A stretch of 64,000 bases of DNA, taken from assembly GCF_023051165.1 (NCBI RefSeq), contig NZ_JALKIG010000007.1, positions 1-64,000 on the forward strand. Reading direction: 5' to 3'. The stretch comes from Veillonella sp. KGMB01456 (lineage in GTDB: Bacteria > Bacillota > Negativicutes > Veillonellales > Veillonellaceae). The stretch's first letter is position 1. Each line of letters opens with the position of its first letter. Shown here in pieces: positions 1 through 64,000 of this stretch. The position numbers and the translations under genes are program-made. The notes under the pieces are model-generated. The model was not told the DNA's origin and ran no database searches. It saw only the letters and a list, made by a program, of their open reading frames with translations.

Positions 1-243
1 CCAATTTATTGGGATTAATTTAAAAAAGCCACACACACTTTTTGTCCTATAAGCCCATGATTTGAATATAAAGAACACATATTAACATTGTTCGTAGTAG
101 CTAAGACTTTTTCTTGATAGGTTTAAAGGCGCCTATTTGTTTATATCTGGGCAATTGATATGAACATTAAGACGCCTCTTTTATAAAAACCTATAGTATG
201 TTAGAATAAAGGTAGTTAATTCAATTAAAAACTTTGTTTTTAG

Positions 244-276
244 CCGTTTAGTACGCCAATACTAGACGGTTTTTTC
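244..276 (+). terminator. Intrinsic terminator of an upstream transcript
   Basis: Arms 244-253 and 260-269 form a 10-bp stem with one G-T pair, followed by seven T. It points rightward, so it ends a plus-strand transcript that begins at or before the left edge. Upstream, 117-194 folds into a long interrupted stem (117-124 with 187-194, 127-131 with 173-177, 139-147 with 157-165), so a small structured RNA or a 3' UTR may be what is terminated. The rest of 1-552 is AT-rich with no convincing coding frame. Confidence 0.7.
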
Positions 277-552
277 TTTTTCTTAGTGCAGTCAATTGTA
301 TATATGAGACCTCCTTTTTAAAAAAATCCCTCATGTATTACTGACATTCTTTTAAATACGTTTGCTCTAATATCATCTCCTTCTTTCTTAAAATTAGAAA
401 ATCCTTTAAAATGTAACTAGTTATAATAGCCTTTCTATAATCATTTCGGCTATAATTGGATTATAACATACTTTATGTTAATTGTCGATTTAGAATTGAT
501 TTTACATAAAAAGTAATTTGAAATAGATTTTTGGAGATAGGGAGATTAATAA

Positions 553-1101
553 ATGTTTATATGCAAGCTAAGCAAAATTTTAAAAGAGCGGAATCTGAAA
601 AAGACGTCATTTGCTTTGGACAATGGTTTCCCCAAAACTTTTATTGAAAACTTGGTAAGCAATAAGTTCCGAGATATTAATATGGAATCATTGGAACGGG
701 TTATGCAGATTTTGGATATAACCAGGCTCGAGGATATTTTAATCTACGTTCCCTATGAAATAGAGATTGGAGATACCTATGAGTCCAAGACACAGGAAGA
801 AAGTTATGTATTGGGCTTTAAGGATATTTCTATTGATGTAATTTTAAAAAATAAGGAGGGCGCCAAGACGCTGACGACGTTGATTCGGATTCCTCATGGC
901 GAGATGCGCAGTAATGTTATGCTCCTTTCTATCGGTAGTATTGAGGATATTGTAGAAAGGGATAAGTGGCTAGACTTTTTTAATGAGTATGATCCTTACT
1001 TTTTATATTATGTATTGGCAAGGGTTGCCGAGCAGGCGCGAAAAGAATTTAAAATTAAGAATTTTGTAACGTCGAGTAGCTTACAAATTAATAAAAAATA
1101 G
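553..1101 (+). CDS. Small HTH (XRE/Cro-like) protein of unknown role
   Basis: This is a 182-residue protein. Residues 5-62 look like a Cro/CI-type helix-turn-helix: a helix ending KERNLKKTSFA, a turn, a recognition-like helix TFIENLVSNKF, then SLERVMQILDI, a layout typical of XRE domains. The remaining 120 residues are acidic, mixed alpha/beta, and I do not recognise them. A purine-rich ribosome site (GGAGATAGGGAG) lies just before the ATG. The gene stands alone and converges on pabC, sharing a bidirectional terminator. It may be a DNA-binding regulator, but its target and ligand are unknown. Base composition is more AT-rich than the neighbouring metabolic genes, which could reflect transfer. 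Confidence 0.6.
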   Translation: MFICKLSKILKERNLKKTSFALDNGFPKTFIENLVSNKFRDINMESLERVMQILDITRLEDILIYVPYEIEIGDTYESKTQEESYVLGFKDISIDVILKNKEGAKTLTTLIRIPHGEMRSNVMLLSIGSIEDIVERDKWLDFFNEYDPYFLYYVLARVAEQARKEFKIKNFVTSSSLQINKK

Positions 1102-1110
1102 GCGAGAAAC

Positions 1111-1148
1111 TAAACACCCCTGCAGATTTAGGTTTGCAGGGGTGTTTA
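1111..1148. terminator. Bidirectional intrinsic terminator
   Basis: A perfect 14-bp inverted repeat (1111-1124 with 1135-1148) and a 10-nt loop lie between two convergent genes. Both sides are AT-rich, so it can serve the HTH gene on the plus strand and pabC on the minus strand. Confidence 0.85.
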
Positions 1149-1165
1149 ATTTAATTGAGTTAAAT

Positions 1166-1921
1166 TTAATTGTAGTTAGGAAAAGTTCGCAATCTATCTT
1201 GCAGATAATTTTGGTATAAGGTTCCCGTCATTGTCTGTGCTGAGGCCGGGAATTCGTGAGTCCCAAACTGACGTACCGGCATGATGCCCATGAGGGAATT
1301 GGTAATAAAACACTCATCGAAGGAGCCGATTTCATGAGGAATGATGGTCTTTTCAACTACTTCATAGCGCTGACAAAGGTAGGCCCGGACGATGCCCGGC
1401 AAGAGGCCGGCCTCGATGGGTGGTGTATAAAGTCGGTCGTTTTTTATAAAAAAGAGATTGCTTACGGATCCTTCCGTAAGTTCGCCGCGACTGTTACAGA
1501 AAATCGGCTCGTCGATGCCTGCCTTAGCAGCTTGTCGCTTGGCTAAGATGGATTCACCGTAATTAAAGGTTTTGTGGTAGACAAAAGGGGATGATTCGTT
1601 ACGGCGAATGTCGGACATGGCGAGGACAAAACCCGGACGAGACGGTAAATTCTCATAGGGGTTAGCTCTTACTGTGAAGCTTAGATTGTTAGCTGACACC
1701 ATGATTTTAACAACGCCCATGCCGTCACCATTTTTGTTTAAATAAATTTGAAGCTGCTGTTGCCAATCGTCAGGTAGGGTGATGCCAAGCCAGTCGAGTG
1801 TGCGGCGTAGGCGCGCTTCGTGGGCTTCTAACCAAATTGGCTGATTGTTTACGAGGGCTATGGTTTCGAAGGCACCAAGGCCAAACTGATAGCCGTCATC
1901 AAAGGTAAGGTTCATAATCAA
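1166..1921 (-). CDS. pabC: Aminodeoxychorismate lyase (class IV aminotransferase fold)
   Basis: The product is a PLP-dependent fold-type IV enzyme of about 250 residues. In this context it should release pyruvate from 4-amino-4-deoxychorismate to give 4-aminobenzoate for folate. Family signs are the N-terminal FGLGAFETI, the lysine region FVYHKTFNY, and the C-terminal half with ELTEGSVSNLFF and GLLPGIVR, the PLP phosphate-binding segments. It is third in pabA-pabB-pabC and overlaps the end of pabB. A GGAG lies 6 nt before a TTG at 1921 and 12 nt before an ATG at 1915; either may be the start. The sequence alone could also fit a D-amino-acid or branched-chain aminotransferase, but the operon decides for PabC. 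Confidence 0.88.
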   Translation of the reverse strand: MIMNLTFDDGYQFGLGAFETIALVNNQPIWLEAHEARLRRTLDWLGITLPDDWQQQLQIYLNKNGDGMGVVKIMVSANNLSFTVRANPYENLPSRPGFVLAMSDIRRNESSPFVYHKTFNYGESILAKRQAAKAGIDEPIFCNSRGELTEGSVSNLFFIKNDRLYTPPIEAGLLPGIVRAYLCQRYEVVEKTIIPHEIGSFDECFITNSLMGIMPVRQFGTHEFPASAQTMTGTLYQNYLQDRLRTFPNYN

Positions 1922-3359
1922 AAGTTTCTCCTTTCAAGGCACTGAGTAAGGCCTTTGCCTTTTGCCAGATTTCTTCATATTCAAAGCCACGTTCCGATTC
2001 GGCGGTAATACCGCCACCGACACCGATATAGTACGAATCGCCTTGGTGGACGGCCGTGCGGATGACGATGTTGAGGTCGCAGTTGCCGTCGAGGGATAAG
2101 TAACCGATGGTGCCGGTGTAGAGTTGGCGACGGCTCGATTCCAGTTCGTCGATGATTTCCATGGCCCGTCTTTTTGGCGCGCCTGTAATGGAGCCACCTG
2201 GGAAAAGTGCCGAGAGGGCATCGATGGCGGTCTGATTCGGTTTGAGCGTGCCAATCACGTTGGCGATTAAATGGAAGACTGTGGCATACTCTTCTACCGC
2301 AAAGAGGTCGGGTACGATAACACTGCCGGGCTCACAGATTTTATTGAGGTCATTTCGCTCCAGATCCACAATCATCAAGAGTTCGCTTTGGTCTTTTTGC
2401 GATTCGGCCAGTTCTTTACGAAGCGCCGCATCTTCCTCGGCTGTTTTGCCGCGTCGGCGAGTTCCTTTGATCGGACGGGTTTCAATTTTTTTGCCGTTGA
2501 TGCGAAGCAATCGTTCCATGGAAGCACTGATTATCTGATAGGAGTCGTATTGCAGGTAGGCTCCGAAAGGCGACGGATTATCTCGGCGCAGCCGGCTAAA
2601 GAAGGTGTACGGCGGGCACTGACAATCGATGGTCAACGTACCGGTAAAATTGGTAACATAAACGTCACCGGCTATAAGGTAGTCCATCAATTTATGAAGG
2701 GCCTGAGCATATTCATCCGATGTGCTGTCCGGATGAATTGCTAGGGGATAAGTTTCTGCCAGTGATTGTGACTTGAAGTTAGCCATCTTCGCGGCGATAA
2801 GATCCTCCATCTTTTTCAAAAGAACGGGAGCCGGTTCGGTATGACCGTTAGCGATGAACCAAAGGGAGTGATCTTTTAAATCTTCTATGATAAAAAAGTC
2901 GTAAAAGCCCCATTTCATATCGGCCATGGTGACCTTCGTTTCGTGTTGCGAGGTAAGTCCCATTTCTTTCATGCCGTAATCATAGGTAACATAGCCGATG
3001 GCACCGTCTGTCAAAGGTAGGTCGGTATCGTTTTTACGGTAATGATTTTGCAAGTAGGTCTTGAGATAGTCTTCGGCGCTTCCCGGATGGGCTTTGCCGT
3101 CCACATAAAGGCACCCGTTTTCAACTTTTACCTCGTGATAAGGTACGAGACCGATGATGGAATATTGACCGAGGTTGTTTTCTAAGGATGAGTCGAGAAA
3201 GGCGGCGTTCTTTTCGTCGGCAAAGAGGGTGAAAATATCACCGGCGCTATAGGGCAAAGTTGAACGGCAAATACAGGCTTCAGCCTCTGTTTCAATCATG
3301 GTGTCGCCAATAGATTCCGTCATTGTTTTAGTGACGTTTTTTATCATGGCTTCAGGCAT
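1899..3359 (-). CDS. pabB: Aminodeoxychorismate synthase component I
   Basis: The enzyme aminates chorismate to 4-amino-4-deoxychorismate using ammonia from PabA. It belongs to the chorismate-binding family (TrpE/PabB/MenF). The motif PIKGTRRRG carries the lysine typical of PabB; the TrpE encoded at 15.7 kb has PIAGT instead. Other conserved blocks are LMIVDLERNDL, FPGGSITGAPKRRAMEII and the C-terminal GGGITAESERGFEYEE. An upstream GTG at 3383 opens the frame, but the ATG at 3359 has an AGGAGG eight bases ahead and overlaps the pabA stop by 8 nt, so I use it (about 486 residues). Translation is probably coupled to pabA. Confidence 0.93.
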   Translation of the reverse strand: MPEAMIKNVTKTMTESIGDTMIETEAEACICRSTLPYSAGDIFTLFADEKNAAFLDSSLENNLGQYSIIGLVPYHEVKVENGCLYVDGKAHPGSAEDYLKTYLQNHYRKNDTDLPLTDGAIGYVTYDYGMKEMGLTSQHETKVTMADMKWGFYDFFIIEDLKDHSLWFIANGHTEPAPVLLKKMEDLIAAKMANFKSQSLAETYPLAIHPDSTSDEYAQALHKLMDYLIAGDVYVTNFTGTLTIDCQCPPYTFFSRLRRDNPSPFGAYLQYDSYQIISASMERLLRINGKKIETRPIKGTRRRGKTAEEDAALRKELAESQKDQSELLMIVDLERNDLNKICEPGSVIVPDLFAVEEYATVFHLIANVIGTLKPNQTAIDALSALFPGGSITGAPKRRAMEIIDELESSRRQLYTGTIGYLSLDGNCDLNIVIRTAVHQGDSYYIGVGGGITAESERGFEYEEIWQKAKALLSALKGETFDYEPYL

Positions 3360-3942
3360 GGGGGTGACCTCCTTCTTCGGCACGACGGCAAAAGGCTTGG
3401 ATTAATTCAGAGCCATATTCTGACAATAAGGCTTCCGGGTGAAACTGCAGTCCGAAGAGCGGTAATAGTTGGTGTGACATGGCCATAACGGCCCCATCGT
3501 CGCTGATGGCATCTACGTGATAAACGGGCGGCAAGGTGCTTTTTTGGACAACCAGCGAATGATAGCGGGTCACGTCAAATGTTGTGGGCAGACCTTTGAA
3601 TAAGCCGGTTCCTTCATGATGAATGGCCGTAATTTTGCCGTGCATCGGCTTTTCGCCGCGTACCACGGAAGCCCCGGCGTTATGAGCCAGGATTTGCATG
3701 CCCAAGCAGACGCCGAGAATAGGCATCGTATTTTTAAATTCACGTACAATATCCAAGGATTCTTTGGCATCGGCAGGCCCCTTGGGGCCGGGCGAGATGA
3801 TGATGCCGGTAGGTTTCATAGAAGTAATTTCATCCACCGTAATGGTGTCGCAGGGGCGCACCTCGACTTGGCGTCCCGTTTCGGCCACCAAGTTGGCCAG
3901 GTTATAGGTAAATGAATCATGATTATCGACGATGAGATACAT
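3352..3942 (-). CDS. pabA: Aminodeoxychorismate synthase glutamine amidotransferase
   Basis: This class I glutamine amidotransferase (196 residues) supplies ammonia to PabB. The nucleophile motif GVCLGMQILAH and the C-terminal His-Glu block FHPEALLSE are present, together with the N-terminal DNHDSFTYNLA and SPGPKGPADA blocks of the TrpG/PabA family. It heads the pabABC operon and has AAGGAG ahead of its ATG. A separate trpG lies in the trp operon at 17.2 kb, so this copy is probably dedicated to folate. The leader contains an intrinsic terminator (3961-4002), which suggests attenuation. Confidence 0.92.
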   Translation of the reverse strand: MYLIVDNHDSFTYNLANLVAETGRQVEVRPCDTITVDEITSMKPTGIIISPGPKGPADAKESLDIVREFKNTMPILGVCLGMQILAHNAGASVVRGEKPMHGKITAIHHEGTGLFKGLPTTFDVTRYHSLVVQKSTLPPVYHVDAISDDGAVMAMSHQLLPLFGLQFHPEALLSEYGSELIQAFCRRAEEGGHPHA

Positions 3943-3960
3943 AATAGCTCCTTATATGAA

Positions 3961-4002
3961 AAAAAGTATAACGATGGCAGCAAAAAACTGCACAGTCGTT
4001 AT
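3961..4002 (-). terminator. Intrinsic terminator in the pabA leader (possible attenuator)
   Basis: Read on the minus strand, arms 4002-3996 and 3974-3968 pair over 7 bp, with an inner CTGC/GCAG stem, and are followed two bases later by seven T. It ends about 17 nt before the pabA ribosome site. No gene ends between the tRNA terminator and this hairpin, so it most likely interrupts the pab mRNA itself. No competing antiterminator stands out. Confidence 0.6.
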
Positions 4003-4098
4003 CCTTAAAGGCCCGTAAACTGTAAGTGGAAAATTCCTTTTATTAGTATATCATATTTAGCTCTTTGACTAAAGTTTTTACTATGATTGTTTTAAATA

Positions 4099-4128
4099 AA
4101 AAAGCCCTACAAACCTAGGTTTGTAGGG
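4099..4128 (-). terminator. Terminator of the tRNA-Ser gene
   Basis: A 24-nt self-complementary sequence (4105-4128) is followed on the minus strand by a C and a run of T. It lies 12 nt past the CCA end of the tRNA. Confidence 0.85.
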
Positions 4129-4140
4129 GTGTAATCTAAC

Positions 4141-4231
4141 TGGCGGAGGATTAGGGATTCGAACCCTAGCGACGGTAACCCGCCCTAACGATTTAGCAAA
4201 CCGTCCTCTTCAGCCTCTTGAGTAATCCTCC
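4141..4231 (-). tRNA. tRNA-Ser (anticodon GCU)
   Basis: The 91-nt minus-strand sequence folds as a class II tRNA. It has a 7-bp acceptor stem GGAGGAT/ATCCTCC, discriminator G with encoded CCA, anticodon stem ACGGT/ATCGT with loop TTGCTAA, a long variable arm, and a T arm with GGTTCGAATCC. Anticodon GCU reads AGC and AGU serine codons. It is a single gene with its own terminator. Confidence 0.95.
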
Positions 4232-4370
4232 ATATCTAATTACTAAAATATCATATCATTAGTAGAAGGCACTTGTCAAGATTTTGTAAATAATAGTTGT
4301 AAATTTTATTAATTCTTTTAGGATTAAATTGCTTAGCAATTAAGCTATTGCCGTCTGGTGTTTTTAGTTT

Positions 4371-5030
4371 TTAGACGCCTTTAGCATCGGGATCCCAAAT
4401 GAATTTGTGGATTTGTAATTGCAAGCGAATCTGCTGCAGATTATTTTTCAGTAAATACGCTACGATTTCTTGCGGGTCGATTTTGCCAAAAACGGGGGAT
4501 ACGAAGATATGTCCTTTCGGCTTTTTAGTGAGCACGATTTCTTTCATGCGCTGTAAATCGCCGTAGGAGCTGACTACGAATTTCAATACATCTTTATCCG
4601 TCATGGCTTCACATAATTTAGGGTGCATGGACTCTTCGGCACTCGAATCGGGACATTTGTAATCGTAAGTATAGAATACATTATCTCGCTGGAAGGGAGC
4701 AATAATGCTGCCGTTCGTTTCGATGTTGAACTCATAGGGACCAAACGGCGTTGTTTCACGGCTCAATACATCGATGAGCTGTTCTACTTCGTCGGCTTGC
4801 AACAAGGGTTCGCCGCCGGTAATGGTAATGTAGCGATTCCCCATTTGGCGCAACGCATCCGCTACGTCTTCCACGGATTGTACTTCATAGTCTACTTCGT
4901 CGCCGTAGCTGTACGTTGTGTCGCAATAGACACAACGTAAGTTGCAGTCGTAGAGTCTTAGAAAGGAGCAAAGGGACCCTTGGCGGGTACCTTCACCTTC
5001 GATGGAGCTGAAACGCTCAATCACGTTCAT
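4371..5030 (-). CDS. queE: 7-carboxy-7-deazaguanine synthase (radical SAM)
   Basis: QueE converts 6-carboxy-tetrahydropterin to 7-carboxy-7-deazaguanine on the way to preQ0 and queuosine. The N-terminus has the family marker SIEGEGTRQG, followed by the radical-SAM cluster CNLRCVYC (CX3CX2C) and the TGGEPLLQ block. The frame is open further upstream, but the ATG at 5030 overlaps the queD stop by 14 nt, has a GGAAGGGAA ahead of it and gives 219 residues, normal for the family. It is last in dapL-queD-queE. No queC or queF is in the window. Confidence 0.92.
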   Translation of the reverse strand: MNVIERFSSIEGEGTRQGSLCSFLRLYDCNLRCVYCDTTYSYGDEVDYEVQSVEDVADALRQMGNRYITITGGEPLLQADEVEQLIDVLSRETTPFGPYEFNIETNGSIIAPFQRDNVFYTYDYKCPDSSAEESMHPKLCEAMTDKDVLKFVVSSYGDLQRMKEIVLTKKPKGHIFVSPVFGKIDPQEIVAYLLKNNLQQIRLQLQIHKFIWDPDAKGV

Positions 5031-5355
5031 AAATCGCCACATTCCCTTCCGATTCCTGAACAACAACTTTGAAGCATTTTTCGCCCAACTGATCGGCAAT
5101 CCATTTCGCCATATTTTCGGCAGTCGGATTGATGTCGCCCATAACATCGTTCACGTGTTTGTGATCAAGTTGGCCGTGAATCGCTTCTTTGATATGACCG
5201 AAGTCAATGACCATACCGTTCTCATCAAGCTCGGCGGCGCGTGCGTGAATGTGCACAATCCAGTTATGACCGTGTAGGTTTTGACACTTACTTGGGTAGG
5301 TCAACTTCAGCTGATGAGAGGCGCTGATTTCTAGTTTTTTTACTACTGTAAACAT
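5017..5355 (-). CDS. queD: 6-carboxy-5,6,7,8-tetrahydropterin synthase
   Basis: This is a small T-fold enzyme of 112 residues, homologous to 6-pyruvoyl-tetrahydropterin synthase. It acts on dihydroneopterin triphosphate, upstream of QueE. Visible signatures are the catalytic cysteine with zinc histidines (CQNLHGH), VIDFGHIKE, and LDHKHVND. It lies 11 nt after dapL and overlaps queE, so the three genes are cotranscribed. Confidence 0.93.
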   Translation of the reverse strand: MFTVVKKLEISASHQLKLTYPSKCQNLHGHNWIVHIHARAAELDENGMVIDFGHIKEAIHGQLDHKHVNDVMGDINPTAENMAKWIADQLGEKCFKVVVQESEGNVAIYERD

Positions 5356-5366
5356 GTATACCTCGC

Positions 5367-6596
5367 TTAAAATTGTAATGTTTTAATTCGCTCAATGGCA
5401 CGCAATGTGTTTTCACGACTGCCGAAGGAGGTGAGACGTAAGTATCCTTCGCCGCAAGGGCCGAAACCGGCACCCGGGGTGCTTACGATATGTACTTTTC
5501 CCAATAAAAGGTCGAAAAACTCCCAGCTTGTCATGCCGGCCGGAACTTTAAGCCAAATGTAAGGCGCATCAACACCGCCGAATACGGTGAGTCCGATGGC
5601 AGTAAGGCCTTCGCGGATGATGCGGGCATTTTCTTTGTAGTACGCAATGGCTTCACGTGTTTGACGATGGCCTGCTTCAGAATAAACGGCTTCGGCGGCA
5701 CGTTGAATAATATAAGGAACACCGTTGAATTTAGTGCATTGTCGACGATTCCACATAGGGTTTAAGGCCTGTTTTTGACCGTCTGCCGTATTGACCGTTA
5801 ATTCCTTCGGAACCACTGTATAGGCACAGCGTGTGCCGGTGAAGCCGGCTGTTTTGGAGAAGGAACGGAATTCAATGGCTACTTCGCGAGCCCCTTCGAT
5901 TTCGTAAATGCTGTGAACTGTGTCTTCACTGCTGATGAAGGCTTCGTAGGCGGAGTCAAACATGAGCACCGTATCATTGGCTTTACACCAGTCAACCCAT
6001 TCTTTAAGGCGTTTGCGGCTCAAAACGGTACCGGTCGGGTTATTCGGGCAGCAGAGGTAGACAATGTCTACATGTTGATTCGGAAATTCCGGCGAAAAGT
6101 TATTTTCCGCATTGGTTGGTAAGTAGACGATGTTTTCAAAACGGCCGTCTTTGAACTGACCGGAACGTCCGCCCATGACATTGCTGTCGAGATACACCGG
6201 ATACACCGGGTCGGTAATGGCAACTACGTTGTTGGCACTGAAGAGCTCCTGGATGTTGCCCACGTCGGATTTGGCTCCGTCGGAGATAAAGACTTCGTCA
6301 ATATCGAGGTTGATTCCGAGTGGTTTATAATCGTGATCGACAACGGCTTGACGTAAGAATTCGTAACCTTGTTCCGGGCCGTAACCGCGAAACGTTTCGG
6401 CTTGACCCATTTCGTCAACTGCTTTATGCATGGCTTCAATCACGGCAGGTGCTAATGGTCGTGTTACATCCCCGATGCCTAAGCGAATGATGTCGGCATC
6501 CGGATTATTTTTCTGAAATTCTGCCACTTTGCGAGCAATGTTAGCAAATAAATAGGAACTTTGTAGGTTGGCATAATTTTCGTTGATTAGAGCCAT
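5367..6596 (-). CDS. dapL: LL-diaminopimelate aminotransferase
   Basis: This class I/II PLP aminotransferase of 409 residues converts tetrahydrodipicolinate directly to LL-2,6-diaminopimelate for lysine and peptidoglycan. The opening [17 protein letters not shown], the block [11 protein letters not shown] and [15 protein letters not shown] are characteristic of DapL. The PLP lysine lies in [13 protein letters not shown]. An AGGAGG precedes the ATG. Its grouping with queD and queE has no obvious metabolic logic. A promoter (TTGACA, 17 nt, TATTTG) lies 110-140 nt upstream. Confidence 0.94.
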
Positions 6597-6707
6597 GGTG
6601 AACCTCCTTGAAGCTTGGGTACAACTGAATTAAAATTTATAAAAACTACATTATATAGAAATTTATAAATTTAATAGTAACATTTTACTATATATGAAGC
6701 CCCTCTG

Positions 6708-6736
6708 CAAATAATGGCCTGTAAAGACTTTGTCAA
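6708..6736 (-). promoter_or_regulatory. Candidate sigma-70 promoter for dapL-queD-queE
   Basis: On the minus strand, TTGACA (6736-6731) is separated by exactly 17 nt from TATTTG (6713-6708). It lies downstream of the terminator at 6773-6812, so the operon can be transcribed independently of the RNA gene upstream. Confidence 0.5.
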
Positions 6737-6765
6737 TAAGGGCTAATAGTAGTGTATAAATATTT

Positions 6766-6954
6766 GAAAATAAAGAAAAACAGGAATCCGGGGAGGGATT
6801 CCTGTTTTTCTTGTAAGGGGAGTGTTAGTGTTAATCAAATGAAATCTTGATCACCTATATTGGCTGAACAGGGAGGGTTCAGTATCAATATAGTTCCCTG
6901 TAATCAATGATGGAGGTAATTCGAATGGGGTATCGAAATTACCATTCATTTGAT
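6766..6954 (-). ncRNA. Candidate structured RNA: sRNA or orphan riboswitch-like element
   Basis: The roughly 185-nt minus-strand transcript would start where its outer stem starts. P1 pairs 6954-6945 with 6843-6834 (10 bp). P2 pairs 6943-6933 with 6924-6915 (one bulge) and has a C-rich loop. P3 pairs 6907-6900 with 6854-6847 (8 bp, one G-U), then after a 6-nt AGGGAA bulge 6893-6886 with 6862-6855, then 6882-6877 with 6869-6864, closing on loop CCTCCCT. The bulge and the P3 loop are complementary (AGGGA with TCCCT). A single-stranded CTCCCC stretch and a perfect 17-bp terminator follow. It matches no class I can recall. The promoter with tandem boxes lies immediately upstream. The fold was made by hand and the strand is inferred from the promoter, terminator and C-rich loops. 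Confidence 0.55.
6773..6812 (-). terminator. Intrinsic terminator of the structured RNA
   Basis: A perfect 17-bp inverted repeat (6773-6789 with 6796-6812) has a 6-nt loop, CTCCCC on the minus strand. The 3' arm ends TGTTTTTCTT and is followed by TATTTTC on the minus strand, giving the U tract in that direction. Confidence 0.8.
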
Positions 6955-6960
6955 GATATA

Positions 6961-6994
6961 ACTATACGTCATCAAAATGAACGCAAAATGAACG
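6961..6994 (-). promoter_or_regulatory. Promoter with tandem 11-bp OmpR-type boxes for the structured RNA
   Basis: On the minus strand two identical 11-mers, CGTTCATTTTG, lie back to back (6994-6973), followed after 6 nt by TATAGT (6966-6961). An 11-bp direct repeat taking the place of the -35 just before a -10 is the usual architecture of promoters activated by OmpR/PhoB-family regulators. A start 6-7 nt after the -10 falls on the first base of stem P1. The neighbouring response regulator is the natural candidate; this is inference. Confidence 0.5.
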
Positions 6995-7101
6995 TTTTTG
7001 AGTTTTAATGACTTTTTTTGATAAAATTTTCAGATTAAAATTAATAGTGATAATTAGTAGTAAAACACATGTACTATGTGACTTTAAATTATCCTAGAAT
7101 C

Positions 7102-7869
7102 TTAGTGGAAAATAGATTTTATAATATGTCCATTAACCCCGTCGATAATTAAATCATAGGTCAAACTGGAGCGTTTGGCTGTAATTTTATACAACGGATG
7201 CTTTAATAATTCTTTAGGCGGAGTCCGCGTGAAATCATTAATTTGTACGCCCTTGGCTAATTCGTCAATTGGGGGATGCTCACGATCGGTATTACTCTCA
7301 TTCGGTTTGATAAGCGTTCTTTCGCTTTCCAGCGGCGGTTTTGGCCCGGCTGCAGCTATTGGCGGCGGCACACGAAGAGGCGGCAATGAGGCCACATTAC
7401 TGTTTTCGGCTGTAGCCGGCAAGTTTAAGTTCTCATGGCTATCAGACGAATCGGCAGCTTGTCCGTTCATGGGCTTATTTGTCGAAGAATCTGCATTTTT
7501 ATCATTAGGCATCATTCCTTGGCCGATAGGCGGTCCCGGTGGAAAGGGCAGATCATCAAAGGTGATTAAGGCAATTTCCTTAAATGTCAGCTCATTCAGG
7601 GGCACCCCGGTATTAATGGCCGTCAACTCTTTAATGGTATCTTCGCTCAAGAGGGTCAATTTATTGGCTTTGGCCTGGGCTTTGATCATTTCGGTGCGGG
7701 CTGCACTGACACGCATCGCTTCCTGTTGTGCCATATAATCATGGACTGCATAGATACCACCGCCGATTGCAAAAGCGGCAACAAATAGCAGTATTATACG
7801 GTGTAAAGCTCGTCGAGGCGGCTCTGCATCGTTGGATTCTACTGTGAACTGTCGCAATAATGGTTTCAT
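7102..7869 (-). CDS. Membrane-anchored PepSY-like protein linked to the two-component system
   Basis: The 255-residue protein has one N-terminal membrane segment (about 24-45) and the rest is probably extracytoplasmic. Residues 75-104 (INTGVPLNELTFKEIALI) resemble the first half of a PepSY domain, and 223-252 (HPLYKITAKRSSLTYDLIID then GVNGHI) the second half. Between them is a roughly 115-residue low-complexity insert rich in Pro, Asn, Ser and Ala. The start overlaps the kinase stop by 4 nt (ATGA), so it is translationally coupled and third in the RR-HK operon. PepSY proteins often act beside sensor kinases or secreted proteases. A role as accessory sensor or modulator of the kinase is inferred. 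Confidence 0.6.
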   Translation of the reverse strand: MKPLLRQFTVESNDAEPPRRALHRIILLFVAAFAIGGGIYAVHDYMAQQEAMRVSAARTEMIKAQAKANKLTLLSEDTIKELTAINTGVPLNELTFKEIALITFDDLPFPPGPPIGQGMMPNDKNADSSTNKPMNGQAADSSDSHENLNLPATAENSNVASLPPLRVPPPIAAAGPKPPLESERTLIKPNESNTDREHPPIDELAKGVQINDFTRTPPKELLKHPLYKITAKRSSLTYDLIIDGVNGHIIKSIFH

Positions 7870-9269
7870 GGTGTATCCTCTCTAAAGACCTCATCGGTCA
7901 TGATAGGAAATTCTAAAATAAAACTTGTTGATACATGAGGCTCACTAATTGCATAGGCTTTGGCTTGATGCAAATTAATGACATTTTTTACAAAATAAAG
8001 ACCTAGTCCCAACCCTTGATTAGCTTTTTTGGTACGGGCCTGATCGACTTGATACATGCGATTCCAAATCTTATCGAGGTCGTCTTGATTAATACCTTCG
8101 CCATTATCTTTAATGGTAATACGAATGGTATTGTTTAGTTTTACGACCTGAATGGATATAGCATCTTTGGTAAATTTTATAGCGTTGTCAATCAAGTTGC
8201 CCACCGCGCGTTTTAAAAACGGCAGATTGCCGACCATGGATAAATCCGGTTGGATGGTTGCGGTTAAGGTAATATTTCTCTCTTTACAAATTCGTTGATA
8301 ACTGTCGGCTACTTCTTGCATCATTTGACTGATGCTGAGCGGATCCTTCTTGATGCTGTCCATATTGTCCAAGCGGGCAATATCCAATAATTGGGTAACC
8401 ATGGCGGTCATGAAACGACTTTGTTGGAAAATATGTTCAAAGCTTTCTTTAGCTTCGTCGATATTGTCGATATAGGCACGACCGTAATCGCTTTCTGCCT
8501 GAATAACGGCTATCGGCGTGCGAAGCTCATGGGATACGTCGGAACTGAACTGCTTTTCACGCTGCGAAGAGCTTTCTAAACTGTCAAGCATTGTATTGAA
8601 TGTTTTAGACAGTGCGGAAATTTCGTCGTGGCTGTCTACCAGTTGTTCGATACGTTGAGATAAGTCGCGTTTTTGACCAATGTCAGCGGCTGTTTGGGTC
8701 ATATTACGAATCGGTCCGAGACCACGCTTGATAATCCAATAACCGCCACTGGTGCCGATAACGAGGAATATAACCCCGCCGAGAATCAAAGAAAGCAACA
8801 TAATGTTGGCCGCACGACTGGCTGTGGTAGCGGGCATTACGCCGCGAACCCAACCGTGGAAAGCCGGGTCGGCTACAGGTGCGTCATAATAATAGAAGGT
8901 AGTGTTTTTGACAGTTACTTCTTGGATGTGATGGGGAGAAATCATACTTTCCGGTGGGAAACCGTCAGGAATGACCCCTTTGACAGCCACGCCGTTATCC
9001 GTATAGAGAACGGTAAAAACACCTTCTTGGAACGGACGGAACCGGGTCAGATTGTCGGCTGTATTAATAACCCTTGATTGTAAGGTACTGCGCATTTCCG
9101 AGGCTTCCCACAGTTGCGTGAACTGCAGAATGAACACGGAGAGCATGAGTAACATTAATAAGAGAAATATAGAATACCAGCCGGTAATCTTAAGCGTTAG
9201 CGGTAAACGGCTGAAAGGGTTAAGCGAACGACCACCGGAACTTAGCTTATTCTTCCACTTTGAAAACAT
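7866..9269 (-). CDS. Sensor histidine kinase of an OmpR-type two-component system
   Basis: A membrane kinase of 467 residues. The first membrane helix is at about 28-50, then comes a roughly 100-residue sensor loop, a second helix near 155-180, a HAMP linker, the HisKA box SSDVSHELRTPIAV with the phospho-accepting His, and the HATPase core (NLIDNAIKF, DNGEG, GLGLGLYFVKNV). The start chosen is the ATG at 9269 inside the regulator's last codons, preceded by GAGGTG; a GTG at 9278 is an alternative. It overlaps the response regulator by 23 nt. The signal is unknown. The downstream PepSY protein may belong to the same complex. Confidence 0.88.
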   Translation of the reverse strand: MFSKWKNKLSSGGRSLNPFSRLPLTLKITGWYSIFLLLMLLMLSVFILQFTQLWEASEMRSTLQSRVINTADNLTRFRPFQEGVFTVLYTDNGVAVKGVIPDGFPPESMISPHHIQEVTVKNTTFYYYDAPVADPAFHGWVRGVMPATTASRAANIMLLSLILGGVIFLVIGTSGGYWIIKRGLGPIRNMTQTAADIGQKRDLSQRIEQLVDSHDEISALSKTFNTMLDSLESSSQREKQFSSDVSHELRTPIAVIQAESDYGRAYIDNIDEAKESFEHIFQQSRFMTAMVTQLLDIARLDNMDSIKKDPLSISQMMQEVADSYQRICKERNITLTATIQPDLSMVGNLPFLKRAVGNLIDNAIKFTKDAISIQVVKLNNTIRITIKDNGEGINQDDLDKIWNRMYQVDQARTKKANQGLGLGLYFVKNVINLHQAKAYAISEPHVSTSFILEFPIMTDEVFREDTP

Positions 9270-9921
9270 AGCCCACACCTCGAACTGTGTGAATTAATTT
9301 GGCTTCGTTGGCTACATCCAATTTTTTACGTAAATCCTTAATATATACATCTATTAAGTTGGAATAACTTTCGTAGTCGTATTCCCATACGTGGTCGAGA
9401 ATCTGTTGACGGGATAATACGATGTTTACATTGCTGGCTAAATAATATAATAAGTCAAATTCTTTAGCGGTAAGTACTAATTCCTGGCCGTGTAAGGTAG
9501 CGGTACGGCTTTGGCTGTTGATTGTCAAAGGACCGGCTTCCAAATCATTGTGCGCATGATTGTAGCTGCGGCGGGATAAGGCATAGATACGAGCAATCAA
9601 CTCTTCAAATTCAAAAGGTTTGACGAGATAATCGTCGCCACCGTGGTTCAGGCCTTTTACTTTATCTTGCAAAGTATCTTTGGCGGTTAAGAACAATACC
9701 GGCGTTTTGTTGCCTTCCTGGCGCAAGTGTTGCACAACGGTAAAACCGTCCATTTTAGGAATCATTACGTCCATAACGACTACGTCGTAGCTGGATGTAT
9801 TAATGTGATCCAAAGCGGTTTCGCCGTCAAAGCAGCAGTCAACCGTCATAGATTCAACGCGCAAGCGTTTGGCGATAATATTATTTAGCATTTCTTCGTC
9901 TTCAACAAGTAAAACTTTCAT
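9247..9921 (-). CDS. OmpR/PhoB-family response regulator
   Basis: The protein has 224 residues. The receiver domain carries an acidic pair DE near the start, the phosphorylated Asp51 in VVVMDVMIPKMDG, and the Lys in FLTAKD. The C-terminal winged helix ends with TVRGVGYVFK, the family signature. It is the first gene of the RR-HK-PepSY operon, with GGAG before its ATG. Candidate targets sharing an ACGTTC core are its own promoter (around 10009-10021), the tandem repeat at 10171-10192 and the tandem repeat at 6973-6994. No experiment is implied. Confidence 0.92.
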   Translation of the reverse strand: MKVLLVEDEEMLNNIIAKRLRVESMTVDCCFDGETALDHINTSSYDVVVMDVMIPKMDGFTVVQHLRQEGNKTPVLFLTAKDTLQDKVKGLNHGGDDYLVKPFEFEELIARIYALSRRSYNHAHNDLEAGPLTINSQSRTATLHGQELVLTAKEFDLLYYLASNVNIVLSRQQILDHVWEYDYESYSNLIDVYIKDLRKKLDVANEAKLIHTVRGVGYVFKVEE

Positions 9922-9992
9922 ACAATCACTCCTGTCTTACAGAAATAAGCCTGTTTCACAACCTCCGTCGGTGTAACAGACTATAAAATAAA

Positions 9993-10021
9993 ACTATAAA
10001 TCAATTTAAAGAACGTCTAAA
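9993..10021 (-). promoter_or_regulatory. Candidate promoter of the two-component operon
   Basis: On the minus strand TTTAGA (10021-10016) is followed after 17 nt by TATAGT (9998-9993). A GACGTTCTT element overlaps the -35 and matches the repeat at 10182-10192, which would suit autoregulation. A second TATAGT lies at 9985-9980. Confidence 0.4.
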
Positions 10022-10170
10022 TTTATTATAACACTTCATAGGCATAATAATAATAGCCTTAAGTTGAAGTCAGTATAGCGTAAGGGTATGAACCCATTGT
10101 GAAGGGATAACGTTAAGGCATTAAATTTATGATAACTAAATTGTGTACCTTTGTGTTTTATGCATAGATT

Positions 10171-10192
10171 GGACGTTTTTCGGACGTTCTTG
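10171..10192 (+). repeat. Tandem 11-bp repeat, candidate response-regulator box
   Basis: GGACGTTTTTC (10171-10181) is directly followed by GGACGTTCTTG (10182-10192). The units differ at two positions and are spaced by exactly 11 bp, one helical turn, as in OmpR/PhoB sites. It lies in the 600-bp divergent region between the regulator and the fumarate reductase operon and could serve either. Confidence 0.4.
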
Positions 10193-10213
10193 AAAAAATC
10201 AAAAAAAATGTGT

Positions 10214-10226
10214 GAAAATGATTTTC
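10214..10226. promoter_or_regulatory. Fur-like palindrome 1
   Basis: GAAAATGATTTTC is a perfect 6-1-6 palindrome resembling half of a Fur box. It lies about 310 bp upstream of frdA. Confidence 0.3.
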
Positions 10227-10353
10227 GATTAGATATTCCGTTTTTCTATCCGGCCATATAAATAAACAGAATAATATTAGCGTTTGTCTAGAAAATACAT
10301 TAGTTTATGATAAATGTCGGTTTAAATACACACTAAAAATAGGGGGATTTAGC

Positions 10354-10374
10354 AAATGATAAAAATTATCATTT
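10354..10374. promoter_or_regulatory. Fur-like palindrome 2 upstream of fumarate reductase
   Basis: A perfect 9-3-9 palindrome whose core TGATAAAAATTATCA is one step from the Fur 7-1-7 consensus TGATAATNATTATCA. It lies about 35 bp ahead of the likely -35 of the frd promoter. Iron control of an Fe-S enzyme operon would make sense. Confidence 0.45.
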
Positions 10375-10407
10375 ATGAGGGCTGTTTTCAAGTATGCGTA
10401 TTTGATT

Positions 10408-10438
10408 TTGGACAAAAGGCTTTGTAAACCGCTATAAT
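10408..10438 (+). promoter_or_regulatory. Candidate promoter of the frd operon
   Basis: TATAAT at 10433-10438 is preceded by TTGGAC/TGGACA at 10408-10414 with an 18-19 nt spacer. The leader that follows holds a small hairpin (GGCATGCC near 10459 with GGCGTGCC near 10474) and ends in TTAGGAGG before the ATG. Confidence 0.5.
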
Positions 10439-10524
10439 TAAAGAACAAGCTATAGGAAAGGCATGCCCAGGTACGGCGTGCCGGATAAGTCTGTAGGAAG
10501 TAGGTACAAGTTTAGGAGGTTATT

Positions 10525-12243
10525 ATGGAACAGTATGATGTTCTAGTAGTAGGTAGCGGCGGAGCCGGCCAACGAGCAGCTTTAGAAGCAGCTCATCAAG
10601 AAGGTTTGCGCGTAGCACTTATTACCAAGATTTTCCCAAGTCGTTCTGCAACGGCTATGGCTCAAGGCGGTATTAATGGCGTATTAAACAATGTGGCAAA
10701 AGAAGACACTATTGAAGACCACATCTTCGATACCGTTAAAGGTAGTGACTATCTTGCCGACCAGGATGCTGTTGAATTCTTTATCAACCGTTGTCCTGAA
10801 TTAATCAAAGAACTTGATTATTTCGGTACCCCATTCTCCCGTACTAAAGAAAATAAAATCGCACAACGTAACTTCGGTGGCCAGGCATACCCTCGTACAT
10901 GCTACAGTGCCGATAAAACCGGTCATGTAATTTTGCATACGTTGTATGAACAATGCTTAAAGGAAAACGTACATTTCCTTCAAGATTGGTACTTATTAGA
11001 CATCGTTAAAGCCGACGACGGTTCCGTAGGCGGCGTTGTTGCTTGGAACATGAAAGAAGGCCGTGTTGAAAAAATCGCAACTACTGCATTAGTAATTGCA
11101 ACCGGTGGTGCCGGTCGTATGTATTGGACTCGTACTTCCAACCCTTACCTTTCCACAGGTGACGGTATGGCCGCATGTTTCCGTGCAGGTTGTGCTTTGA
11201 AAGACCCTGAAATGGTTCAGTTCCATCCAACCGGTCTCGGTAAAAGCGGTATCTTGATGTCCGAAGCTGTTCGTGGTGAAGGTGGTTACCTCTTGAATAA
11301 CAAAGGGGAACGTTTCATGAAGGATTATGCTCCTAGCAAAATGGAACTTGCACCTCGTGACGTTGTAGCTAAAGCTATCGAAACTGAAATCGCTGAAGGT
11401 CGCGGCTGGGGTACCGGTCTTGACGCATATGTAGTAGCTGACGTTCGTCACTTACCAAAAGAAGTTATTCTTGAAAAACTTCATGGTATCCGCGACCTCG
11501 CTATCACATTCGAACATGCCGATCCATTAGTTCAACCTATTCCAATTCGTCCAACTTGTCACTATTCCATGGGCGGTATTGATGTAAAAGATTTCAAAAC
11601 TTGCGGTACTGTAGTCCCTGGTTTATTTGCAGCCGGCGAAGCTGCTTGCGTATCCATTCACGGTGCTAACCGTCTTGGCGGTAACTCCTTGGCTGACGCT
11701 GTTGTATTCGGTAAAGTAGCCGGTGAAGGCGCTGTAGCTTACGTTAAAGAAAACCAAGCTAAAGACGCTGCTAAAGCTCTTAACGAAGCAGCTAACGGTT
11801 GGGAACAACGCTTCCGTGAAGTAACCGGCCGTACAACCGGTCGTCCTATTTCTGAAATTCGTGACGAAATGGCTCTTACTATGTGGAACAACGTAGGTAT
11901 TTTCCGCGAAGAAAAGAAAATGGAAGAAGAATTGGCGATCTTGAATCGTTTGCTTGAAGAATATAAAACTTGCTACGTTGGCGATACTAACCGTACGTTC
12001 AATATGGCTTTCGTAAACTACGTTGAAGTAGGCAGCCTCTTAACTATTGCTAAAGCTGTTACTTTGGGCGCTATGCGTCGTAAAGAAAGCCGCGGTAGTC
12101 ACCTTCGCGAAGACTATGCAAAACGTGATGATGCTAACTTCTTGAATCACACAGTTATTACACTTAAAGAAGATGGCGAATACGAAGTAGGTCAGAGTGA
12201 AGTTGTAATTACTCGCTTCGAACCAAAAGAAAGGACGTACTAA
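10525..12243 (+). CDS. frdA: Fumarate reductase/succinate dehydrogenase flavoprotein subunit
   Basis: The 572-residue catalytic subunit interconverts fumarate and succinate with covalently bound FAD. Visible features are the N-terminal dinucleotide fold VVGSGGAGQRAALEAA, the FAD-linking region TAMAQGGINGVL, active-site blocks QFHPTGL and RGEGGYLLN, and the C-terminal HGANRLGGNSLADAVVFG. There is no Tat signal, so it should face the cytoplasm. It is first in a three-gene operon with the iron-sulfur and CCG subunits. Direction in vivo is likely fumarate reduction in a succinate-producing anaerobe; sequence alone cannot decide this. Codon use is biased to GGT, GCT and CGT, as expected for high expression. 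Confidence 0.93.
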   Translation: MEQYDVLVVGSGGAGQRAALEAAHQEGLRVALITKIFPSRSATAMAQGGINGVLNNVAKEDTIEDHIFDTVKGSDYLADQDAVEFFINRCPELIKELDYFGTPFSRTKENKIAQRNFGGQAYPRTCYSADKTGHVILHTLYEQCLKENVHFLQDWYLLDIVKADDGSVGGVVAWNMKEGRVEKIATTALVIATGGAGRMYWTRTSNPYLSTGDGMAACFRAGCALKDPEMVQFHPTGLGKSGILMSEAVRGEGGYLLNNKGERFMKDYAPSKMELAPRDVVAKAIETEIAEGRGWGTGLDAYVVADVRHLPKEVILEKLHGIRDLAITFEHADPLVQPIPIRPTCHYSMGGIDVKDFKTCGTVVPGLFAAGEAACVSIHGANRLGGNSLADAVVFGKVAGEGAVAYVKENQAKDAAKALNEAANGWEQRFREVTGRTTGRPISEIRDEMALTMWNNVGIFREEKKMEEELAILNRLLEEYKTCYVGDTNRTFNMAFVNYVEVGSLLTIAKAVTLGAMRRKESRGSHLREDYAKRDDANFLNHTVITLKEDGEYEVGQSEVVITRFEPKERTY

Positions 12244-12244
12244 G

Positions 12245-13201
12245 ATGAGACAGATTACTTATAAGATTCATCGTTATAATGAAGGTCGCTCCTATGTACA
12301 GACCTATTCCTTTGATTATGAACCGGACCGTACAATTCTCTGGGGCCTTCAAAAAATTAAAGATACTATCGATCCAACCTTAACATTCATCGCTGCTTGC
12401 CGTAGTGCTGTTTGTGGTGCTTGCTCCATTAAAGTTAATGGTCAGGCTATGCTTGGTTGTGAAAGCAAAATCGACGACATTACCGAACGTTTTGGCAGCG
12501 ACACTATCGAAATCGCTCCAATCGGTAACTTCGACGTAATCCGCGACTTGGCAGTTGACTGGGAAGCTAAAGTTAACCGTCTTAAAACAGTTGCTCCATG
12601 GATTTTCATGAAACCTGAATTCAACCGCGACATGGGCTCTCGCCAAACTCCGGAAGATTTCAAAAAATTTGTTACTAACACAGAATGTATCCTTTGCGGT
12701 TGCTGTGCTTCCGAATGTAACAAATTGTCCGCTAATCGCGAAGACTTCTTGGATCCATATGTTTACACTAAAGCTAATCGCTTTGTTCAGGATTCCCGTG
12801 ATGCTGCACCTATGGCTCACGTAAACCCTGCTTTTGAACATGGTCTTTGGAAATGCGTTCATTGCATGAACTGTATCTCCCGTTGTCCAAAACACTTAAA
12901 ACCTGCAAAAGATATTTCCGAACTTCGTGCAGTAGCTACGAAAGCCGGCTTATCCAATAAAGGTACTCGCCATGCTATCGCCTTCAAACAAGACCTCATG
13001 CAGACCGGTCGCTTGAACGAAGTAACGATGAGTCTTAAAACTGACGGTCTTGTAGATTCCGCTAAACAAGGTCTCTACGCATTGCGTCTCTGGGCACATG
13101 GTAAGATTAATCCTCTTGAACTCGTAGTTCCACACAAACCTGTTCAAGGTATTAAGGATGTGCGCACCATTATTAAGGCAGCAGAGGAGGCAGAAAGATA
13201 A
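12245..13201 (+). CDS. frdB: Fumarate reductase/succinate dehydrogenase iron-sulfur subunit
   Basis: This 318-residue electron-transfer subunit follows frdA by 1 nt. The N-terminal plant-type ferredoxin domain binds a [2Fe-2S] cluster through CRSAVCGAC and a later cysteine in MLGCESK. The C-terminal part has two cysteine runs, CILCGCCASEC and CVHCMNCISRCP, for the other clusters. It is longer than the roughly 240-residue enterobacterial FrdB, as seen in B subunits that partner CCG-type (SdhE-like) third subunits. Electrons would pass from the third subunit to the flavin. Confidence 0.92.
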   Translation: MRQITYKIHRYNEGRSYVQTYSFDYEPDRTILWGLQKIKDTIDPTLTFIAACRSAVCGACSIKVNGQAMLGCESKIDDITERFGSDTIEIAPIGNFDVIRDLAVDWEAKVNRLKTVAPWIFMKPEFNRDMGSRQTPEDFKKFVTNTECILCGCCASECNKLSANREDFLDPYVYTKANRFVQDSRDAAPMAHVNPAFEHGLWKCVHCMNCISRCPKHLKPAKDISELRAVATKAGLSNKGTRHAIAFKQDLMQTGRLNEVTMSLKTDGLVDSAKQGLYALRLWAHGKINPLELVVPHKPVQGIKDVRTIIKAAEEAER

Positions 13202-14079
13202 TGAAATACGCATTTTTCCCTGGTTGTGTACTTGAAGGTGCAGCCAAAGAAGATTTTATCGCCACTGTTGCGGTTGCTAAAAAATTAGGCATTCAAATCG
13301 AAGAATTGGAAGGTTGGACTTGCTGCGGTGCGTCCCACGTTCAGGACGTTGATCCATTGGCAATTCTTTCTACCAATGCTCGTAACATTGCCTTAGCTGA
13401 AGCACAAGGCGTTCAGTTAATGACAGTTTGTAACACTTGTACTTTAATGCTTCGCGAAGCTAAAAATGAACTCGACCGCGATGAAACTCAACGCGCTCGC
13501 GTAAACAACATTTTGGGCCAAGCAGGCTTACGTTATAAAGGTACCAGCGATGTAACTCATTTCTTATGGGTATTGATTCGCGACTATGGTTTGAACAACC
13601 TTAAAGCTAAAGTTGTTAAACCTTTAAGCGGTCTTCGTGTTGCTGAATACTATGGTTGCCATCTTCTTCGTCCGCAAGAAGAAACCGGCTTTGAAGACTT
13701 CCAGATTCCAACCAGCTTGGCTGATGTAATCAAAGCTATCGGCGCTACACCAATCGATTTCTCCCGTAAACTCGATTGCTGTGGTTTCCATGCTGTATAC
13801 CCTGCACATGATTCCGTTATGCAGATGACCGGTTCCATCAATGCTGATGCTGCTAAAGAAGGCGCTGATTGTGTTGTTACACCTTGCCCACTTTGCCAGA
13901 TGCAGCTTGATATGTTCCAAAAAGAAGCTAAACAATATGTTCCTAGCGACAAAGATATGCCTATTATCCATATGAGCCAGTTAATCGGCTTAGCATTGGG
14001 TATCAGCCCTGCTGAACTTGGCATGACTAAACGTCATATGACAAGCACAGCTGCTTTGAACCGTTTTGTAGGTGCATAA
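13201..14079 (+). CDS. sdhE: CCG-domain third subunit (SdhE / HdrB-like) of fumarate reductase
   Basis: This 292-residue protein is homologous to heterodisulfide reductase subunit B and to the E subunit of non-classical succinate:quinone or methylmenaquinol:fumarate reductases. Two CCG regions are visible: CCGASH preceded by FFPGC and followed by CNTC, and YGCHLL...CCGFHA followed by CPLCQ. It replaces the usual haem-containing membrane anchors; no membrane helices are present. It should carry an unusual cysteine-bound cluster and connect the enzyme to menaquinol. Its ATG overlaps the frdB stop. Assignment to the fumarate reductase complex rests on the operon. Confidence 0.85.
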   Translation: MKYAFFPGCVLEGAAKEDFIATVAVAKKLGIQIEELEGWTCCGASHVQDVDPLAILSTNARNIALAEAQGVQLMTVCNTCTLMLREAKNELDRDETQRARVNNILGQAGLRYKGTSDVTHFLWVLIRDYGLNNLKAKVVKPLSGLRVAEYYGCHLLRPQEETGFEDFQIPTSLADVIKAIGATPIDFSRKLDCCGFHAVYPAHDSVMQMTGSINADAAKEGADCVVTPCPLCQMQLDMFQKEAKQYVPSDKDMPIIHMSQLIGLALGISPAELGMTKRHMTSTAALNRFVGA

Positions 14080-14130
14080 TAAGCTAAACAAACTAATACA
14101 GGCATTTGATTGATAGCTTGTGCCTATGAA

Positions 14131-14162
14131 GAAAGCCCCACCCGGCAACGGGTGGGGCTTTC
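14131..14162. terminator. Terminator between frd operon and LUD gene
   Basis: A perfect 14-bp GC-rich stem (14131-14144 with 14149-14162) has a GCAA tetraloop and AT-rich flanks. It serves the frd operon and possibly the convergent LUD gene. Confidence 0.9.
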
Positions 14163-14227
14163 GTTTGGTTATTAGAAGCCAAGTCAGGCTTATAGGACGA
14201 AGCGTGTTGGTTTTAGCGGCCAAGTTA

Positions 14228-14905
14228 TTAGAAACCAAGTTCTTCGTTGACAATGATGACCTCCATAATGTCCATATTGCGCATTTTCTTGTAGTAAATG
14301 GTAAGGGCGTTGCAGATTCGATCCGGAGAGGCGCAATCATAACAATGATCCTGTTTAATGGCACATGGAGTCTTGGAGAGTTTTTTGTTTTTTACAACAT
14401 TACGAGGTGCCGCTACATTACGAGCTCGATAAATGGCGGATGCCAAATCGGGGGTAATCTTATTTACGCCGAGGACGAAGAATACTTCTTCGGAACCGAA
14501 TAGGGAGCAGGCTACGCGATTGCCGGTGCCGTCGATATTAACGAGTTCTCCTGTTTGAGCCAAGGCATTTACGGACGTAAGGAAAACATCACGCTGCATA
14601 GTACGAAGGGCTGTCTGACGGAAATTTTCCCCTTCTAAGGGGCGGTGAATATCCGTTATTTCCTTATTGGTAGGCTCTAAGGCTTCATAGACTTTAAGGG
14701 CTTGTAAGGTGCGGGAGTCGCCCAAGCCAACCCGTTTATTTTGAATGCGTTCTTTTAAGTAAGCCGTGGCTTCGGCGCCGGTCTCAAAATAATGCACAAC
14801 AAAGTTATTGCGTGTCAGATTTTTAATGGTTGTTTCTATGTTAATAGCTGTGTAATTCGGTTCAGGATTGGTAACTGCATTAATTGTGGTGTCGGTGTTG
14901 GCCAT
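14228..14905 (-). CDS. LUD-domain protein (LutC/DUF162 family)
   Basis: A roughly 225-residue protein of the lactate-utilisation LUD fold. Markers are GLGDSRTL, the central DVFLTSVNALAQTGELVNIDG, and GSEEVFFVLGVNKI. Cysteines in the C-terminal part (CAIKQDHCYDCASPDRIC) could bind a metal or cluster. The family includes LutC, part of the LutABC L-lactate oxidation system, but no lutA or lutB is beside it, so lactate use is not established. An open TTG at 14920 overlaps the ribosome site; the ATG at 14905 has GGAGGG seven bases before it and is preferred. Single gene, opposite to the trp leader. Confidence 0.75.
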   Translation of the reverse strand: MANTDTTINAVTNPEPNYTAINIETTIKNLTRNNFVVHYFETGAEATAYLKERIQNKRVGLGDSRTLQALKVYEALEPTNKEITDIHRPLEGENFRQTALRTMQRDVFLTSVNALAQTGELVNIDGTGNRVACSLFGSEEVFFVLGVNKITPDLASAIYRARNVAAPRNVVKNKKLSKTPCAIKQDHCYDCASPDRICNALTIYYKKMRNMDIMEVIIVNEELGF

Positions 14906-15102
14906 GGGACTTCCCTCCAAAATAAACTGCGAAATATAAGGATCCTAAAATAAATACACTATATGTATATTATACCACCAAGATTGATTGTGATGTGAGA
15001 ATTCAAAAAAATATATGACGCTTTAAATCCCAATTAATGCTTGTTATTAAGGTATTGGTAAAGCTTAGTTTTAAATTTTATGAAAACCTTACAAAAAAAA
15101 TC

Positions 15103-15131
15103 TTGACATTTGACGTCATTGTGTATATTAT
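15103..15131 (+). promoter_or_regulatory. trp operon promoter
   Basis: TTGACA at 15103-15108, a 17-nt spacer and TATTAT at 15126-15131 give a near-consensus promoter. Transcription would begin near 15138, about 575 nt before trpE. Confidence 0.75.
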
Positions 15132-15137
15132 AAATAC

Positions 15138-15620
15138 AACCTAAGTGGACAGAGTTTCTTGTTAAAAGAACAAACTGATAAAAATTGTACATCACGAGAT
15201 AACACGAAGGTAGCTTGAGGGAGCAGAGAGAAGGATTTGTTCGGCATAGGGATTGCCGGGCAATATGGAGTGAGAGACATTTGATTTTAACGGCCGCCGG
15301 GGTGGTGGCTCGTATATAACTTTATAGCGAACCTATAAACCGTTGAGACGGAGATAAAAATAAGACGTGCACTTACAGAGAGTGGAGTTAGCTGAGATTT
15401 TCACAGAACGCAGCTTATTAAATGGACCGTTGAGGGCGCTGGGAAAGAGTTATGTTAATAGCTTTAGTATACAGCGACGCGACATTGGCGTTAGCAATGA
15501 GGGGTATGTTAGTACCCTGCGAATGAGGGGGCGTTTTATTGTATGTAGAACGTCAAACAAGGTGGTACCGCGAGTATAATTACCCGTCCTTGGCATATAT
15601 TTGCCAAGGACTTTTTTGTT
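15138..15620 (+). promoter_or_regulatory. Trp T-box leader, apparently duplicated
   Basis: The leader has the T-box sequence AAGGTGGTACCGCG (15559-15572) followed by a terminator (15586-15595 with 15602-15611, then six T). A stem-I-like module with CAGAGAG at 15376, TGG at 15423-15425 as likely tryptophan specifier, and TTGAG follows the usual order. A second module upstream repeats the pattern: GATAAAAAT (15177 and 15353), CAGAGAG (15224 and 15376) and TGG then TGAG (15266 and 15423). The upstream module ends in GGGGTGGTGGCTCG, a degraded match to the T-box sequence, and has no evident terminator. Uncharged tRNA-Trp should favour readthrough into the trp genes. The T-box identity is firm; the duplication is my reading. 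Confidence 0.85.
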
Positions 15621-15712
15621 ACCAAAAGAGAGTTAGCATAAAAAGCTTGGCATGGAAAGTATTAAATGTTATAAGCGTTGGCCCAAATGATTGAGAAAAA
15701 GGAGCTGCCATT

Positions 15713-17230
15713 ATGAATCAGTTACCATTGGAAACATTAAAAAAATACGCTGCAGATTATCCGATTGTGCCCGTATACAAAGAAATCTTTTCGGATACGC
15801 GTACCGTAGTGAGTGTGCTTAAAGCGTTAAAACGTGTAAGCAAAACCGCCTTTTTATTGGAAAGTGCGGATAACAAAGAGAACTGGGGTCGCTATTCATT
15901 CCTAGGCTATAATCCTCTCCTTGAAATCACCTGTAAGGCCGGCACGATGACGATTAAGGGCGCTACGACACAAACCTATCGGACGACCAAGCCGAATGAA
16001 GAAATTCGCCGGGTAATGAAAGAATACCGTAGTCCGCAATTCGATTTTTTACCCACCTTTACAGGTGGTCTTGTAGGTTACTTCGGCTATGAATACATGA
16101 CCTACCAAGAACCGCATTTGGATCACGGGTTTCAAGCACAACGGATGAAGTTGATGTCCACCGGTCCTTACGATATACTCATTTTCAACGATGTGGAGCT
16201 TTTGTTGTTTGATAAAGTTATTGTGTTTGATCATTATAAGAAAAAGATTATTTTAATTACCAATATTCGCACCGATGAGTTGGAAACGAATTATAACAAG
16301 GCTCAACTGGAGCTGGAAAGTTTAGCCAAATTGGTGGCGACAGGGGAAGAAGTGAATGAACCGGCCGGTAACCTCTTAACGGAATTTGAAGACGAGTTTA
16401 CCAAAGAAGAATTCATGGCAAAGATTGAAACCTTACAGGAGCATATTAGAAAAGGGGATATTTTCCAAGGCGTGTTATCCATCGGACGTCGCGCACGGTT
16501 TAAAGGCAGTTTACTCAATGCTTATCGTATCTTGCGTACTACAAATCCATCGCCGTATATGTTTTATCTCAGCAGCCCGCATATGGAATTGACCGGAGCC
16601 TCACCGGAAACTTTGGTGAAGGTTCGTGATGGTCAGGTGGAAACCTTCCCAATCGCCGGAACGATGCCGCGAGGTAAGAATAAAGCGGAAGATATGGCGT
16701 ATGAAGAGCGGTTGAGAAATGACGAAAAGGAATTGGCCGAACATAATATGTTGGTCGATTTAGGCCGTAATGATTTAGGTCGTGTTTGTGAATTCGGTAG
16801 TGTGAAGGTAACAGCGCTTAGAGAAATTCAACGATTCTCTCATGTGATGCATATTTGTTCCGCCGTATCGGGAACACTTCAAAAAGATAAGGATGCATTG
16901 GATGCATTAAGTGCTACCTTACCGGCCGGCACCTTATCGGGGGCACCGAAGATTCGGGCCGTAGAGATTTTGCAAACACTTGAGAAAGCACCGCGCGGCG
17001 TGTATGCGGGGGCTATCGGATATTTAGATTTTGCCGGCAATATGGACACTTGCATCGGCATTCGCATGGCGGTGGCCAGAGGCGGTTATGTAGCGGTTCG
17101 TTCCGGCGCCGGTATCGTACGGGACAGTGTACCGGCCAATGAATATGAAGAAACGCGCAACAAGGCGCAGGCTATAATCGAAGCGATTAAGAAAGGGGTA
17201 GAGGTGACCGGTTATGATATTGTTGATTGA
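15713..17230 (+). CDS. trpE: Anthranilate synthase component I
   Basis: A chorismate-utilising enzyme of 505 residues that makes anthranilate with TrpG. It has PIAGTMPRG (Ala where PabB has Lys), the catalytic LVDLGRNDLGRV, TLPAGTLSGAPKIRA and the C-terminal RSGAGIV. A feedback-inhibition LLES-type motif is visible near the N-terminus (FLLESADN), so tryptophan inhibition is likely. It follows the T-box leader with AAGGAG ahead of its ATG and overlaps trpG. Confidence 0.95.
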   Translation: MNQLPLETLKKYAADYPIVPVYKEIFSDTRTVVSVLKALKRVSKTAFLLESADNKENWGRYSFLGYNPLLEITCKAGTMTIKGATTQTYRTTKPNEEIRRVMKEYRSPQFDFLPTFTGGLVGYFGYEYMTYQEPHLDHGFQAQRMKLMSTGPYDILIFNDVELLLFDKVIVFDHYKKKIILITNIRTDELETNYNKAQLELESLAKLVATGEEVNEPAGNLLTEFEDEFTKEEFMAKIETLQEHIRKGDIFQGVLSIGRRARFKGSLLNAYRILRTTNPSPYMFYLSSPHMELTGASPETLVKVRDGQVETFPIAGTMPRGKNKAEDMAYEERLRNDEKELAEHNMLVDLGRNDLGRVCEFGSVKVTALREIQRFSHVMHICSAVSGTLQKDKDALDALSATLPAGTLSGAPKIRAVEILQTLEKAPRGVYAGAIGYLDFAGNMDTCIGIRMAVARGGYVAVRSGAGIVRDSVPANEYEETRNKAQAIIEAIKKGVEVTGYDIVD

Positions 17231-17786
17231 TCATTATGACAGTTTTTCCTTTAATTTATATCAATTTATCGGAACCTTGAATTCGGATATTAAAGTGGTT
17301 CGCAGCGATGAATTAACGGTACCGGAAGTGCTTGAACTGAACCCGAGTCACATTGTATTATCACCGGGACCGGGTCGGCCGAATGAAGCGGGCATTTACG
17401 AAACCTTGATTCCGGCCGTGGCCGGTAAAATCCCGCTTTTAGGAGTTTGCCTCGGTCATCAGGCCTTGGCGGAAAGTTTTGGCGGCACCGTAGGTTTTGC
17501 CAAAACGGTAATGCACGGCAAGTCCAGTGAGGTCAATATAATTAAAGACTCCAAGTTGTTTGAAGGTCTGCCAAAGCACTTCGAAGCGGCTCGCTATCAT
17601 TCTTTGGCGGTAGATAGAGCAAGCTTACCGGAAGAGTTGGTGGTTACGGCGGAAACGGCGGACGGCGAAATCATGGCCATGGAACATAAATCAGAACCAC
17701 TATACGGCGTTCAATTCCATCCGGAATCGATTTTAACACCCCATGGCATTGAGATTTTAAAGAACTTTTTGAACATGAGTGTATAA
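17214..17786 (+). CDS. trpG: Anthranilate synthase component II (glutamine amidotransferase)
   Basis: The 190-residue class I amidotransferase gives ammonia to TrpE. The nucleophile motif is GVCLGHQALAE, the C-terminal catalytic pair is FHPESIL, and DHYDSFSFNLYQF opens the protein. Its ATG lies inside the end of trpE (17-nt overlap). A paralogue, pabA, serves folate synthesis at 3.3-3.9 kb. Confidence 0.95.
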   Translation: MILLIDHYDSFSFNLYQFIGTLNSDIKVVRSDELTVPEVLELNPSHIVLSPGPGRPNEAGIYETLIPAVAGKIPLLGVCLGHQALAESFGGTVGFAKTVMHGKSSEVNIIKDSKLFEGLPKHFEAARYHSLAVDRASLPEELVVTAETADGEIMAMEHKSEPLYGVQFHPESILTPHGIEILKNFLNMSV

Positions 17787-17860
17787 GTAAATTACGATGA
17801 AATATTGAGAACTGAGAGTATTGACAAATAAGAGAGGGCAGGGCCCGAGAGGAGCTAATC

Positions 17861-18877
17861 ATGATAATTAAAACGGCGATTGAAACAGTGGTAGATGGTA
17901 AGGATTTGACCTACGATATGGCTTTGGGAGCCATGCGTGAGATTATGAACGGTGAAGCTAATGAGGCTCAAATTGGTGCTTTGTTGGGGGCTCTTCGCCT
18001 TAAGGGGGAAACCATCGATGAGATTACCGGTTTTGCTCAAGGCATGCGTGAAAAAGCCATGCCCGTAAAGCACGCTAAGGATGTATTTGAAATTGTCGGT
18101 ACCGGTGGTGATAAGGCGAATACGTTTAATATTTCCACCACTGCAGGCTTTGTAATCGCTGCCGGCGGTATTCCGGTTGCTAAGCACGGCAATCGCAGTG
18201 TATCCAGTAAATGTGGCGCTGCTGATTGCTTGGAAGCCTTAGGGGTCAATTTAAATGTACCGGGACCGGCCAATCAGGATGTGCTTAATAAAGTAGGCAT
18301 GTGCTTTATGTTTGCCCCGCTCTATCATAGCTCCATGAAATACGCCATGCCGGTGCGCAAGGCTTTAGGAATTCGCACCGTGTTTAATGTTCTGGGACCT
18401 TTGACGAATCCTGCCGGTGCGACCATGCAGCTCATGGGCGTATACGCTAAGGAATTAGTTGAACCGATGGCTCAGGTATTAGCTAATCTGGGGGTTAAAC
18501 GAGGCGCCGTAGTTCACGGTTTTGACGGTCTCGATGAAATCACCGCTTGTGATAAGACCTATGTTTGCGAAATTAATGATGGTAAGTTAACCAGCTATGT
18601 GCTGGATCCTGCTGAATTCGGTCTTGCCTATGCCAAACCGGCTGAACTCGTAGGCGGTGACGGTCCGGTTAATGCGGAAATTACCCGCTCCGTACTGAAT
18701 GGTGAAAACGGCTCCCGTCGTAATGCGGTTCTTCTTAATGCAGGCATGAGTTTCCGTTTGGCAGAAGAAGATACTACTTTAGCTGAAGGTATCGCTAAGG
18801 CGGCGCGGCTTATCGATGAAGGCAAGGCTCTGGCGGTGTTGGAAGGTTTAATCGCCGCTACCAATGAGGTGGCTTAA
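17861..18877 (+). CDS. trpD: Anthranilate phosphoribosyltransferase
   Basis: The 338-residue enzyme joins anthranilate and PRPP. Visible signatures are VGTGGDKANTFNIST (PRPP loop), KHGNRSVSSKCGAADCLEAL, and the helix RTVFNVLGPLTNPA. It is separate from trpG, not fused as in enterobacteria. Its stop overlaps the trpC start (TAATG). Confidence 0.95.
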   Translation: MIIKTAIETVVDGKDLTYDMALGAMREIMNGEANEAQIGALLGALRLKGETIDEITGFAQGMREKAMPVKHAKDVFEIVGTGGDKANTFNISTTAGFVIAAGGIPVAKHGNRSVSSKCGAADCLEALGVNLNVPGPANQDVLNKVGMCFMFAPLYHSSMKYAMPVRKALGIRTVFNVLGPLTNPAGATMQLMGVYAKELVEPMAQVLANLGVKRGAVVHGFDGLDEITACDKTYVCEINDGKLTSYVLDPAEFGLAYAKPAELVGGDGPVNAEITRSVLNGENGSRRNAVLLNAGMSFRLAEEDTTLAEGIAKAARLIDEGKALAVLEGLIAATNEVA

Positions 18878-20304
18878 TGATTCTTGATACGATTGTAGCA
18901 GCCACTAAAGCGCGGGTGGCCAAGTTAAAAGAAAGTGTGCCTTTGGAGCTGATCAAGGCCAAAGCAGAGGTGATAGCACGAGCCGAACTGACAAGACAGG
19001 GCGGACAATTCCCCTTTGATTTTGAAAAAGCGCTTCGGGCGGGCTCGATGAATTTTATCTGCGAGGTGAAAAAAGCATCGCCGTCGAAAGGCGTTATTGC
19101 GGAAGATTTCCCTTATTTGGCGATTGCCGAGGATTATGAAAAGGCCGGTGCCGCCGCTATATCGGTATTGACGGAACCGGAGTTTTTCCAAGGGGCCGAT
19201 ACATACCTCACAGAGATTGCCAAGGCAGTACAGATTCCGGTGCTGCGTAAAGATTTTACTATCGACAGCTATCAGATATATGAGGCCAAAGTAATCGGTG
19301 CCTCCGCCATTTTATTGATTTGTGCGATTCTATCGGAAGAAGAATTAAAGAATTTTCATGGGTTGGCAAACAGTTTAGGCTTGGCCTGTTTGGTTGAGGC
19401 CCATTCGGAAGAAGAGATAGCTAAAGCTCTTAATATAGGGGCACGGGTTATCGGCGTAAATAATCGTGATTTGCGTGATTTTACGGTAGATATTAATCAC
19501 AGTTTGAAGCTTAGAAAGCTGGTGCCTGATTCGGTTATATTTGTATCGGAAAGCGGTCTTAATACGGCCGCTGATATAGAAGCTCTTCGTGAAAACGGTA
19601 TCGGCGCCGCCCTTATCGGGGAGCGTTTTATGAGAGTGGCCGATAAGGGAACAGCGATTGCCGAACTCTACGGCAAAGTACCACCGGTGAAAGCAAAAAT
19701 TTGCGGCTTGAAACGGCCGGAAGATATTGCCTTAATCAATGCGTTGCCCCATGAATTAAGACCGGAGTATATAGGTTTCGTATTTGCTCCCAGCAAACGG
19801 CAGGTGACTTGTATTGAGGCTAAAACCTTGGCGGCCCATTTGGTGCCGACAGTAAAAAAAGCAGGCATCTTTGTTAACGAATCATTAGAAGTTATGGCGA
19901 AGCTGGCTATAGCCGTGCCCCTTGATGTAATTCAGCTTTCCGGTGATGAAACGGAAGAGGACATTGAGGCGTTACGTCAATTGACGAAGGCGGCCATTTG
20001 GAAAGTCGTTCCGGTGAAGTCAGCCGCCGATGTAGCGCGATGGCGTGACAGTTCAGCCGATATGATTCTATTTGATACGTTTGTAAAGGGCGAACGGGGC
20101 GGATCCGGTCAAAGCTTTGACTGGTCGCTTTTAAGAGATTTTACGAAACCCTTTATGTTGGCCGGCGGTTTAAATATTACAAATGTAGCTCGAGCGATGC
20201 GCATTGCCAAGCCTTATGGCGTTGATGTGAGCAGTGGTGTAGAGACTGACGGCGTTAAAGATGAACGAAAAATAGAAGACTTTTTGAAAATAGTAAAACA
20301 ATAA
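18877..20304 (+). CDS. trpCF: Fused indole-3-glycerol phosphate synthase / phosphoribosylanthranilate isomerase
   Basis: A bifunctional protein of 475 residues carrying out two consecutive steps. Residues 1 to about 258 are the synthase barrel: FICEVKKASPSKG, VLRKDFTIDSYQIYEA, LVEAH, GVNNRDL, SESGL. From about 262 the isomerase barrel starts with KAKICGLKRPEDI and contains GFVFAPSKRQVT, GIFVNES and LAGGLNITNV. This order (synthase first) matches the E. coli TrpC fusion, whereas many Firmicutes have separate genes. No frameshift separates the parts. Confidence 0.95.
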   Translation: MILDTIVAATKARVAKLKESVPLELIKAKAEVIARAELTRQGGQFPFDFEKALRAGSMNFICEVKKASPSKGVIAEDFPYLAIAEDYEKAGAAAISVLTEPEFFQGADTYLTEIAKAVQIPVLRKDFTIDSYQIYEAKVIGASAILLICAILSEEELKNFHGLANSLGLACLVEAHSEEEIAKALNIGARVIGVNNRDLRDFTVDINHSLKLRKLVPDSVIFVSESGLNTAADIEALRENGIGAALIGERFMRVADKGTAIAELYGKVPPVKAKICGLKRPEDIALINALPHELRPEYIGFVFAPSKRQVTCIEAKTLAAHLVPTVKKAGIFVNESLEVMAKLAIAVPLDVIQLSGDETEEDIEALRQLTKAAIWKVVPVKSAADVARWRDSSADMILFDTFVKGERGGSGQSFDWSLLRDFTKPFMLAGGLNITNVARAMRIAKPYGVDVSSGVETDGVKDERKIEDFLKIVKQ

Positions 20305-20331
20305 AAGAGAAAGATTGGAGAGGTGAGTTTT

Positions 20332-21528
20332 GTGAGTGAAGTACAACGCAAGGGCCGCTATGGTGAGCATGGCGGGCAATATATTCCGGAGATTTTGATG
20401 AACGCCGTCCTTGAAGTAGAAGCAGCGTATGAGAAATATAAAAATGACCCCGATTTCGTGGCCGAATTGGAAGAACTACAGGTGAATTACACGGGTCGTC
20501 CGTCGATTTTGTACTATGCCAAGCATATGTCGGAAGATTTGGGCGGTGCCAAAATTTATTTGAAACGTGAAGATTTAAATCATACCGGCTCCCATAAGAT
20601 TAACAACGTATTGGGACAGGTTTTGTTGGCCAAACGAATGGGTAAAAAACGTATCATCGCTGAGACCGGCGCCGGTCAACATGGTGTTGCGGCGGCTACG
20701 GCAGCGGCGCTTCTCGGCATGGTATGCGAAATTTTTATGGGTAAAGAAGACACGGAACGTCAGGCCCTTAATGTGTATCGCATGGAATTATTAGGTGCGA
20801 AGGTACATCCCGTAACGTCAGGGACTATGACCTTAAAAGACGCAGTCAGTGAAACGCTTCGTGAATGGACTCGCCGGGTGGATGATACCTATTATGCCAT
20901 GGGGTCAGCCGTAGGTCCGCATCCGTTCCCCATGATTGTCCGCGATTTCCAAAGCATTATCAGTAAAGAAGCGCGGGAACAAATTTTGGACGCTGAAGGC
21001 AAGTTGCCAAGCATGGTGCTCGCCTGTGTCGGTGGTGGCAGCAATGCTATCGGCATGTTCTATCATTTCATCCCTGATGAAGGGGTTCAGTTGGTCGGTT
21101 GTGAAGCAGCGGGCCTCGGTATCGAAACGAAAGAACATGCGGCTACGTTGGCAAAAGGAACACCGGGGATTTTCCACGGCATGCGTTCCTATTTCGTGCA
21201 AAACGAATACGGCCAAATTGCACCGGTATACTCCATCTCTGCCGGTCTTGATTATCCGGGTATCGGACCGGAACATTCGTACTTACACGATACGGGTCGA
21301 GCTACTTACGTTCCGATTACCGATGAAGAAGCGGTAACGGCCTTTGAATATTTGTCGCGCACCGAAGGCATTATTCCGGCTATTGAAAGTGCCCATGCCG
21401 TAGCCCATGCTATGAAGGTGGCACCGACAATGGGTCGTGACGAATCGATTATTATTTGTATTTCCGGTCGCGGTGATAAGGATGTAGCGGCTATGGCGCG
21501 ATACAGGGGGTATGACATCAATGAATAA
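20332..21528 (+). CDS. trpB: Tryptophan synthase beta chain
   Basis: This PLP enzyme of 398 residues condenses indole with serine. The PLP lysine is in [13 protein letters not shown], the phosphate loop is [10 protein letters not shown], and [10 protein letters not shown] and the C-terminal SGRGDKD are present. The frame opens with GTG at 20323, but GGAGAGG lies eight bases before the GTG at 20332, which I use. It overlaps trpA. Confidence 0.95.
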
Positions 21529-22321
21529 GGTACAACAAGACAGTTATGCAATAGAACAAGCTTTTGCCAAGGGCAAAGCATTTATCGGATTTTTGACTGC
21601 CGGCGACCCTAATTTGGAAGCCACGGCCCGTTATATTAAGGTTATGGCTGATGCGGGCGCCGATTTAGTGGAAATCGGCATTCCCTTCTCCGATCCGGTG
21701 GCCGAAGGGGAAGTCATTCAGCGCGCCTCACAAAGAGCGCTAAAAAGCGGTGCTCTTACGGATGCCATTTTTGCCATGGTTCAAAAAGTCCGTGAAACTG
21801 TTACGATTCCGTTGGTGTTCATGACCTATTTGAACCCGGTTTATGTATATGGCGCGGAAAAATTCTTTGCTCGCTGCCAAGCGCTTAACATTCGCGGCAT
21901 CATTGTACCGGACATGCCTTACGAAGAAAAAGGTGAAATTGAAGATGTGGCGGCTGCTGCGGGAGTTACCGTGATTTCCTTAATCGCCCCAACTTCAGAA
22001 CAGCGTATCGAACGCATTGCATCTGATGCGAAAGGTTTTGTTTACTGCGTATCTTCCTTAGGGGTAACGGGCGTGCGCAAAGAAATTACTACCGATATCG
22101 CAGGCTTAGTGCAAACGATAAAAAAATATACCGATGTGCCGGTGGCCATCGGCTTCGGCATTGCTGAACCGGAACAGGCGAAAGCTATGGCAGCCGTTTC
22201 GGATGGGGCTATCGTAGGCTCGGCTATTGTAAAAATCATTGAAGCTCATGGTGATGCGGCTGATGAAGCGTTAGGGGAGTACGTAAAAACTATGAAAGCG
22301 GCTGTTCTGAGTGCCGTGTAA
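21521..22321 (+). CDS. trpA: Tryptophan synthase alpha chain
   Basis: The barrel enzyme splits indole-3-glycerol phosphate and channels indole to TrpB. The two catalytic acids lie in [33 protein letters not shown] and GFGI are also typical. The ATG at 21521 overlaps the trpB stop (ATGAATAA) and lies about 10 nt after an AGGGGG; an ATG at 21512 is too close to that site. Last gene of the operon. Confidence 0.94.
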
Positions 22322-22356
22322 GTTAAAACATTGTAAGGGATAACAGTTGAATAGAT

Positions 22357-22406
22357 AAAAACGGCTTTTTACTTAAACATTAGTATGTTGGTAAAAAGCC
22401 GTTTTT
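22357..22406 (+). terminator. trp operon terminator
   Basis: A perfect 16-bp stem (22357-22372 with 22391-22406) ends in five T. The rest of the gap to 22630 contains short imperfect direct repeats (TTTGCTTGAAA and GAAACAGGCGAA, each twice, around 22450-22535) and a TATAAT at 22592-22597 likely to drive the next gene. Confidence 0.9.
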
Positions 22407-22630
22407 CATGAAATTCCGAAATGAATTTTGTATAGTGCTGTTAGGACCATATTTGCTTGAAATGGGAGGATTTTTTTGAAAAAGTTAGGGCTATGTTTGC
22501 TTGAAACAGGCGAAGCTTTTGGAAACAGGCGAATAACTTTAATTAATTTTGATAATGACTTTCAATGATAGCAAAGTTCGTAAAAACATGGTATAATATT
22601 GATGAATTTAAGAAAATAAGGAGATTGACC

Positions 22631-23584
22631 ATGAATTGGAAAAAAGCTTTATTAGTAGCCGGTTTATGTACCGTTTGTACTGTAGGTATCAGTCAGGCCG
22701 ATAATCGCCTGGCCGATGTGAAACCGTCGGATTGGGCGTATCAGGCGTTAATGACGCTCGAAAAGCATGGGGCACTTACTGATACTAAAGGTTTAAATTT
22801 GGGTACGCAAGTATATACGCGTTATGAATTGACACCACTGGTGGCGGATATTGTGGAACGTCGTGAGACAATGAATGATACGGATAAAAATATTGCCATT
22901 CGCTTGTATAGTGAATTCCGTGAGGATTTGATGCAATATAACCGGGATCAGGAAATTCGCGAAGGTAAGCGCGGCGAAGATGCTATTTCGCAAGGTCAAC
23001 AGCCGGCATTAACCCGCGAAGAAATTGCGGAAAAAATGAAGCATTTTGAAGTGGACAGCAGCAAGGTGCAAACTGGTGGCGATGTGCGCCTTCGTTTTGA
23101 TAATCGCGGCCGCAGTGATGCCAGGGCTCGTGTAGGTGTGGTCATTTCGAGCAGTGGTGTGGCAGCACCGGATGCTTTATATGATAAAGTAGGCAAACAG
23201 GCGATTGCTCAGGCTGATGAAGAAGCGGCTAAATCGCGTGAAAAATTTCAGGAAAATCGTGCACGCATAGAAGCGGAAGAAAAAGCAGAACAGGCTAAAC
23301 AGGATAAAGCAGCAGCTAAGGCACAGGCTAAAGCCGATAAAGAAGCGGCTAAGGCCCAGGCTAAAGCTGATAAAGCAGCCGCGAAAGCACAGGCTAAAGC
23401 AGATAAAGAAGCTGCCAAGGAACAAGGCAAATCCGGTAATAAAGAGACCGGCGCGCAGGCTCAGCCCGGCCCGGTAGTTCAGGGAGCAGCTCAAGCTGAT
23501 GCGGCTAATAATGGCGAGGCCAACGCCGATGCTAAACCGGTAAATCCAAATAGTGCTGCTGAAAGTGCATCTGCTGCACAATAG
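22631..23584 (+). CDS. Exported SLH-domain protein with TolA-like Ala/Lys repeat
   Basis: A 317-residue protein from the ATG at 22631, which has AAGGAG ahead of it; the frame extends further upstream without a ribosome site. It has a signal peptide (cleavage near SQA-DN, residue 23), one SLH domain (about 27-80; LADVKPSDWAYQAL) and a charged middle. A repeat region of roughly 210-275 follows (AKAQAKADKEA units, probably helical) and a low-complexity end rich in Ala, Asn, Gly and Pro. In Negativicutes SLH domains bind polyamine-modified peptidoglycan and tether the outer membrane, so a periplasmic linker role is reasonable. It lacks the beta-barrel that OmpM carries. The exact function is unknown. 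Confidence 0.7.
   Translation: MNWKKALLVAGLCTVCTVGISQADNRLADVKPSDWAYQALMTLEKHGALTDTKGLNLGTQVYTRYELTPLVADIVERRETMNDTDKNIAIRLYSEFREDLMQYNRDQEIREGKRGEDAISQGQQPALTREEIAEKMKHFEVDSSKVQTGGDVRLRFDNRGRSDARARVGVVISSSGVAAPDALYDKVGKQAIAQADEEAAKSREKFQENRARIEAEEKAEQAKQDKAAAKAQAKADKEAAKAQAKADKAAAKAQAKADKEAAKEQGKSGNKETGAQAQPGPVVQGAAQADAANNGEANADAKPVNPNSAAESASAAQ
23313..23417 (+). repeat. 33-bp in-frame tandem repeat
   Basis: Three consecutive imperfect copies of a 33-nt unit encode 11-residue Ala/Lys-rich repeats (AKAQAKADKEA type) within the SLH protein. Third positions differ between copies, so protein-level constraint is likely. Confidence 0.8.
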
Positions 23585-23680
23585 TGTTTGGACTGTGACA
23601 GGAAGGGGACCCTTGCTGAAATCCAAGCCGTAATTATGAGTGTATGTGAATCGGTGTCGTTGGATTATAAAAGATAGGAA

Positions 23681-24943
23681 ATGGTGAAGGGTATGTTGTC
23701 ACGTATTAAAGAAAAACTAAATACGGTCCACAAACAGGGAGTTTCGGAAGTTTTCCGATACATTGGACCGGGGATTATCGTAACGGTCGGGTTTATCGAC
23801 CCGGGGAACTGGGCGGCCAACTTAGCGGCCGGGGCCCAATTCGGTTACAGTTTGTTATGGGTTGTTACGCTTTCAACGATTATGCTCATCTTGTTGCAAC
23901 ATAATGTGGCCCATTTAGGTATTGTAACCGGTCGTTGTTTGTCGGAATGTGCCTATGAAACATTGCCCCGTTGGTTGTCGCGCACTTTACTGAGTACGGC
24001 AGGGCTGGCAGCGGCGGCCACAGCGTTGGCGGAGTTTATCGGGGCGGCCATAGCTTTAAAAATGCTGTTCGGCATTCCGCTTTTTATCGGATCTATTTTG
24101 ACGGCCATTGTGTGTACCGTCATGCTGTTGACAAATTCGTACAGTAAGCTTGAAAAAGTTATTGCCGGCTTTGTATCGCTCATTGCGTTAGCCTATTTGG
24201 CAGAGCTTTCCATGGTTGATGTAGATTGGGCTGCATCAGGACTCGGTTGGGTGAATCCGACATTGCCGAATGAATCGATGCTCGTTATCTTGAGTATTTT
24301 AGGGGCCGTTATTATGCCTCATAATTTATTTCTTCATTCGGAAATTATTCAGAGCCGTGAGTTCAATAAAAAAGATCCGGAAATTATGAAGAAACGCTTG
24401 CGTTATGAGTTCTTGGATACTATTCTTTCCATGGGGATTGGCTGGGCCATCAATTCCGCCATGATTATTCTGGCGGCCGCTACGTTCTTTGCGCAAGGCG
24501 TAATGGTAGAAGAGTTAGAACAGGCTCAGGAATTGTTGGTACCGTTAATCGGGCCGTCGGCAGGGGTTATTTTTGCCATCGCCTTACTCTTTGCGGGGCT
24601 TGCTTCGTCGGCTACGGCCGGTATGGCGGGAGCCAGTATTTTTGCGGGGATGTTTGGTGAATCCTATGATATGAAGGATTTGCACAGTCGCATCGGGCTC
24701 GCACTTACTTATATTCCGGCGCTCGTGCTCATTTTATTCATTCAAGACTCGTTTAAAGCACTCCTCGTTTCACAAATGTTCCTCAGTTTGCAATTGCCGT
24801 TTACCATTTTCTTGCAGCTCTACTTGACCGGTTCGGCCAAGGTTATGGGGGTATACAAAAACAAACCGTCTACGGCGGTTATGTTGTGGCTTATCGGGCT
24901 TGTGGTGACGGGGATGAATATTTATCTCTTATTTGAAGCGTAA
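23681..24943 (+). CDS. mntH: NRAMP-family divalent metal transporter (MntH type)
   Basis: A proton-coupled Mn2+/Fe2+ importer of the inner membrane, about 420 residues and roughly 11 membrane helices. The unwound metal-binding segments are recognisable: DPGNW in the first helix and IMPHNLFLHS in the sixth. The sixth-helix methionine that favours transition metals is present, unlike in the Mg-transporting relatives. Candidate starts are ATG 23681, GTG 23684 and ATG 23693; the ribosome site is weak for each. Single gene. Its last codons and stop are duplicated downstream. Confidence 0.9.
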   Translation: MVKGMLSRIKEKLNTVHKQGVSEVFRYIGPGIIVTVGFIDPGNWAANLAAGAQFGYSLLWVVTLSTIMLILLQHNVAHLGIVTGRCLSECAYETLPRWLSRTLLSTAGLAAAATALAEFIGAAIALKMLFGIPLFIGSILTAIVCTVMLLTNSYSKLEKVIAGFVSLIALAYLAELSMVDVDWAASGLGWVNPTLPNESMLVILSILGAVIMPHNLFLHSEIIQSREFNKKDPEIMKKRLRYEFLDTILSMGIGWAINSAMIILAAATFFAQGVMVEELEQAQELLVPLIGPSAGVIFAIALLFAGLASSATAGMAGASIFAGMFGESYDMKDLHSRIGLALTYIPALVLILFIQDSFKALLVSQMFLSLQLPFTIFLQLYLTGSAKVMGVYKNKPSTAVMLWLIGLVVTGMNIYLLFEA

Positions 24944-24971
24944 TCGTTTATATTTGAAGCCTAATCGTTTA
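24930..24971 (+). repeat. 21-bp duplication spanning the mntH stop codon
   Basis: 24930-24950 and 24951-24971 are identical at 20 of 21 positions and contain the last codons and TAA stop. The period is in frame, so the second copy would again encode FEA-stop. Confidence 0.85.
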
Positions 24972-25031
24972 CTGCAGATTGACCGCGTGTATGCATGACG
25001 CGTCAATGTAACAGTCAATATTGGTTATACT

Positions 25032-25062
25032 AAGGACTTTCGCAAATTCTGCGGAAGTCCTT
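25032..25062 (+). terminator. Terminator after mntH
   Basis: A 12-bp stem (25032-25043 with 25051-25062, one G-T pair) is followed by T-rich sequence. A second small hairpin lies at about 24986-25015. An extended -10 (TGCTATAAT, 25141-25149) for the next gene follows. Confidence 0.8.
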
Positions 25063-25217
25063 TTGATTTTTGACGAAATATAATGAAAAACATATTATAT
25101 GGTATTGTCCATGGGGGATATAGAATATTTTAGGTAAAAATGCTATAATTATATGGTTAGAATTAGAAAGAAGCTTGACTGTTTCGATTTAGTGTATTGA
25201 TGTAGGAGGATCGCGTA

Positions 25218-25817
25218 ATGGCAGAAGTTAAACATTCCGATTATGAAGAAGTTGTAGAAGATGTAGCGGTTCAGTTGTCAGCACAGTTGAAAACGGCCGA
25301 ATCAGGCTCCGTTATAGATATGTTTTTGAGTGATACCTTAGATCCGGCAGAACAATTCTTGTTCTACGGCGCTTTGGAACAGGCTCTTTTGGAGTACCGC
25401 AAAGGTCATAACCAAAAGACTGTATTTATTCGTTTGCAGCCGGAAGGCCTGGCTACTACGGAACCAGTTTCGACGCCGGCTAATGCCTTGTTAGATCGTA
25501 TTATATTGCACCGCATGGACGAGTTTATGCACGATAAATTATTCATTGAAGAGATTTTCTACAATGGTGAACATATGGTATATTCCGGCATGGATTTAAA
25601 AAATCGCCATGTTGTGATTTTGACTGACGGTATTGATGAAGGTTCGCCATATTTGAATGAAGCAATTCATATGTGTAAGGAAATGAAAGCCAAGTATGTT
25701 GTAGGCTTGCCAATGATGATTTGGAGTAAAGACTTGCAGGCGCAGTTAGTAGCCGAAGACGAAGCTATGCATGAAGAGGCAGGTATGAGTAAGCATGAAA
25801 ATACTCCTGTCTCCTAG
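25218..25817 (+). CDS. Uncharacterised cytosolic protein upstream of yaaA
   Basis: A 199-residue acidic protein without signal peptide or membrane helix. I do not recognise the family with certainty. Residues about 128-165 (HVVILTDGIDEGSPYLNEAI, then KYVVGLPMM) have the strand-loop-helix pattern of a phosphoribosyltransferase PRPP loop, but the usual DD and TG residues are altered (TDGIDEG), so it may be a degenerate relative. It has a strong AGGAGG and overlaps yaaA by 23 nt, so the two are coupled and may share a stress role. Confidence 0.6.
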   Translation: MAEVKHSDYEEVVEDVAVQLSAQLKTAESGSVIDMFLSDTLDPAEQFLFYGALEQALLEYRKGHNQKTVFIRLQPEGLATTEPVSTPANALLDRIILHRMDEFMHDKLFIEEIFYNGEHMVYSGMDLKNRHVVILTDGIDEGSPYLNEAIHMCKEMKAKYVVGLPMMIWSKDLQAQLVAEDEAMHEEAGMSKHENTPVS

Positions 25818-26559
25818 TAAAACGAAAACCTTGCAGGGCAAGGCTACAGCACCGGTTTTTGCTAAAGCCTTAACCGAAGCCATTGTGGCCCATATGCAAA
25901 CTTTATCGGCGGAGGCCATCATGAAGGCTCTTAAAGTTAAGGAAGATATGGCGGCTGACTTGGTCGAGTTTTATCAAAACTATGAAACGGCGCCGGAAGG
26001 GGCTGCCGCACTCAGCTATTCGGGCCTTGCCTTTAAAAATTTGGCTTGGCAGGATTTGTCTGAAAAAGCACAGGCCTTCGGTAATGACCATGTATGTATT
26101 TTATCCGCTTTGTATGGCGTAGTAACGCCGCAGAGTCCGGTTACCGATTATCGGCTCGATTTGGTAGACCGGATTTTTGCCAAAAACGTGATAACCGAGC
26201 CGGTAGCTGAAGATCTCCTTAAAGACGCCAAATCACTTTATGATTGCTGGACCGGCAAGGTAACGGCCTATTTTCAAAAGGAAGATTGGCTCTTGAACTT
26301 GGCATCCAAGGAATATTCAAAATTAGTGACTCATCCGCATATAGTGACGGTTGAGTTTTTAGAATTAAAACAGGGCGTGTGGAAGCAGCTCAGCACCTCG
26401 TCAAAACAGATGCGCGGCCGCCTCGCCCATTATATGATTGCTCATGAATTAACCGAATGGACCGATTTGCCCGCTGAATTGGATGGTTTTGTAAAAGATA
26501 CGGACCTGCCGGCTACGCTGACAGAGCCGCTTACCGTGGCCTATCGTCGTTCGCAATGA
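25795..26559 (+). CDS. yaaA: Peroxide-stress protein YaaA (UPF0246)
   Basis: A 254-residue cytosolic protein opening MKILLSPSKTKTL, the hallmark of the YaaA family. Other family blocks are YSGLAFKNL, LSALYGVVTP and DYRLDL. In E. coli YaaA lowers free iron and oxidative DNA damage during peroxide stress, and family members bind DNA. It is coupled to the unknown gene upstream. Confidence 0.9.
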   Translation: MKILLSPSKTKTLQGKATAPVFAKALTEAIVAHMQTLSAEAIMKALKVKEDMAADLVEFYQNYETAPEGAAALSYSGLAFKNLAWQDLSEKAQAFGNDHVCILSALYGVVTPQSPVTDYRLDLVDRIFAKNVITEPVAEDLLKDAKSLYDCWTGKVTAYFQKEDWLLNLASKEYSKLVTHPHIVTVEFLELKQGVWKQLSTSSKQMRGRLAHYMIAHELTEWTDLPAELDGFVKDTDLPATLTEPLTVAYRRSQ

Positions 26560-26609
26560 AGACGGTGAAGCCAGCGGATTCACTGATGGGGGCCTATCGT
26601 CGTTCGGAA
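26538..26609 (+). repeat. Duplicated 3' end of yaaA
   Basis: GGCCTATCGTCGTTCG at 26538-26553 recurs exactly at 26591-26606. Each copy is followed by a similar codon and stop (CAATGA versus GAATAA). The second copy lies in the 63-nt gap before hydE, out of frame with the first. Confidence 0.85.
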
Positions 26610-26622
26610 TAAATGGAGGAAT

Positions 26623-27756
26623 ATGACAGTTCAAAAAATGACAGTACAAGATATACTTAAGAAAGATTTGGTCGGCAATGACACGTTGACCGTCGATGAG
26701 TTGCGCTTTTTGATGAGCGTCACCGACGAAGATGATTTGCAGGCTATTTATAAAAAGGCCTATGAAGTTAAGGCTAAATATGTAGATAAGATGGCGTATT
26801 ATCGCGGTTTGATTGAATTCTCCAATCGCTGTGTGAAAAACTGCGAATATTGCGGCATTCGTCGTGAGAACGATAAAACGGAACGCTTTGATATGAAGCG
26901 CGAAGATATTATTAAAATGGCGCAGTGGGCCTATGACCATGAGTACGGCTCCATTACCTTGCAGTCTGGCGAGCGCAGTGATGCGGCCTTCGTGGACTAT
27001 GTAGTAGACTTAATTCGTGAAATTAAATCTATCGGCGACGGCTCCTTGGGGATTACCATGTGTGTCGGTGAGCAGACTGAAGAAAGTTATCGCCGCATGG
27101 TGGAAGCGGGTGCCAGTCGTTACTTGCTTCGTATTGAAACAAGTAATCCGGAATTATATAAGAAAATCCACCCGAATGATGAACTCCATTCTTTTGAAAC
27201 GCGCGTTAACTGTTTAAAGAGTCTTCGCAAAGTGGGCTTCCAGGTGGGCACCGGGGTTATGATCGGTCTTCCTCATCAGACGGAAGAAGATTTGGTGAAT
27301 GATATTCTCTTCTACCGTGATATGGATATCGACATGATCGGTATGGGACCATATGTGGTACATCATGACACCCCACTCGGTCAAGAAGCATTGGCCATGG
27401 GGATTGATGATGAAGCGGGTAAAAAACGTCGTATTCAGCTGGGGCTCAAGATGATTGCGTTGACCCGCTTATTCTTAAAAGACGTTAATATCGCGGCTAC
27501 CACAGCCCTACAGGCCCTCGATAAATTGGGACGTGAAAAAGGTCTTGCGGCCGGCGCCAATATTTTGATGCCGATTATTACGATTCCGGAACACCGTGCC
27601 AAGTACTTACTCTACGATAACAAACCTTGCGTAGACGATAATGCCGATAAATGTAAGGATTGCTTGACTCGCCGCGTTATGTCCATCGGTGATATGGTTG
27701 GCTGGAAACAAAACGGCGACTCTAAGCATTACGGTAAACGTACGGGCTTATTTTAA
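26623..27756 (+). CDS. hydE: [FeFe]-hydrogenase maturase HydE (radical SAM)
   Basis: A 377-residue radical SAM enzyme with cluster cysteines C70, C74 and C77 (CVKNCEYC). YYRGLIEFSNRC, the run ITLQSGERSD, and MIGMGPYVVHHDTPLG are typical of HydE rather than biotin synthase. HydE helps build the dithiolate bridge of the H-cluster. The hydrogenase itself, hydF and hydG are not in the window, so the rest of the system must lie elsewhere. GGAGGAAT precedes the ATG. Confidence 0.9.
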   Translation: MTVQKMTVQDILKKDLVGNDTLTVDELRFLMSVTDEDDLQAIYKKAYEVKAKYVDKMAYYRGLIEFSNRCVKNCEYCGIRRENDKTERFDMKREDIIKMAQWAYDHEYGSITLQSGERSDAAFVDYVVDLIREIKSIGDGSLGITMCVGEQTEESYRRMVEAGASRYLLRIETSNPELYKKIHPNDELHSFETRVNCLKSLRKVGFQVGTGVMIGLPHQTEEDLVNDILFYRDMDIDMIGMGPYVVHHDTPLGQEALAMGIDDEAGKKRRIQLGLKMIALTRLFLKDVNIAATTALQALDKLGREKGLAAGANILMPIITIPEHRAKYLLYDNKPCVDDNADKCKDCLTRRVMSIGDMVGWKQNGDSKHYGKRTGLF

Positions 27757-27855
27757 ATTATTAATAAGAATTTTATAAAATCCCGATTGTCATAGAAAAC
27801 ATAAGGGAGAATTGTAAAATTGATAATTATATATTTAAAAAATAAATAAATAGTT

Positions 27856-27891
27856 AAAACAGGTAATAATGCGTGCATTATTACCTGTTTT
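27856..27891 (+). terminator. hydE terminator
   Basis: A perfect 17-bp stem (27856-27872 with 27875-27891) with a 2-nt loop is followed by T-rich sequence. Confidence 0.9.
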
Positions 27892-27902
27892 TATTTTTAG
27901 AC

Positions 27903-27944
27903 TTATCAAGAACTATTACAAATTTATCAAGTACCATTACAAAA
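27903..27944 (+). repeat. 21-bp direct repeat upstream of the DUF3100 operon
   Basis: TTATCAAGAACTATTACAAA at 27903 recurs as TTATCAAGTACCATTACAAA at 27924, two helical turns apart. It lies just upstream of TATAAT (27974-27979), so it may be an operator. The regulator is unknown. Confidence 0.5.
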
Positions 27945-28031
27945 TAATATAAGTCAAAATATGATTTATAGCGTATAATTGGTGTGTGTAGTTTTTATAT
28001 GTATTTTTGTTTTCTTCTGGAGGACAAGGTT

Positions 28032-28820
28032 ATGGGATTATTAAAAAACTGGAAGATTCATCTGCTGTGTTTGCTGATTACGTTGGTGGCGGAGGGGATA
28101 GGCATCCAAAAATTCGGCATTGTTGTATTTTTGCCACTGTTATATTCTTTGGTAATCGGTCTTGTTATTTCAATTCCTAAACTTAAGATTGTTACGGAAG
28201 AGCAAATGGTAGCAGCTACTGATTATCTGAATATTTCAATTATGATTTTGATGACCAAGATTGGTCTTGGCATCGGGCCTAATTTGCATATCATAATGAA
28301 TTCCGGTTGGGCTTTGATTTTACAAGAGTTGGGTCACTTCTTCGGAACCATTGTTCTCGGTTTGCCAATCGCCCTCTTAGTGGGTATGCGTCGTGAAGCG
28401 GTAGGGGCTTGTTACTCCATTGACCGTGAAGCCAATGTGGCGATTATTATTGACCGCTACGGATTCCATTCACCGGAAGGTCGCGGCGTTATGGGCATGT
28501 ACATTTGCGGTACTTTATTTGGTGCTATGTGGATTTCCGTATTGGCCGGCATGATTGCTCAACTAGGCTGGTTCCATCCGATAGCCCTCGCTATGGGTGC
28601 CGGTATCGGTAGTGCCAGTATGATGGCGGCTGCCACCGGATCCATCGTGGCAGTACATCCTGAATTTGAACGTGAAATTATGGCCATGGCAGGGGCTGCC
28701 AACTTATTAACCAGTGTTGTGGGCGTATACTTCAGTTTATTTGTATCGTTGCCGATTATGGAACGCTTATACGGCTTCTGTGCCCGTGTATTACGTCATG
28801 ATTCTGAGGAGGTGCGCTAA
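28032..28820 (+). CDS. DUF3100-type integral membrane protein
   Basis: A roughly 262-residue hydrophobic protein with several membrane helices, probably the larger part of a small-substrate carrier. Conserved-looking cytoplasmic loops include GMRREAVGACYSIDREANVAI. The frame begins earlier, but the ATG at 28032 has GGAGG eight bases ahead. It abuts the next gene (TAATG) and is followed by an amidohydrolase, so the pair may import the peptide or acylated amino acid that the hydrolase cleaves. The DUF3100 assignment is from memory of the family. Confidence 0.65.
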   Translation: MGLLKNWKIHLLCLLITLVAEGIGIQKFGIVVFLPLLYSLVIGLVISIPKLKIVTEEQMVAATDYLNISIMILMTKIGLGIGPNLHIIMNSGWALILQELGHFFGTIVLGLPIALLVGMRREAVGACYSIDREANVAIIIDRYGFHSPEGRGVMGMYICGTLFGAMWISVLAGMIAQLGWFHPIALAMGAGIGSASMMAAATGSIVAVHPEFEREIMAMAGAANLLTSVVGVYFSLFVSLPIMERLYGFCARVLRHDSEEVR

Positions 28821-29299
28821 TGAGTACGGAAAAAACTATGACCTTACAGGAAAAAATAATTCAATTCTTGGTAGTTGTTATTATAGCGGCTGTGATTACA
28901 GCGGCCGGTAATATTTTAGACGGTAAGCATGCCTTCGGACCGAGTTTGGTAGGCTGTTTTGTATTGGCCGGTATCGCTTTTGCCGGTGCCGTGCTTTCGT
29001 ATTTGCCGGGATTTAAAAAATTACCGATGGTATTCTGGGTTTCTATTTTAGGCGTTATTTTATCGATTCCGGGCGTACCGGGTAGTGACTGGATTACCAA
29101 ACAAGCGGCTCAGGTTACCTTCTTAGCCACAACAACACCGGTATTGGCGTATGCCGGTTTGTCCTTGGGCAAGGATTTAGGCGCTTTTAAACAATTGTCG
29201 TGGCGTATTGTTCCGGTTGCCTTAGCCGTTGCGGCAGGGACCTTCGTTTGTGCCGCTTTAGTAGCACAAGTAGTTTTATATTGGGAGGGCGTAATTTAA
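28820..29299 (+). CDS. Small membrane protein paired with the DUF3100 gene
   Basis: A 159-residue protein with about four membrane helices (around 14-34, 43-64, 70-90 and 128-155). It overlaps the preceding stop and ends 1 nt before the amidohydrolase. It probably forms one transporter with its neighbour. No motif allows a substrate to be named. Confidence 0.6.
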   Translation: MSTEKTMTLQEKIIQFLVVVIIAAVITAAGNILDGKHAFGPSLVGCFVLAGIAFAGAVLSYLPGFKKLPMVFWVSILGVILSIPGVPGSDWITKQAAQVTFLATTTPVLAYAGLSLGKDLGAFKQLSWRIVPVALAVAAGTFVCAALVAQVVLYWEGVI

Positions 29300-29300
29300 C

Positions 29301-30629
29301 ATGAGTGGATTAACTAAAATAGAAGTAAAAGAACGAGTCTGTGCAGCCATTGAGAAGGCGATGCCAAGATTAATGGAAATTGCCGAAACTATTATGGCAG
29401 CTCCTGAATTGGGCTATAAAGAAAATAAAACAACGGCCTTTGTACAGCAGTTGTTTACAGAGTTTAATATTCCGTTTACGACCGGCCATGCTTTGACCGG
29501 GGTGAAGGGCCGTTTAAAAGGTAAAAGCGATGCTTATCGCGTTGCCATGATTGGTGAATTGGATGCCATCATTTGCCCTAAACATCCGCGCGCCGATGAA
29601 GTGACCGGTGCGGCTCATTGTTGCGGCCATAATGTACAGATTGCCAATATGTTGGCCGTGGCCATCGGTTTGCAGGCCGAAGGTGTTTTGCCGGAGTTAA
29701 ACGGTGAAGTTGTTATTTTTGCCGTACCGGCTGAAGAATATGTAGAAATTGACTATCGCAATAAATTGCGCGAAGAAGGCAAAATTAAGTATTTAGGCGG
29801 CAAGCAGCAGCTTATCTATGAAGGCGCTTTTGACGATATTGATATGGCTATGCAAATGCATGTGGAAACAGCGCACACCGAAGGCGGTGAAATGGGCTTG
29901 GGCTCTACATCGAATGGCTTTATCGGTAAGTTGATTAATTATCACGGTAAAGCGGCTCATGCAGCCGGCGCCCCTCACGAAGGTGTCAATGCATTGCAAG
30001 CCGCTATGATGGGGGTTATGGGAGTCAATGCCATTCGTGATACCTTCAAAGAAAGCGACTATGTGCGGTTCCATCCGATTATTAACAGTGGCGGCAGCTT
30101 AGTAAATGTAGTGCCTGATTATGTGGCTATGGAAAGCTATGTGCGGGCGGCCAATGTAGAGGCCATGATAGCGGCTAATAAACGCGTTAATCGCGCTCTC
30201 AAGGCCGGTGCCGATGCAGTGGGTGCAACTTGCGAAATCAACGATTTACCGGGCTATTTGCCGATGCGTAATGATGCCATTATGAATGAGTTTTTAAAAG
30301 AAAATTCCATTCCATTATTTGGCGAGGCTAATGTAATTCAAGGCGAACACATGGCCGGTAGTACGGATATGGGCGATGTAGCGCATATTATACCGGTTAT
30401 TCATCCGTGGGTTGGCTGTATTGAAGGCGTTCTTCACGGTGCCAATTACAAGATTTCCATTCCTGAAGTAGCCTATACCAAAACTGCGCAAGCTTTGGCC
30501 ATGACCATTGTTGACTTGCTATATGGCGACGGTGAAGGGGCTAAGAAAGTGCAGGATAATTACAAACCTGTATTCACTAAGGACGAGTACATTAAATTAA
30601 TGGACAGCATTAGTGAAGGTGAAAAATAA
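29301..30629 (+). CDS. M20-family amidohydrolase (AbgB-like)
   Basis: A 442-residue metal-dependent amidase of the M20D group. Metal-binding and family blocks include MIGELDAIICPKHP, AAHCCGHNVQ, VPAEEYVE, MQMHVETAH and GKAAHAAGAPHEGVNAL. AbgB subunits cleave p-aminobenzoyl-glutamate, and related enzymes deacylate N-acyl amino acids. The extended EEYVEIDYR region favours the AbgB side. It is last in an operon with two membrane proteins, which look like the import system. The substrate is not proven. Confidence 0.8.
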   Translation: MSGLTKIEVKERVCAAIEKAMPRLMEIAETIMAAPELGYKENKTTAFVQQLFTEFNIPFTTGHALTGVKGRLKGKSDAYRVAMIGELDAIICPKHPRADEVTGAAHCCGHNVQIANMLAVAIGLQAEGVLPELNGEVVIFAVPAEEYVEIDYRNKLREEGKIKYLGGKQQLIYEGAFDDIDMAMQMHVETAHTEGGEMGLGSTSNGFIGKLINYHGKAAHAAGAPHEGVNALQAAMMGVMGVNAIRDTFKESDYVRFHPIINSGGSLVNVVPDYVAMESYVRAANVEAMIAANKRVNRALKAGADAVGATCEINDLPGYLPMRNDAIMNEFLKENSIPLFGEANVIQGEHMAGSTDMGDVAHIIPVIHPWVGCIEGVLHGANYKISIPEVAYTKTAQALAMTIVDLLYGDGEGAKKVQDNYKPVFTKDEYIKLMDSISEGEK

Positions 30630-30650
30630 TTATTAATATTTAAAACGAGC

Positions 30651-30682
30651 GAGAGCGACGAACTGTTAAGTCCGTCGCTCTC
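30651..30682 (+). terminator. Terminator after the amidohydrolase
   Basis: A perfect 10-bp stem (30651-30660 with 30673-30682) with TTTG after it, lying between convergent genes. Confidence 0.75.
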
Positions 30683-30737
30683 TTTGTCCATTACGAGGCA
30701 AGCTCTTCGATAATGTGGGATTTTTTTGGATGGCCAA

Positions 30738-31196
30738 TTAGCTGGCTTTAACTTCCGGTGTCAATTCAGAAGTACAATGCGGACAACGCGTTGCTTCTTC
30801 GTCTACGTCCTGTTTACAGAATGGGCAAGTACGCATTGGTTTAACCGGTGCTTCTTTTTTAGGATATAGATTGTTGATTTGTTTGATTACTAAGTAAATC
30901 GCAAATGCTACGATGAGGAATTGAACTACCGCATTCAAGAAGCTACCGTAAGCGATAACCGGAATACCGGCTGCTTTAGCTTCAGCCAAAGTAGCTGCCT
31001 GCTGGCCGTTCAAGCTGATGAAGAAATCGGAGAAATCGATACCGCCTAAAAGTAAACCGATCGGTGGCATGATGATGTCGCTAACTAAGGAAGATACAAT
31101 CTTACCGAAAGCAGCGCCGATAACAACACCGACTGCCAAGTCAATTACATTGCCGCGCAATGCAAAATCTTTAAAACCTCTTAAAAAATCGTTCAT
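30738..31196 (-). CDS. mscL: Large-conductance mechanosensitive channel with C-terminal zinc ribbon
   Basis: A 152-residue inner-membrane channel that opens on osmotic downshock. The first 110 residues are Msc[37 protein letters not shown] and the second helix near 85-107. Residues 121-145 add a treble-clef or zinc-ribbon module with C124, C127, C138 and C141 (CPFC and CPHC). The usual C-terminal helix is replaced by this module. Monocistronic. The 327-nt gap upstream to 31523 is AT-rich and contains no other gene. Confidence 0.9.
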
Positions 31197-31481
31197 GGAT
31201 ATACGCCCCTGTCTAAAAACTTATACACAGCCACTTTGGCTGTTTACTTATAGTTGTCGGTCATTATGATTTATGATAGTTAATACCGACTTATTATTGC
31301 AAATTCAGTATAGCATAGAACGAGAGCAGTGTATATATAAAATATCGATTTTTTTGAAACTAATTATAGAAATTCGATATTTTAGTAAAATGTACTATTA
31401 TTTAAGCCAGTGTAAAGTAAATTTGTGCCCCGAAATATAAATTTAGGCTATTATAAATATGGTTTGCCGGAAATAAGAATG

Positions 31482-31521
31482 AAAAAGAGCTCTGAATCAG
31501 TCGTGACTCAAAGCTCTTTTT
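31482..31521 (-). terminator. Terminator after cytX
   Basis: AAAAAGAGCT (31482-31491) and the complementary AGCTCTTTTT (31512-31521) form the stem; on the minus strand it ends in a T run. It begins right after the cytX stop. Confidence 0.75.
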
Positions 31522-31523
31522 TA

Positions 31524-32717
31524 TTAATCTTGAATTTTACCGGTAAAACGGCCGACGATGTATGTCAGAACTGCAATGACAATCATAACCGGGAATGTGG
31601 TTCCCAAAGGTGTTTCATAGGTCATCACATTTCTGTATAAGACAAACCCGACTAACCAAAGAATCAGGTTGGGAAGGTAAAATTTACGCCCAGATGCATC
31701 CTGCTTAAGGAGAAAGTATTGGGTAAAGAGAATCGCGATCATGGGCGTGAAAACCGAACCGATGAGGAACAAGAAGTTCTCATATTCTGTCATAGGTACT
31801 AAAATGGCTAATACAATGCCGAGTACCGTGAGGCTGATAGCCGTTGTTTTTTCAGACAATTTCGGAAAAATGCTGACAAAGCTGACACCGGCGGAAAACG
31901 CATCGAGATACGTTGTCGTTACGGTGGCAAAGATAATGATTAATAAAGGCCAGAGGCCGAGCCCCGTTTTTAACATAACGGCGGCAATGTCTGTTTCGCC
32001 GGCATAAATAGCGGATCCGAGACCGATAATATACATCCAAATGCTGACAATGGTATATGTTAAGGTACTCACTACCGTGGCTGCTACGGGGCGTTTGGCT
32101 GTACGTGTATAGTCAGACACGAGCGGTAACCACGATAACGGCATGGCAGCGGCCAGTTCAACGGCGGCACCGAAGGAAAGACCTTGGTCTTCCGTTAACT
32201 GTAAAGCACCGGCCACGGCTGAGGACGGATCAAAAATAATGAAACTGAGCCAAATGGTAAGGCAGAATAAGAGTGCTACGGCTACGAGGTTTAAACGGGT
32301 AAGATTACTGTAACCGAGGACGAGCCAAAGAATGATGAGAACGCCGATTACGAGGGACCAAACGGCAGTACCCCAAGGTAAAATCGCATTGGTAGCGGCG
32401 GCGCCGGTAATAATCATGACGGTAGTCCAACCGATTAATTGCAGTACGTTGGCCAAGGCAAAGCCGGACGCTCCTTGACGGCCAAAGCCGATACGAACGG
32501 TTTCCATGGCACTGCGGCGCGTGTTGGCACCGATGAGACCGGCTAAGAAAAATAGAAAACCGCCGATAATATGGCCCAGCAAAATGGCAATGACGCCTTG
32601 CTCAAAGCCGAGTGGTGCGAATAACGTGCCTGTAAAAATTTCGGCAATGGATAAGGCGGCGCCAAACCATAAAAGACCGTGAGATAATAATTTCGTTTCA
32701 GAAGTAGCTGTACTCAT
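31524..32717 (-). CDS. cytX: NCS1-family permease CytX, putative hydroxymethylpyrimidine transporter
   Basis: A roughly 397-residue protein with about 12 membrane helices of the nucleobase:cation symporter-1 family (cytosine permease-like). HGLLWFGAALSIAEIFTGTLFAPLGF is split across the first helix, and the SWLPLVSDYTR segment of the CytX group is visible. Linkage to thiW under a TPP riboswitch supports import of the thiamine pyrimidine precursor. The ATG at 32717 has GAGAAAGG before it; an upstream in-frame start at 32759 has no such site. Confidence 0.85.
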   Translation of the reverse strand: MSTATSETKLLSHGLLWFGAALSIAEIFTGTLFAPLGFEQGVIAILLGHIIGGFLFFLAGLIGANTRRSAMETVRIGFGRQGASGFALANVLQLIGWTTVMIITGAAATNAILPWGTAVWSLVIGVLIILWLVLGYSNLTRLNLVAVALLFCLTIWLSFIIFDPSSAVAGALQLTEDQGLSFGAAVELAAAMPLSWLPLVSDYTRTAKRPVAATVVSTLTYTIVSIWMYIIGLGSAIYAGETDIAAVMLKTGLGLWPLLIIIFATVTTTYLDAFSAGVSFVSIFPKLSEKTTAISLTVLGIVLAILVPMTEYENFLFLIGSVFTPMIAILFTQYFLLKQDASGRKFYLPNLILWLVGFVLYRNVMTYETPLGTTFPVMIVIAVLTYIVGRFTGKIQD

Positions 32718-32827
32718 AGAATACCCTTTCTCCGGCATCAAGGGACCATAGGCGGCCAACCGACAATCGGCGCTTTCAGCTATGCTGAGGCGTCAACAAG
32801 GGCTTAGGCACGGTCTATAGATTAGGC

Positions 32828-33346
32828 CTACTGATGCTGTTTTAATTGCGCTAAGGCTCCGGTGCTGCGTAATGTATAGAGCAAAATCCCTGCCAATAGG
32901 GAGCCACCTATGGTAGAAATCAAAAAAGGAACCACATAGGTATAAAACGCAATTTGACCGGCCGATTTACCCAAAACGATAATGGCCAGCGGGTAGGCAG
33001 AAAGACCGCCAAGAATGCCGGTACCAAATACTTCGGCTAAGAGCGTTAAGAATAGATTGCCGGTACGATTATAGACAATGCCGGCCAAGAGGGCACCCCA
33101 CATACTGCCCGGAAAGGCGAGTACACTGCCAAGGCCCGTAACGAGACGCAAAGTGCTGGCGCAAAAAGCTACGCCCACCCCGTAATAGCGACCCAATAAT
33201 ACGGCGCAAAGAATGTTAATCATATGTTGTACGGGGGCACATTTACTGATGCCAACGGGAAAGGAAAAGGTGCTGCCTACTACGGCTACGGCCACTAAAA
33301 TACCGGCCATGGTTACTTTTTTTACATTACTGGTAGATTCGTTCAT
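32828..33346 (-). CDS. thiW: ThiW, S component of an ECF transporter for a thiamine precursor
   Basis: A 172-residue hydrophobic protein with about five membrane helices. Motifs such as FPVGISKCAPVQHMINI and SMWGALLAGI match ThiW, proposed to import the hydroxyethylthiazole moiety. The energising ECF subunits are not in the window and are usually shared. It lies between the TPP riboswitch and cytX, with AGGAG before its ATG. Confidence 0.88.
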   Translation of the reverse strand: MNESTSNVKKVTMAGILVAVAVVGSTFSFPVGISKCAPVQHMINILCAVLLGRYYGVGVAFCASTLRLVTGLGSVLAFPGSMWGALLAGIVYNRTGNLFLTLLAEVFGTGILGGLSAYPLAIIVLGKSAGQIAFYTYVVPFLISTIGGSLLAGILLYTLRSTGALAQLKQHQ

Positions 33347-33470
33347 TACAAACTCCTGTAGCGGTCGAGACTTACTGGTCTCCTCTCACGCCGGAACACG
33401 GCTTCCCTTCGCTGTAATGACAGCTGTCGGGCGCTCCCCCGCCAGCCGGTCTGTTTTGACAGACAGCATA
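33347..33470 (-). other. Hairpin-rich leader segment between TPP switch and thiW
   Basis: After the riboswitch terminator, about 120 nt of GC-rich minus-strand sequence precede thiW. Short hairpins can be drawn: GTCTGT/ACAGAC, GGCG/CGCC, GCTGT/ACAGC, GCCG/CGGC and GAGAC/GTCTC. The run GAAGGGAAGCCG is faintly like part of a cobalamin riboswitch, but the conserved GCCACTG box is missing. I cannot assign it. Confidence 0.4.
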
Positions 33471-33475
33471 AAAAA

Positions 33476-33612
33476 ACAGAGGCACCAATACGGTGCCTCC
33501 GTGAGAAAGTCGCTATAACATCTTCCTACGACGGCATTATCCGTACAGGTATAAGGGTCGAAGTTTGATGACTTCCTCTCAGCCTACGTTCATAAGCTCC
33601 CCTGAATTTTCT
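33476..33612 (-). promoter_or_regulatory. TPP riboswitch with terminator
   Basis: On the minus strand the aptamer shows GGGGAGC (33602-33596), GGCTGAGAGGA (33584-33574), ACCC (33558-33555), ACCTG, CGGATAATGCCG and CGTAGGAAGA, in the THI-box order. It is followed by an 11-bp terminator stem (33502-33492 with 33486-33476, one G-U pair) and a T run. High TPP should stop transcription of thiW-cytX. Confidence 0.95.
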
Positions 33613-33736
33613 AACGTGATTATAGCACAGGCGGCGCATGCTTGCAATGTTTTATTGTCAGACCGTTTGAAAATAGGGTGAGAATGTTTTATAATAAAGC
33701 GGATATATTACACCTGAAAAAGGAGGGGGAGATACT

Positions 33737-34279
33737 ATGAATATCGATGTTTTACCGATTGGGGCGGACGATGTGAAAACATTGCGCGACTTATCGATGA
33801 GAACATTTTCAGAAACATTTAGGGATGAGTACACTGACGAAGAGTTCGACACCTATTTTAATACCTCGTTGGCGGAAGCAACGTTACAAGCGGAGCTAAC
33901 TGATTCCGAATCACAACACTTTTTTGCCGTAGTAGACGGCCAGCCGGTCGGTTTTTTGAAAGTTAATGTAGGCCGTGCGCAAACTGAGCAGGAATTGCCA
34001 CATGGTTTTGAAGTACAGCGTATTTACGTATTGGCTGATTACCAAGGACTCGGCCTTGGTAAACTTCTCTTTGAAAAGGCTCTGCAATTAGCGACCCAAA
34101 CAGACTGTGATTATGTTTGGCTCGGTGTGTGGGAACATAACTACAAAGCTCAGAAATTTTATGCTAAATTCGGTTTTGAAAAATTCGGGGAGCATACCTT
34201 TGTGGTAGGTGATTCGAACGATACGGATTGGCTCTTGCGTCGTTCGGTGGCAAGTATCCGTGAAGAATTGAACAAATAG
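33737..34279 (+). CDS. GNAT-family N-acetyltransferase
   Basis: A 180-residue acetyl-CoA-dependent acetyltransferase. The acetyl-CoA loop is in IYVLADYQGLGLGKLL (Q-G-x-G-x-G), followed by the family pattern LGVWEHNYKAQKFYAKFGF. The form resembles spermidine/PaiA-type acetyltransferases, but the substrate cannot be told from sequence. Strong AGGAGG; single gene. Confidence 0.8.
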   Translation: MNIDVLPIGADDVKTLRDLSMRTFSETFRDEYTDEEFDTYFNTSLAEATLQAELTDSESQHFFAVVDGQPVGFLKVNVGRAQTEQELPHGFEVQRIYVLADYQGLGLGKLLFEKALQLATQTDCDYVWLGVWEHNYKAQKFYAKFGFEKFGEHTFVVGDSNDTDWLLRRSVASIREELNK

Positions 34280-34354
34280 AGTTTTCATGCGACTTAAATT
34301 ATTCAAGTCTGCCTGAATGATCAAGTGAGATTAAAATTTAATAGGCAATATGGC

Positions 34355-34390
34355 AATACCCCTGAATCCATAGGACTCAGGGGTATTTTT
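34355..34390 (+). terminator. Terminator between GNAT gene and fru operon
   Basis: An 11-bp perfect stem (34355-34365 with 34377-34387), extended by TCC/GGA inside, with five T beginning in the 3' arm. It lies between convergent genes. Confidence 0.85.
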
Positions 34391-34452
34391 ATAAGGGTTA
34401 GGCATTGCGTGTAAAAATTTTATGCATGAGGTTATTGTCTATTAGCCGGATA

Positions 34453-36444
34453 TTAGGCTTTTAACGGTTTTTTCAAAATAGCCAATAATAAAGCGGTCAC
34501 AACAGAGCCTACTAAGATAGCCAATAAGTACATGAGCGGGTTGCCGATGGTAGGTACTACGAAAATACCGCCATGTGGAGCGCGCAAGGTACATTCAAAG
34601 GCCATGGATAAAGCACCGGCTACAGCTGCCCCAACGATACAGGATGGAATTACGCGAACCGGATCGGCTGCGGCGAATGGAATAGCTCCTTCGGTGATGA
34701 AGGAGAAGCCCATAACATAGTTGGTAATACCGGATTTACGTTCAGCCGGAGTGAAGCGATTAGGGAAGAACGTTGTGCAAAGGGCGATAGCCAATGGAGG
34801 CACCATACCGCCGGCCATAACGGCCGCCATAACACCGTATTCGCCGGTAGCGAGAAGACCTGTGCCGATTACATAAGCCGCTTTATTTACCGGACCACCC
34901 ATATCAACGGCCATCATGCCGGCAAAGATGATACCGATAACGATACGGCTGCTGGTGTCCATGCTCTTCAAGGCGTTCATCAAGCCTTCGTTAAGTGCAC
35001 CAACAGGTGGGTTAATAATGAAGGTAATGATGATACCCATGAAGAGTACCCCCAATACCGGATAGAGTAAAACCGGTTTGATACCTTCCAAAGATTGTGG
35101 TAAGCCGGAGAAAACTCGTTTTAATAAGAGCATGAGATAACCGGCCACAAAACCTGCCAAGAGGGCGCCGAGGAAACCGGAACCGCCTGCGTTGGCGAGA
35201 TAACCGCCGACGAAACCGACGGCAAGACCCGGACGGTCGGCAATACTCATGCCGATGAAACCGGCTAAGACCGGCAACATGAAGCTGAAGGAGGCACCGC
35301 CGATTTTCATGAAGAAGGCGGCCAGTTCCGTACCGGAACCGAATTTACTTGGGTCGGCCGGATTGAAGTCGTCGAATAAGAAGGCGAGGGCAATAAGGAT
35401 ACCGCCGCCAATAACGAACGGTAACATATGGGATACGCCGTTCATCAAATGTTTGTAAATCTGGCGACCGAAGCTGTCTTGGGCGGTAATGGCATTTTTG
35501 TCGGCTTTTTCTTCGCCTGCTTCGAAGATTGGCGCCTTGCCGGACGTTGCTTCTTCCAATAATTCTTTGGCTTTATTGATGCCGTCGGCTACTTTTACCT
35601 GAATGAGCGGTTTGCCGTTAAAACGCTCCATAGGAACGCTCTTGTCGGCTGCCACAATGATACATTCCGCATTTTTGATGTCTTCGGCGGTGATGGCGTC
35701 TTTAACGCCGGCTGCACCGTTTTGTTCTACTTTAATGGTAATGCCCATGTCAGCAGCTGTGCGGGTTAAGGCTTCAGCGGCCATAGCGGTATGAGCGATG
35801 CCGGTAGGGCAAGCGGTTACTGCTAGTACGCGATAAGAGCCGTCGGCAGCTTTAGCCGGCATTGCTTTTGGTGCTTTTGCCGGTTGTTGAGCCTCTTGTT
35901 TAGCGTTAGGCGCAGCGGTAGCGGCTGTGGTTACGTTTTGTTCCACAATAGCTAATGCTTCCGTTTCTGTCATTTTCGGTTTGAATTGGTCTGCTTCTTT
36001 TACATCAATTAAAGCGAGGAATCCTTCAACGGTTTGTGCTTTGATGAGCGCTTCTTTAAATTCGGGATCCATGATGAGGGTTGCTAAGTTGGCAAGAACC
36101 TGCACATGGGTATCGGCTTGCCCTTCCGGGGCGGCAATCATGAAAAATAGGCGGGTCGGTTCGCCGTCCAGGCTTTCGAAGTCCATGCCTTCCGGCACCG
36201 TCATAGCGGATAGGCCCGGTGCTTTTACGCCGATACTTTTAGCATGCGGGGTAGCAAGCCCCATGCCGAGACCGGTGGAGCCGGATTCTTCACGAATCAA
36301 TACATCTTTGATGTACTGTTCTTTATTTTTTAAATTACCGCTTGCATCCATCAATTCGGCCAGTTGGCGAATGGCGATATCTTTGTTGGTCGGATGGGCG
36401 TTCAATTGAATTGATTGCTTCTGTAGTAAATCCGTAATTTTCAT
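34453..36444 (-). CDS. fruA: Fructose PTS transporter EIIABC
   Basis: A 663-residue fused phosphotransferase permease that imports fructose as fructose-1-phosphate. The EIIA domain (1 to about 150) carries the phospho-His67 in LATPHAKS, and a Pro/Ala linker follows. The EIIB domain has its Cys in VTACPTGIAHT (about 212), and from about 320 an EIIC domain has eight or more helices (GGGILIALAFL, DMGGPVNKAAY, ITEGAIPFA). Domain order A-B-C is complete. It lies 4 nt after fruK. Confidence 0.94.
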   Translation of the reverse strand: MKITDLLQKQSIQLNAHPTNKDIAIRQLAELMDASGNLKNKEQYIKDVLIREESGSTGLGMGLATPHAKSIGVKAPGLSAMTVPEGMDFESLDGEPTRLFFMIAAPEGQADTHVQVLANLATLIMDPEFKEALIKAQTVEGFLALIDVKEADQFKPKMTETEALAIVEQNVTTAATAAPNAKQEAQQPAKAPKAMPAKAADGSYRVLAVTACPTGIAHTAMAAEALTRTAADMGITIKVEQNGAAGVKDAITAEDIKNAECIIVAADKSVPMERFNGKPLIQVKVADGINKAKELLEEATSGKAPIFEAGEEKADKNAITAQDSFGRQIYKHLMNGVSHMLPFVIGGGILIALAFLFDDFNPADPSKFGSGTELAAFFMKIGGASFSFMLPVLAGFIGMSIADRPGLAVGFVGGYLANAGGSGFLGALLAGFVAGYLMLLLKRVFSGLPQSLEGIKPVLLYPVLGVLFMGIIITFIINPPVGALNEGLMNALKSMDTSSRIVIGIIFAGMMAVDMGGPVNKAAYVIGTGLLATGEYGVMAAVMAGGMVPPLAIALCTTFFPNRFTPAERKSGITNYVMGFSFITEGAIPFAAADPVRVIPSCIVGAAVAGALSMAFECTLRAPHGGIFVVPTIGNPLMYLLAILVGSVVTALLLAILKKPLKA

Positions 36445-36448
36445 GATA

Positions 36449-37354
36449 TTACTCCTTCTCCAATAATGCTTCTACTTGTTCACGATTTGCGAGCCACTCT
36501 TCAAAGGCGGACGCTGAACCGGCGGCGACGCCCATAGCCAGGGCTTTGTCATATTGGCCATCCGATTCGATATAGCCGGCCAAGAAACCGGCCACCATGG
36601 AATCACCGGAACCTACGGAATTGACGAGTTTGCCTTTCGGTACGGGGCTGGTTCGTACCTCGCCGTTAGCATCAACTAATACGGCTCCGTCAGCGGCTCT
36701 TGATACGAGGACGTTCTGAGCACCTTTGGCCTGTAATTGGCGGGCGGCTTCGATGATGTCTTTTTCCGTTGTAAATTTTGTATGGAATACACTTTCTAAT
36801 TCGTGATGATTCGGCTTAATTAAAAACGGTTTTAAATCGAGTACATTCATGAGTAAATCTTGGGTGGCATCGACGATGATGCGAATATTGCGAGCGCTGA
36901 GGCGCTCCATGATATCACGATAGGTTGTTTCCGGAAGTCCTTTGGGAATGCTGCCGGAGAGAACTAAGGTATCACCGCTCTCTAACGTATCAAGCTGTTT
37001 GTAGAGCTTAGCCATGGCGTCTTCGGTGATAACCGGACCTTGCGCATTGATTTCTGTTTCACCGTTGCTCTTTAATTTCACATTGATGCGGGAATACCCT
37101 TTTTCAAGTCGAATAAAGGCTTCTTCACAACCTTCTTCGCGCAGTTGACGAACGATTTCATCGCCCGTAAAACCGGCAATGAAGCCTAAGGCTGTGTTCT
37201 CGTGGCCTAAATGACGCAACATAATGGATACATTAATCCCTTTACCGCCGGCTACGATGAAGTCTTCATAGGTGCGATTAACGCCGTTTGCTTCAAAGCC
37301 GTTAACGCGCATGACATAGTCGAGGGACGGATTAAAAGTAACCGTGTAAATCAT
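36449..37354 (-). CDS. fruK: 1-phosphofructokinase
   Basis: A PfkB-family sugar kinase of 301 residues that makes fructose-1,6-bisphosphate. TFNPSLDYVMRV opens the protein, GGKGINVS binds sugar, and the catalytic Asp lies in NSVGSGDSMVAGF. Its ATG overlaps the fruR stop (ATGA). Confidence 0.94.
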   Translation of the reverse strand: MIYTVTFNPSLDYVMRVNGFEANGVNRTYEDFIVAGGKGINVSIMLRHLGHENTALGFIAGFTGDEIVRQLREEGCEEAFIRLEKGYSRINVKLKSNGETEINAQGPVITEDAMAKLYKQLDTLESGDTLVLSGSIPKGLPETTYRDIMERLSARNIRIIVDATQDLLMNVLDLKPFLIKPNHHELESVFHTKFTTEKDIIEAARQLQAKGAQNVLVSRAADGAVLVDANGEVRTSPVPKGKLVNSVGSGDSMVAGFLAGYIESDGQYDKALAMGVAAGSASAFEEWLANREQVEALLEKE

Positions 37355-38097
37355 GGCTCTACCTCCTTAATTTCAGTATAGTTATGATAAGCACCTTTTA
37401 CTTTAGTTGTAATAATCGTTGCACTTTCCAATGGGGCAAACGTAACAGACGATATTTTGTCAAATTTTGACGAATCACAAAGTACGTAAGCACGATGACA
37501 TTTATGAATCGCTTTGGCTTTGATAGCTGCTTCGGCCGGATCCGGTGTACTGAAACCGCCTTTTATGCTGACGCCGTTGGTTCCGAAGAAGCCTTTGGTA
37601 AAATTAAAAACATCTAATTGTTGTAAAGCTGTGTCGCCAATGATGGCACCGGTAACCGCTTTTACCTGACCACCAAGGAGAATGACACGACGATAACGGG
37701 CTGCCAGCGCTGCTGCATGAGATGTGCCGTTTGTGACAAAGGTTACATTTTTAGCATTTACAAAAGGTAACATCATTTCCGTCGTGGTGCCTGCATCGAT
37801 AAAGACGAAGTCGTGCTCTTCAATGAGAGTGGCTGCTGCTTGGGCAATCGCCGTTTTTTCATCAGTAAACAAATTGGCTTTCGTCGACATATCGGGTTCG
37901 GTGGTGAAATAGTCTACATCGCAACTTACAGCGCCGCCGTGCACCTTTTGTAGTAAGCCCTTCTGATGCAGTTCGGTTAAATCGCGACGAATCGTGGCCG
38001 CGGAGGAATCAAGGTCTTGCACCAACTCCTGTACGGTAACGGCCCGTTTAGTCCGTAACCGTTCGAGAATTAAGGATTGCCGTTCTTCTGATAGCAT
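37351..38097 (-). CDS. fruR: DeoR-family transcriptional regulator of fructose genes
   Basis: A 248-residue protein with an N-terminal winged HTH (ILERLRTKRAVTVQELVQDL, then SAATIRRDL) and a C-terminal sugar-phosphate sensor domain (DAGTTTEMML, LLGGQVKAVTGAIIG). It heads fruR-fruK-fruA, so it is probably an autorepressor relieved by fructose-1-phosphate. Confidence 0.92.
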   Translation of the reverse strand: MLSEERQSLILERLRTKRAVTVQELVQDLDSSAATIRRDLTELHQKGLLQKVHGGAVSCDVDYFTTEPDMSTKANLFTDEKTAIAQAAATLIEEHDFVFIDAGTTTEMMLPFVNAKNVTFVTNGTSHAAALAARYRRVILLGGQVKAVTGAIIGDTALQQLDVFNFTKGFFGTNGVSIKGGFSTPDPAEAAIKAKAIHKCHRAYVLCDSSKFDKISSVTFAPLESATIITTKVKGAYHNYTEIKEVEP

Positions 38098-38177
38098 GGG
38101 AATCTCCTCTGTGTAACATCACATATATTTTATTAATTATATTAGTATTTTGCTTAATTATGGTTTATCTTAACTAT

Positions 38178-38206
38178 AATATAATCATAATCGCTCATTT
38201 AGTCAA
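38178..38206 (-). promoter_or_regulatory. fru operon promoter
   Basis: On the minus strand TTGACT (38206-38201), a 17-nt spacer and TATATT (38183-38178). No clear FruR operator was picked out by eye. Confidence 0.6.
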
Positions 38207-38340
38207 TGATGAATGACGTTTTTTGAACAAATGTAATCAATAGTGGTAAAAACGATGATTGAATGCCTTTTGGGTATATTAAAAATGCAATTTTTAAAAA
38301 TCTTTCGATTAAATTATAAACCATACTAAAATGGTTCGAG

Positions 38341-38369
38341 TTGACAATAACCCCTTGGCGTGATTAAAT
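38341..38369 (+). promoter_or_regulatory. bioD promoter
   Basis: TTGACA (38341-38346), a 17-nt spacer and TTAAAT (38364-38369). The palindrome at 38383-38407 lies just past the expected start site. Confidence 0.6.
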
Positions 38370-38382
38370 TAAATCAAAATCA

Positions 38383-38407
38383 ATTTGTTAACCACGTGTT
38401 AACAAAT
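38383..38407. promoter_or_regulatory. 25-bp palindromic operator upstream of bioD
   Basis: ATTTGTTAAC (38383-38392) and GTTAACAAAT (38398-38407) form a perfect 10-5-10 inverted repeat over the start region. The arms resemble BirA half-sites (TTGTTAAC), but the known BirA spacer is about 14-16 nt rather than 5. A biotin-responsive repressor is the obvious candidate. Confidence 0.6.
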
Positions 38408-38436
38408 AGGGTAATAATAGAGGAAGGGATGTTATT

Positions 38437-39129
38437 ATGGCACAACTCGAATCAAAGAGTAAGGGCTTATTTGTATTGGGCACGGGAACGGATATCGGCA
38501 AGACATTCATTACCGGCCTTTTGGTGAAAACATTGCGAGACGGTCAATATAAGGCCGGTTATTATAAAGCGGCGGTCAGTGGTGCGCCGTCAATTGCAGC
38601 CAGTGATGCGGGTTATGTGAAAAAAGTGGCCGGCATTGATGTACCGGACGAAGATTTATTATCTTATTTATATGATCATGCCGTATCGCCTCATTTGGCA
38701 GCTCAATGGGAAGGTCATCCTCTTGAAAAAGCCGTAGTAGAAGCGGCTTTTGCGAAAGCAAAAGAAAACTTCGAATACGTCACCATGGAAGGTAGCGGTG
38801 GCATTATGTGTCCATTGCGCTATGATGAAACGGCACATATTTTTCTGGAAGACGTTATCCAATGGTTCAATTTGCCGACCTTGTTGGTAGCTCATGCCGG
38901 ATTGGGTACGATTAATGCTACGGTCTTGACCATCGAATACTTGCGGGCTCGTAATATTCCGGTTAAAGGGGTTATTTTAAACTTCTATACGGATAGCCCG
39001 ATGGAACGGGATAATAAGCTGATGATTGAAGAATTAACGGGCGTACCGGTAATTGCTTGCGTACCGGAAGGGGCTAAGGACTTAGGTGTTTCCGCGGATA
39101 CGTTAGCCGCCTTATATGACGAAGTGTAA
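38437..39129 (+). CDS. bioD: Dethiobiotin synthetase
   Basis: An ATP-dependent enzyme of 230 residues that closes the ureido ring of 7,8-diaminononanoate. The P-loop is LGTGTDIGKTFITG, and MEGSGGIMCPL matches the family's second catalytic block. It precedes bioA with a 160-nt gap that holds imperfect direct repeats (TTAAGTTAGG twice) but no terminator. Confidence 0.93.
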   Translation: MAQLESKSKGLFVLGTGTDIGKTFITGLLVKTLRDGQYKAGYYKAAVSGAPSIAASDAGYVKKVAGIDVPDEDLLSYLYDHAVSPHLAAQWEGHPLEKAVVEAAFAKAKENFEYVTMEGSGGIMCPLRYDETAHIFLEDVIQWFNLPTLLVAHAGLGTINATVLTIEYLRARNIPVKGVILNFYTDSPMERDNKLMIEELTGVPVIACVPEGAKDLGVSADTLAALYDEV

Positions 39130-39289
39130 GCAATATTTTTTTCAAACAGCAACATGTAAGGGTTATATATAAGTTTTTACATATTAAGTTAGGTTACGTA
39201 TTAGTTAAGTTAGGCGCGTATCAGGCTGCGAATACAGTTAACATACGTAATGATTAGGTATAGGTATTTAGAGGTAAAAGGAGTTCAAC

Positions 39290-40642
39290 ATGAGTTCACA
39301 GGTGTGGGTTGAAAGAGATTTAGCGCATATTTGGCATCCTTGTTCACAAATGAAGGATTATGAAACATTGCCGCCCATTGTTATTGACCATGGCAAAGGT
39401 TCGTATTTATATGATGTAGACGGCAATGAATATATCGATATTATCAGCTCTTGGTGGTGTAATTTATTGGGGCACTGCAATCCGAAAATCAATGCGTCCA
39501 TCAAAAAACAGCTGGATACATTGGAACATGTTATTTTTGCTAATTTGAGTCATAAACCGGCTATTACCTTGGCGGAAGAGTTGACTAAAGTATTGCCAAA
39601 AGGACTCAACAAATTACATTTTAACGACAATGGCTCCGGTGCCGTTGAATGCGCTCTTAAAGTGGCTTTCCAGTATCAATATCAAACGGGGCATCCGGAA
39701 CGTCAGAAATTCATGTGTCTCACTGAAAGTTATCACGGGGAAACCATGGGTGCTTTGGCTGTTGGCAGTATGGATTTATTTGCTAAAATGTATCAGCCAA
39801 TGCTGATGGAAACAATCCATACGGAAGCGCCGGATTGTTTCCGTTGCCCATATAATAAGACGCGTGAAACCTGTGGCTGCGAATGTTTCGAGCATATGGA
39901 AGAAAATTTCGCCAAACATAGTCATGAATTGGCGGCTGTTATTGTGGAACCAATCGTACAGGGCTGTGCGGGTATGCGTATCTATCCGCCATTGTATTTG
40001 AAAAAATTACGTGCTCTTTGCGATGAATACGGCGTCCTTCTTATTGCGGATGAAATTGCCACCGGTTTTGGCCGTACGGGCAAAATGTTTGCGTGCGACC
40101 ATGCCGGCATTACACCGGATATCATGACCATTTCCAAAGCCTTGACCGCCGGTTATATGCCGATGTCCATCATGGCTGTTACCGATAAGATTTATGATGC
40201 CTTCTATGCCGATTATTTCGAGTACAAAGCGTTTATGCACAGTCATACCTATGCGGGCAATCCATTGGGGTGTTCAGCTGCGCTGGCTACTTTGGATATT
40301 TTGCAAAACGACGGTGTCTTAGCGGCGGCGCAAGATAAAGCGGTCTTCTTGCACAATGCCTTGGAAGATGCATTGGGTAAACATCCGAATGTGGGTGAAA
40401 TTCGTCATATCGGACTCATTAATGCCATTGAATTGGTTAAAGATCCGGCAACGAAAGAACCATTGCCAAGCAAAGCACGTACAGGCTATCAGATATACAA
40501 AAAAGCATTGGACCATGGTTTATTGCTTCGTCCATTGGGTGATGTGCTCTACTTCAATCCGCCGCTCAATACGGATAATAAGACATTGACTGATGCCATA
40601 GATCGTACGGTGGAATCCTTTGCCGATGTATTAGGAAAATGA
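39290..40642 (+). CDS. bioA: Adenosylmethionine-8-amino-7-oxononanoate aminotransferase
   Basis: A class III PLP aminotransferase of 450 residues. [12 protein letters not shown] and [10 protein letters not shown] are BioA-specific; the PLP lysine lies in [12 protein letters not shown] and [12 protein letters not shown] is the conserved block before it. An insertion with four cysteines ([18 protein letters not shown]) could bind a metal, as seen in some BioA relatives. AAAGGAG precedes the ATG. No bioB, bioF, bioC or bioH is nearby. Confidence 0.92.
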
Positions 40643-40691
40643 GAGGCCCCCATATTAGGTAAATGAGAGGCCGATATATTATGAAAATGAG
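40629..40691 (+). repeat. Three echoes of the bioA 3' end
   Basis: Copies of a 20-nt sequence spanning the last codons and TGA of bioA begin at 40629, 40653 and 40677 (period 24, in frame). Copies 1 and 2 match at 19 of 20 positions and both encode LGK-stop; the third is degenerate. Confidence 0.85.
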
Positions 40692-40825
40692 ATTATATCT
40701 CAAGATAATATGCATCTGAAAATAGGCTATTATTCGTAATTGGTATTTGTCACAGGAACAAAATAAGAGTACTCTATATATAGAAAATATTAGAATTGAT
40801 ATAAATTATCAATAGGAGGACTTTT

Positions 40826-41653
40826 ATGAGCAATGTGCGAGTAACGAATATTCACGAAAATGAAGTGGAATGGCGCTCAGAACAAGAGGCGTGGAATAAT
40901 CGTTCCGAATTTTTTGTGGAATTACATGACAAACAAGAACGTGCTGCGCAAGTTACGAATTTTATAGATTTTTTGAAAAAACATAACTTGTTACCGGTTC
41001 CGGGCGGTCGTACCCTCGATGTAGGCTGCGGTGTCGGTGACTACTCCTTGGGCCTTGCCAAACTGGGGTATCAGGCTACGGGCATCGATTTATCGAATGG
41101 TATGATTGCGGGCGCTCGTAAAATAGCGGAAAAAGAAGATCTTGATTTGGACCTTTACGTAGGTCCGTGGAGTGAAACCACTCGTGAAGAACTCGGCTGG
41201 GAACGTCAATTTGATTTGAGTTACAGCTTTTTCTGTCCTGTTATGTTTGACATGAACAATATTGAAGCATTGACCAAGACAAGCCGCAATGCCTGCTTGT
41301 TCGTTGGTTTTGCCGGTCGTCAGGACACTATCGTGGACGCTTTATATGAACACTTTTACGGTCAAAAAGACGACTTCAAATGGCAGGCTAATGTAGATGA
41401 TGTTATTGCTACGGTTAAAAAAGTTGGCCAAGACGTGGCAGTGGAATATGTAAACGTGCCGGAAGTGGAATTTTTCACGGAAGAAGAAGCCCTTCGCTAC
41501 TTTACTATGCGCCTTCATTCGGAAGAATGGGGTACGGAAGAAGCTATGCGTGCTGAAATTTTGCCTTTATTGGCGCCGTATCGCACGGAAGACGGCCGCA
41601 TTCGTAATACATCGGAAGATAAGGTTGCGTGGGTTTCCTGGCGCGTTAAATAG
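40826..41653 (+). CDS. Class I SAM-dependent methyltransferase, substrate unknown
   Basis: A 275-residue protein with a Rossmann methyltransferase core: TLDVGCGVGDYSLGLAKLGY (SAM-binding), TGIDLSNGMI, then FDLSYSFFCPVMFD. It lies downstream of bioDA, but it does not look like BioC and has its own AGGAGG and a 180-nt gap, so a biotin role is not supported. The C-terminal third is specific and unrecognised. Two terminators follow. Confidence 0.7.
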   Translation: MSNVRVTNIHENEVEWRSEQEAWNNRSEFFVELHDKQERAAQVTNFIDFLKKHNLLPVPGGRTLDVGCGVGDYSLGLAKLGYQATGIDLSNGMIAGARKIAEKEDLDLDLYVGPWSETTREELGWERQFDLSYSFFCPVMFDMNNIEALTKTSRNACLFVGFAGRQDTIVDALYEHFYGQKDDFKWQANVDDVIATVKKVGQDVAVEYVNVPEVEFFTEEEALRYFTMRLHSEEWGTEEAMRAEILPLLAPYRTEDGRIRNTSEDKVAWVSWRVK

Positions 41654-41677
41654 CCTTAATTTACAAATAAATTAAAT

Positions 41678-41753
41678 AAAGCCACGGTAGCCGAAGATGA
41701 TTACGGCTTACTGTGGCTTTTTGTAGTGGTCTGAATGATAGCAGTTCAGACCA
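41678..41753 (+). terminator. Two tandem intrinsic terminators
   Basis: The first stem is 41678-41685 with 41713-41720 (AAAGCCAC/GTGGCTTT plus inner pairs), then TT. The second is 41727-41735 with 41745-41753, followed by TTTTCAC and TTTTTT. Confidence 0.85.
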
Positions 41754-41932
41754 TTTTCACTTTTTTAGACTTGAAAACTCAGTCTAAGTGGGTATAATGT
41801 TGTGTATGCTAAACAAATCGATATAGTTTAGTATGGATATTAGCATGACACTAGCATGCCCATTAGCATGGATATTTTATAATGTAACTTTTGATTTATT
41901 TAGGTTTTAATTTATATAGAAAGAGGCTAATT

Positions 41933-42325
41933 ATGAGACTACTGAATAGAACATTGGCCATGTTAGGCCTGGTAGGTACATTGAGCCTATCATTGTTAGC
42001 GCCTGTACAGGCAGCGGATTATTGGTATTATGTAGGTGCCGACATTCATGATAACACAACATCCATCGACAACAGCAGCGTCGACAAAGAAGACGATGTA
42101 GCCCAACTTTGGATTCGTGTAATTCAACCGGGTGGAGACTATTATTTTGAAAAAATGGAAATTAAGAAGAATGAACGCACCATCCAAACCTTGGATATGC
42201 AGTATTTCCATCAAACCGGCATCGCTTACGATAAAAGCGAATACACTTATGATTCCAAACCGGCCGCCATTCAGGCAGGCACTATCGGCGAATCGCTGTA
42301 TAATTTAGTGTGGGGTGCCAAGTAA
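41933..42325 (+). CDS. Small secreted protein of unknown function
   Basis: A roughly 130-residue protein from the ATG at 41933 (GAAAGAGG ahead). A signal peptide (RLLNR, hydrophobic core, cleavage near VQA-AD) is followed by about 105 residues of likely beta structure (WYYVGADIHDNTTSIDNSSV, then VAQLWIRVIQP). The pattern is like small surface-adhesin-E-type domains of Gram-negative bacteria, a weak resemblance. It lies 3 nt before the AEC transporter gene. The 80 bp upstream hold an inverted repeat (CTAAAC/GTTTAG) and three TAGCATG repeats around 41840-41870. Confidence 0.6.
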   Translation: MRLLNRTLAMLGLVGTLSLSLLAPVQAADYWYYVGADIHDNTTSIDNSSVDKEDDVAQLWIRVIQPGGDYYFEKMEIKKNERTIQTLDMQYFHQTGIAYDKSEYTYDSKPAAIQAGTIGESLYNLVWGAK

Positions 42326-42328
42326 TAA

Positions 42329-43285
42329 ATGATTTTGCATATTTTCCTGACGACGGTTCTGCCTATATTATTATTGGTCCTCATCGGCTATTTTATGGAT
42401 AAAAAATTCCACATGGACCTTGATACACTCAGTAAAATGAACTTCTATGTGGTGGCGCCGGCATTTTTGTTTACGAATACATACAGTTACAACGTGACCG
42501 CTGAAAGTGCCCAAGTAGTGTGGCTCACGGTGATTGGTTTTGCGGCCACCTGGCTGGCCAGTTTGGTTTTTGAAAAAATGTTGGGCCTGTCCCATGAAAA
42601 AAGCGGTATCTTCCGCAATGCGGTACTCTTTAATAACTGCGGTAACATTGGTGTGCCGCTTATTGTATTTATCTACTCCAATGAACCGTTTTTACAAGAC
42701 GGCTCGCCTATATGGCTGCAGGCGGCTATCGCCATTCAAATCGTTGTCTTTGTTTGGCAAAACATCGTGACCAACAGCCTTGGCTTTTATTTTGCGGGAC
42801 AGGGCAAAATGAGTAGCACTGATGCGGTCAAATTAGTTTTTAAAATGCCGATTATTTACGCCGTAGCCTTGGCTTTAATTTGTAATTTCGGTAAAATTCC
42901 CGTGGATCAAACATTCTTTTGGCCCGTCCTTACCAATGTGAGTAACGCTCTCGTCATGGTGGCCCTCTTTACTTTGGGCGTACAACTGGCCAGAACCCCG
43001 TTCAACTTCTTTAATCGCGACGTTATGTGGGGTAGCGCGGTCCGTTTGATTGTGGGACCATTAATGGCTTGGCTCGTTATTTGGCCCTATGAACTCATAG
43101 CCGGCCCCGTTTCGGAACTCGTTATGCAAGTCCTCGTTATCTCCGCGGCTGTGCCGGCCGGCGTAACCACAGCACTCATTGCGGGCGTACTTCGTACCGA
43201 AACTGAATACGCCACCCAACTAGTCGTCGCCACCACCGTGCTGTCGGCCGTTACATTGCCGATAGTAATTTTATTAGTTAAGTAA
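42329..43285 (+). CDS. AEC-family transporter (auxin-efflux-carrier fold)
   Basis: A 318-residue inner-membrane carrier with about ten helices. Conserved blocks are NFYVVAPAFLFTNTY near the start and FNNCGNIGVPLIVF in the middle. Related bacterial members move small organic acids such as malate. The substrate is unknown. It follows the secreted protein closely and is probably cotranscribed. Confidence 0.8.
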   Translation: MILHIFLTTVLPILLLVLIGYFMDKKFHMDLDTLSKMNFYVVAPAFLFTNTYSYNVTAESAQVVWLTVIGFAATWLASLVFEKMLGLSHEKSGIFRNAVLFNNCGNIGVPLIVFIYSNEPFLQDGSPIWLQAAIAIQIVVFVWQNIVTNSLGFYFAGQGKMSSTDAVKLVFKMPIIYAVALALICNFGKIPVDQTFFWPVLTNVSNALVMVALFTLGVQLARTPFNFFNRDVMWGSAVRLIVGPLMAWLVIWPYELIAGPVSELVMQVLVISAAVPAGVTTALIAGVLRTETEYATQLVVATTVLSAVTLPIVILLVK

Positions 43286-43304
43286 AACACGCGAGCTTTT
43301 TTGC

Positions 43305-43378
43305 GAAGGCCGTGATGCAATTTCTAAGGCTTGGTTTTGCGCAGCAAAAAGACTCTCAGAAATTGTATCACGGCCTTC
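43305..43378. repeat. Long inverted repeat 1 (74 bp)
   Basis: Arms 43305-43325 and 43358-43378 match at 20 of 21 bp; an inner TTTTGC/GCAAAA stem continues the hairpin. It directly follows the AEC gene and can act as its terminator (TTTTCGC after it). Confidence 0.9.
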
Positions 43379-43391
43379 TTTTCGCAGAAAA

Positions 43392-43460
43392 CCTCTCGCC
43401 GTTTTATAACGGGGAGAGGGAGAAGAGGGGAGGTTTCTGCGTTGCAGAAACCTCCCCTCT
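43392..43460. repeat. Two adjacent hairpins of the inverted-repeat block
   Basis: Hairpin a pairs 43392-43403 with 43408-43419 (one mismatch). Hairpin b pairs 43424-43440 with 43444-43460 perfectly (17 bp, 3-nt loop). A related GCAGAAAACC lies just before, so the element GCAGAAACC occurs in both orientations. Confidence 0.9.
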
Positions 43461-43473
43461 ATCCTCCTCCGCC

Positions 43474-43715
43474 GGTAAGAACGGCCATAAAGTTCTTTGC
43501 GCAAAGCCCCTGATGGAGTGCTCTACGTCGCTAAAAACAGACATAAAGTACTCTGGGAAGAAGAAATGGAGAGGTCCACATCTAAGGGTCTTTTTTGCTT
43601 GCAAAAACCAAGCCTTAGATGTGGAGCCTCTCCATTCTTTATAAGTTTATGCTGTTTTTAGCTCTGATGTAGAGCCCATCAGGAGCTTAAGGACGAACCT
43701 TATGCCGTTCTTACC
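43474..43715. repeat. Giant imperfect palindrome (242 bp)
   Basis: Outer arms 43474-43495 and 43695-43715 pair. Next come 43509-43516 (CCTGATGG) with CCATCAGG near 43675-43682, then CTCTAC and CTAAAAACAG with their complements near 43651-43675. Inside these, 43565-43587 pairs with 43613-43636. The whole segment can fold into one stem with small loops. The right arm includes the gltS stop codon. Confidence 0.85.
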
Positions 43716-44994
43716 AAGTCCCCATCCACGTAATAATAATGGCATTGACGAAGTCAATCAAGAAGGCACCAACGAGTGATACGATGAGCCAAGCTTTAGG
43801 GGACGGACCGTATTTTTCAGCCAAGGACTGCATGTTGGCAAGACCGTTGGCAGTAGCACCCATGGCAAAACCGATACCGCCTACGCCGAGCATAACGCCG
43901 TCGTAGTTTTTACCAAAGAGCAAGAAGTAACCGAGCCATGCGAAGACAATCATGAGAAGTGTCTGAGCAAGGAGGATGACTACGAGCGGTAAAGCCAAGT
44001 TAATCAATTCGTAGAGTTTCAAGCTGTTGATAGCCATGGTAACGTAAACTGTTAAGGCTACTTCGGATACTACATTGAGGCCGCCGCCTTGTACACGATA
44101 CATACCGGAGAAATCGCCGATGTTACGGATAACAGCTGCTACGAGCATGGCACCGATGTAAGCAGGTAAGGTAATGATGGTGTTGAGGTACGCACTAAGT
44201 ACGGCACCGAGACCTACGGCTACGAATACGAAGCCGGCTGCTTTTAATACGCCGTTTACGTCGGTTGTTTCTTCTTCTTCAAGAATAGACATATCGAATA
44301 CATGCGGTTCCAATTGAGCTGCTGCCGGATTATCAGTATCGGCTGCCGGAATATTTTTAGTTGCATTTGGCGTTGTGGCCGGATCGATATGTTGTGTACC
44401 CGGTGTTTTAATTTTGTAGTGTTTGATTAAGAATTCGCCGAAAGGTCCACCGAGTACGAGGGCTACTACCATCCCGAAGGTTGCTGCTGTGATGGCAACG
44501 GTTGTGGCACCCGGAATACCGTAAGTGGTTTCAAAATATGGACCGAAGGCTGCCGAGGTACCGAGACCACCCATGAGGGAAACAGCACCGGCCAAGATGC
44601 CGTAGTGGAAGTCAATGCCCATGGCACCGGCAATGGACATACCCAAGAGGTTCTGAACAAAACCGAGAATGGAAGATACAATTAAGTATAAGATGAGAGC
44701 TAAGCCACCGTATTTGATGAGTTTTAAGCTGGCCATCATACCGATGGTGGTAAAGAATACTAAGAGGGCTACGGTAGATAAGGTGTTGTCAAAATCTACT
44801 TGTAGAATTCCGTATACACGCAAACCGGAAAGGATAAAAGCGAACGGTAGACCACCGATTACCGCAGCCGGTAAGCTGAGTTTTTGAAATACGGGAACTC
44901 GGTTTTTAATCTATAAACCGATGAAATACGTCACAAATGCGAGTGCGACCGCTTGTACGCTACTGATTTTGACTGTCAAGACTTCTGCGCCCAT
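43711..44994 (-). pseudogene. gltS: Sodium/glutamate symporter gltS interrupted by an in-frame TAG
   Basis: The frame from the ATG at 44994 (AAAGGAGG ahead) encodes GAEVLTVKISSVQAVALAF and then FIGL, meets TAG at 44913-44911, and continues without shift as IKNRVPVFQKL and SLPAAVIGGL through to the normal GltS end, 399 codons later. The downstream part has the GltS signatures FFTTIGMMASL, SLMGGLGTSAAF and GATANGLANMQSL and about ten helices. A single C-to-T change (CAG to TAG) would explain the stop. The protein after the stop lacks the first helix and a normal start; the next start-like codon is a TTG at 44823. It may be a recent nonsense mutation, a sequencing error or suppressed. Confidence 0.8.
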
Positions 44995-45418
44995 AAACAA
45001 CGCCTCCTTTAAGCAAGCTGACTCCCTTATTAAAAGGGGCTTCATAATACAGGTGGGTAACCGTAGTAGTTGAATTAATTGGAATAATGATGGCATCCGG
45101 TATTATGAAACTGGAAAATGATGAGTACGGAAGGAGAGTTTTACGAGTGAAAAAGCCCTTCATTTAATAAATATTTCAACTTGATAATATTATACTATGT
45201 GATTGCGTAAAAATACAATAAAATTTCAGTAAACTTCTATGTATACAAAAATCATGAGAATGCATTTAAGCCGATATATATTAGAATTCGTGCCTTAGTT
45301 CTTATAAAATATATTATATTATAAATTCTATATGTTGTTTATTTGTGCATAAAATATAACTAATTATACACATAAAAACAAATGTAGTTACCTTAAAAAC
45401 ACAATAAAATAAACAAAA

Positions 45419-45452
45419 GTAGAGTATATAAGGACATTTTTATATACTCTAC
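45419..45452 (-). terminator. Terminator of the amidase gene
   Basis: A perfect 13-bp stem (45419-45431 with 45440-45452) followed on the minus strand by TTTTGTTTATTTT. The remaining sequence between here and gltS is very AT-rich (45160-45420) and shows no gene. Confidence 0.8.
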
Positions 45453-45484
45453 AAAATGTATAAATGTATAGAAAATTTTGTATA

Positions 45485-46720
45485 TTACTGTTGGTCTAAA
45501 TAGAGGATAAGGTCTTTCAAATATTTTGTACCGGTTACTAAATCCTGAATGTCGATAGCTTCGGCCGGGTTGTGGCTTACGCCGGCGCGACAAGGAATGA
45601 AAATCATGCCTACATCGGTGTAATCACCCCAGTTCATGGCATCGTGGCCGGCACCGCTGGAGAGGGTCATATAATTGTACTGTTTAGCTTGAGCCACCGT
45701 TTCCATGGCTTTAATCATAGAGTCTTTGACCATGAGCGGGATTTCATCGGCGATTAGCGTGGTGTCGATAGGAATCTCGCGTTGGGCGCCGACTTGTGAA
45801 ATGGCGTGCAGAATGTCTTGGGTAGCGCGCGTTTTGGCTTCGGCGGAAATGCTGCGAATGTCGAGACCTAAGGTTACTTCGCCGGGGATGACGTTCATGA
45901 CACCTGGCGTGGCTTCGATAACACCGACGGTAGCTACGACCGGAATAGGTTCGCTGTTTTGAGCAATCCGTTCGGCAGCAAGGATGATTTCGGCGGCTGT
46001 ACACAGACCGTCGTGGCGGTGATTCATAGGCGTGGCTCCGCTATGACCGGCGGTGCCGTGAATATGCACCTTATAGCGTGTGGGTGCAGCGATACCGGTT
46101 ACGATACCTATGGTGTGGTTTGTTTTTTCGAGAACAATGCCTTGTTCGATATGAAGTTCTAAAAAGGCTTTTAGGGGCGTCGTAAATTTTGCATGAGGAA
46201 GGGTATCCGGATTAAAGCCGCGTTCTTTGAGTACTTCATAGAGACTGAGTCCCTTTTTATCGCGCAATGTTTGCAAACGATCGAGACTCAATTGACCGCG
46301 CATAGCCTGGCTTCCCAAAGTGGCACTGCCAAAGCGGCTTGATTCTTCGCACATGAAGAGGACAATATCAAGCGGATGCTCCGGCATTTCTTTTGATTCT
46401 TTTAAATCGGTGATAACTTCCAGGGCGGCCACGATACCGGCAAGACCGTCGTAGTTACCGCCTTGGGGCACGCTGTCGGTATGGGACCCCATCATGATGG
46501 CCGGGGCGTCGGGATTATGACCTTCGTAACGGCCGATGACATTGCCGAAGTCATCGATGCGTAAGCTTAGACCAAGCTCTTTCAGCTGTTTTATGAGATA
46601 GTTCCGTCCCTGCCAATCCTCATCAGTAAAGGCAATGCGATTGATTCCCGGCACACCTTCGATGGTGCTTATGGTTTGCATGGCGTTGAGATGTGCTAAT
46701 AGGCGTTCTTTATTAATCAT
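45485..46720 (-). CDS. M20-type amidase of the N-carbamoyl-amino-acid/allantoate hydrolase group
   Basis: A zinc-dependent amidase of 411 residues. GSHTDSVPQGGNYDGLAGI, FMCEESSRFG, ELHIEQG and TAGHSGATPM are the conserved metal and substrate blocks of the hydantoinase/carbamoylase family. Substrates in this family include N-carbamoyl-L-amino acids, allantoate and ureidoglycine. No hydantoinase or purine genes lie beside it, so the substrate stays open. The ATG at 46720 follows GGAGGCCCCC; an in-frame GTG at 46732 lies inside that site. Confidence 0.85.
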   Translation of the reverse strand: MINKERLLAHLNAMQTISTIEGVPGINRIAFTDEDWQGRNYLIKQLKELGLSLRIDDFGNVIGRYEGHNPDAPAIMMGSHTDSVPQGGNYDGLAGIVAALEVITDLKESKEMPEHPLDIVLFMCEESSRFGSATLGSQAMRGQLSLDRLQTLRDKKGLSLYEVLKERGFNPDTLPHAKFTTPLKAFLELHIEQGIVLEKTNHTIGIVTGIAAPTRYKVHIHGTAGHSGATPMNHRHDGLCTAAEIILAAERIAQNSEPIPVVATVGVIEATPGVMNVIPGEVTLGLDIRSISAEAKTRATQDILHAISQVGAQREIPIDTTLIADEIPLMVKDSMIKAMETVAQAKQYNYMTLSSGAGHDAMNWGDYTDVGMIFIPCRAGVSHNPAEAIDIQDLVTGTKYLKDLILYLDQQ

Positions 46721-46768
46721 GGGGGCCTCCACAAATTAAAAATTGAATAATGATTTATAGTTAGCAAA

Positions 46769-46808
46769 AAAGCAGTATTTAATTCAATTGTGAGTTAAAT
46801 ACTGCTTT
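46769..46808 (-). terminator. pocR terminator
   Basis: A perfect 14-bp stem (46769-46782 with 46795-46808) followed on the minus strand by a run of T. Confidence 0.85.
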
Positions 46809-46880
46809 CATATTTGCGGATATATTTTGCTAAGAACGTTTAGAAATTCTTGCAAAATCTTTTGGCTATAAAGCTATTTT

Positions 46881-47768
46881 TTAAAATCTGTATTTACGAC
46901 GATAGGAATGCGGTGTTTCCGAAGTAGCTTCTTTGAAAACCTTGCAGAAGTAGCTGGTTCGATTATAGCCCAGATTACGAGCAATGGATTCGATAGATGA
47001 GTCAGAACCGCGAAGCATCAATTTGGCCTGTTCCAATTTGCGTTCATTAATATATTGCACGAGGGACATGCCCGTTTCTTGTTTAAAGATTTTGGACAAA
47101 TAGGATTCACTTAAGTAAACGTGGGAGGCAATATCCCGTAGTGAAGGGTTGTTGTTTAAATGCTTGTCGATATAAACAAGAGCCCTTTTTATTTCCGGAC
47201 GATACGACATTTTCATATGATGCTGTACATCGGATTTACTGCTTTGTAATTCAGGAATATCAAGACTGCGGTTTAATATGTCCGGGAAATAATGGCCGGC
47301 CATAAGGTTCAATACTTTAGAGGCACTATTTATTTCTTCCGTAGAATAAATGGGCAATTGACGGTAATACATTTTGGCCGTTGTGTCGTTTTGCCAATCA
47401 CTGCGTGCTGCAATTTGTGGCAACTGCGGATCCGTTACGGCTGTTTGACCGGCACAAATAAAGCCCAGTAAATGACCTTCATGAATTACGGGCACAGAAA
47501 AGTCTACAATGCCTGCATGACAGCGATAAGCAGACGGGCAATGTCCTTTGGATGCTTCGAGGCCGCCATAGGCGTCGCAATAGGCGCAAAGACGCGACAA
47601 TGTAGGATGACTGCGAATATACTTGCAAAAATTACTGAAGTTGTATTTGCACGAAAGCACACGACCGCGCAAATCTACATATACGGCTGCTAATTCCGTA
47701 ATGTTTGTAAAATCACGCATGATCTCATTAATCATGGTTGTTTCTGTCTTAAAATTACCGGTTGGCAT
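46881..47768 (-). CDS. pocR: PocR-type AraC-family activator of the pdu locus
   Basis: A 295-residue regulator. The N-terminal 170 residues are a PocR ligand domain with its cysteine cluster (C-K-Y-N-F-S-N-F-C, CAYCDAYGG and CPSAYRCHAG) and VPVIHEGHLLGFICAGQ. The C-terminal 100 residues carry two AraC HTHs (SLRDIASHVYLSESYLSKIF and SIESIARNLGYNRTSYFCKV). PocR senses 1,2-propanediol in Salmonella and activates pdu and cob genes. It is divergent from pduA across a 311-bp gap. ATG at 47768 has GAGGGG ahead; GTG 47777 and an upstream frame are less likely. Confidence 0.9.
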   Translation of the reverse strand: MPTGNFKTETTMINEIMRDFTNITELAAVYVDLRGRVLSCKYNFSNFCKYIRSHPTLSRLCAYCDAYGGLEASKGHCPSAYRCHAGIVDFSVPVIHEGHLLGFICAGQTAVTDPQLPQIAARSDWQNDTTAKMYYRQLPIYSTEEINSASKVLNLMAGHYFPDILNRSLDIPELQSSKSDVQHHMKMSYRPEIKRALVYIDKHLNNNPSLRDIASHVYLSESYLSKIFKQETGMSLVQYINERKLEQAKLMLRGSDSSIESIARNLGYNRTSYFCKVFKEATSETPHSYRRKYRF

Positions 47769-47952
47769 CGTTGCCACCCCTCTCTCTTTTCTGTTTGTAT
47801 GGGCGTACAAAACAAAAGGATTAAAAAATAGTAATACAACAAATAACTAAAACACATGATAAACACAGAACTTACTGAGGTTTTATGATTAATCGTTATA
47901 CCAATTATAACAAAAAATTGTTAAAAGTAGAACAAAAAAATCAAAATTCGTA

Positions 47953-48021
47953 AAAATGTGTTAAAAAATGGAATACTAGTATTTTGTATAATTAGCGTAT
48001 ACAGAAAACCGCAAAATGTGG
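47953..48021 (+). promoter_or_regulatory. Candidate activator-dependent pdu promoter
   Basis: TATAAT at 47987-47992 has no good -35 at the proper distance, as expected if an AraC-type activator recruits polymerase. AAAATGTG occurs twice (around 47953 and 48013) and the palindrome AATACTAGTATT lies at 47972-47983; any of these may be PocR contacts. No cobalamin riboswitch was seen here. Confidence 0.4.
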
Positions 48022-48079
48022 TGAATATTTGAATTTTTATTTTTTGTTTTATGTGCGCCCAAGATAGGAGATGAATTGT

Positions 48080-48367
48080 ATGTCGCAAGAAGCACTAGGT
48101 ATGGTTGAAACTAAAGGCTTAGTCGGTGCTATTGAAGCCGCCGATGCCATGGTAAAGGCCGCCAATGTAGCCCTCGTGGGAACTGAAAAAATTGGTTCCG
48201 GTCTCGTAACCGTTATGGTACGAGGCGATGTAGGTGCCGTAAAAGCATCTGTCGATGCCGGTGCAGCAGCTGCCGAACGAGTAGGGCAAGTTGTCTCGAC
48301 GCATGTAATTCCACGGCCTCACAAAGATGTGGAAAGCGTTATCTTAAAGGAAAAAGGTGAAGCTTAA
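48080..48367 (+). CDS. pduA: Microcompartment shell hexamer PduA
   Basis: A single-BMC-domain protein of 95 residues. [26 protein letters not shown], split by the usual beta-alpha pattern, and [15 protein letters not shown] then VIPRPH define the PduA/PduJ class, whose pore passes 1,2-propanediol. Start chosen at 48080 because AGGAG lies nine bases before it; an in-frame ATG at 48071 overlaps that site. First gene of the locus; overlaps pduB. Confidence 0.93.
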
Positions 48368-49182
48368 TGAGTAATACGGATCAAATGGTTGATGAGATTT
48401 TGAAACGCGTTTTACAAAAAGCCGATAACTTATCGGCAGCCACCCCGAATCAAAGTGAAAGCAAAGGAGCGGAACAAATTATGGCGAACAGTTGCAGTTT
48501 AACAGAATTCATTGGCACAGCAAAATTTGGTGATACTATCGGTTTAGTAATCGCTAACGTGGATCAACAAGTATTGGATGCCATGAAATTAACAAAAAAA
48601 TATCGTTCAATCGGTGTTGTAGGTGCTCGTACCGGTGCCGGCCCTCACATTATGGCCGCTGATGAAGCCGTAAAAGCTACCAACACTGAAATCGTAAGCA
48701 TCGAACTCGCGCGCGACACTAAAGGCGGCGCCGGTCACGGTTCCTTAATCGTATTCGGTGGCGACGACGTTTCCGACGTAAAACGTGCCGTTGAAGTAAC
48801 GCTTAAAGAAGTTGAACGTACTTTCGGCGACGTATACGCTAATGAAGCAGGCCACATCGAATTACAATATACAGCTCGCGCAAGCCATGCTATTAACACC
48901 GCATTCGGCGCTCCTGAAGGCAAAGCATTCGGCCTTATCGTAGGTGCTCCGGCAGCTATCGGCGTGGTAATGGCTGATGTGGCTGTAAAAGCAGCTAACG
49001 TAGACGTTATCGGCTATGCATCTCCTGCAAACGGCACAAGCTTCTCCAACGAAGTAATTTTACAGATCTCCGGTGATTCCGGTGCAGTTCGTCAGGCTGT
49101 TATTACAGCTCGCGAAATCGGTAAAGAATTATTAGGCACTTTAGGTAGCGAACCTAAAAATGATGCTCCTTCTTACATTTAA
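48367..49182 (+). CDS. pduB: Microcompartment shell trimer PduB (with internal start for PduB')
   Basis: A tandem-BMC shell protein of 271 residues. The first 38 residues (MVDEILKRVLQKADNL) form a helix plus a flexible linker that in Salmonella ties cargo to the shell. BMC domains follow at about 45-150 (LTEFIGTAKFGDTIGLVIAN) and 160-265. An internal ATG at 48481, with AAAGGAG 11 nt before it, would give the short form PduB' starting MANSCSLTEF. Confidence 0.92.
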   Translation: MSNTDQMVDEILKRVLQKADNLSAATPNQSESKGAEQIMANSCSLTEFIGTAKFGDTIGLVIANVDQQVLDAMKLTKKYRSIGVVGARTGAGPHIMAADEAVKATNTEIVSIELARDTKGGAGHGSLIVFGGDDVSDVKRAVEVTLKEVERTFGDVYANEAGHIELQYTARASHAINTAFGAPEGKAFGLIVGAPAAIGVVMADVAVKAANVDVIGYASPANGTSFSNEVILQISGDSGAVRQAVITAREIGKELLGTLGSEPKNDAPSYI

Positions 49183-49207
49183 CTTCGATAGAAAGGAAGC
49201 TTGACAT

Positions 49208-50869
49208 ATGAGATCAAAACGTTTTGAAGTATTAAGCAAACGCCCTGTTAACCAGGATGGTTATGTAAAAGAATGGGTGGAAGAAGGCTTTATAGCCATG
49301 GAATCGCCGCAGGATCCTAAACCTAGTATCCGCATTGAAAACGGTCGAATTGTAGAACTTGACGGCAAACGTCGTGAAGATTTCGACTTGATTGATACAT
49401 TTATTGCTAATTATGCAATCCGCTTGGAACGTGCTGAAGAAGTTATGGCTATGGATTCCCGCAAAATCGCCAACATGATTTTGACACCAACCGTACCTCG
49501 CAGCGAAATCGCCAGTCTTGCAAAATCCATGACTCCGGCCAAAATGGTTGAAGTAGTAAGTAATTTCAACGTTGTTGAAATGATGCAATGTATGCAGAAA
49601 ATGCGTGCTCGTCGCACCATGGCTAACCAGGCTCACGTAACAAACGTTAACGATAACCCGGTTCAAATCGCTGCTGATGCGGCTGAAGGTGCACTTCGCG
49701 GTTTTGCCGAAGAAGAAACAACCGTAGCGGTTGCTCGTTATGCACCGCTTAACGCTATCAGTATCTTGGTAGGTTCCCAAGCCGGTCGTCCGGGCGTATT
49801 GACTCAATGCTCCTTGGAAGAAGCTACTGAATTGGAACTCGGTATGCGCGGTTTCACAGCGTATGCTGAAACAATTTCCGTATACGGCACTGAAGATGTA
49901 TTCACCGATGGTGATGACACTCCATGGTCGAAAGCATTCTTAGCATCCGCTTATGCTTCCCGTGGTTTGAAAATGCGTTTTACTTCCGGTACAGGCTCTG
50001 AAGTTCAGATGGGTCAAGCAGAAGGTAAATCCATGTTATACCTTGAAACTCGTTGCCTCTACATTACTAAAGGCGCCGGCGTACAAGGTATCCAAAACGG
50101 TTCTGTAAGCTGTATCGGTATTCCGGCAGCTGTACCTTCCGGTATTCGTGCGGTATTGGCAGAAAACTTGATCGCTGCTATGCTCGACCTCGAATGTGCA
50201 TCCAGTAATGACCAGACATTCAGTCATTCCGACTTACGTCGTACGGCTCGTACACTCATGCAGTTCTGCCCTGGTACTGACTTCATCTGTTCCGGTTACA
50301 GCTCCACGCCAAACTATGACAACATGTTTGCCGGCTCCAACTGGGATGCGGAAGACTATGATGACTGGACAATCATTCAGCGTGACCTCAAAGTTAACGG
50401 CGGTTTGAAACCGGCTACGGAAGATGCTGTAGTAGCTGTTCGTAATAAAGCAGCTCGTGCGCTTCAAGGTTTATTCGCTGAACTCGGCTTACCGGCTATT
50501 ACCGATGAAGAAGTAGAAGCTGCTACTTATGCTAACGGTTCCAAAGATATGCCGCCTCGCGATAAAGTAGCTGACATCAAAGCAGCTGCCGATCTTATGA
50601 ATCGCGGCGTTACCGGTATTGACTTTGTAAAAGGTCTTGCTAAACGCGGCTTCAATGATTTAGCCCAAAGCGTTCTTAATTTGTTGAAACAGAAAATTGC
50701 CGGTGACTACTTACAGACATCCGCTATTTTTGACGATAAATTCAATGTAATTTCAGCAATTAACAATCCTAACGACTATGCCGGCGTTGGCACAGGTTAT
50801 CGTTTGGAAGGCGAAGATTGGGAAGTAATTAAAAATATTCCTAACGCAATCGATCCGCGTGATATTTAA
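49208..50869 (+). CDS. pduC: B12-dependent diol dehydratase large subunit
   Basis: The 553-residue catalytic subunit dehydrates 1,2-propanediol to propionaldehyde through adenosylcobalamin radicals; glycerol is a possible second substrate. MRSKRFEVLSKRPVNQDGYV opens PduC/DhaB proteins, and SGTGSEVQMG and CSGYSSTPNYDNMFAGSN are core barrel segments. Full length, with GAAAGGAAGC before its ATG. Codon use is highly biased, as expected for an abundant enzyme. Confidence 0.95.
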   Translation: MRSKRFEVLSKRPVNQDGYVKEWVEEGFIAMESPQDPKPSIRIENGRIVELDGKRREDFDLIDTFIANYAIRLERAEEVMAMDSRKIANMILTPTVPRSEIASLAKSMTPAKMVEVVSNFNVVEMMQCMQKMRARRTMANQAHVTNVNDNPVQIAADAAEGALRGFAEEETTVAVARYAPLNAISILVGSQAGRPGVLTQCSLEEATELELGMRGFTAYAETISVYGTEDVFTDGDDTPWSKAFLASAYASRGLKMRFTSGTGSEVQMGQAEGKSMLYLETRCLYITKGAGVQGIQNGSVSCIGIPAAVPSGIRAVLAENLIAAMLDLECASSNDQTFSHSDLRRTARTLMQFCPGTDFICSGYSSTPNYDNMFAGSNWDAEDYDDWTIIQRDLKVNGGLKPATEDAVVAVRNKAARALQGLFAELGLPAITDEEVEAATYANGSKDMPPRDKVADIKAAADLMNRGVTGIDFVKGLAKRGFNDLAQSVLNLLKQKIAGDYLQTSAIFDDKFNVISAINNPNDYAGVGTGYRLEGEDWEVIKNIPNAIDPRDI

Positions 50870-50881
50870 GGAGGCATCAAT

Positions 50882-51565
50882 ATGGCTGAAGTTAATGAGC
50901 AAGTTTTACGCGCACTGATTATGGAAGTGCTTAAAGAAATGGGTAGCGCCAGCAAGCCTGTTACTTTTGCCGGTTCCTCCGAAACGGCGGCTCCGGCTCG
51001 TCCTAAAGAAGAGGACGTAGATGATACTTGGATTCAGACCGGCGGCCCGGCTGAAGCCCATACATCACCTGATGAAGTGGTTATTGCTGTAGGTCCTGCA
51101 TTTGGTCGCAGCCAACGCACGACTATCGTAGGCGTACCACATCGCAATGTAATCCGTCAACTCGTTGCCGGTATTGAAGAAGAAGGCTTAAAAGCTCGTG
51201 TAGTTCGTGTATATCGTTCGTCCGACGTAGCAGCCGTAGCCGTTGAAGGCGACCGCTTATCCGGTTCCGGCGTTTGCATCGGTATTCAATCCAAAGGTAC
51301 TACCGTAATTCACCAACGTGATTTACAACCGTTATCCAACTTGGAATTATTCCCACAAGCACCATTGCTTACGGAAGAAGTATACCGCGCCATCGGTAAA
51401 AACGCAGCTAAATACGCTAAGGGCGAATCCCCTAATCCGGTAGCTACGCTTAACGATCAAATGGCACGCCCTAAATATCAAGCGTTGTCAGCCCTTTTAC
51501 ACATTAAGGAAACAAAACGAGTGGTTAAAGGTAAACCGGCTGATGAATGCCGCGTAAGCCTATAA
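50882..51565 (+). CDS. pduD: Diol dehydratase medium subunit
   Basis: A 227-residue subunit with an N-terminal amphipathic helix ([15 protein letters not shown]) that in Salmonella PduD directs the enzyme into the microcompartment. [12 protein letters not shown] and [16 protein letters not shown] belong to the B12-binding medium-subunit fold. Between pduC and pduE with 10-12 nt gaps. Confidence 0.94.
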
Positions 51566-51575
51566 GGAGGCCTTT

Positions 51576-52091
51576 ATGAGTCAAGATATGGAAGCGATGA
51601 TTCGCAAAATTTTAGAAGATATGCAAAAGGGAACCCCTTCTCCGGTAAGTGCCGTAGCTCAGACAAGCACAACCGAACACGTTGCTACAGTAGCGGATTA
51701 CCCAATTGCTAAAAAACATCCTGAATGGATTAAAGTGGGCAATCGTTCCTTAGATGATATTACCTTGGATGCCGTTATGGCCGGTCAGGTTTCTATGGAT
51801 GATATGCGTATCAGCCCTGAAATCTTAAAAGCACAAGGTCAAATCGCTAAAGCCGGCGGTCGCGATCAGATTGAATACAACTTCTCCCGCGCTGCTGAAA
51901 TGACTAAAGTAGGCGATAAACGCTTATTGGAAATGTATAATGCTCTTCGTCCATACCGTTCCTCCAAACAGGAATTATTGGCTATGGCTGATGAACTTGA
52001 AAAAGAATACGGTGCTGTAATTTGCGCTGAATTCGTTCGTGAAGCGGCTGAAAACTATGAAAAACGTAAGAAATTGAAAGGTGATAACTAA
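51576..52091 (+). CDS. pduE: Diol dehydratase small subunit
   Basis: A 171-residue subunit. An N-terminal helix (MEAMIRKILEDMQ) resembles encapsulation peptides. The body carries VADYPIAKKHPEWIKVGNRS and AKAGGRDQIEYNFSRAAEM, both conserved in PduE/DhaE. It completes the heterotrimer. Confidence 0.94.
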   Translation: MSQDMEAMIRKILEDMQKGTPSPVSAVAQTSTTEHVATVADYPIAKKHPEWIKVGNRSLDDITLDAVMAGQVSMDDMRISPEILKAQGQIAKAGGRDQIEYNFSRAAEMTKVGDKRLLEMYNALRPYRSSKQELLAMADELEKEYGAVICAEFVREAAENYEKRKKLKGDN

Positions 52092-52109
52092 GAGTTAGGA
52101 GTTTTGTGT

Positions 52110-53936
52110 ATGAAGCGAGTCGTTGGTATTGATATAGGTAATTCCACAACAGAATCAGCGTTAGCGGAAATTCACGAGTCCGGTGAAGTTCGTTTTCTCG
52201 GATCGGCGATTGCCAATACGACCGGGATCAAAGGAACTAAGGATAATATTCAAGGACTCTTTGAATCGCTTCGTCAACTGGTTGCCAAAACGGGCCTGTC
52301 CCTTAAGGACATCGATTTAATTCGTATCAATGAAGCTACCCCGGTTATTGGCGACGTGGCGATGGAGACGATTACAGAAACGATTATTACCGAATCAACC
52401 ATGATTGGGCATAATCCGAAAACTCCGGGCGGTCTTGGTATCGGTGTGGGCTATACGGCTCATATCCTACAATTGCTGGATAAACCTATGTCGGATGACT
52501 ATATCGTAGTCGTACCGAAAGAAATAGATTTTCAGCTTGTAGCCGAATTGATTAATGCGTATGTAACAAAAGGCTATCGCATCAAAGGAGCTATCTTGCA
52601 GGCCGATGACGGCGTGCTGGTAGCCAACCGTTTGCAGCAGCCGATTCCGATTATTGATGAAGTAGCCTATGTCGATAAAGTACCGCTTGGTATGTTGGCT
52701 GCAGTGGAAGTAGTAGAACCGGGTAAAGTAATTTCCCAATTGTCTAATCCTTACGGTATTGCTACAGTTTTCAACTTGACAGCGGATGAGACCAAGAACA
52801 TAGTACCTATCGCCAGAGCGCTTATCGGCAATCGTTCGGCGGTGGTTATTAAAACCCCTGCCGGGGATGTCAAAGAACGTGTAATCCCAGCCGGTTCCAT
52901 CGTGGCATCCGGCGACGGACGTACCGTATCCATCGATATTTCAGCAGGTGCCGAACAGATTATGGCTACCCTTGGCCAAGTGTCCCACATCGACAATGTA
53001 TGCGGTGAAGCGGGCACGAATGTGGGCGGTATGCTGGAACGAGTTCGTCAGACTATGGCGGACTTAACCAATAAATCACCAAATGATGTTTTTATTGAAG
53101 ATTTACTGGCAGTAGATACATCGGTGCCGATTAATGTGAAAGGCGGCCTTGCCGGCGAGTTCTCTATGGAACAGGCCGTGGGCATTGCCTCCATGGTTAA
53201 ATCGGATCACTTACAGATGGAAATTATCGCCAAAGAAGTAGAACGGGAGCTCAAAATCCCTGTAGAAATCGGCGGTCAGGAAGCTGAATCGGCCATTCTC
53301 GGGGCTTTGACTACACCGGGTACGGAAACGCCGTTGGCGATTCTGGACCTCGGGGCAGGTTCTACCGATGCTTCGATTATGTCACCTGACGGACGGGTTA
53401 CGGCTATTCACTTAGCCGGAGCCGGTAATATGGTAACAATGTTGATTAACTCTGAATTGGGACTGGAAGATATCCATTTAGCTGAAAGCATTAAGAAATT
53501 CCCATTAGCCAAAGTAATCAGCGTGTATCATATCCGCCATGAAGACGGCAATGTGCAATTTTTCAAAGATCCGTTACCGGCCGATTTATTCGCCAAGACG
53601 GTAATTGTAACCGACGAAGGACTCGTTCCTATCGAAGGGGACCAATCAATGGAAAAAATTAAGATTGTTCGTCAAACTGCGAAGGAACGTGTTTTTGTAA
53701 CCAATTCCCTGCGAGCCTTACGGGCTGTAAGCCCAACGCACAATGTGCGTGATATTCCTTTCGTAGTTATTGTAGGCGGTTCGGCTTTGGACTTTGAAGT
53801 GCCGCAGCTCGTAACGGATGCGTTGTCTCACTACAATTTGGTAGCCGGGCGCGGCAATGTGCGCGGCACCGAAGGGGCACGTAATGCGGTGGCAACCGGC
53901 TTGATTCTATCGTATGCCAAAGAGCGGAGGGGATAA
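52110..53936 (+). CDS. pduG: Diol dehydratase reactivase large subunit
   Basis: An Hsp70/actin-like ATPase of about 608 residues that swaps damaged cobalamin out of the dehydratase. RVVGIDIGNSTTESALA is the phosphate-1 loop, LAILDLGAGSTDASIM the phosphate-2 loop, and VIVGGSALDFEVP the adenosine region. The ATG at 52110 has AGGAG eight bases before it; a TTG at 52104 is less likely. Works with PduH. Confidence 0.94.
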   Translation: MKRVVGIDIGNSTTESALAEIHESGEVRFLGSAIANTTGIKGTKDNIQGLFESLRQLVAKTGLSLKDIDLIRINEATPVIGDVAMETITETIITESTMIGHNPKTPGGLGIGVGYTAHILQLLDKPMSDDYIVVVPKEIDFQLVAELINAYVTKGYRIKGAILQADDGVLVANRLQQPIPIIDEVAYVDKVPLGMLAAVEVVEPGKVISQLSNPYGIATVFNLTADETKNIVPIARALIGNRSAVVIKTPAGDVKERVIPAGSIVASGDGRTVSIDISAGAEQIMATLGQVSHIDNVCGEAGTNVGGMLERVRQTMADLTNKSPNDVFIEDLLAVDTSVPINVKGGLAGEFSMEQAVGIASMVKSDHLQMEIIAKEVERELKIPVEIGGQEAESAILGALTTPGTETPLAILDLGAGSTDASIMSPDGRVTAIHLAGAGNMVTMLINSELGLEDIHLAESIKKFPLAKVISVYHIRHEDGNVQFFKDPLPADLFAKTVIVTDEGLVPIEGDQSMEKIKIVRQTAKERVFVTNSLRALRAVSPTHNVRDIPFVVIVGGSALDFEVPQLVTDALSHYNLVAGRGNVRGTEGARNAVATGLILSYAKERRG

Positions 53937-53939
53937 ATT

Positions 53940-54317
53940 ATGGAGGTTATTATTGCACCTAAACCGACCATTATGATTTATCACCACCCCAATGTATCAG
54001 TGGAAACTATTCAGGATCTCTTGTTCGGTATTGAAGAAGAAGGAATTCCCTATAGCTTAGAGGCACGTGCCGCAAGCGATGATATATTGCTTATGGCTGA
54101 TGAAGCCTCTCATGCATCGGCCTTATCCGTAGGAGTAGGCTGCAGTGCTGATACTTTGGTGTTGAGTTATAAAAACTTACCGCCTCATCAATTTATATAT
54201 CGTTTGCGTAATTATAAACAAGCAAAACAAACTATGCGAGCGTTAGGGGCCAATGCAGCTCGCCTGGTAAAAGGCAATCCTTTTAAAACCGACCCCGGAT
54301 TGGAGGTGGCATTTTGA
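53940..54317 (+). CDS. pduH: Diol dehydratase reactivase small subunit
   Basis: A 125-residue partner of PduG with the medium-subunit-like fold: PTIMIYHHPNVS, DLLFGIEEEGIPYSLE and RLRNYKQAKQTMRALGANAARLVKG. It follows pduG by 3 nt and overlaps the TTG start of the next gene. Confidence 0.92.
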   Translation: MEVIIAPKPTIMIYHHPNVSVETIQDLLFGIEEEGIPYSLEARAASDDILLMADEASHASALSVGVGCSADTLVLSYKNLPPHQFIYRLRNYKQAKQTMRALGANAARLVKGNPFKTDPGLEVAF

Positions 54318-55060
54318 AAGAAGCATTAGGACTCTTGGAAGTAGCCGGATTGGCAGCGGCCATTAAAGCGGCTGACGTGATGGTGAAAGCAGCTAATGTA
54401 ACGATTTTGAACGTGGAAAAAGCACGTGGCGGCGGTTGGATGACCGTTAAAGTAACCGGTGATGTAGGTGCTGTTCAGGCAGCTGTACAGGCCGGGGTAG
54501 CCCAAGCTAAACACGAACGTCATTACATTGCGCATAAAGTAATTCCAAGACCGGCTGAGGGCATTGATGCAATGCTATTAAGCGGTGGCGGTAAACCGGT
54601 ATTAAACCCTAAGGCAACGGACGTTGTGAGGGAAGAAACACCGGCTCCCGCTGAAAAAACCGAAGCTAAACCGGTAGCGGCTACTAAAGTAGCGGCACCT
54701 GCCAAAGCAACACCTGCTAAGGTACCGGCCAAAGCGGAGGCTAAAACAACAGCTTCTACGGCTAAACCGGTGAAGAGTACACCGGCTAAATCGAGTGAAG
54801 CAGCTAAGCCGGCTGAAACCGCTAAAGCGGAACCGGCAAAAGCAGCGACTACGGCGACGGTAAAAGCGCCGGCTAAAACGGCCGAACCGGTTAAAACGGT
54901 TGAAACTGCCAAAACTGAGGCGTCTAAAACAAATCCAACCGCAAGCACCAAGGCGGAATCTTCCGTTGATACAGCGAAAGAAGCCTTGATGAAGGTTGTA
55001 AAACCAACGCCAAAGAAACGACCGAGTCGAGCTAAAACAACTACAAAACCAAAAGAATAG
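54314..55060 (+). CDS. pduK: PduK-like shell protein with a Lys/Ala/Pro-rich tail
   Basis: A 248-residue protein: one BMC domain (about 1-92; ALGLLEVAGLAAAIKAADVM, VTGDVGAVQAAV, VIPRP) fused to a 155-residue low-complexity tail of AKPA, TPAK and KTAE-like words ending with the basic PKKRPSRAKTTTKPKE. The tail resembles histone H1 or TolA linkers and lacks the metal-binding cysteines of Salmonella PduK. Start is TTG at 54314 (GGAGG seven bases ahead), overlapping pduH by 4 nt. The tail probably faces one side of the shell; binding of cargo, nucleic acid or polyphosphate are guesses. Confidence 0.8.
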   Translation: MKEALGLLEVAGLAAAIKAADVMVKAANVTILNVEKARGGGWMTVKVTGDVGAVQAAVQAGVAQAKHERHYIAHKVIPRPAEGIDAMLLSGGGKPVLNPKATDVVREETPAPAEKTEAKPVAATKVAAPAKATPAKVPAKAEAKTTASTAKPVKSTPAKSSEAAKPAETAKAEPAKAATTATVKAPAKTAEPVKTVETAKTEASKTNPTASTKAESSVDTAKEALMKVVKPTPKKRPSRAKTTTKPKE

Positions 55061-55132
55061 CCCAAAAGGTAAGCACTTTGGTTGAAACACAAGATTTACA
55101 GATAAGCAGGATCCATTAAAGGAGGATTTATA

Positions 55133-55402
55133 ATGAATAATGCATTAGGCATGGTAGAAACAAAAGGTTTAGTAGGCGCTATTGAAGCAGCCGATGCTAT
55201 GGTAAAAGCAGCTAACGTAACATTGACCGGTTATGAAAAAATCGGTTCCGGTTTGGTAACTGTAATGGTTCGCGGTGATGTAGGCGCTGTTAAAGCTGCT
55301 GTTGATGCAGGTTGCGCAGCAGCTGCTAAAGTGGGCGAAGTTGTATCCACTCATGTAATTCCACGCCCTCATAGCGATGTAGAAAGCATCTTGGTTAAAT
55401 AA
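55133..55402 (+). CDS. pduJ: Microcompartment shell hexamer PduJ
   Basis: An 89-residue single-BMC protein, very close to PduA here (same [20 protein letters not shown] and [14 protein letters not shown] blocks) and ending in SILVK. It has a strong AAGGAGG and a separate 72-nt leader after pduK, consistent with high expression. Confidence 0.93.
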
Positions 55403-55475
55403 GACCATTGCTTTTTATAAAACACTTGAATTAGTAACACTGATTACAGATTAACTAATTAGCAAAGGATAACCT

Positions 55476-56099
55476 ATGATGGATAAAGATGCTTTAAAAG
55501 AGCTGATTCGCCAGATTATCCAAGATGTGCAGACGCCGGAAATCCCAATTGGGATTTCCAATCGTCACATTCATCTCAGTCAAGCCGACTATGACCGTTT
55601 ATTCCCTCATGTGACCTTACAGTCCAAGAAACAATTAAAACAACCCGGTGAATTTGCGGCTGAACAAGTGGTAACTATTGTGGGTCCAAAGAATGAAATT
55701 GGTAAAGTTCGTTTATTGGGACCGCTTCGCAAAGCATCGCAAGTGGAAATTTCACAAACTGATGCTCGTATGCTGGGCGTAAAACCACCGATTGTGTTAT
55801 CCGGTCAGCTTGATAAAGCGGTGCCCATTACCTTAAAAACGGAATTCGCTCAAATTACGATTCCTTGCTGTATCATCGCCAAGCGTCACATCCATGTGAA
55901 TGCCGATGATGCGCCAAAGTTGGGCGTAAATAATGGCGATACCGTAAAGGTACGAGTTGTGACACCGGAACGAACGACTGTTTTCGAAGATGTTATCATT
56001 CGCGTTTCCCCTGATTATGTGACGGAAATGCATTTAGATACGGACGAGGCGAATGCGGCACAAGTGGATGCTCATACGATGGCGAAAATAGTACGGTAG
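55476..56099 (+). CDS. pduL: Phosphate propanoyltransferase
   Basis: A 207-residue enzyme that converts propanoyl-CoA to propanoyl-phosphate and recycles CoA inside the compartment. An N-terminal helix (DALKELIRQIIQDV) is the encapsulation peptide. The paired zinc-binding histidine motifs ISNRHIHLSQ and AKRHIHVNADDAP are present. No propionate kinase (PduW) is in the window to complete ATP formation. Confidence 0.94.
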   Translation: MMDKDALKELIRQIIQDVQTPEIPIGISNRHIHLSQADYDRLFPHVTLQSKKQLKQPGEFAAEQVVTIVGPKNEIGKVRLLGPLRKASQVEISQTDARMLGVKPPIVLSGQLDKAVPITLKTEFAQITIPCCIIAKRHIHVNADDAPKLGVNNGDTVKVRVVTPERTTVFEDVIIRVSPDYVTEMHLDTDEANAAQVDAHTMAKIVR

Positions 56100-56108
56100 G
56101 AGGCAAGT

Positions 56109-56951
56109 ATGCGCAGTATTGAAGAAGTAAATCAACTATTGGCCGCTTTTAATCAATGCGTTGAGGAAGGAGCGACACGCACAATTTCAGAAAAGGAAGC
56201 TGATACCTTACGGGTCGGCGTCGATCTTGGCACATCGTCCATCGTCCTTGCCGTAGTTGATGCGGGCGGTCAACCGGTATACGGTGCTTTTGAATACGCG
56301 CAGGCCGTAAGAGACGGCTTAGTGGTAGATTATGTGGGGGCAGTTACCATAACTCGGCGTTTAAAAGCAAAAGCCGAAGCGGAACTGGGTTGCTCCTTAA
56401 CGAAGGCAGCAGCGGCCGTACCGCCCGGCACTTTAGGCAAAAACAAAGACGTGGTAAGTCATGTCCTTGAAGGCGCTGATTTTGAAGTAACCGCCATATA
56501 TGATGAACCGACGGCAGCCGCCTTGGTACTTGATATGGTAAATGGTGCTGTAGTCGATGTGGGCGGCGGCACGACGGGAATTACCGTGATTAAACGGCGC
56601 AAAGTGAGTTACACCGCCGATGAACCGACCGGCGGTTCTCATATGACGCTTGTGCTGAGCGGTAATTATGGAATTTCCCAAGCGGATGCGGAACTTCTCA
56701 AGCGAGATCATTCAAGAGAACGGGAAGTGTATCCGGTAATTCGTCCGGTAGTCGAAAAAATGGCCACCATAACCAATAAAGCCTTGACGGACGGGGCCTA
56801 TCGCAAGAACGGTCCGGTATATGTCGTAGGCGGTGCCACTAATTTTACTGATTTTGCCGATACCTTTGAGAAAGTCATCGGACGGGAGGTTATAAAGCCT
56901 CTATATCCGGAATTTGTAACCCCTTTAGGAATTGCCCTTGGCAGTGTATAA
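56109..56951 (+). CDS. eutJ: EutJ-type actin/Hsp70-like accessory protein
   Basis: A 280-residue ATPase-fold protein related to ethanolamine-utilisation EutJ. VGVDLGTSSIVLAVVD is the phosphate-1 loop, VVDVGGGTTGITV the phosphate-2 loop and VYVVGGATNF the adenosine loop. It lacks the extra domains of PduG. It may help assembly or enzyme maintenance, but the function in pdu loci is unproven. Nine nt after pduL with GGAGG. Confidence 0.85.
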   Translation: MRSIEEVNQLLAAFNQCVEEGATRTISEKEADTLRVGVDLGTSSIVLAVVDAGGQPVYGAFEYAQAVRDGLVVDYVGAVTITRRLKAKAEAELGCSLTKAAAAVPPGTLGKNKDVVSHVLEGADFEVTAIYDEPTAAALVLDMVNGAVVDVGGGTTGITVIKRRKVSYTADEPTGGSHMTLVLSGNYGISQADAELLKRDHSREREVYPVIRPVVEKMATITNKALTDGAYRKNGPVYVVGGATNFTDFADTFEKVIGREVIKPLYPEFVTPLGIALGSV

Positions 56952-57039
56952 CTCAAATGTGGATTTCATGGCTAAGGTGAAGTGCTGATAGAGTTAAAAA
57001 AACATCGCTACAGGCAATTTTACAGGGAATGAGGTAGTT

Positions 57040-57531
57040 ATGGACGAAATTATTGCAGCAGTACTCAAACGCTTGCAGGCGCGAATGGAAAGCCGAGGAC
57101 AGGTGGATTTGGCTCACGACGGCAAGCTTGAGGAACGCACCTTGCTGCATCATCAACGGGTGGAGGTTACCGGCTTAACTCAATCACAATTAAATGAACT
57201 GACCGAGCGAATCGAAGGTCCTTTAGTGACGTGGTTCGACCGAGCTGTCGCTTATGGTTGTGATATGACGGTGGTTACGGATATGTGTGTCAACCAACAA
57301 TGGAATCCGGCGATGATATTAGCCTGGCCGTTTACTTTTAAAGATAAACAAGGCCGCAAGGTATACAGTTTCAAAGAGCGCATCATTAGTGCGTCGGCGA
57401 TTCGTACCTGCAACAAAGAGTCCGTTATACTAATATTTCGTGGTCAGCGATTTACCGCTCTCGGGCTTGATGAATTGCGCGACCGCCAACTTGTATGTGT
57501 AGAAGGGACGAAACGATATGCAGACTGGTAG
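57040..57531 (+). CDS. pduM: Microcompartment structural protein PduM
   Basis: A 163-residue protein in the position and of the length of PduM, required for normal compartments in Salmonella. It opens with a short helix (DEIIAAVLKRLQARM) like an encapsulation peptide. The body is poorly conserved, so the assignment leans on context. It overlaps pduN by 14 nt. Confidence 0.7.
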   Translation: MDEIIAAVLKRLQARMESRGQVDLAHDGKLEERTLLHHQRVEVTGLTQSQLNELTERIEGPLVTWFDRAVAYGCDMTVVTDMCVNQQWNPAMILAWPFTFKDKQGRKVYSFKERIISASAIRTCNKESVILIFRGQRFTALGLDELRDRQLVCVEGTKRYADW

Positions 57532-57790
57532 AGTAATAGGCAGTATTGTATCGACACAAAAACACGAGTCCTTAGTGGGCTTGAAGTTGATGATTATACA
57601 ATACGTTGACGGCAATCAGGAACCGTTACCTTCGTATGAAGTGGCGGCGGACACTGTGAGTGCCGGGATTGGTGAATACGTATTGTTGACCCGCGGTTCT
57701 TCTGCTCGCCATGTATTCGGCGACGGACAGGACATCAATAGCGCTGTTGATTGCGCTATCGTAGGTATTATAGACAGTTTTGATAAATAG
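57518..57790 (+). CDS. pduN: Microcompartment vertex protein PduN
   Basis: A 90-residue EutN/CcmL-family pentamer that closes the corners of the shell. GRVIGSIVSTQKHESLVGLK and YVLLTRGSSARHVFG are family blocks. Coupled to pduM upstream. Confidence 0.93.
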   Translation: MQTGRVIGSIVSTQKHESLVGLKLMIIQYVDGNQEPLPSYEVAADTVSAGIGEYVLLTRGSSARHVFGDGQDINSAVDCAIVGIIDSFDK

Positions 57791-57800
57791 GAGGGCCACC

Positions 57801-58841
57801 ATGGCTATTTACACAAAAATGGGCGATAAGGGCACGACGGGACTGTTTGACGGTACTCGCGTTGCCAAAAACTCGGAACGGGTCAACACCTATGGCACCC
57901 TTGATGAGTTGAATGCGCACTTAAGTGTGTGTGAAAAATTGGTGCGGTATCCGGAAACAAAACAAATTTTACATAATTTACAAGGCCTGTTATTTAGACT
58001 TTGTGCGGAAGTAGCGACGATGGACCAAGCTAAATTAACACAGTACAGCACCCTCATCAGTGAGGCGGATATAAAAGAGCTGGAATCAATCATCGACCGC
58101 TATACGCAATTATTGCCACCGCTCACAAGTTTTATATATCAGGGCAATAATTTAGCAGCTGCTGAGCTTCATGTGGCCCGTACCGTTTGCAGACGGGCGG
58201 AACGAAAACTCAACGGCTTGCGGCAGGGCGAACCGGTTAGACCGACAGCGTTAGCGTTTGTAAACCGGTTATCCGACTGCATCTATACGCTGGCGCGTAT
58301 GGAAGACTTCATGTTCTATGTGGACGAAGTTTCTTCAAAGGTTATGGCTAAATTGGATGGGGCAGTAGAAGCGGCTTCACCTGCTAAGAGTCATACCGAG
58401 GTTGGAACCAAGCCCATAAATGAAGAAGAACGACTGCGTCGTATGGCCATGTGCTTACTTGAAGGGGCAACAGCCAAAAGCGAAGCTATGGGCGTACCGG
58501 TTGTTATTACTGTAGTGGATGTACACGGTAATCCGGTTCTTGCCTATCGCATGGCTGATGTGTTGCTCGTAAGTACCGAAATTTCGGCCGGCAAAGCCTA
58601 TACGGCAGTGGCTCTAAAATGTAAGACCCAAGCTTTGAAAGAAATCACTCAGCCCGGGGCTGATTTATATCAGATTGAATCCATGGTATCCAGGCCTTTA
58701 GTTACATTTGGCGGCGGCTTTCCGCTGACGCAAAACGGTAAGCTCATAGGTGGCTTAGGTATTAGTGGGGGGACAGTCGCTGAAGATGTGACTATCGGAG
58801 AATATGCAATGGATTATATGGAGGCAAAGTATGGAAAATAA
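57801..58841 (+). CDS. pduO: Cob(I)alamin adenosyltransferase PduO with GlcG-type C-domain
   Basis: A 346-residue protein. The N-terminal 190 residues are a PduO-type ATP:cob(I)alamin adenosyltransferase (YTKMGDKGTTGLFDG binds ATP; VCRRAERKLNGL and FVNRLSDCIYTLAR complete the site). The C-terminal 145 residues are a GlcG/HbpS domain (GVPVVITVVDVHGNPVLAYRM) that binds haem in some homologues. It makes adenosylcobalamin for PduCDE. Start at 57801 after AGGAGGGCCACC; the frame opens at 57780. Confidence 0.93.
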   Translation: MAIYTKMGDKGTTGLFDGTRVAKNSERVNTYGTLDELNAHLSVCEKLVRYPETKQILHNLQGLLFRLCAEVATMDQAKLTQYSTLISEADIKELESIIDRYTQLLPPLTSFIYQGNNLAAAELHVARTVCRRAERKLNGLRQGEPVRPTALAFVNRLSDCIYTLARMEDFMFYVDEVSSKVMAKLDGAVEAASPAKSHTEVGTKPINEEERLRRMAMCLLEGATAKSEAMGVPVVITVVDVHGNPVLAYRMADVLLVSTEISAGKAYTAVALKCKTQALKEITQPGADLYQIESMVSRPLVTFGGGFPLTQNGKLIGGLGISGGTVAEDVTIGEYAMDYMEAKYGK

Positions 58842-60246
58842 ACAAGAGTTAGAACGCATGATTCGCTCTATGGTTATGAATATTATGAACGGGACTGACA
58901 CCGGCGTTAGCGCTTCGGAAGGTTCCTTACCTGATGAACCGGGCGTATTCAGCACTGTAAACGCTGCCGTAGCGGCCGCTAAACAGGCACAAATTCAATT
59001 CGAAGAATGCACCTTGGCTACTCGCGGTAAAGCCATTGAAGCCATTCGTCAGAGCATGCGTCCATTAGTGAATAAATTGGCTCAGATGACTTATGACGAA
59101 ACCGGTATGGGCCGTGTAGCAGATAAGATTATTAAATTGAATCTTACTCTCGACAAAACACCGGGGGTAGAAGACTTGGTAACGGAATGTGAAACCGGTG
59201 ATAACGGGATGACTTTATACGAATTATCCCCGTACGGTGTTATCGGTGCCGTTACGCCAAGTACTAATCCAAGTGAAACTTTGATTTGTAATGCTATCGG
59301 CATGTTAGCGGCAGGCAACGCAATTTTCTTCAGCGTTCATCCGGGGGCTAAAAAGTTATCCCGTTGGCTCGTAAGTGAACTTAATAAAATCGTAGCTGAT
59401 GCTATCGGTATTAATAACTTAATCGTTACTATCGCTGAACCGTCTATTGAAGCGGCTCAGGAAATGATGGTACATCCGGATATTCCTTTATTGGTTGTAA
59501 CCGGTGGCCCGGGCGTTGTACATCAGGCATTGTGCAGCGGCAAGAAGGTAATCGGCGCCGGTGCCGGCAATCCGCCTGCATTCGTTGATGAAACCGCCAA
59601 TATTCGTCAGGCTGCTCAGGATATCGTAATGGGCGCCAGCTTTGATAATAATATTCTCTGCATTGCAGAAAAAAGCGTGGTAGCCGTTCGTTCCATCGCC
59701 GATGAATTGATTGAAGAAATGAAAAAGGCCGGTGCGGTTCTTATCGAAAGAGAAGATCAAATCCAAAAATTGTTGGATATTACGTTGCAGAAAAACTGCA
59801 CACCAAGCCGCAAATATGTAGGCCGCAATGCCGCCGTAATCTTGCGTGATGCCGGTATTGAAGTGGACGGCGACCCACGCCTCATCATCATGAAAACCGA
59901 CAAACATCATCCGTTTGCTACGATTGAAATGTTGATGCCGATTTTACCGATTGTAACGGTAGAAAACTTCGAAGACGGTTTGGCAACTTGCCTCTTCTTA
60001 GAAGCCGGTTTACATCATACGGCAACCATGCATTCGCTTAACTTGGAACGCCTTAACAAAATGGCACGTGCTATGAAAACGTCCATTTTCGTTAAAAATG
60101 GTCCATCCTATGCAGGTCTCGGTTACAACGGCGAAGGTACAACCACCTTTACGATTGCCACACCAACCGGTGAAGCAACTACATCGGCCCGTCACTTTGC
60201 ACGTCGCCGTCGTTGCTGCTTGACTACAGGCTTCCAAATTCGTTAG
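58831..60246 (+). CDS. pduP: CoA-acylating propionaldehyde dehydrogenase
   Basis: A 471-residue enzyme oxidising propionaldehyde to propanoyl-CoA with NAD+. An N-terminal helix (ELERMIRSMVMNIMN) targets it to the lumen, as first shown for PduP. The catalytic cysteine lies in DNNILCIAEKS; TPSTNPSETLICNAIGML and VTGGPGVV belong to the cofactor site. Start at 58831 after GGAGG, overlapping pduO by 11 nt; the frame opens at 58804. Confidence 0.94.
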   Translation: MENKQELERMIRSMVMNIMNGTDTGVSASEGSLPDEPGVFSTVNAAVAAAKQAQIQFEECTLATRGKAIEAIRQSMRPLVNKLAQMTYDETGMGRVADKIIKLNLTLDKTPGVEDLVTECETGDNGMTLYELSPYGVIGAVTPSTNPSETLICNAIGMLAAGNAIFFSVHPGAKKLSRWLVSELNKIVADAIGINNLIVTIAEPSIEAAQEMMVHPDIPLLVVTGGPGVVHQALCSGKKVIGAGAGNPPAFVDETANIRQAAQDIVMGASFDNNILCIAEKSVVAVRSIADELIEEMKKAGAVLIEREDQIQKLLDITLQKNCTPSRKYVGRNAAVILRDAGIEVDGDPRLIIMKTDKHHPFATIEMLMPILPIVTVENFEDGLATCLFLEAGLHHTATMHSLNLERLNKMARAMKTSIFVKNGPSYAGLGYNGEGTTTFTIATPTGEATTSARHFARRRRCCLTTGFQIR

Positions 60247-60255
60247 GAGGCAGCT

Positions 60256-61377
60256 ATGAATCAATGGACATTTCCTACTAAAATCTTTGCCGGCCATGAT
60301 TCCCTCTTACGATTGAAGCAATTTCGGCAAGAGCGGATCTTGGTTGTGTGTGATCCGTTTTTAGAAGGAACAGAAAACTTAAACTATATTTTGAATGAGC
60401 TCCGCCCACAGAACGAGGTGAGCATTTATACGGACGTTGTGCCGGATCCGCCTATCAGCCATGTGGTTAAAGGGGTGGAATTCATTCAGAAACTACAACC
60501 TACAGTAGTTATTGCCATTGGTGGCGGTTCGGCCATCGATTTGACTAAAGCCGTATTGTACTTTGCCCGTCATATGGGGTATAGCGGGGTACGTTATTTT
60601 ACGGTAATTCCGACCACCAGCGGCACCGGTTCCGAAGTAACGTCATTTGCCGTTATTACGGATCCTACTTCACAGACAAAATATCCTATATTAGATGAAA
60701 GCTTATTGCCGCAAGAAGCGATTTTAACGCCGCTTTTTGTCAAAACGGCACCACCTAAAGTAACGGCCTACAGCGGGATGGACGTGTTGGTTCATGCTAT
60801 TGAAGCCATAGTTTCGACGGGGGCTAATAATTTTACGGATGCCCTCGCCGAAAAAGCCTTGGAGTTGGTATTCGAATACCTGCCTAAGTGTTTTGCACCG
60901 GGAGCTACGGAAGAAGACCGCATGGGGATGCATGAAGCATCCTGCATGGCGGGGCTCGCTTTTAACCGAGCCGGACTCGGTATTACCCACGCCTTAGCGC
61001 ATCAGCTGGGCGGTCAATTCCACATTCCTCATGGTTTGGCTAATGCGATGCTTATCGCCAGAGTCGTTATGTTTAACGCCTTTCATAGTGAAACGGCGTA
61101 TGAGAAATATGTACAGCTAGCAAAGAAGCTCGGCTTTGCAGATAACGGTACAGACAAGAGAGATGCTTTAGTCGCGTTAGTTAAAGCTATCTTACAACTT
61201 GCAAGAACCGTTGAATGTCCGCTCAATATCAGTGCGGCAGCCAACGTTTCGGCACAGGAGGCAAGACAGAAAGTTTCTATTATGGCGGATAAAGCATTAC
61301 AGGATATGACCTATCAGACAAATCCATATGCCGCCTCGAAGGACGATCTGGAAAATCTATTATTAATGATCATGTAA
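60256..61377 (+). CDS. pduQ: 1-Propanol dehydrogenase (iron-type alcohol dehydrogenase)
   Basis: A 373-residue group III alcohol dehydrogenase that reduces propionaldehyde and regenerates NAD+ for PduP. GGGSAIDLTKAV binds NAD; metal-binding residues lie in SGMDVLVHAIEA, ITHALAHQLGGQFHIPHG and nearby. Context separates it from general alcohol dehydrogenases. Nine nt after pduP with GGAGG. Confidence 0.93.
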   Translation: MNQWTFPTKIFAGHDSLLRLKQFRQERILVVCDPFLEGTENLNYILNELRPQNEVSIYTDVVPDPPISHVVKGVEFIQKLQPTVVIAIGGGSAIDLTKAVLYFARHMGYSGVRYFTVIPTTSGTGSEVTSFAVITDPTSQTKYPILDESLLPQEAILTPLFVKTAPPKVTAYSGMDVLVHAIEAIVSTGANNFTDALAEKALELVFEYLPKCFAPGATEEDRMGMHEASCMAGLAFNRAGLGITHALAHQLGGQFHIPHGLANAMLIARVVMFNAFHSETAYEKYVQLAKKLGFADNGTDKRDALVALVKAILQLARTVECPLNISAAANVSAQEARQKVSIMADKALQDMTYQTNPYAASKDDLENLLLMIM

Positions 61378-61387
61378 GGAGTCGCGT

Positions 61388-62110
61388 ATGGATACACAGA
61401 TCCTGATTAGTGAGTTTGTTGGCACGGCTGTTTTAATGGCTTTTGGTAGTGGGGTTAACTCCTCGGTTTTATTAAAAAATACGTTGGCGAAAGCGTTTGC
61501 GCCAAATTGGATGAGTTTGATTTTTGGTTGGGGTCTGGCCGTAACCTTTGCCGTGTATATCGGTATAGCACTCGGCGGTCCGGCTCATTTGAACCCGGCT
61601 ATTACTATTTCCTTCGCTGCCGGCGGCCTTTTTCCGTGGGACCAGGTATTGCCTGTTGTGGCAGCCCAAATGTTGGGAGGCTTCGTTGGTTCCGCTATTA
61701 CTATGATTCACTATTTCCCTCACTTCAAACAAACCGGTCCGGATGAAGGCAATGTAGTTGGTATTTTTGCCACCGGCCCGATGAGTGATAACCGCTTCAT
61801 GAACTTATTATCCGAAGTTATTGCTACGTTTATGTTTATATTGGCAATTCTTTGTCTCGGCAAAATGAGTGACGGTTTATTCCCATTCATCGTTGGTATG
61901 TTAGTTGCGTCCATTGGTTTTTCCTTCGGTTCTACCACCGGTTTTGCGCTCAACCCTGCGCGCGACTTTGGCCCTCGCTTGGCCTATGCAATCTTACCGG
62001 TACCTAACCGCGGGACGGCTAATTGGGGTTACGCCTGGGTTCCTGTTATCGGACCTATCATCGGGGCAACCATAGCCGTATTATTCTTCTTGGCTGTTGC
62101 GCCTAAATAA
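61388..62110 (+). CDS. pduF: MIP-family diffusion facilitator (PduF-like)
   Basis: A 240-residue aquaglyceroporin with six helices and two NPA half-helices: GGPAHLNPAITIS and GFALNPARDFGPR. The arginine and aspartate after the second NPA are those of glycerol-conducting channels. It should let 1,2-propanediol or glycerol into the cell. It ends the main operon; no strong intrinsic terminator follows directly. Confidence 0.9.
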   Translation: MDTQILISEFVGTAVLMAFGSGVNSSVLLKNTLAKAFAPNWMSLIFGWGLAVTFAVYIGIALGGPAHLNPAITISFAAGGLFPWDQVLPVVAAQMLGGFVGSAITMIHYFPHFKQTGPDEGNVVGIFATGPMSDNRFMNLLSEVIATFMFILAILCLGKMSDGLFPFIVGMLVASIGFSFGSTTGFALNPARDFGPRLAYAILPVPNRGTANWGYAWVPVIGPIIGATIAVLFFLAVAPK

Positions 62111-62221
62111 GAAAACGACGAGTATCCTAAACGCAGATCATTAACTCCCCAGCTATTAATTTTAGTTAAGCGGGTTGTTGGTATATGAATCGCAATTAGG
62201 ATGGGTATTAAAGGGATACAA

Positions 62222-62313
62222 CGTATTCAGCTTAGGCTGATACGGAGTGAGTAATGTTAGGTAATTACTGCTCATAAAAAGAGCGGAGGAGGCTCAGGGC
62301 GGTAATTACCTAA
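62222..62313 (+). other. Structured segment between pduF and pduU
   Basis: A small hairpin (CGTATTCAGC with GCTGATACG, 62222-62244) is followed by a perfect 12-bp stem (62257-62268 with 62302-62313) enclosing two mini-hairpins (GCTC/GAGC and GAG/CTC). There is no T run, so it is not an ordinary terminator. Downstream, 62356-62395 holds imperfect 19-bp direct repeats (GACAAATTAAAACATACCA type). Confidence 0.5.
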
Positions 62314-62381
62314 TGAATCATAAAGTTTTAATCAAACGAATTGATGGATCATATACGACAAATTAAAACATACCAGACTAA

Positions 62382-62410
62382 TTGAAACATGTCAGGAATC
62401 TGAGTATATC
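62382..62410 (+). promoter_or_regulatory. Candidate promoter of pduU-pduV
   Basis: TTGAAA (62382-62387), a 17-nt spacer and TATATC (62405-62410). This suggests pduU-pduV can be transcribed apart from the main pdu operon. Confidence 0.4.
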
Positions 62411-62451
62411 AATTATAAAGGGACTGTGGCTTGCACAGAAAGGATTGTATT

Positions 62452-62814
62452 ATGGATTTTTTAGACGCTGTAGAAAATAAACAACGCATTATTCAGGAAT
62501 TTGTACCCGGCAAACAGGTTACAATTGCTCATATTATTGCGAATCCAAAGCCGGAATTATTCCGCAAAATGGGGTTAGATGAGAAAAAACGCGGAGCTAT
62601 CGGTATTTTGACGATTACTCCCGGTGAAGGTACCATTATTGCTGCCGATATTGCGACTAAGGCTGCAGGTATTGAATTGGGCTTTGTGGATCGCTTTTCC
62701 GGTGCCTTATTGATTACGGGTGATGTATCCGGTGTAGAATCGGCTATGAAAGCCGTGATGGAAGGTTTGGATAAAATTTTAGGATTTTTCCCAACGCAAA
62801 TCACACGTACCTGA
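62452..62814 (+). CDS. pduU: Shell protein PduU/EutS (circularly permuted BMC)
   Basis: A 120-residue shell protein. [20 protein letters not shown] is the N-terminal strand that forms a beta-barrel plug in Pdu[25 protein letters not shown] and [14 protein letters not shown] are the permuted BMC core. Start at 62452 after AGAAAGG; the frame opens at 62431. Confidence 0.92.
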
Positions 62815-62931
62815 TGAATTAATTCGTCAGTTATTCATGCTAGTGTCATTTATTTAATAGGTATTTAGAGGAAATCTGTAGTATAATAGATGTCAGTGGT
62901 GCTAGTGGCCTGCAGATTCGGAGGTGAGCAG

Positions 62932-63387
62932 ATGGAACAGACGGACCAAGCGTTAAAAACTGTAATCATGGTGGGGCGTACGGAAGTTGGTAAGACGACG
63001 TTGGCCAATACGTTGATGTACGGCAGTCCGGAAGCTCGAAAAACTCAATCCATCGGCCGCATTGGATCGATTATCGACACACCCGGTGAATTTGTAGAAA
63101 ATCCCATATATTATCGGGCAATTTTGTTGAATGCCTATGATGCAGATATCGTCTTGTTTTTAAATGAAGCGGATGAAAAGGAAAGTATTTTTCCGCCGAA
63201 CTTTGCCGCTTCTTTTAATCGAGAAGTTATCGGGGTTATTACGAAGATGGACCTAGGTGGCGATGTGACCAGAGCTCGCAAAAATCTTAAAGAGGCGGGA
63301 GTCAGCCGAATATTTGAAATATCGGTACATGATGCCGAATCCGTAAAGGAATTGCATGATTATATTTCTCAGGAGCCGCAACCGTAA
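62932..63387 (+). CDS. pduV: Ras-like GTPase PduV/EutP
   Basis: A 151-residue small GTPase-like protein. VGRTEVGKTTLANTL is the P-loop, SIIDTPGEFVEN the switch/G3 region, and TKMDL the G4 motif. PduV is linked to compartment positioning and binds PduU in Salmonella, which fits the gene order. Start at 62932 after GGAGG; the frame opens at 62890. Confidence 0.9.
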   Translation: MEQTDQALKTVIMVGRTEVGKTTLANTLMYGSPEARKTQSIGRIGSIIDTPGEFVENPIYYRAILLNAYDADIVLFLNEADEKESIFPPNFAASFNREVIGVITKMDLGGDVTRARKNLKEAGVSRIFEISVHDAESVKELHDYISQEPQP

Positions 63388-63439
63388 TATACGGGACGCC
63401 GGTATAAGACATTAGTAGTGAATATGATGGTGGTAAATT

Positions 63440-63928
63440 ATGAATTTTAAGCAGAATTTAGCAAGTGTATTAGCTGGTGCCTATAAGCTGGATTATCGTT
63501 GGCTCCAGATTAAGAATCATGAAATATTTATTTATAAGGATGTAAAGAACGCTGCGGAAACACCGCTGGCTTTACATTTCGATCCTGCCTTCAATGCGCA
63601 GGTTATCACATTGTGTGAAGAAACCGTAGGTTCTATTACTGAACCGATTTTGATTGATACTATTTTACAAGCTCATTGTGCGGCGGAAGCCCATGAAATT
63701 TATTATGATGAAAAGCTCTATGCTGAAAAAGCGGTAGCGATTCGTCATAAGCCTAATGAATTGACCGCTATTTTAGAAACCGGCGAGCGCTATTTGCTCA
63801 CTTTGAACGGCGTAGTTAAAACGAATCCCGGCGACTGGGTAATTCGTGGCGTTAACGGGGAAGAATATCCTTGTGATCCGGAAATTTTTAAAATGTTATA
63901 TGATGTAATGGACGAATCCAAAAAATAA
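63440..63928 (+). CDS. Uncharacterised protein with a C-terminal PGDW module
   Basis: A 162-residue cytosolic protein. The last 40 residues (KTNPGDWVIRGVNGEEYPCD then PEIFKMLYD) match a short module common in phage and bacterial proteins of unknown role. The N-terminal 120 residues are not recognised. It follows pduV on the same strand and is closed by the terminator at 63963, but nothing ties it to propanediol use. Confidence 0.65.
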   Translation: MNFKQNLASVLAGAYKLDYRWLQIKNHEIFIYKDVKNAAETPLALHFDPAFNAQVITLCEETVGSITEPILIDTILQAHCAAEAHEIYYDEKLYAEKAVAIRHKPNELTAILETGERYLLTLNGVVKTNPGDWVIRGVNGEEYPCDPEIFKMLYDVMDESKK

Positions 63929-63962
63929 TATATTGAATAGGATTCTTAATTATCGAATGTTC

Positions 63963-63993
63963 AGGCATCGGTCTATTGACCGATGCCTTTTTG
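63963..63993 (+). terminator. Terminator closing the pdu-side cluster
   Basis: A perfect 11-bp stem (63963-63973 with 63978-63988) with a TATT loop and a run of T. Confidence 0.9.
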
Positions 63994-64000
63994 TATGTAA

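Follow-up and report, generated by a model that had tools for sequence, protein, structure and literature searches.

The csRNAs of the CiaRH system of Streptococcus have a direct-repeat operator and pair near start codons. In Listeria monocytogenes, LhrC needs the LisRK two-component system and responds to cell-envelope stress; through a C-rich motif it binds its target ahead of the start codon, and lapB is a proven target (PMC4132741). Seeds of this kind, C-rich and complementary to the Shine-Dalgarno (SD) sequence, are documented for low-GC bacteria, LhrC, RsaE and FsrA being examples (PMC4132741). In E. coli and Salmonella, the sRNA CpxQ derives from the 3' UTR of cpxP and is stabilised by Hfq; it represses skp, and the Cpx regulon includes DegP and CpxP (PMC4817254).

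Here we compare these systems with a locus of Veillonella sp. KGMB01456. Within the window (the whole 64,000-nucleotide stretch analysed), a strongly structured RNA is encoded on the minus strand from 6954 to about 6766, preceded by tandem 11-bp boxes and a promoter of its own and ending in a 17-bp terminator (Table 1). The original prediction had listed these boxes, a -10 element, a 10-bp stem beginning at 6954 and a perfect terminator hairpin, and all are present in the minus-strand sequence. It had also proposed a three-way junction, and this is the fold predicted here, followed by the terminator stem with its 17 perfect pairs. The minimum free energy of the minus-strand RNA is -62.4 kcal/mol versus a shuffled mean of -29.0 (z -9.16), and 0 of 200 dinucleotide shuffles equalled it. 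No Rfam family matched the RNA at the gathering threshold, and at E<=5 only unrelated weak matches were returned (e.g. SpF25, 18.8 bits against a cut-off of 48). A TPP riboswitch at 33506-33613 on the minus strand (61.5 bits) is the sole gathering-level Rfam match in the window.

Table 1. Positions of the RNA element, its promoter and neighbouring genes in the window
Feature	Position	Strand	Remarks
sRNA, about 180-189 nt	6766..6954	-	Fold z -9.16; covariation in 7 genomes
P1 5' strand (ATCAAATGAA)	6945..6954	-	In 20/20 homologues
P1 3' strand (TTCATTTGAT)	6834..6843	-	Almost invariant, both genera
Arm 2 hairpin, loop TACCCCAT	6915..6943	-	2 pairs with two-sided changes; C-rich loop in 20/20
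Arm 3	6847..6907	-	Helices: 6 pairs with two-sided changes
Arm 3 AGGGAA bulge	6899-6894	-	
Arm 3 C-rich loop CCTCCCT	6876-6870	-	
Single-stranded linker TAACACTAACACTCCCCTTAC, putative seed, SD-complementary	6813..6833	-	Invariant core in 20 genomes
17-bp terminator hairpin, loop CTCCCC, then U-rich tract	6773..6812	-	Stem kept, sequence differs between clades
Putative operator half-site 1 (CGTTCATTTTG)	6984..6994	-	Perfect pair unique in genome
Putative operator half-site 2 (CGTTCATTTTG), 11-bp direct repeat, replaces -35 element	6973..6983	-	
-10 TATAGT	6961..6966	-	10 nt after second TTCAT; relatives TATAAT or TATACT
OmpR/PhoB-family response regulator	9247..9921	-	Response_reg E 4e-29, Trans_reg_C E 6.7e-28
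Sensor histidine kinase (HAMP-HisKA-HATPase)	7866..9278	-	
PepSY-like membrane protein	7102..7869	-	Between kinase and sRNA in ratti group only
dapL, downstream neighbour, outside the RNA's function	5367..6596	-	TIGR03542 E 4e-186
Putative operator and -10 upstream of response-regulator gene (TTCACAATGGGTTCATACCCTTACGCTATACT)	10072..10103	-	Box and spacing as in sRNA promoter

Of the 21 genomes in the two Veillonella genera of GTDB, 20 have a homologue. A covariance model consisting of the P1 3' strand, linker and terminator was searched in 300 Negativicutes genomes; it scored 76-96 bits in 20 genomes, at one place each, and <=37 bits everywhere else. By blastn, the whole element was recovered from all six other genomes of the window's GTDB genus (Veillonella_A), and the linker and terminator from the second genus. 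The arms and terminator diverge, while an 18-nt C-rich linker (ACUAACACUCCCCUUACA) never varies. The corresponding 18-mer, ACTAACACTCCCCTTACA, is identical in 20 genomes, and a scan of 84,980 species genomes returned it in 15 Veillonella records and one Ruminococcus record. Carriers include Veillonella ratti, seminalis, intestinalis, magna, caviae, parvula, atypica, rogosae, infantium, tobetsuensis, denticariosi and montpellierensis. The match in Ruminococcus sp. zg-924 (L040) stands in an unrelated context and is probably due to chance. The sole Veillonella genome without the RNA (G023) has the regulator, and its kinase gene ends ~76 nt from the contig end, so an assembly gap is possible. We did not find the RNA in the sister genera g2 and g3 of the family, despite their having the regulator. 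The element had been called undescribed, and we find it to be a real, previously undescribed, genus-wide sRNA family.

Covariation of the helices had been named as a check. In the window clade (7 genomes), 10 pairs show two-sided changes and 98.3% of cells are paired; 0 of 500 shuffles equalled this, and slid alignments gave 0-3 pairs. Covariation support is weaker in the second genus, where 3 pairs and 5 cells point the same way (11 genomes, mutually very similar). In the homologue folds, P1 closes a multi-way junction of two arms, followed by linker and terminator, with R32 differing in its minimum-energy fold. Terminator stem sequences are quite different between the two genera, and the adjoining linker is invariant. 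Collectively, the covariation and the invariant linker indicate that selection acts on the RNA itself.

To which strand does this RNA belong? The plus strand folds less exceptionally (z -6.9). In two alignments, 98.3% and 98.8% of pairs are kept in the minus reading, compared to 94.2% and 90.9% in the plus reading, and the minus reading has G-U and A-C cells in ratios of 20:3 and 41:2. Since G-U pairs far exceed A-C mismatches, we assign the RNA to the minus strand. That the locus codes for a small peptide, or that the plus strand is the active one, is hardly credible. The plus strand does fold and the terminator is apparently bidirectional, but the promoter lies on the minus strand, as does the G-U excess, and the sole short ORF seen by eye (13 codons, ATG near 6944) leaves no space for an SD and is not conserved in the second genus.

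Runs of C are a consistent feature of the unpaired regions. In the window RNA, they occupy the arm 2 loop, the arm 3 loop, the linker and the terminator loop, and in 20 of 20 species runs of at least three C sit in loops, bulges or the linker, with few entering or lying in helices. Among unpaired positions before the terminator, C accounts for 32-42% and G for 3-8% (20 species), as expected of a molecule selected to present anti-SD sequences. C-rich, SD-complementary single strands had been proposed for the window RNA and are seen in every species, although the terminator-loop site is missing from the second genus. A further proposal, that the AGGGAA bulge of arm 3 is complementary to its CCUCCCU loop, holds more narrowly: the two sequences are complementary and invariant in 7 genomes, but both are missing from the second genus.

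An orthologue of the response regulator is encoded in all 28 Veillonellaceae genomes (70-100% identity). In the ratti group the gene order is response regulator-kinase-PepSY-like-sRNA-dapL; in V. magna and V. montpellierensis it is response regulator-kinase-sRNA, with no PepSY-like gene and with a different, convergent gene downstream. The position downstream of a two-component system, as first described, thus applies to these lineages but not to the parvula group, where the sRNA lies away from the two-component genes and retains the operator. The histidine kinase gave no matches in viral contigs. The PepSY label of the third gene found no backing, as its product has no Pfam match even at E<=1.

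This variation in context bears on two alternative explanations. One, raised in the original prediction, is a riboswitch or attenuator in the leader of dapL-queD-queE, in which arm 3 would compete with the terminator through the pairing of AACAGG (terminator) with CCUGUU (arm 3). The RNA does precede dapL in the same orientation in Veillonella_A, and both sequences are present there. However, they occur only in that clade: the pair is missing from the second genus, where the terminator sequence is different. The gene downstream of the sRNA is not constant but varies or is convergent across Veillonella, being convergent and unrelated to dapL in V. magna and V. montpellierensis, and the parvula RNA is elsewhere. 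What is conserved is the linker and the operator. Given a downstream neighbour that changes from one group to another, we reject the dapL riboswitch as extremely unlikely. The other explanation is that the RNA is processed from the 3' UTR of the kinase or PepSY-like operon and regulates nothing. It fits the location of the RNA, which in the ratti group, V. magna and V. montpellierensis lies 3' of this operon, but not the conserved promoter and operator directly upstream of the RNA, its occurrence without the PepSY-like gene, its separation from the kinase operon in the parvula group, or the signs of selection on the RNA itself. Such an origin is very unlikely.

By sequence, then, the sRNA has an independent promoter, a putative response-regulator operator and an intrinsic terminator. 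The genome (2.47 Mb in all) has a single copy of the perfect tandem box TTCATTTTNNNTTCATTTT and zero sites with one mismatch to it. All 20 sRNA promoters carry tandem boxes with a period of 11 bp or near, and a -10 element ~10 bases past the second TCAT core. From these boxes, the putative operator consensus is TTCAY-N6-TTCAY in tandem. Searched with 0 mismatches in eight second-genus genomes, this pattern matched 33 sites, compared to 1 for a reversed-pattern control, and the sRNA promoter was among these sites in each of the eight. Tandem TTCAT boxes also lie upstream of the response-regulator gene in other genera. Judged by co-occurrence alone, the boxes are likely the operator of the adjacent response regulator. 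We set aside one conserved "operator" (G000:C6:27752): a long inverted repeat, CATACGCTCC..GGAGCGTATG, makes it and its orthologues (L200, L204, L209, L213) a terminator-like stem and a chance mimic.

The putative operator recurs at genes of envelope function. Of 28 Veillonellaceae genomes, 27 carry it in the 350 nt ahead of skp/ompH with no more than one mismatch; for comparison, 10 of 2000 random 350-nt windows of the window's genome, real sites included, contained such a match. Conserved sites across the genus also precede a macA-like membrane-fusion gene, which is followed by an ABC ATPase gene. Genes with the exact pattern in the eight second-genus genomes are skp, one HtrA-type protease gene, several encoding exported proteins, and the sRNA. 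The operator shared by the response-regulator gene, skp/ompH, macA and, in one genome, an htrA-like gene points to a Cpx-like envelope-stress regulon. The sRNA is thus most likely controlled by an envelope-stress two-component system.

Several further observations concern this regulon. In V. montpellierensis (L327), the operator lies ahead of a gene for an HtrA/DegP-like protease (Trypsin_2 E 1.6e-36, plus PDZ), and the skp of this species is the sole one of the 28 lacking the operator, a possible swap within the regulon. In Veillonella sensu stricto, operator-bearing exported proteins form three families (L324, L336, L341, L344; L326, L330, L337; L333, L346, L350) with no clear Pfam family in the two of three scanned; these may be new factors of the envelope-stress response.

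The same operator and -10 element also precede a second noncoding RNA in Veillonella sensu stricto (L343:1501-1794; also L342, L347, L339 and L340). It is about 260 nt long with no listed ORF, has a long-range stem, a terminator and highly conserved C/A-rich single strands with CUCCC motifs, and folds with a z of -7.9. It lies upstream of a tRNA with a CCA anticodon, taken to be tRNA-Trp, is (nearly) full-length in nine genomes of Veillonella sensu stricto and partial in two more, and no Rfam family matched at its locus. Long CA-repeat-like stretches (AACACAACACTTAAATACACA) downstream of operator-bearing genes in the window's genus (L197, L198; L365-L367) resemble its unstructured part and are perhaps a shared 3'-UTR element.

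To assess possible targets, we ranked genes by linker pairing in sampled genome stretches. The ribosome-binding site (RBS) of the response-regulator gene is the best of 59 window genes (-18.2 kcal/mol). Its predicted pairing is -14 to -18 kcal/mol in the ratti group, -16.5 in V. magna and -7 to -9 in most of the second genus. Pairing in the whole window clade suggests negative feedback in Veillonella_A only; as a genus-wide target this RBS was rejected, since the pairing fails in most of the second genus. Pairing of the linker with the skp RBS is moderate (-14.6 to -16.5 kcal/mol) and seen in the ratti group only; ~10% of sampled G001 genes pair equally well, and we rejected this candidate. 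Also rejected were the ompM porin mRNAs as main target, with accessibility-weighted ranks between the 25th and 68th percentiles (one genome) and weak linker pairing in V. parvula. Across 28 genomes, long linker-complementary sites showed no excess over reversed controls, the RNA itself aside; none was common to both genera, and no target was conserved across genera.

A protein-sequestering RNA with CsrB/RsmZ-like logic, in which repeated C-rich loops titrate a C-rich-binding translational regulator, would account for the lack of a single mRNA target conserved across genera and for the retention of at least four redundant single-stranded C-runs while neighbouring sequence diverges. The LhrC authors raised the same possibility for CU-rich repeats (PMC4132741). 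On the other hand, the invariant 18-nt linker exceeds the length that a protein motif needs, no cognate protein is known, and the C-rich SD-complementary motif is a documented type of seed in low-GC bacteria (PMC4132741). On balance we find sequestration unlikely. Given the seed type, and by analogy with LhrC, RsaE and FsrA, we infer that the sRNA masks SD sequences.

Our computations of RNA structure, strand, conservation, operator sharing and regulon composition are probably best explained by a stand-alone, trans-acting sRNA that is activated, rather than repressed, by the two-component system and blocks SD sites, as the repressing part of a Cpx-like response to envelope stress. The neighbouring OmpR-type regulator would be phosphorylated upon stress of the envelope or of protein folding in the periplasm, and would then bind the tandem TTCAY-N6-TTCAY boxes in the -35 position and start transcription from 6954. 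RNA polymerase would halt at the 17-bp terminator. The folded RNA would show four to five separate C-runs (two arm loops or internal loop, linker and, in some species, terminator loop), and these would pair with the G-rich SD region of target mRNAs and block their translation. With the operator common to skp/ompH, macA(B), the response regulator's own gene and, in one species, an htrA-like gene, the sRNA would form the repressing arm. A regulated sRNA aimed at ribosome-binding sites was the other reading first put forward, and it is the one favoured by the promoter and operator, the covariation, the invariant C-rich linker, the partial synteny and the keeping of the operator after relocation.

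A broader proposal seems to us evenly balanced: that one Cpx-like two-component system directly controls periplasmic chaperone, protease and efflux genes together with at least two structured C-rich sRNAs, convergent with Cpx/sigma-E and CpxQ/MicA/RybB of Proteobacteria, and that the RNA arm arose within Veillonella. "Cpx-like" here refers to the regulon. The placing of the RNA arm within Veillonella follows from the sister genera, which have the regulator and the skp operator without the RNA.

Veillonella is an unusual, two-membraned Firmicute of mouth and gut and a leading model for outer-membrane biology outside the Proteobacteria, and V. parvula SKV38 is genetically tractable. In the open-access literature, we found no described sRNA or envelope-stress regulator in Veillonella. 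The present finding suggests that a diderm Firmicute answers outer-membrane stress in part through an RNA, and it names a regulator with its putative operator, an RNA effector and a regulon that includes Skp, MacA and HtrA. If true, diderm Firmicutes also evolved a link between outer-membrane quality control and C-rich repressing sRNAs, and Veillonella would offer a clean case of a regulator that predates its RNA.

How does this RNA compare with known systems? It is set apart from the riboswitch class by its inconstant downstream gene and orientation. The csRNAs of CiaRH are likewise sRNAs in a response-regulator regulon of Gram-positive bacteria; they are smaller, exist in several copies and are not known to form a three-way junction. 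Closest in working principle are LhrC1-5 of L. monocytogenes, which depend on a single two-component system and respond to envelope stress, a control that operator sharing with the response-regulator and skp genes suggests for the Veillonella RNA. Both present redundant UCCC sites in a hairpin loop, a single-stranded linker and the terminator loop, as observed for the window RNA. However, LhrC is multicopy, a simpler two-hairpin RNA of a monoderm host, whereas the Veillonella RNA is single copy with a three-way junction; the two have no sequence relation (the window RNA being without an Rfam match), and lapB is a proven LhrC target while those of the Veillonella RNA are candidates. Closest in regulon logic is CpxQ, the sRNA of a two-component system for envelope stress that also controls a periplasmic chaperone/protease and is linked to skp: this gene is repressed by CpxQ in E. 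coli, and in Veillonella it carries a putative operator, with predicted sRNA pairing in one clade only. CpxQ is derived from a 3' UTR, whereas the Veillonella RNA has its own conserved promoter and is unlinked to the operon in the parvula group. By sequence, the Veillonella RNA is a member of neither the LhrC nor the CpxQ family. The kind of sRNA is thus already known; the family, the regulon and the phylogenetic setting are new.
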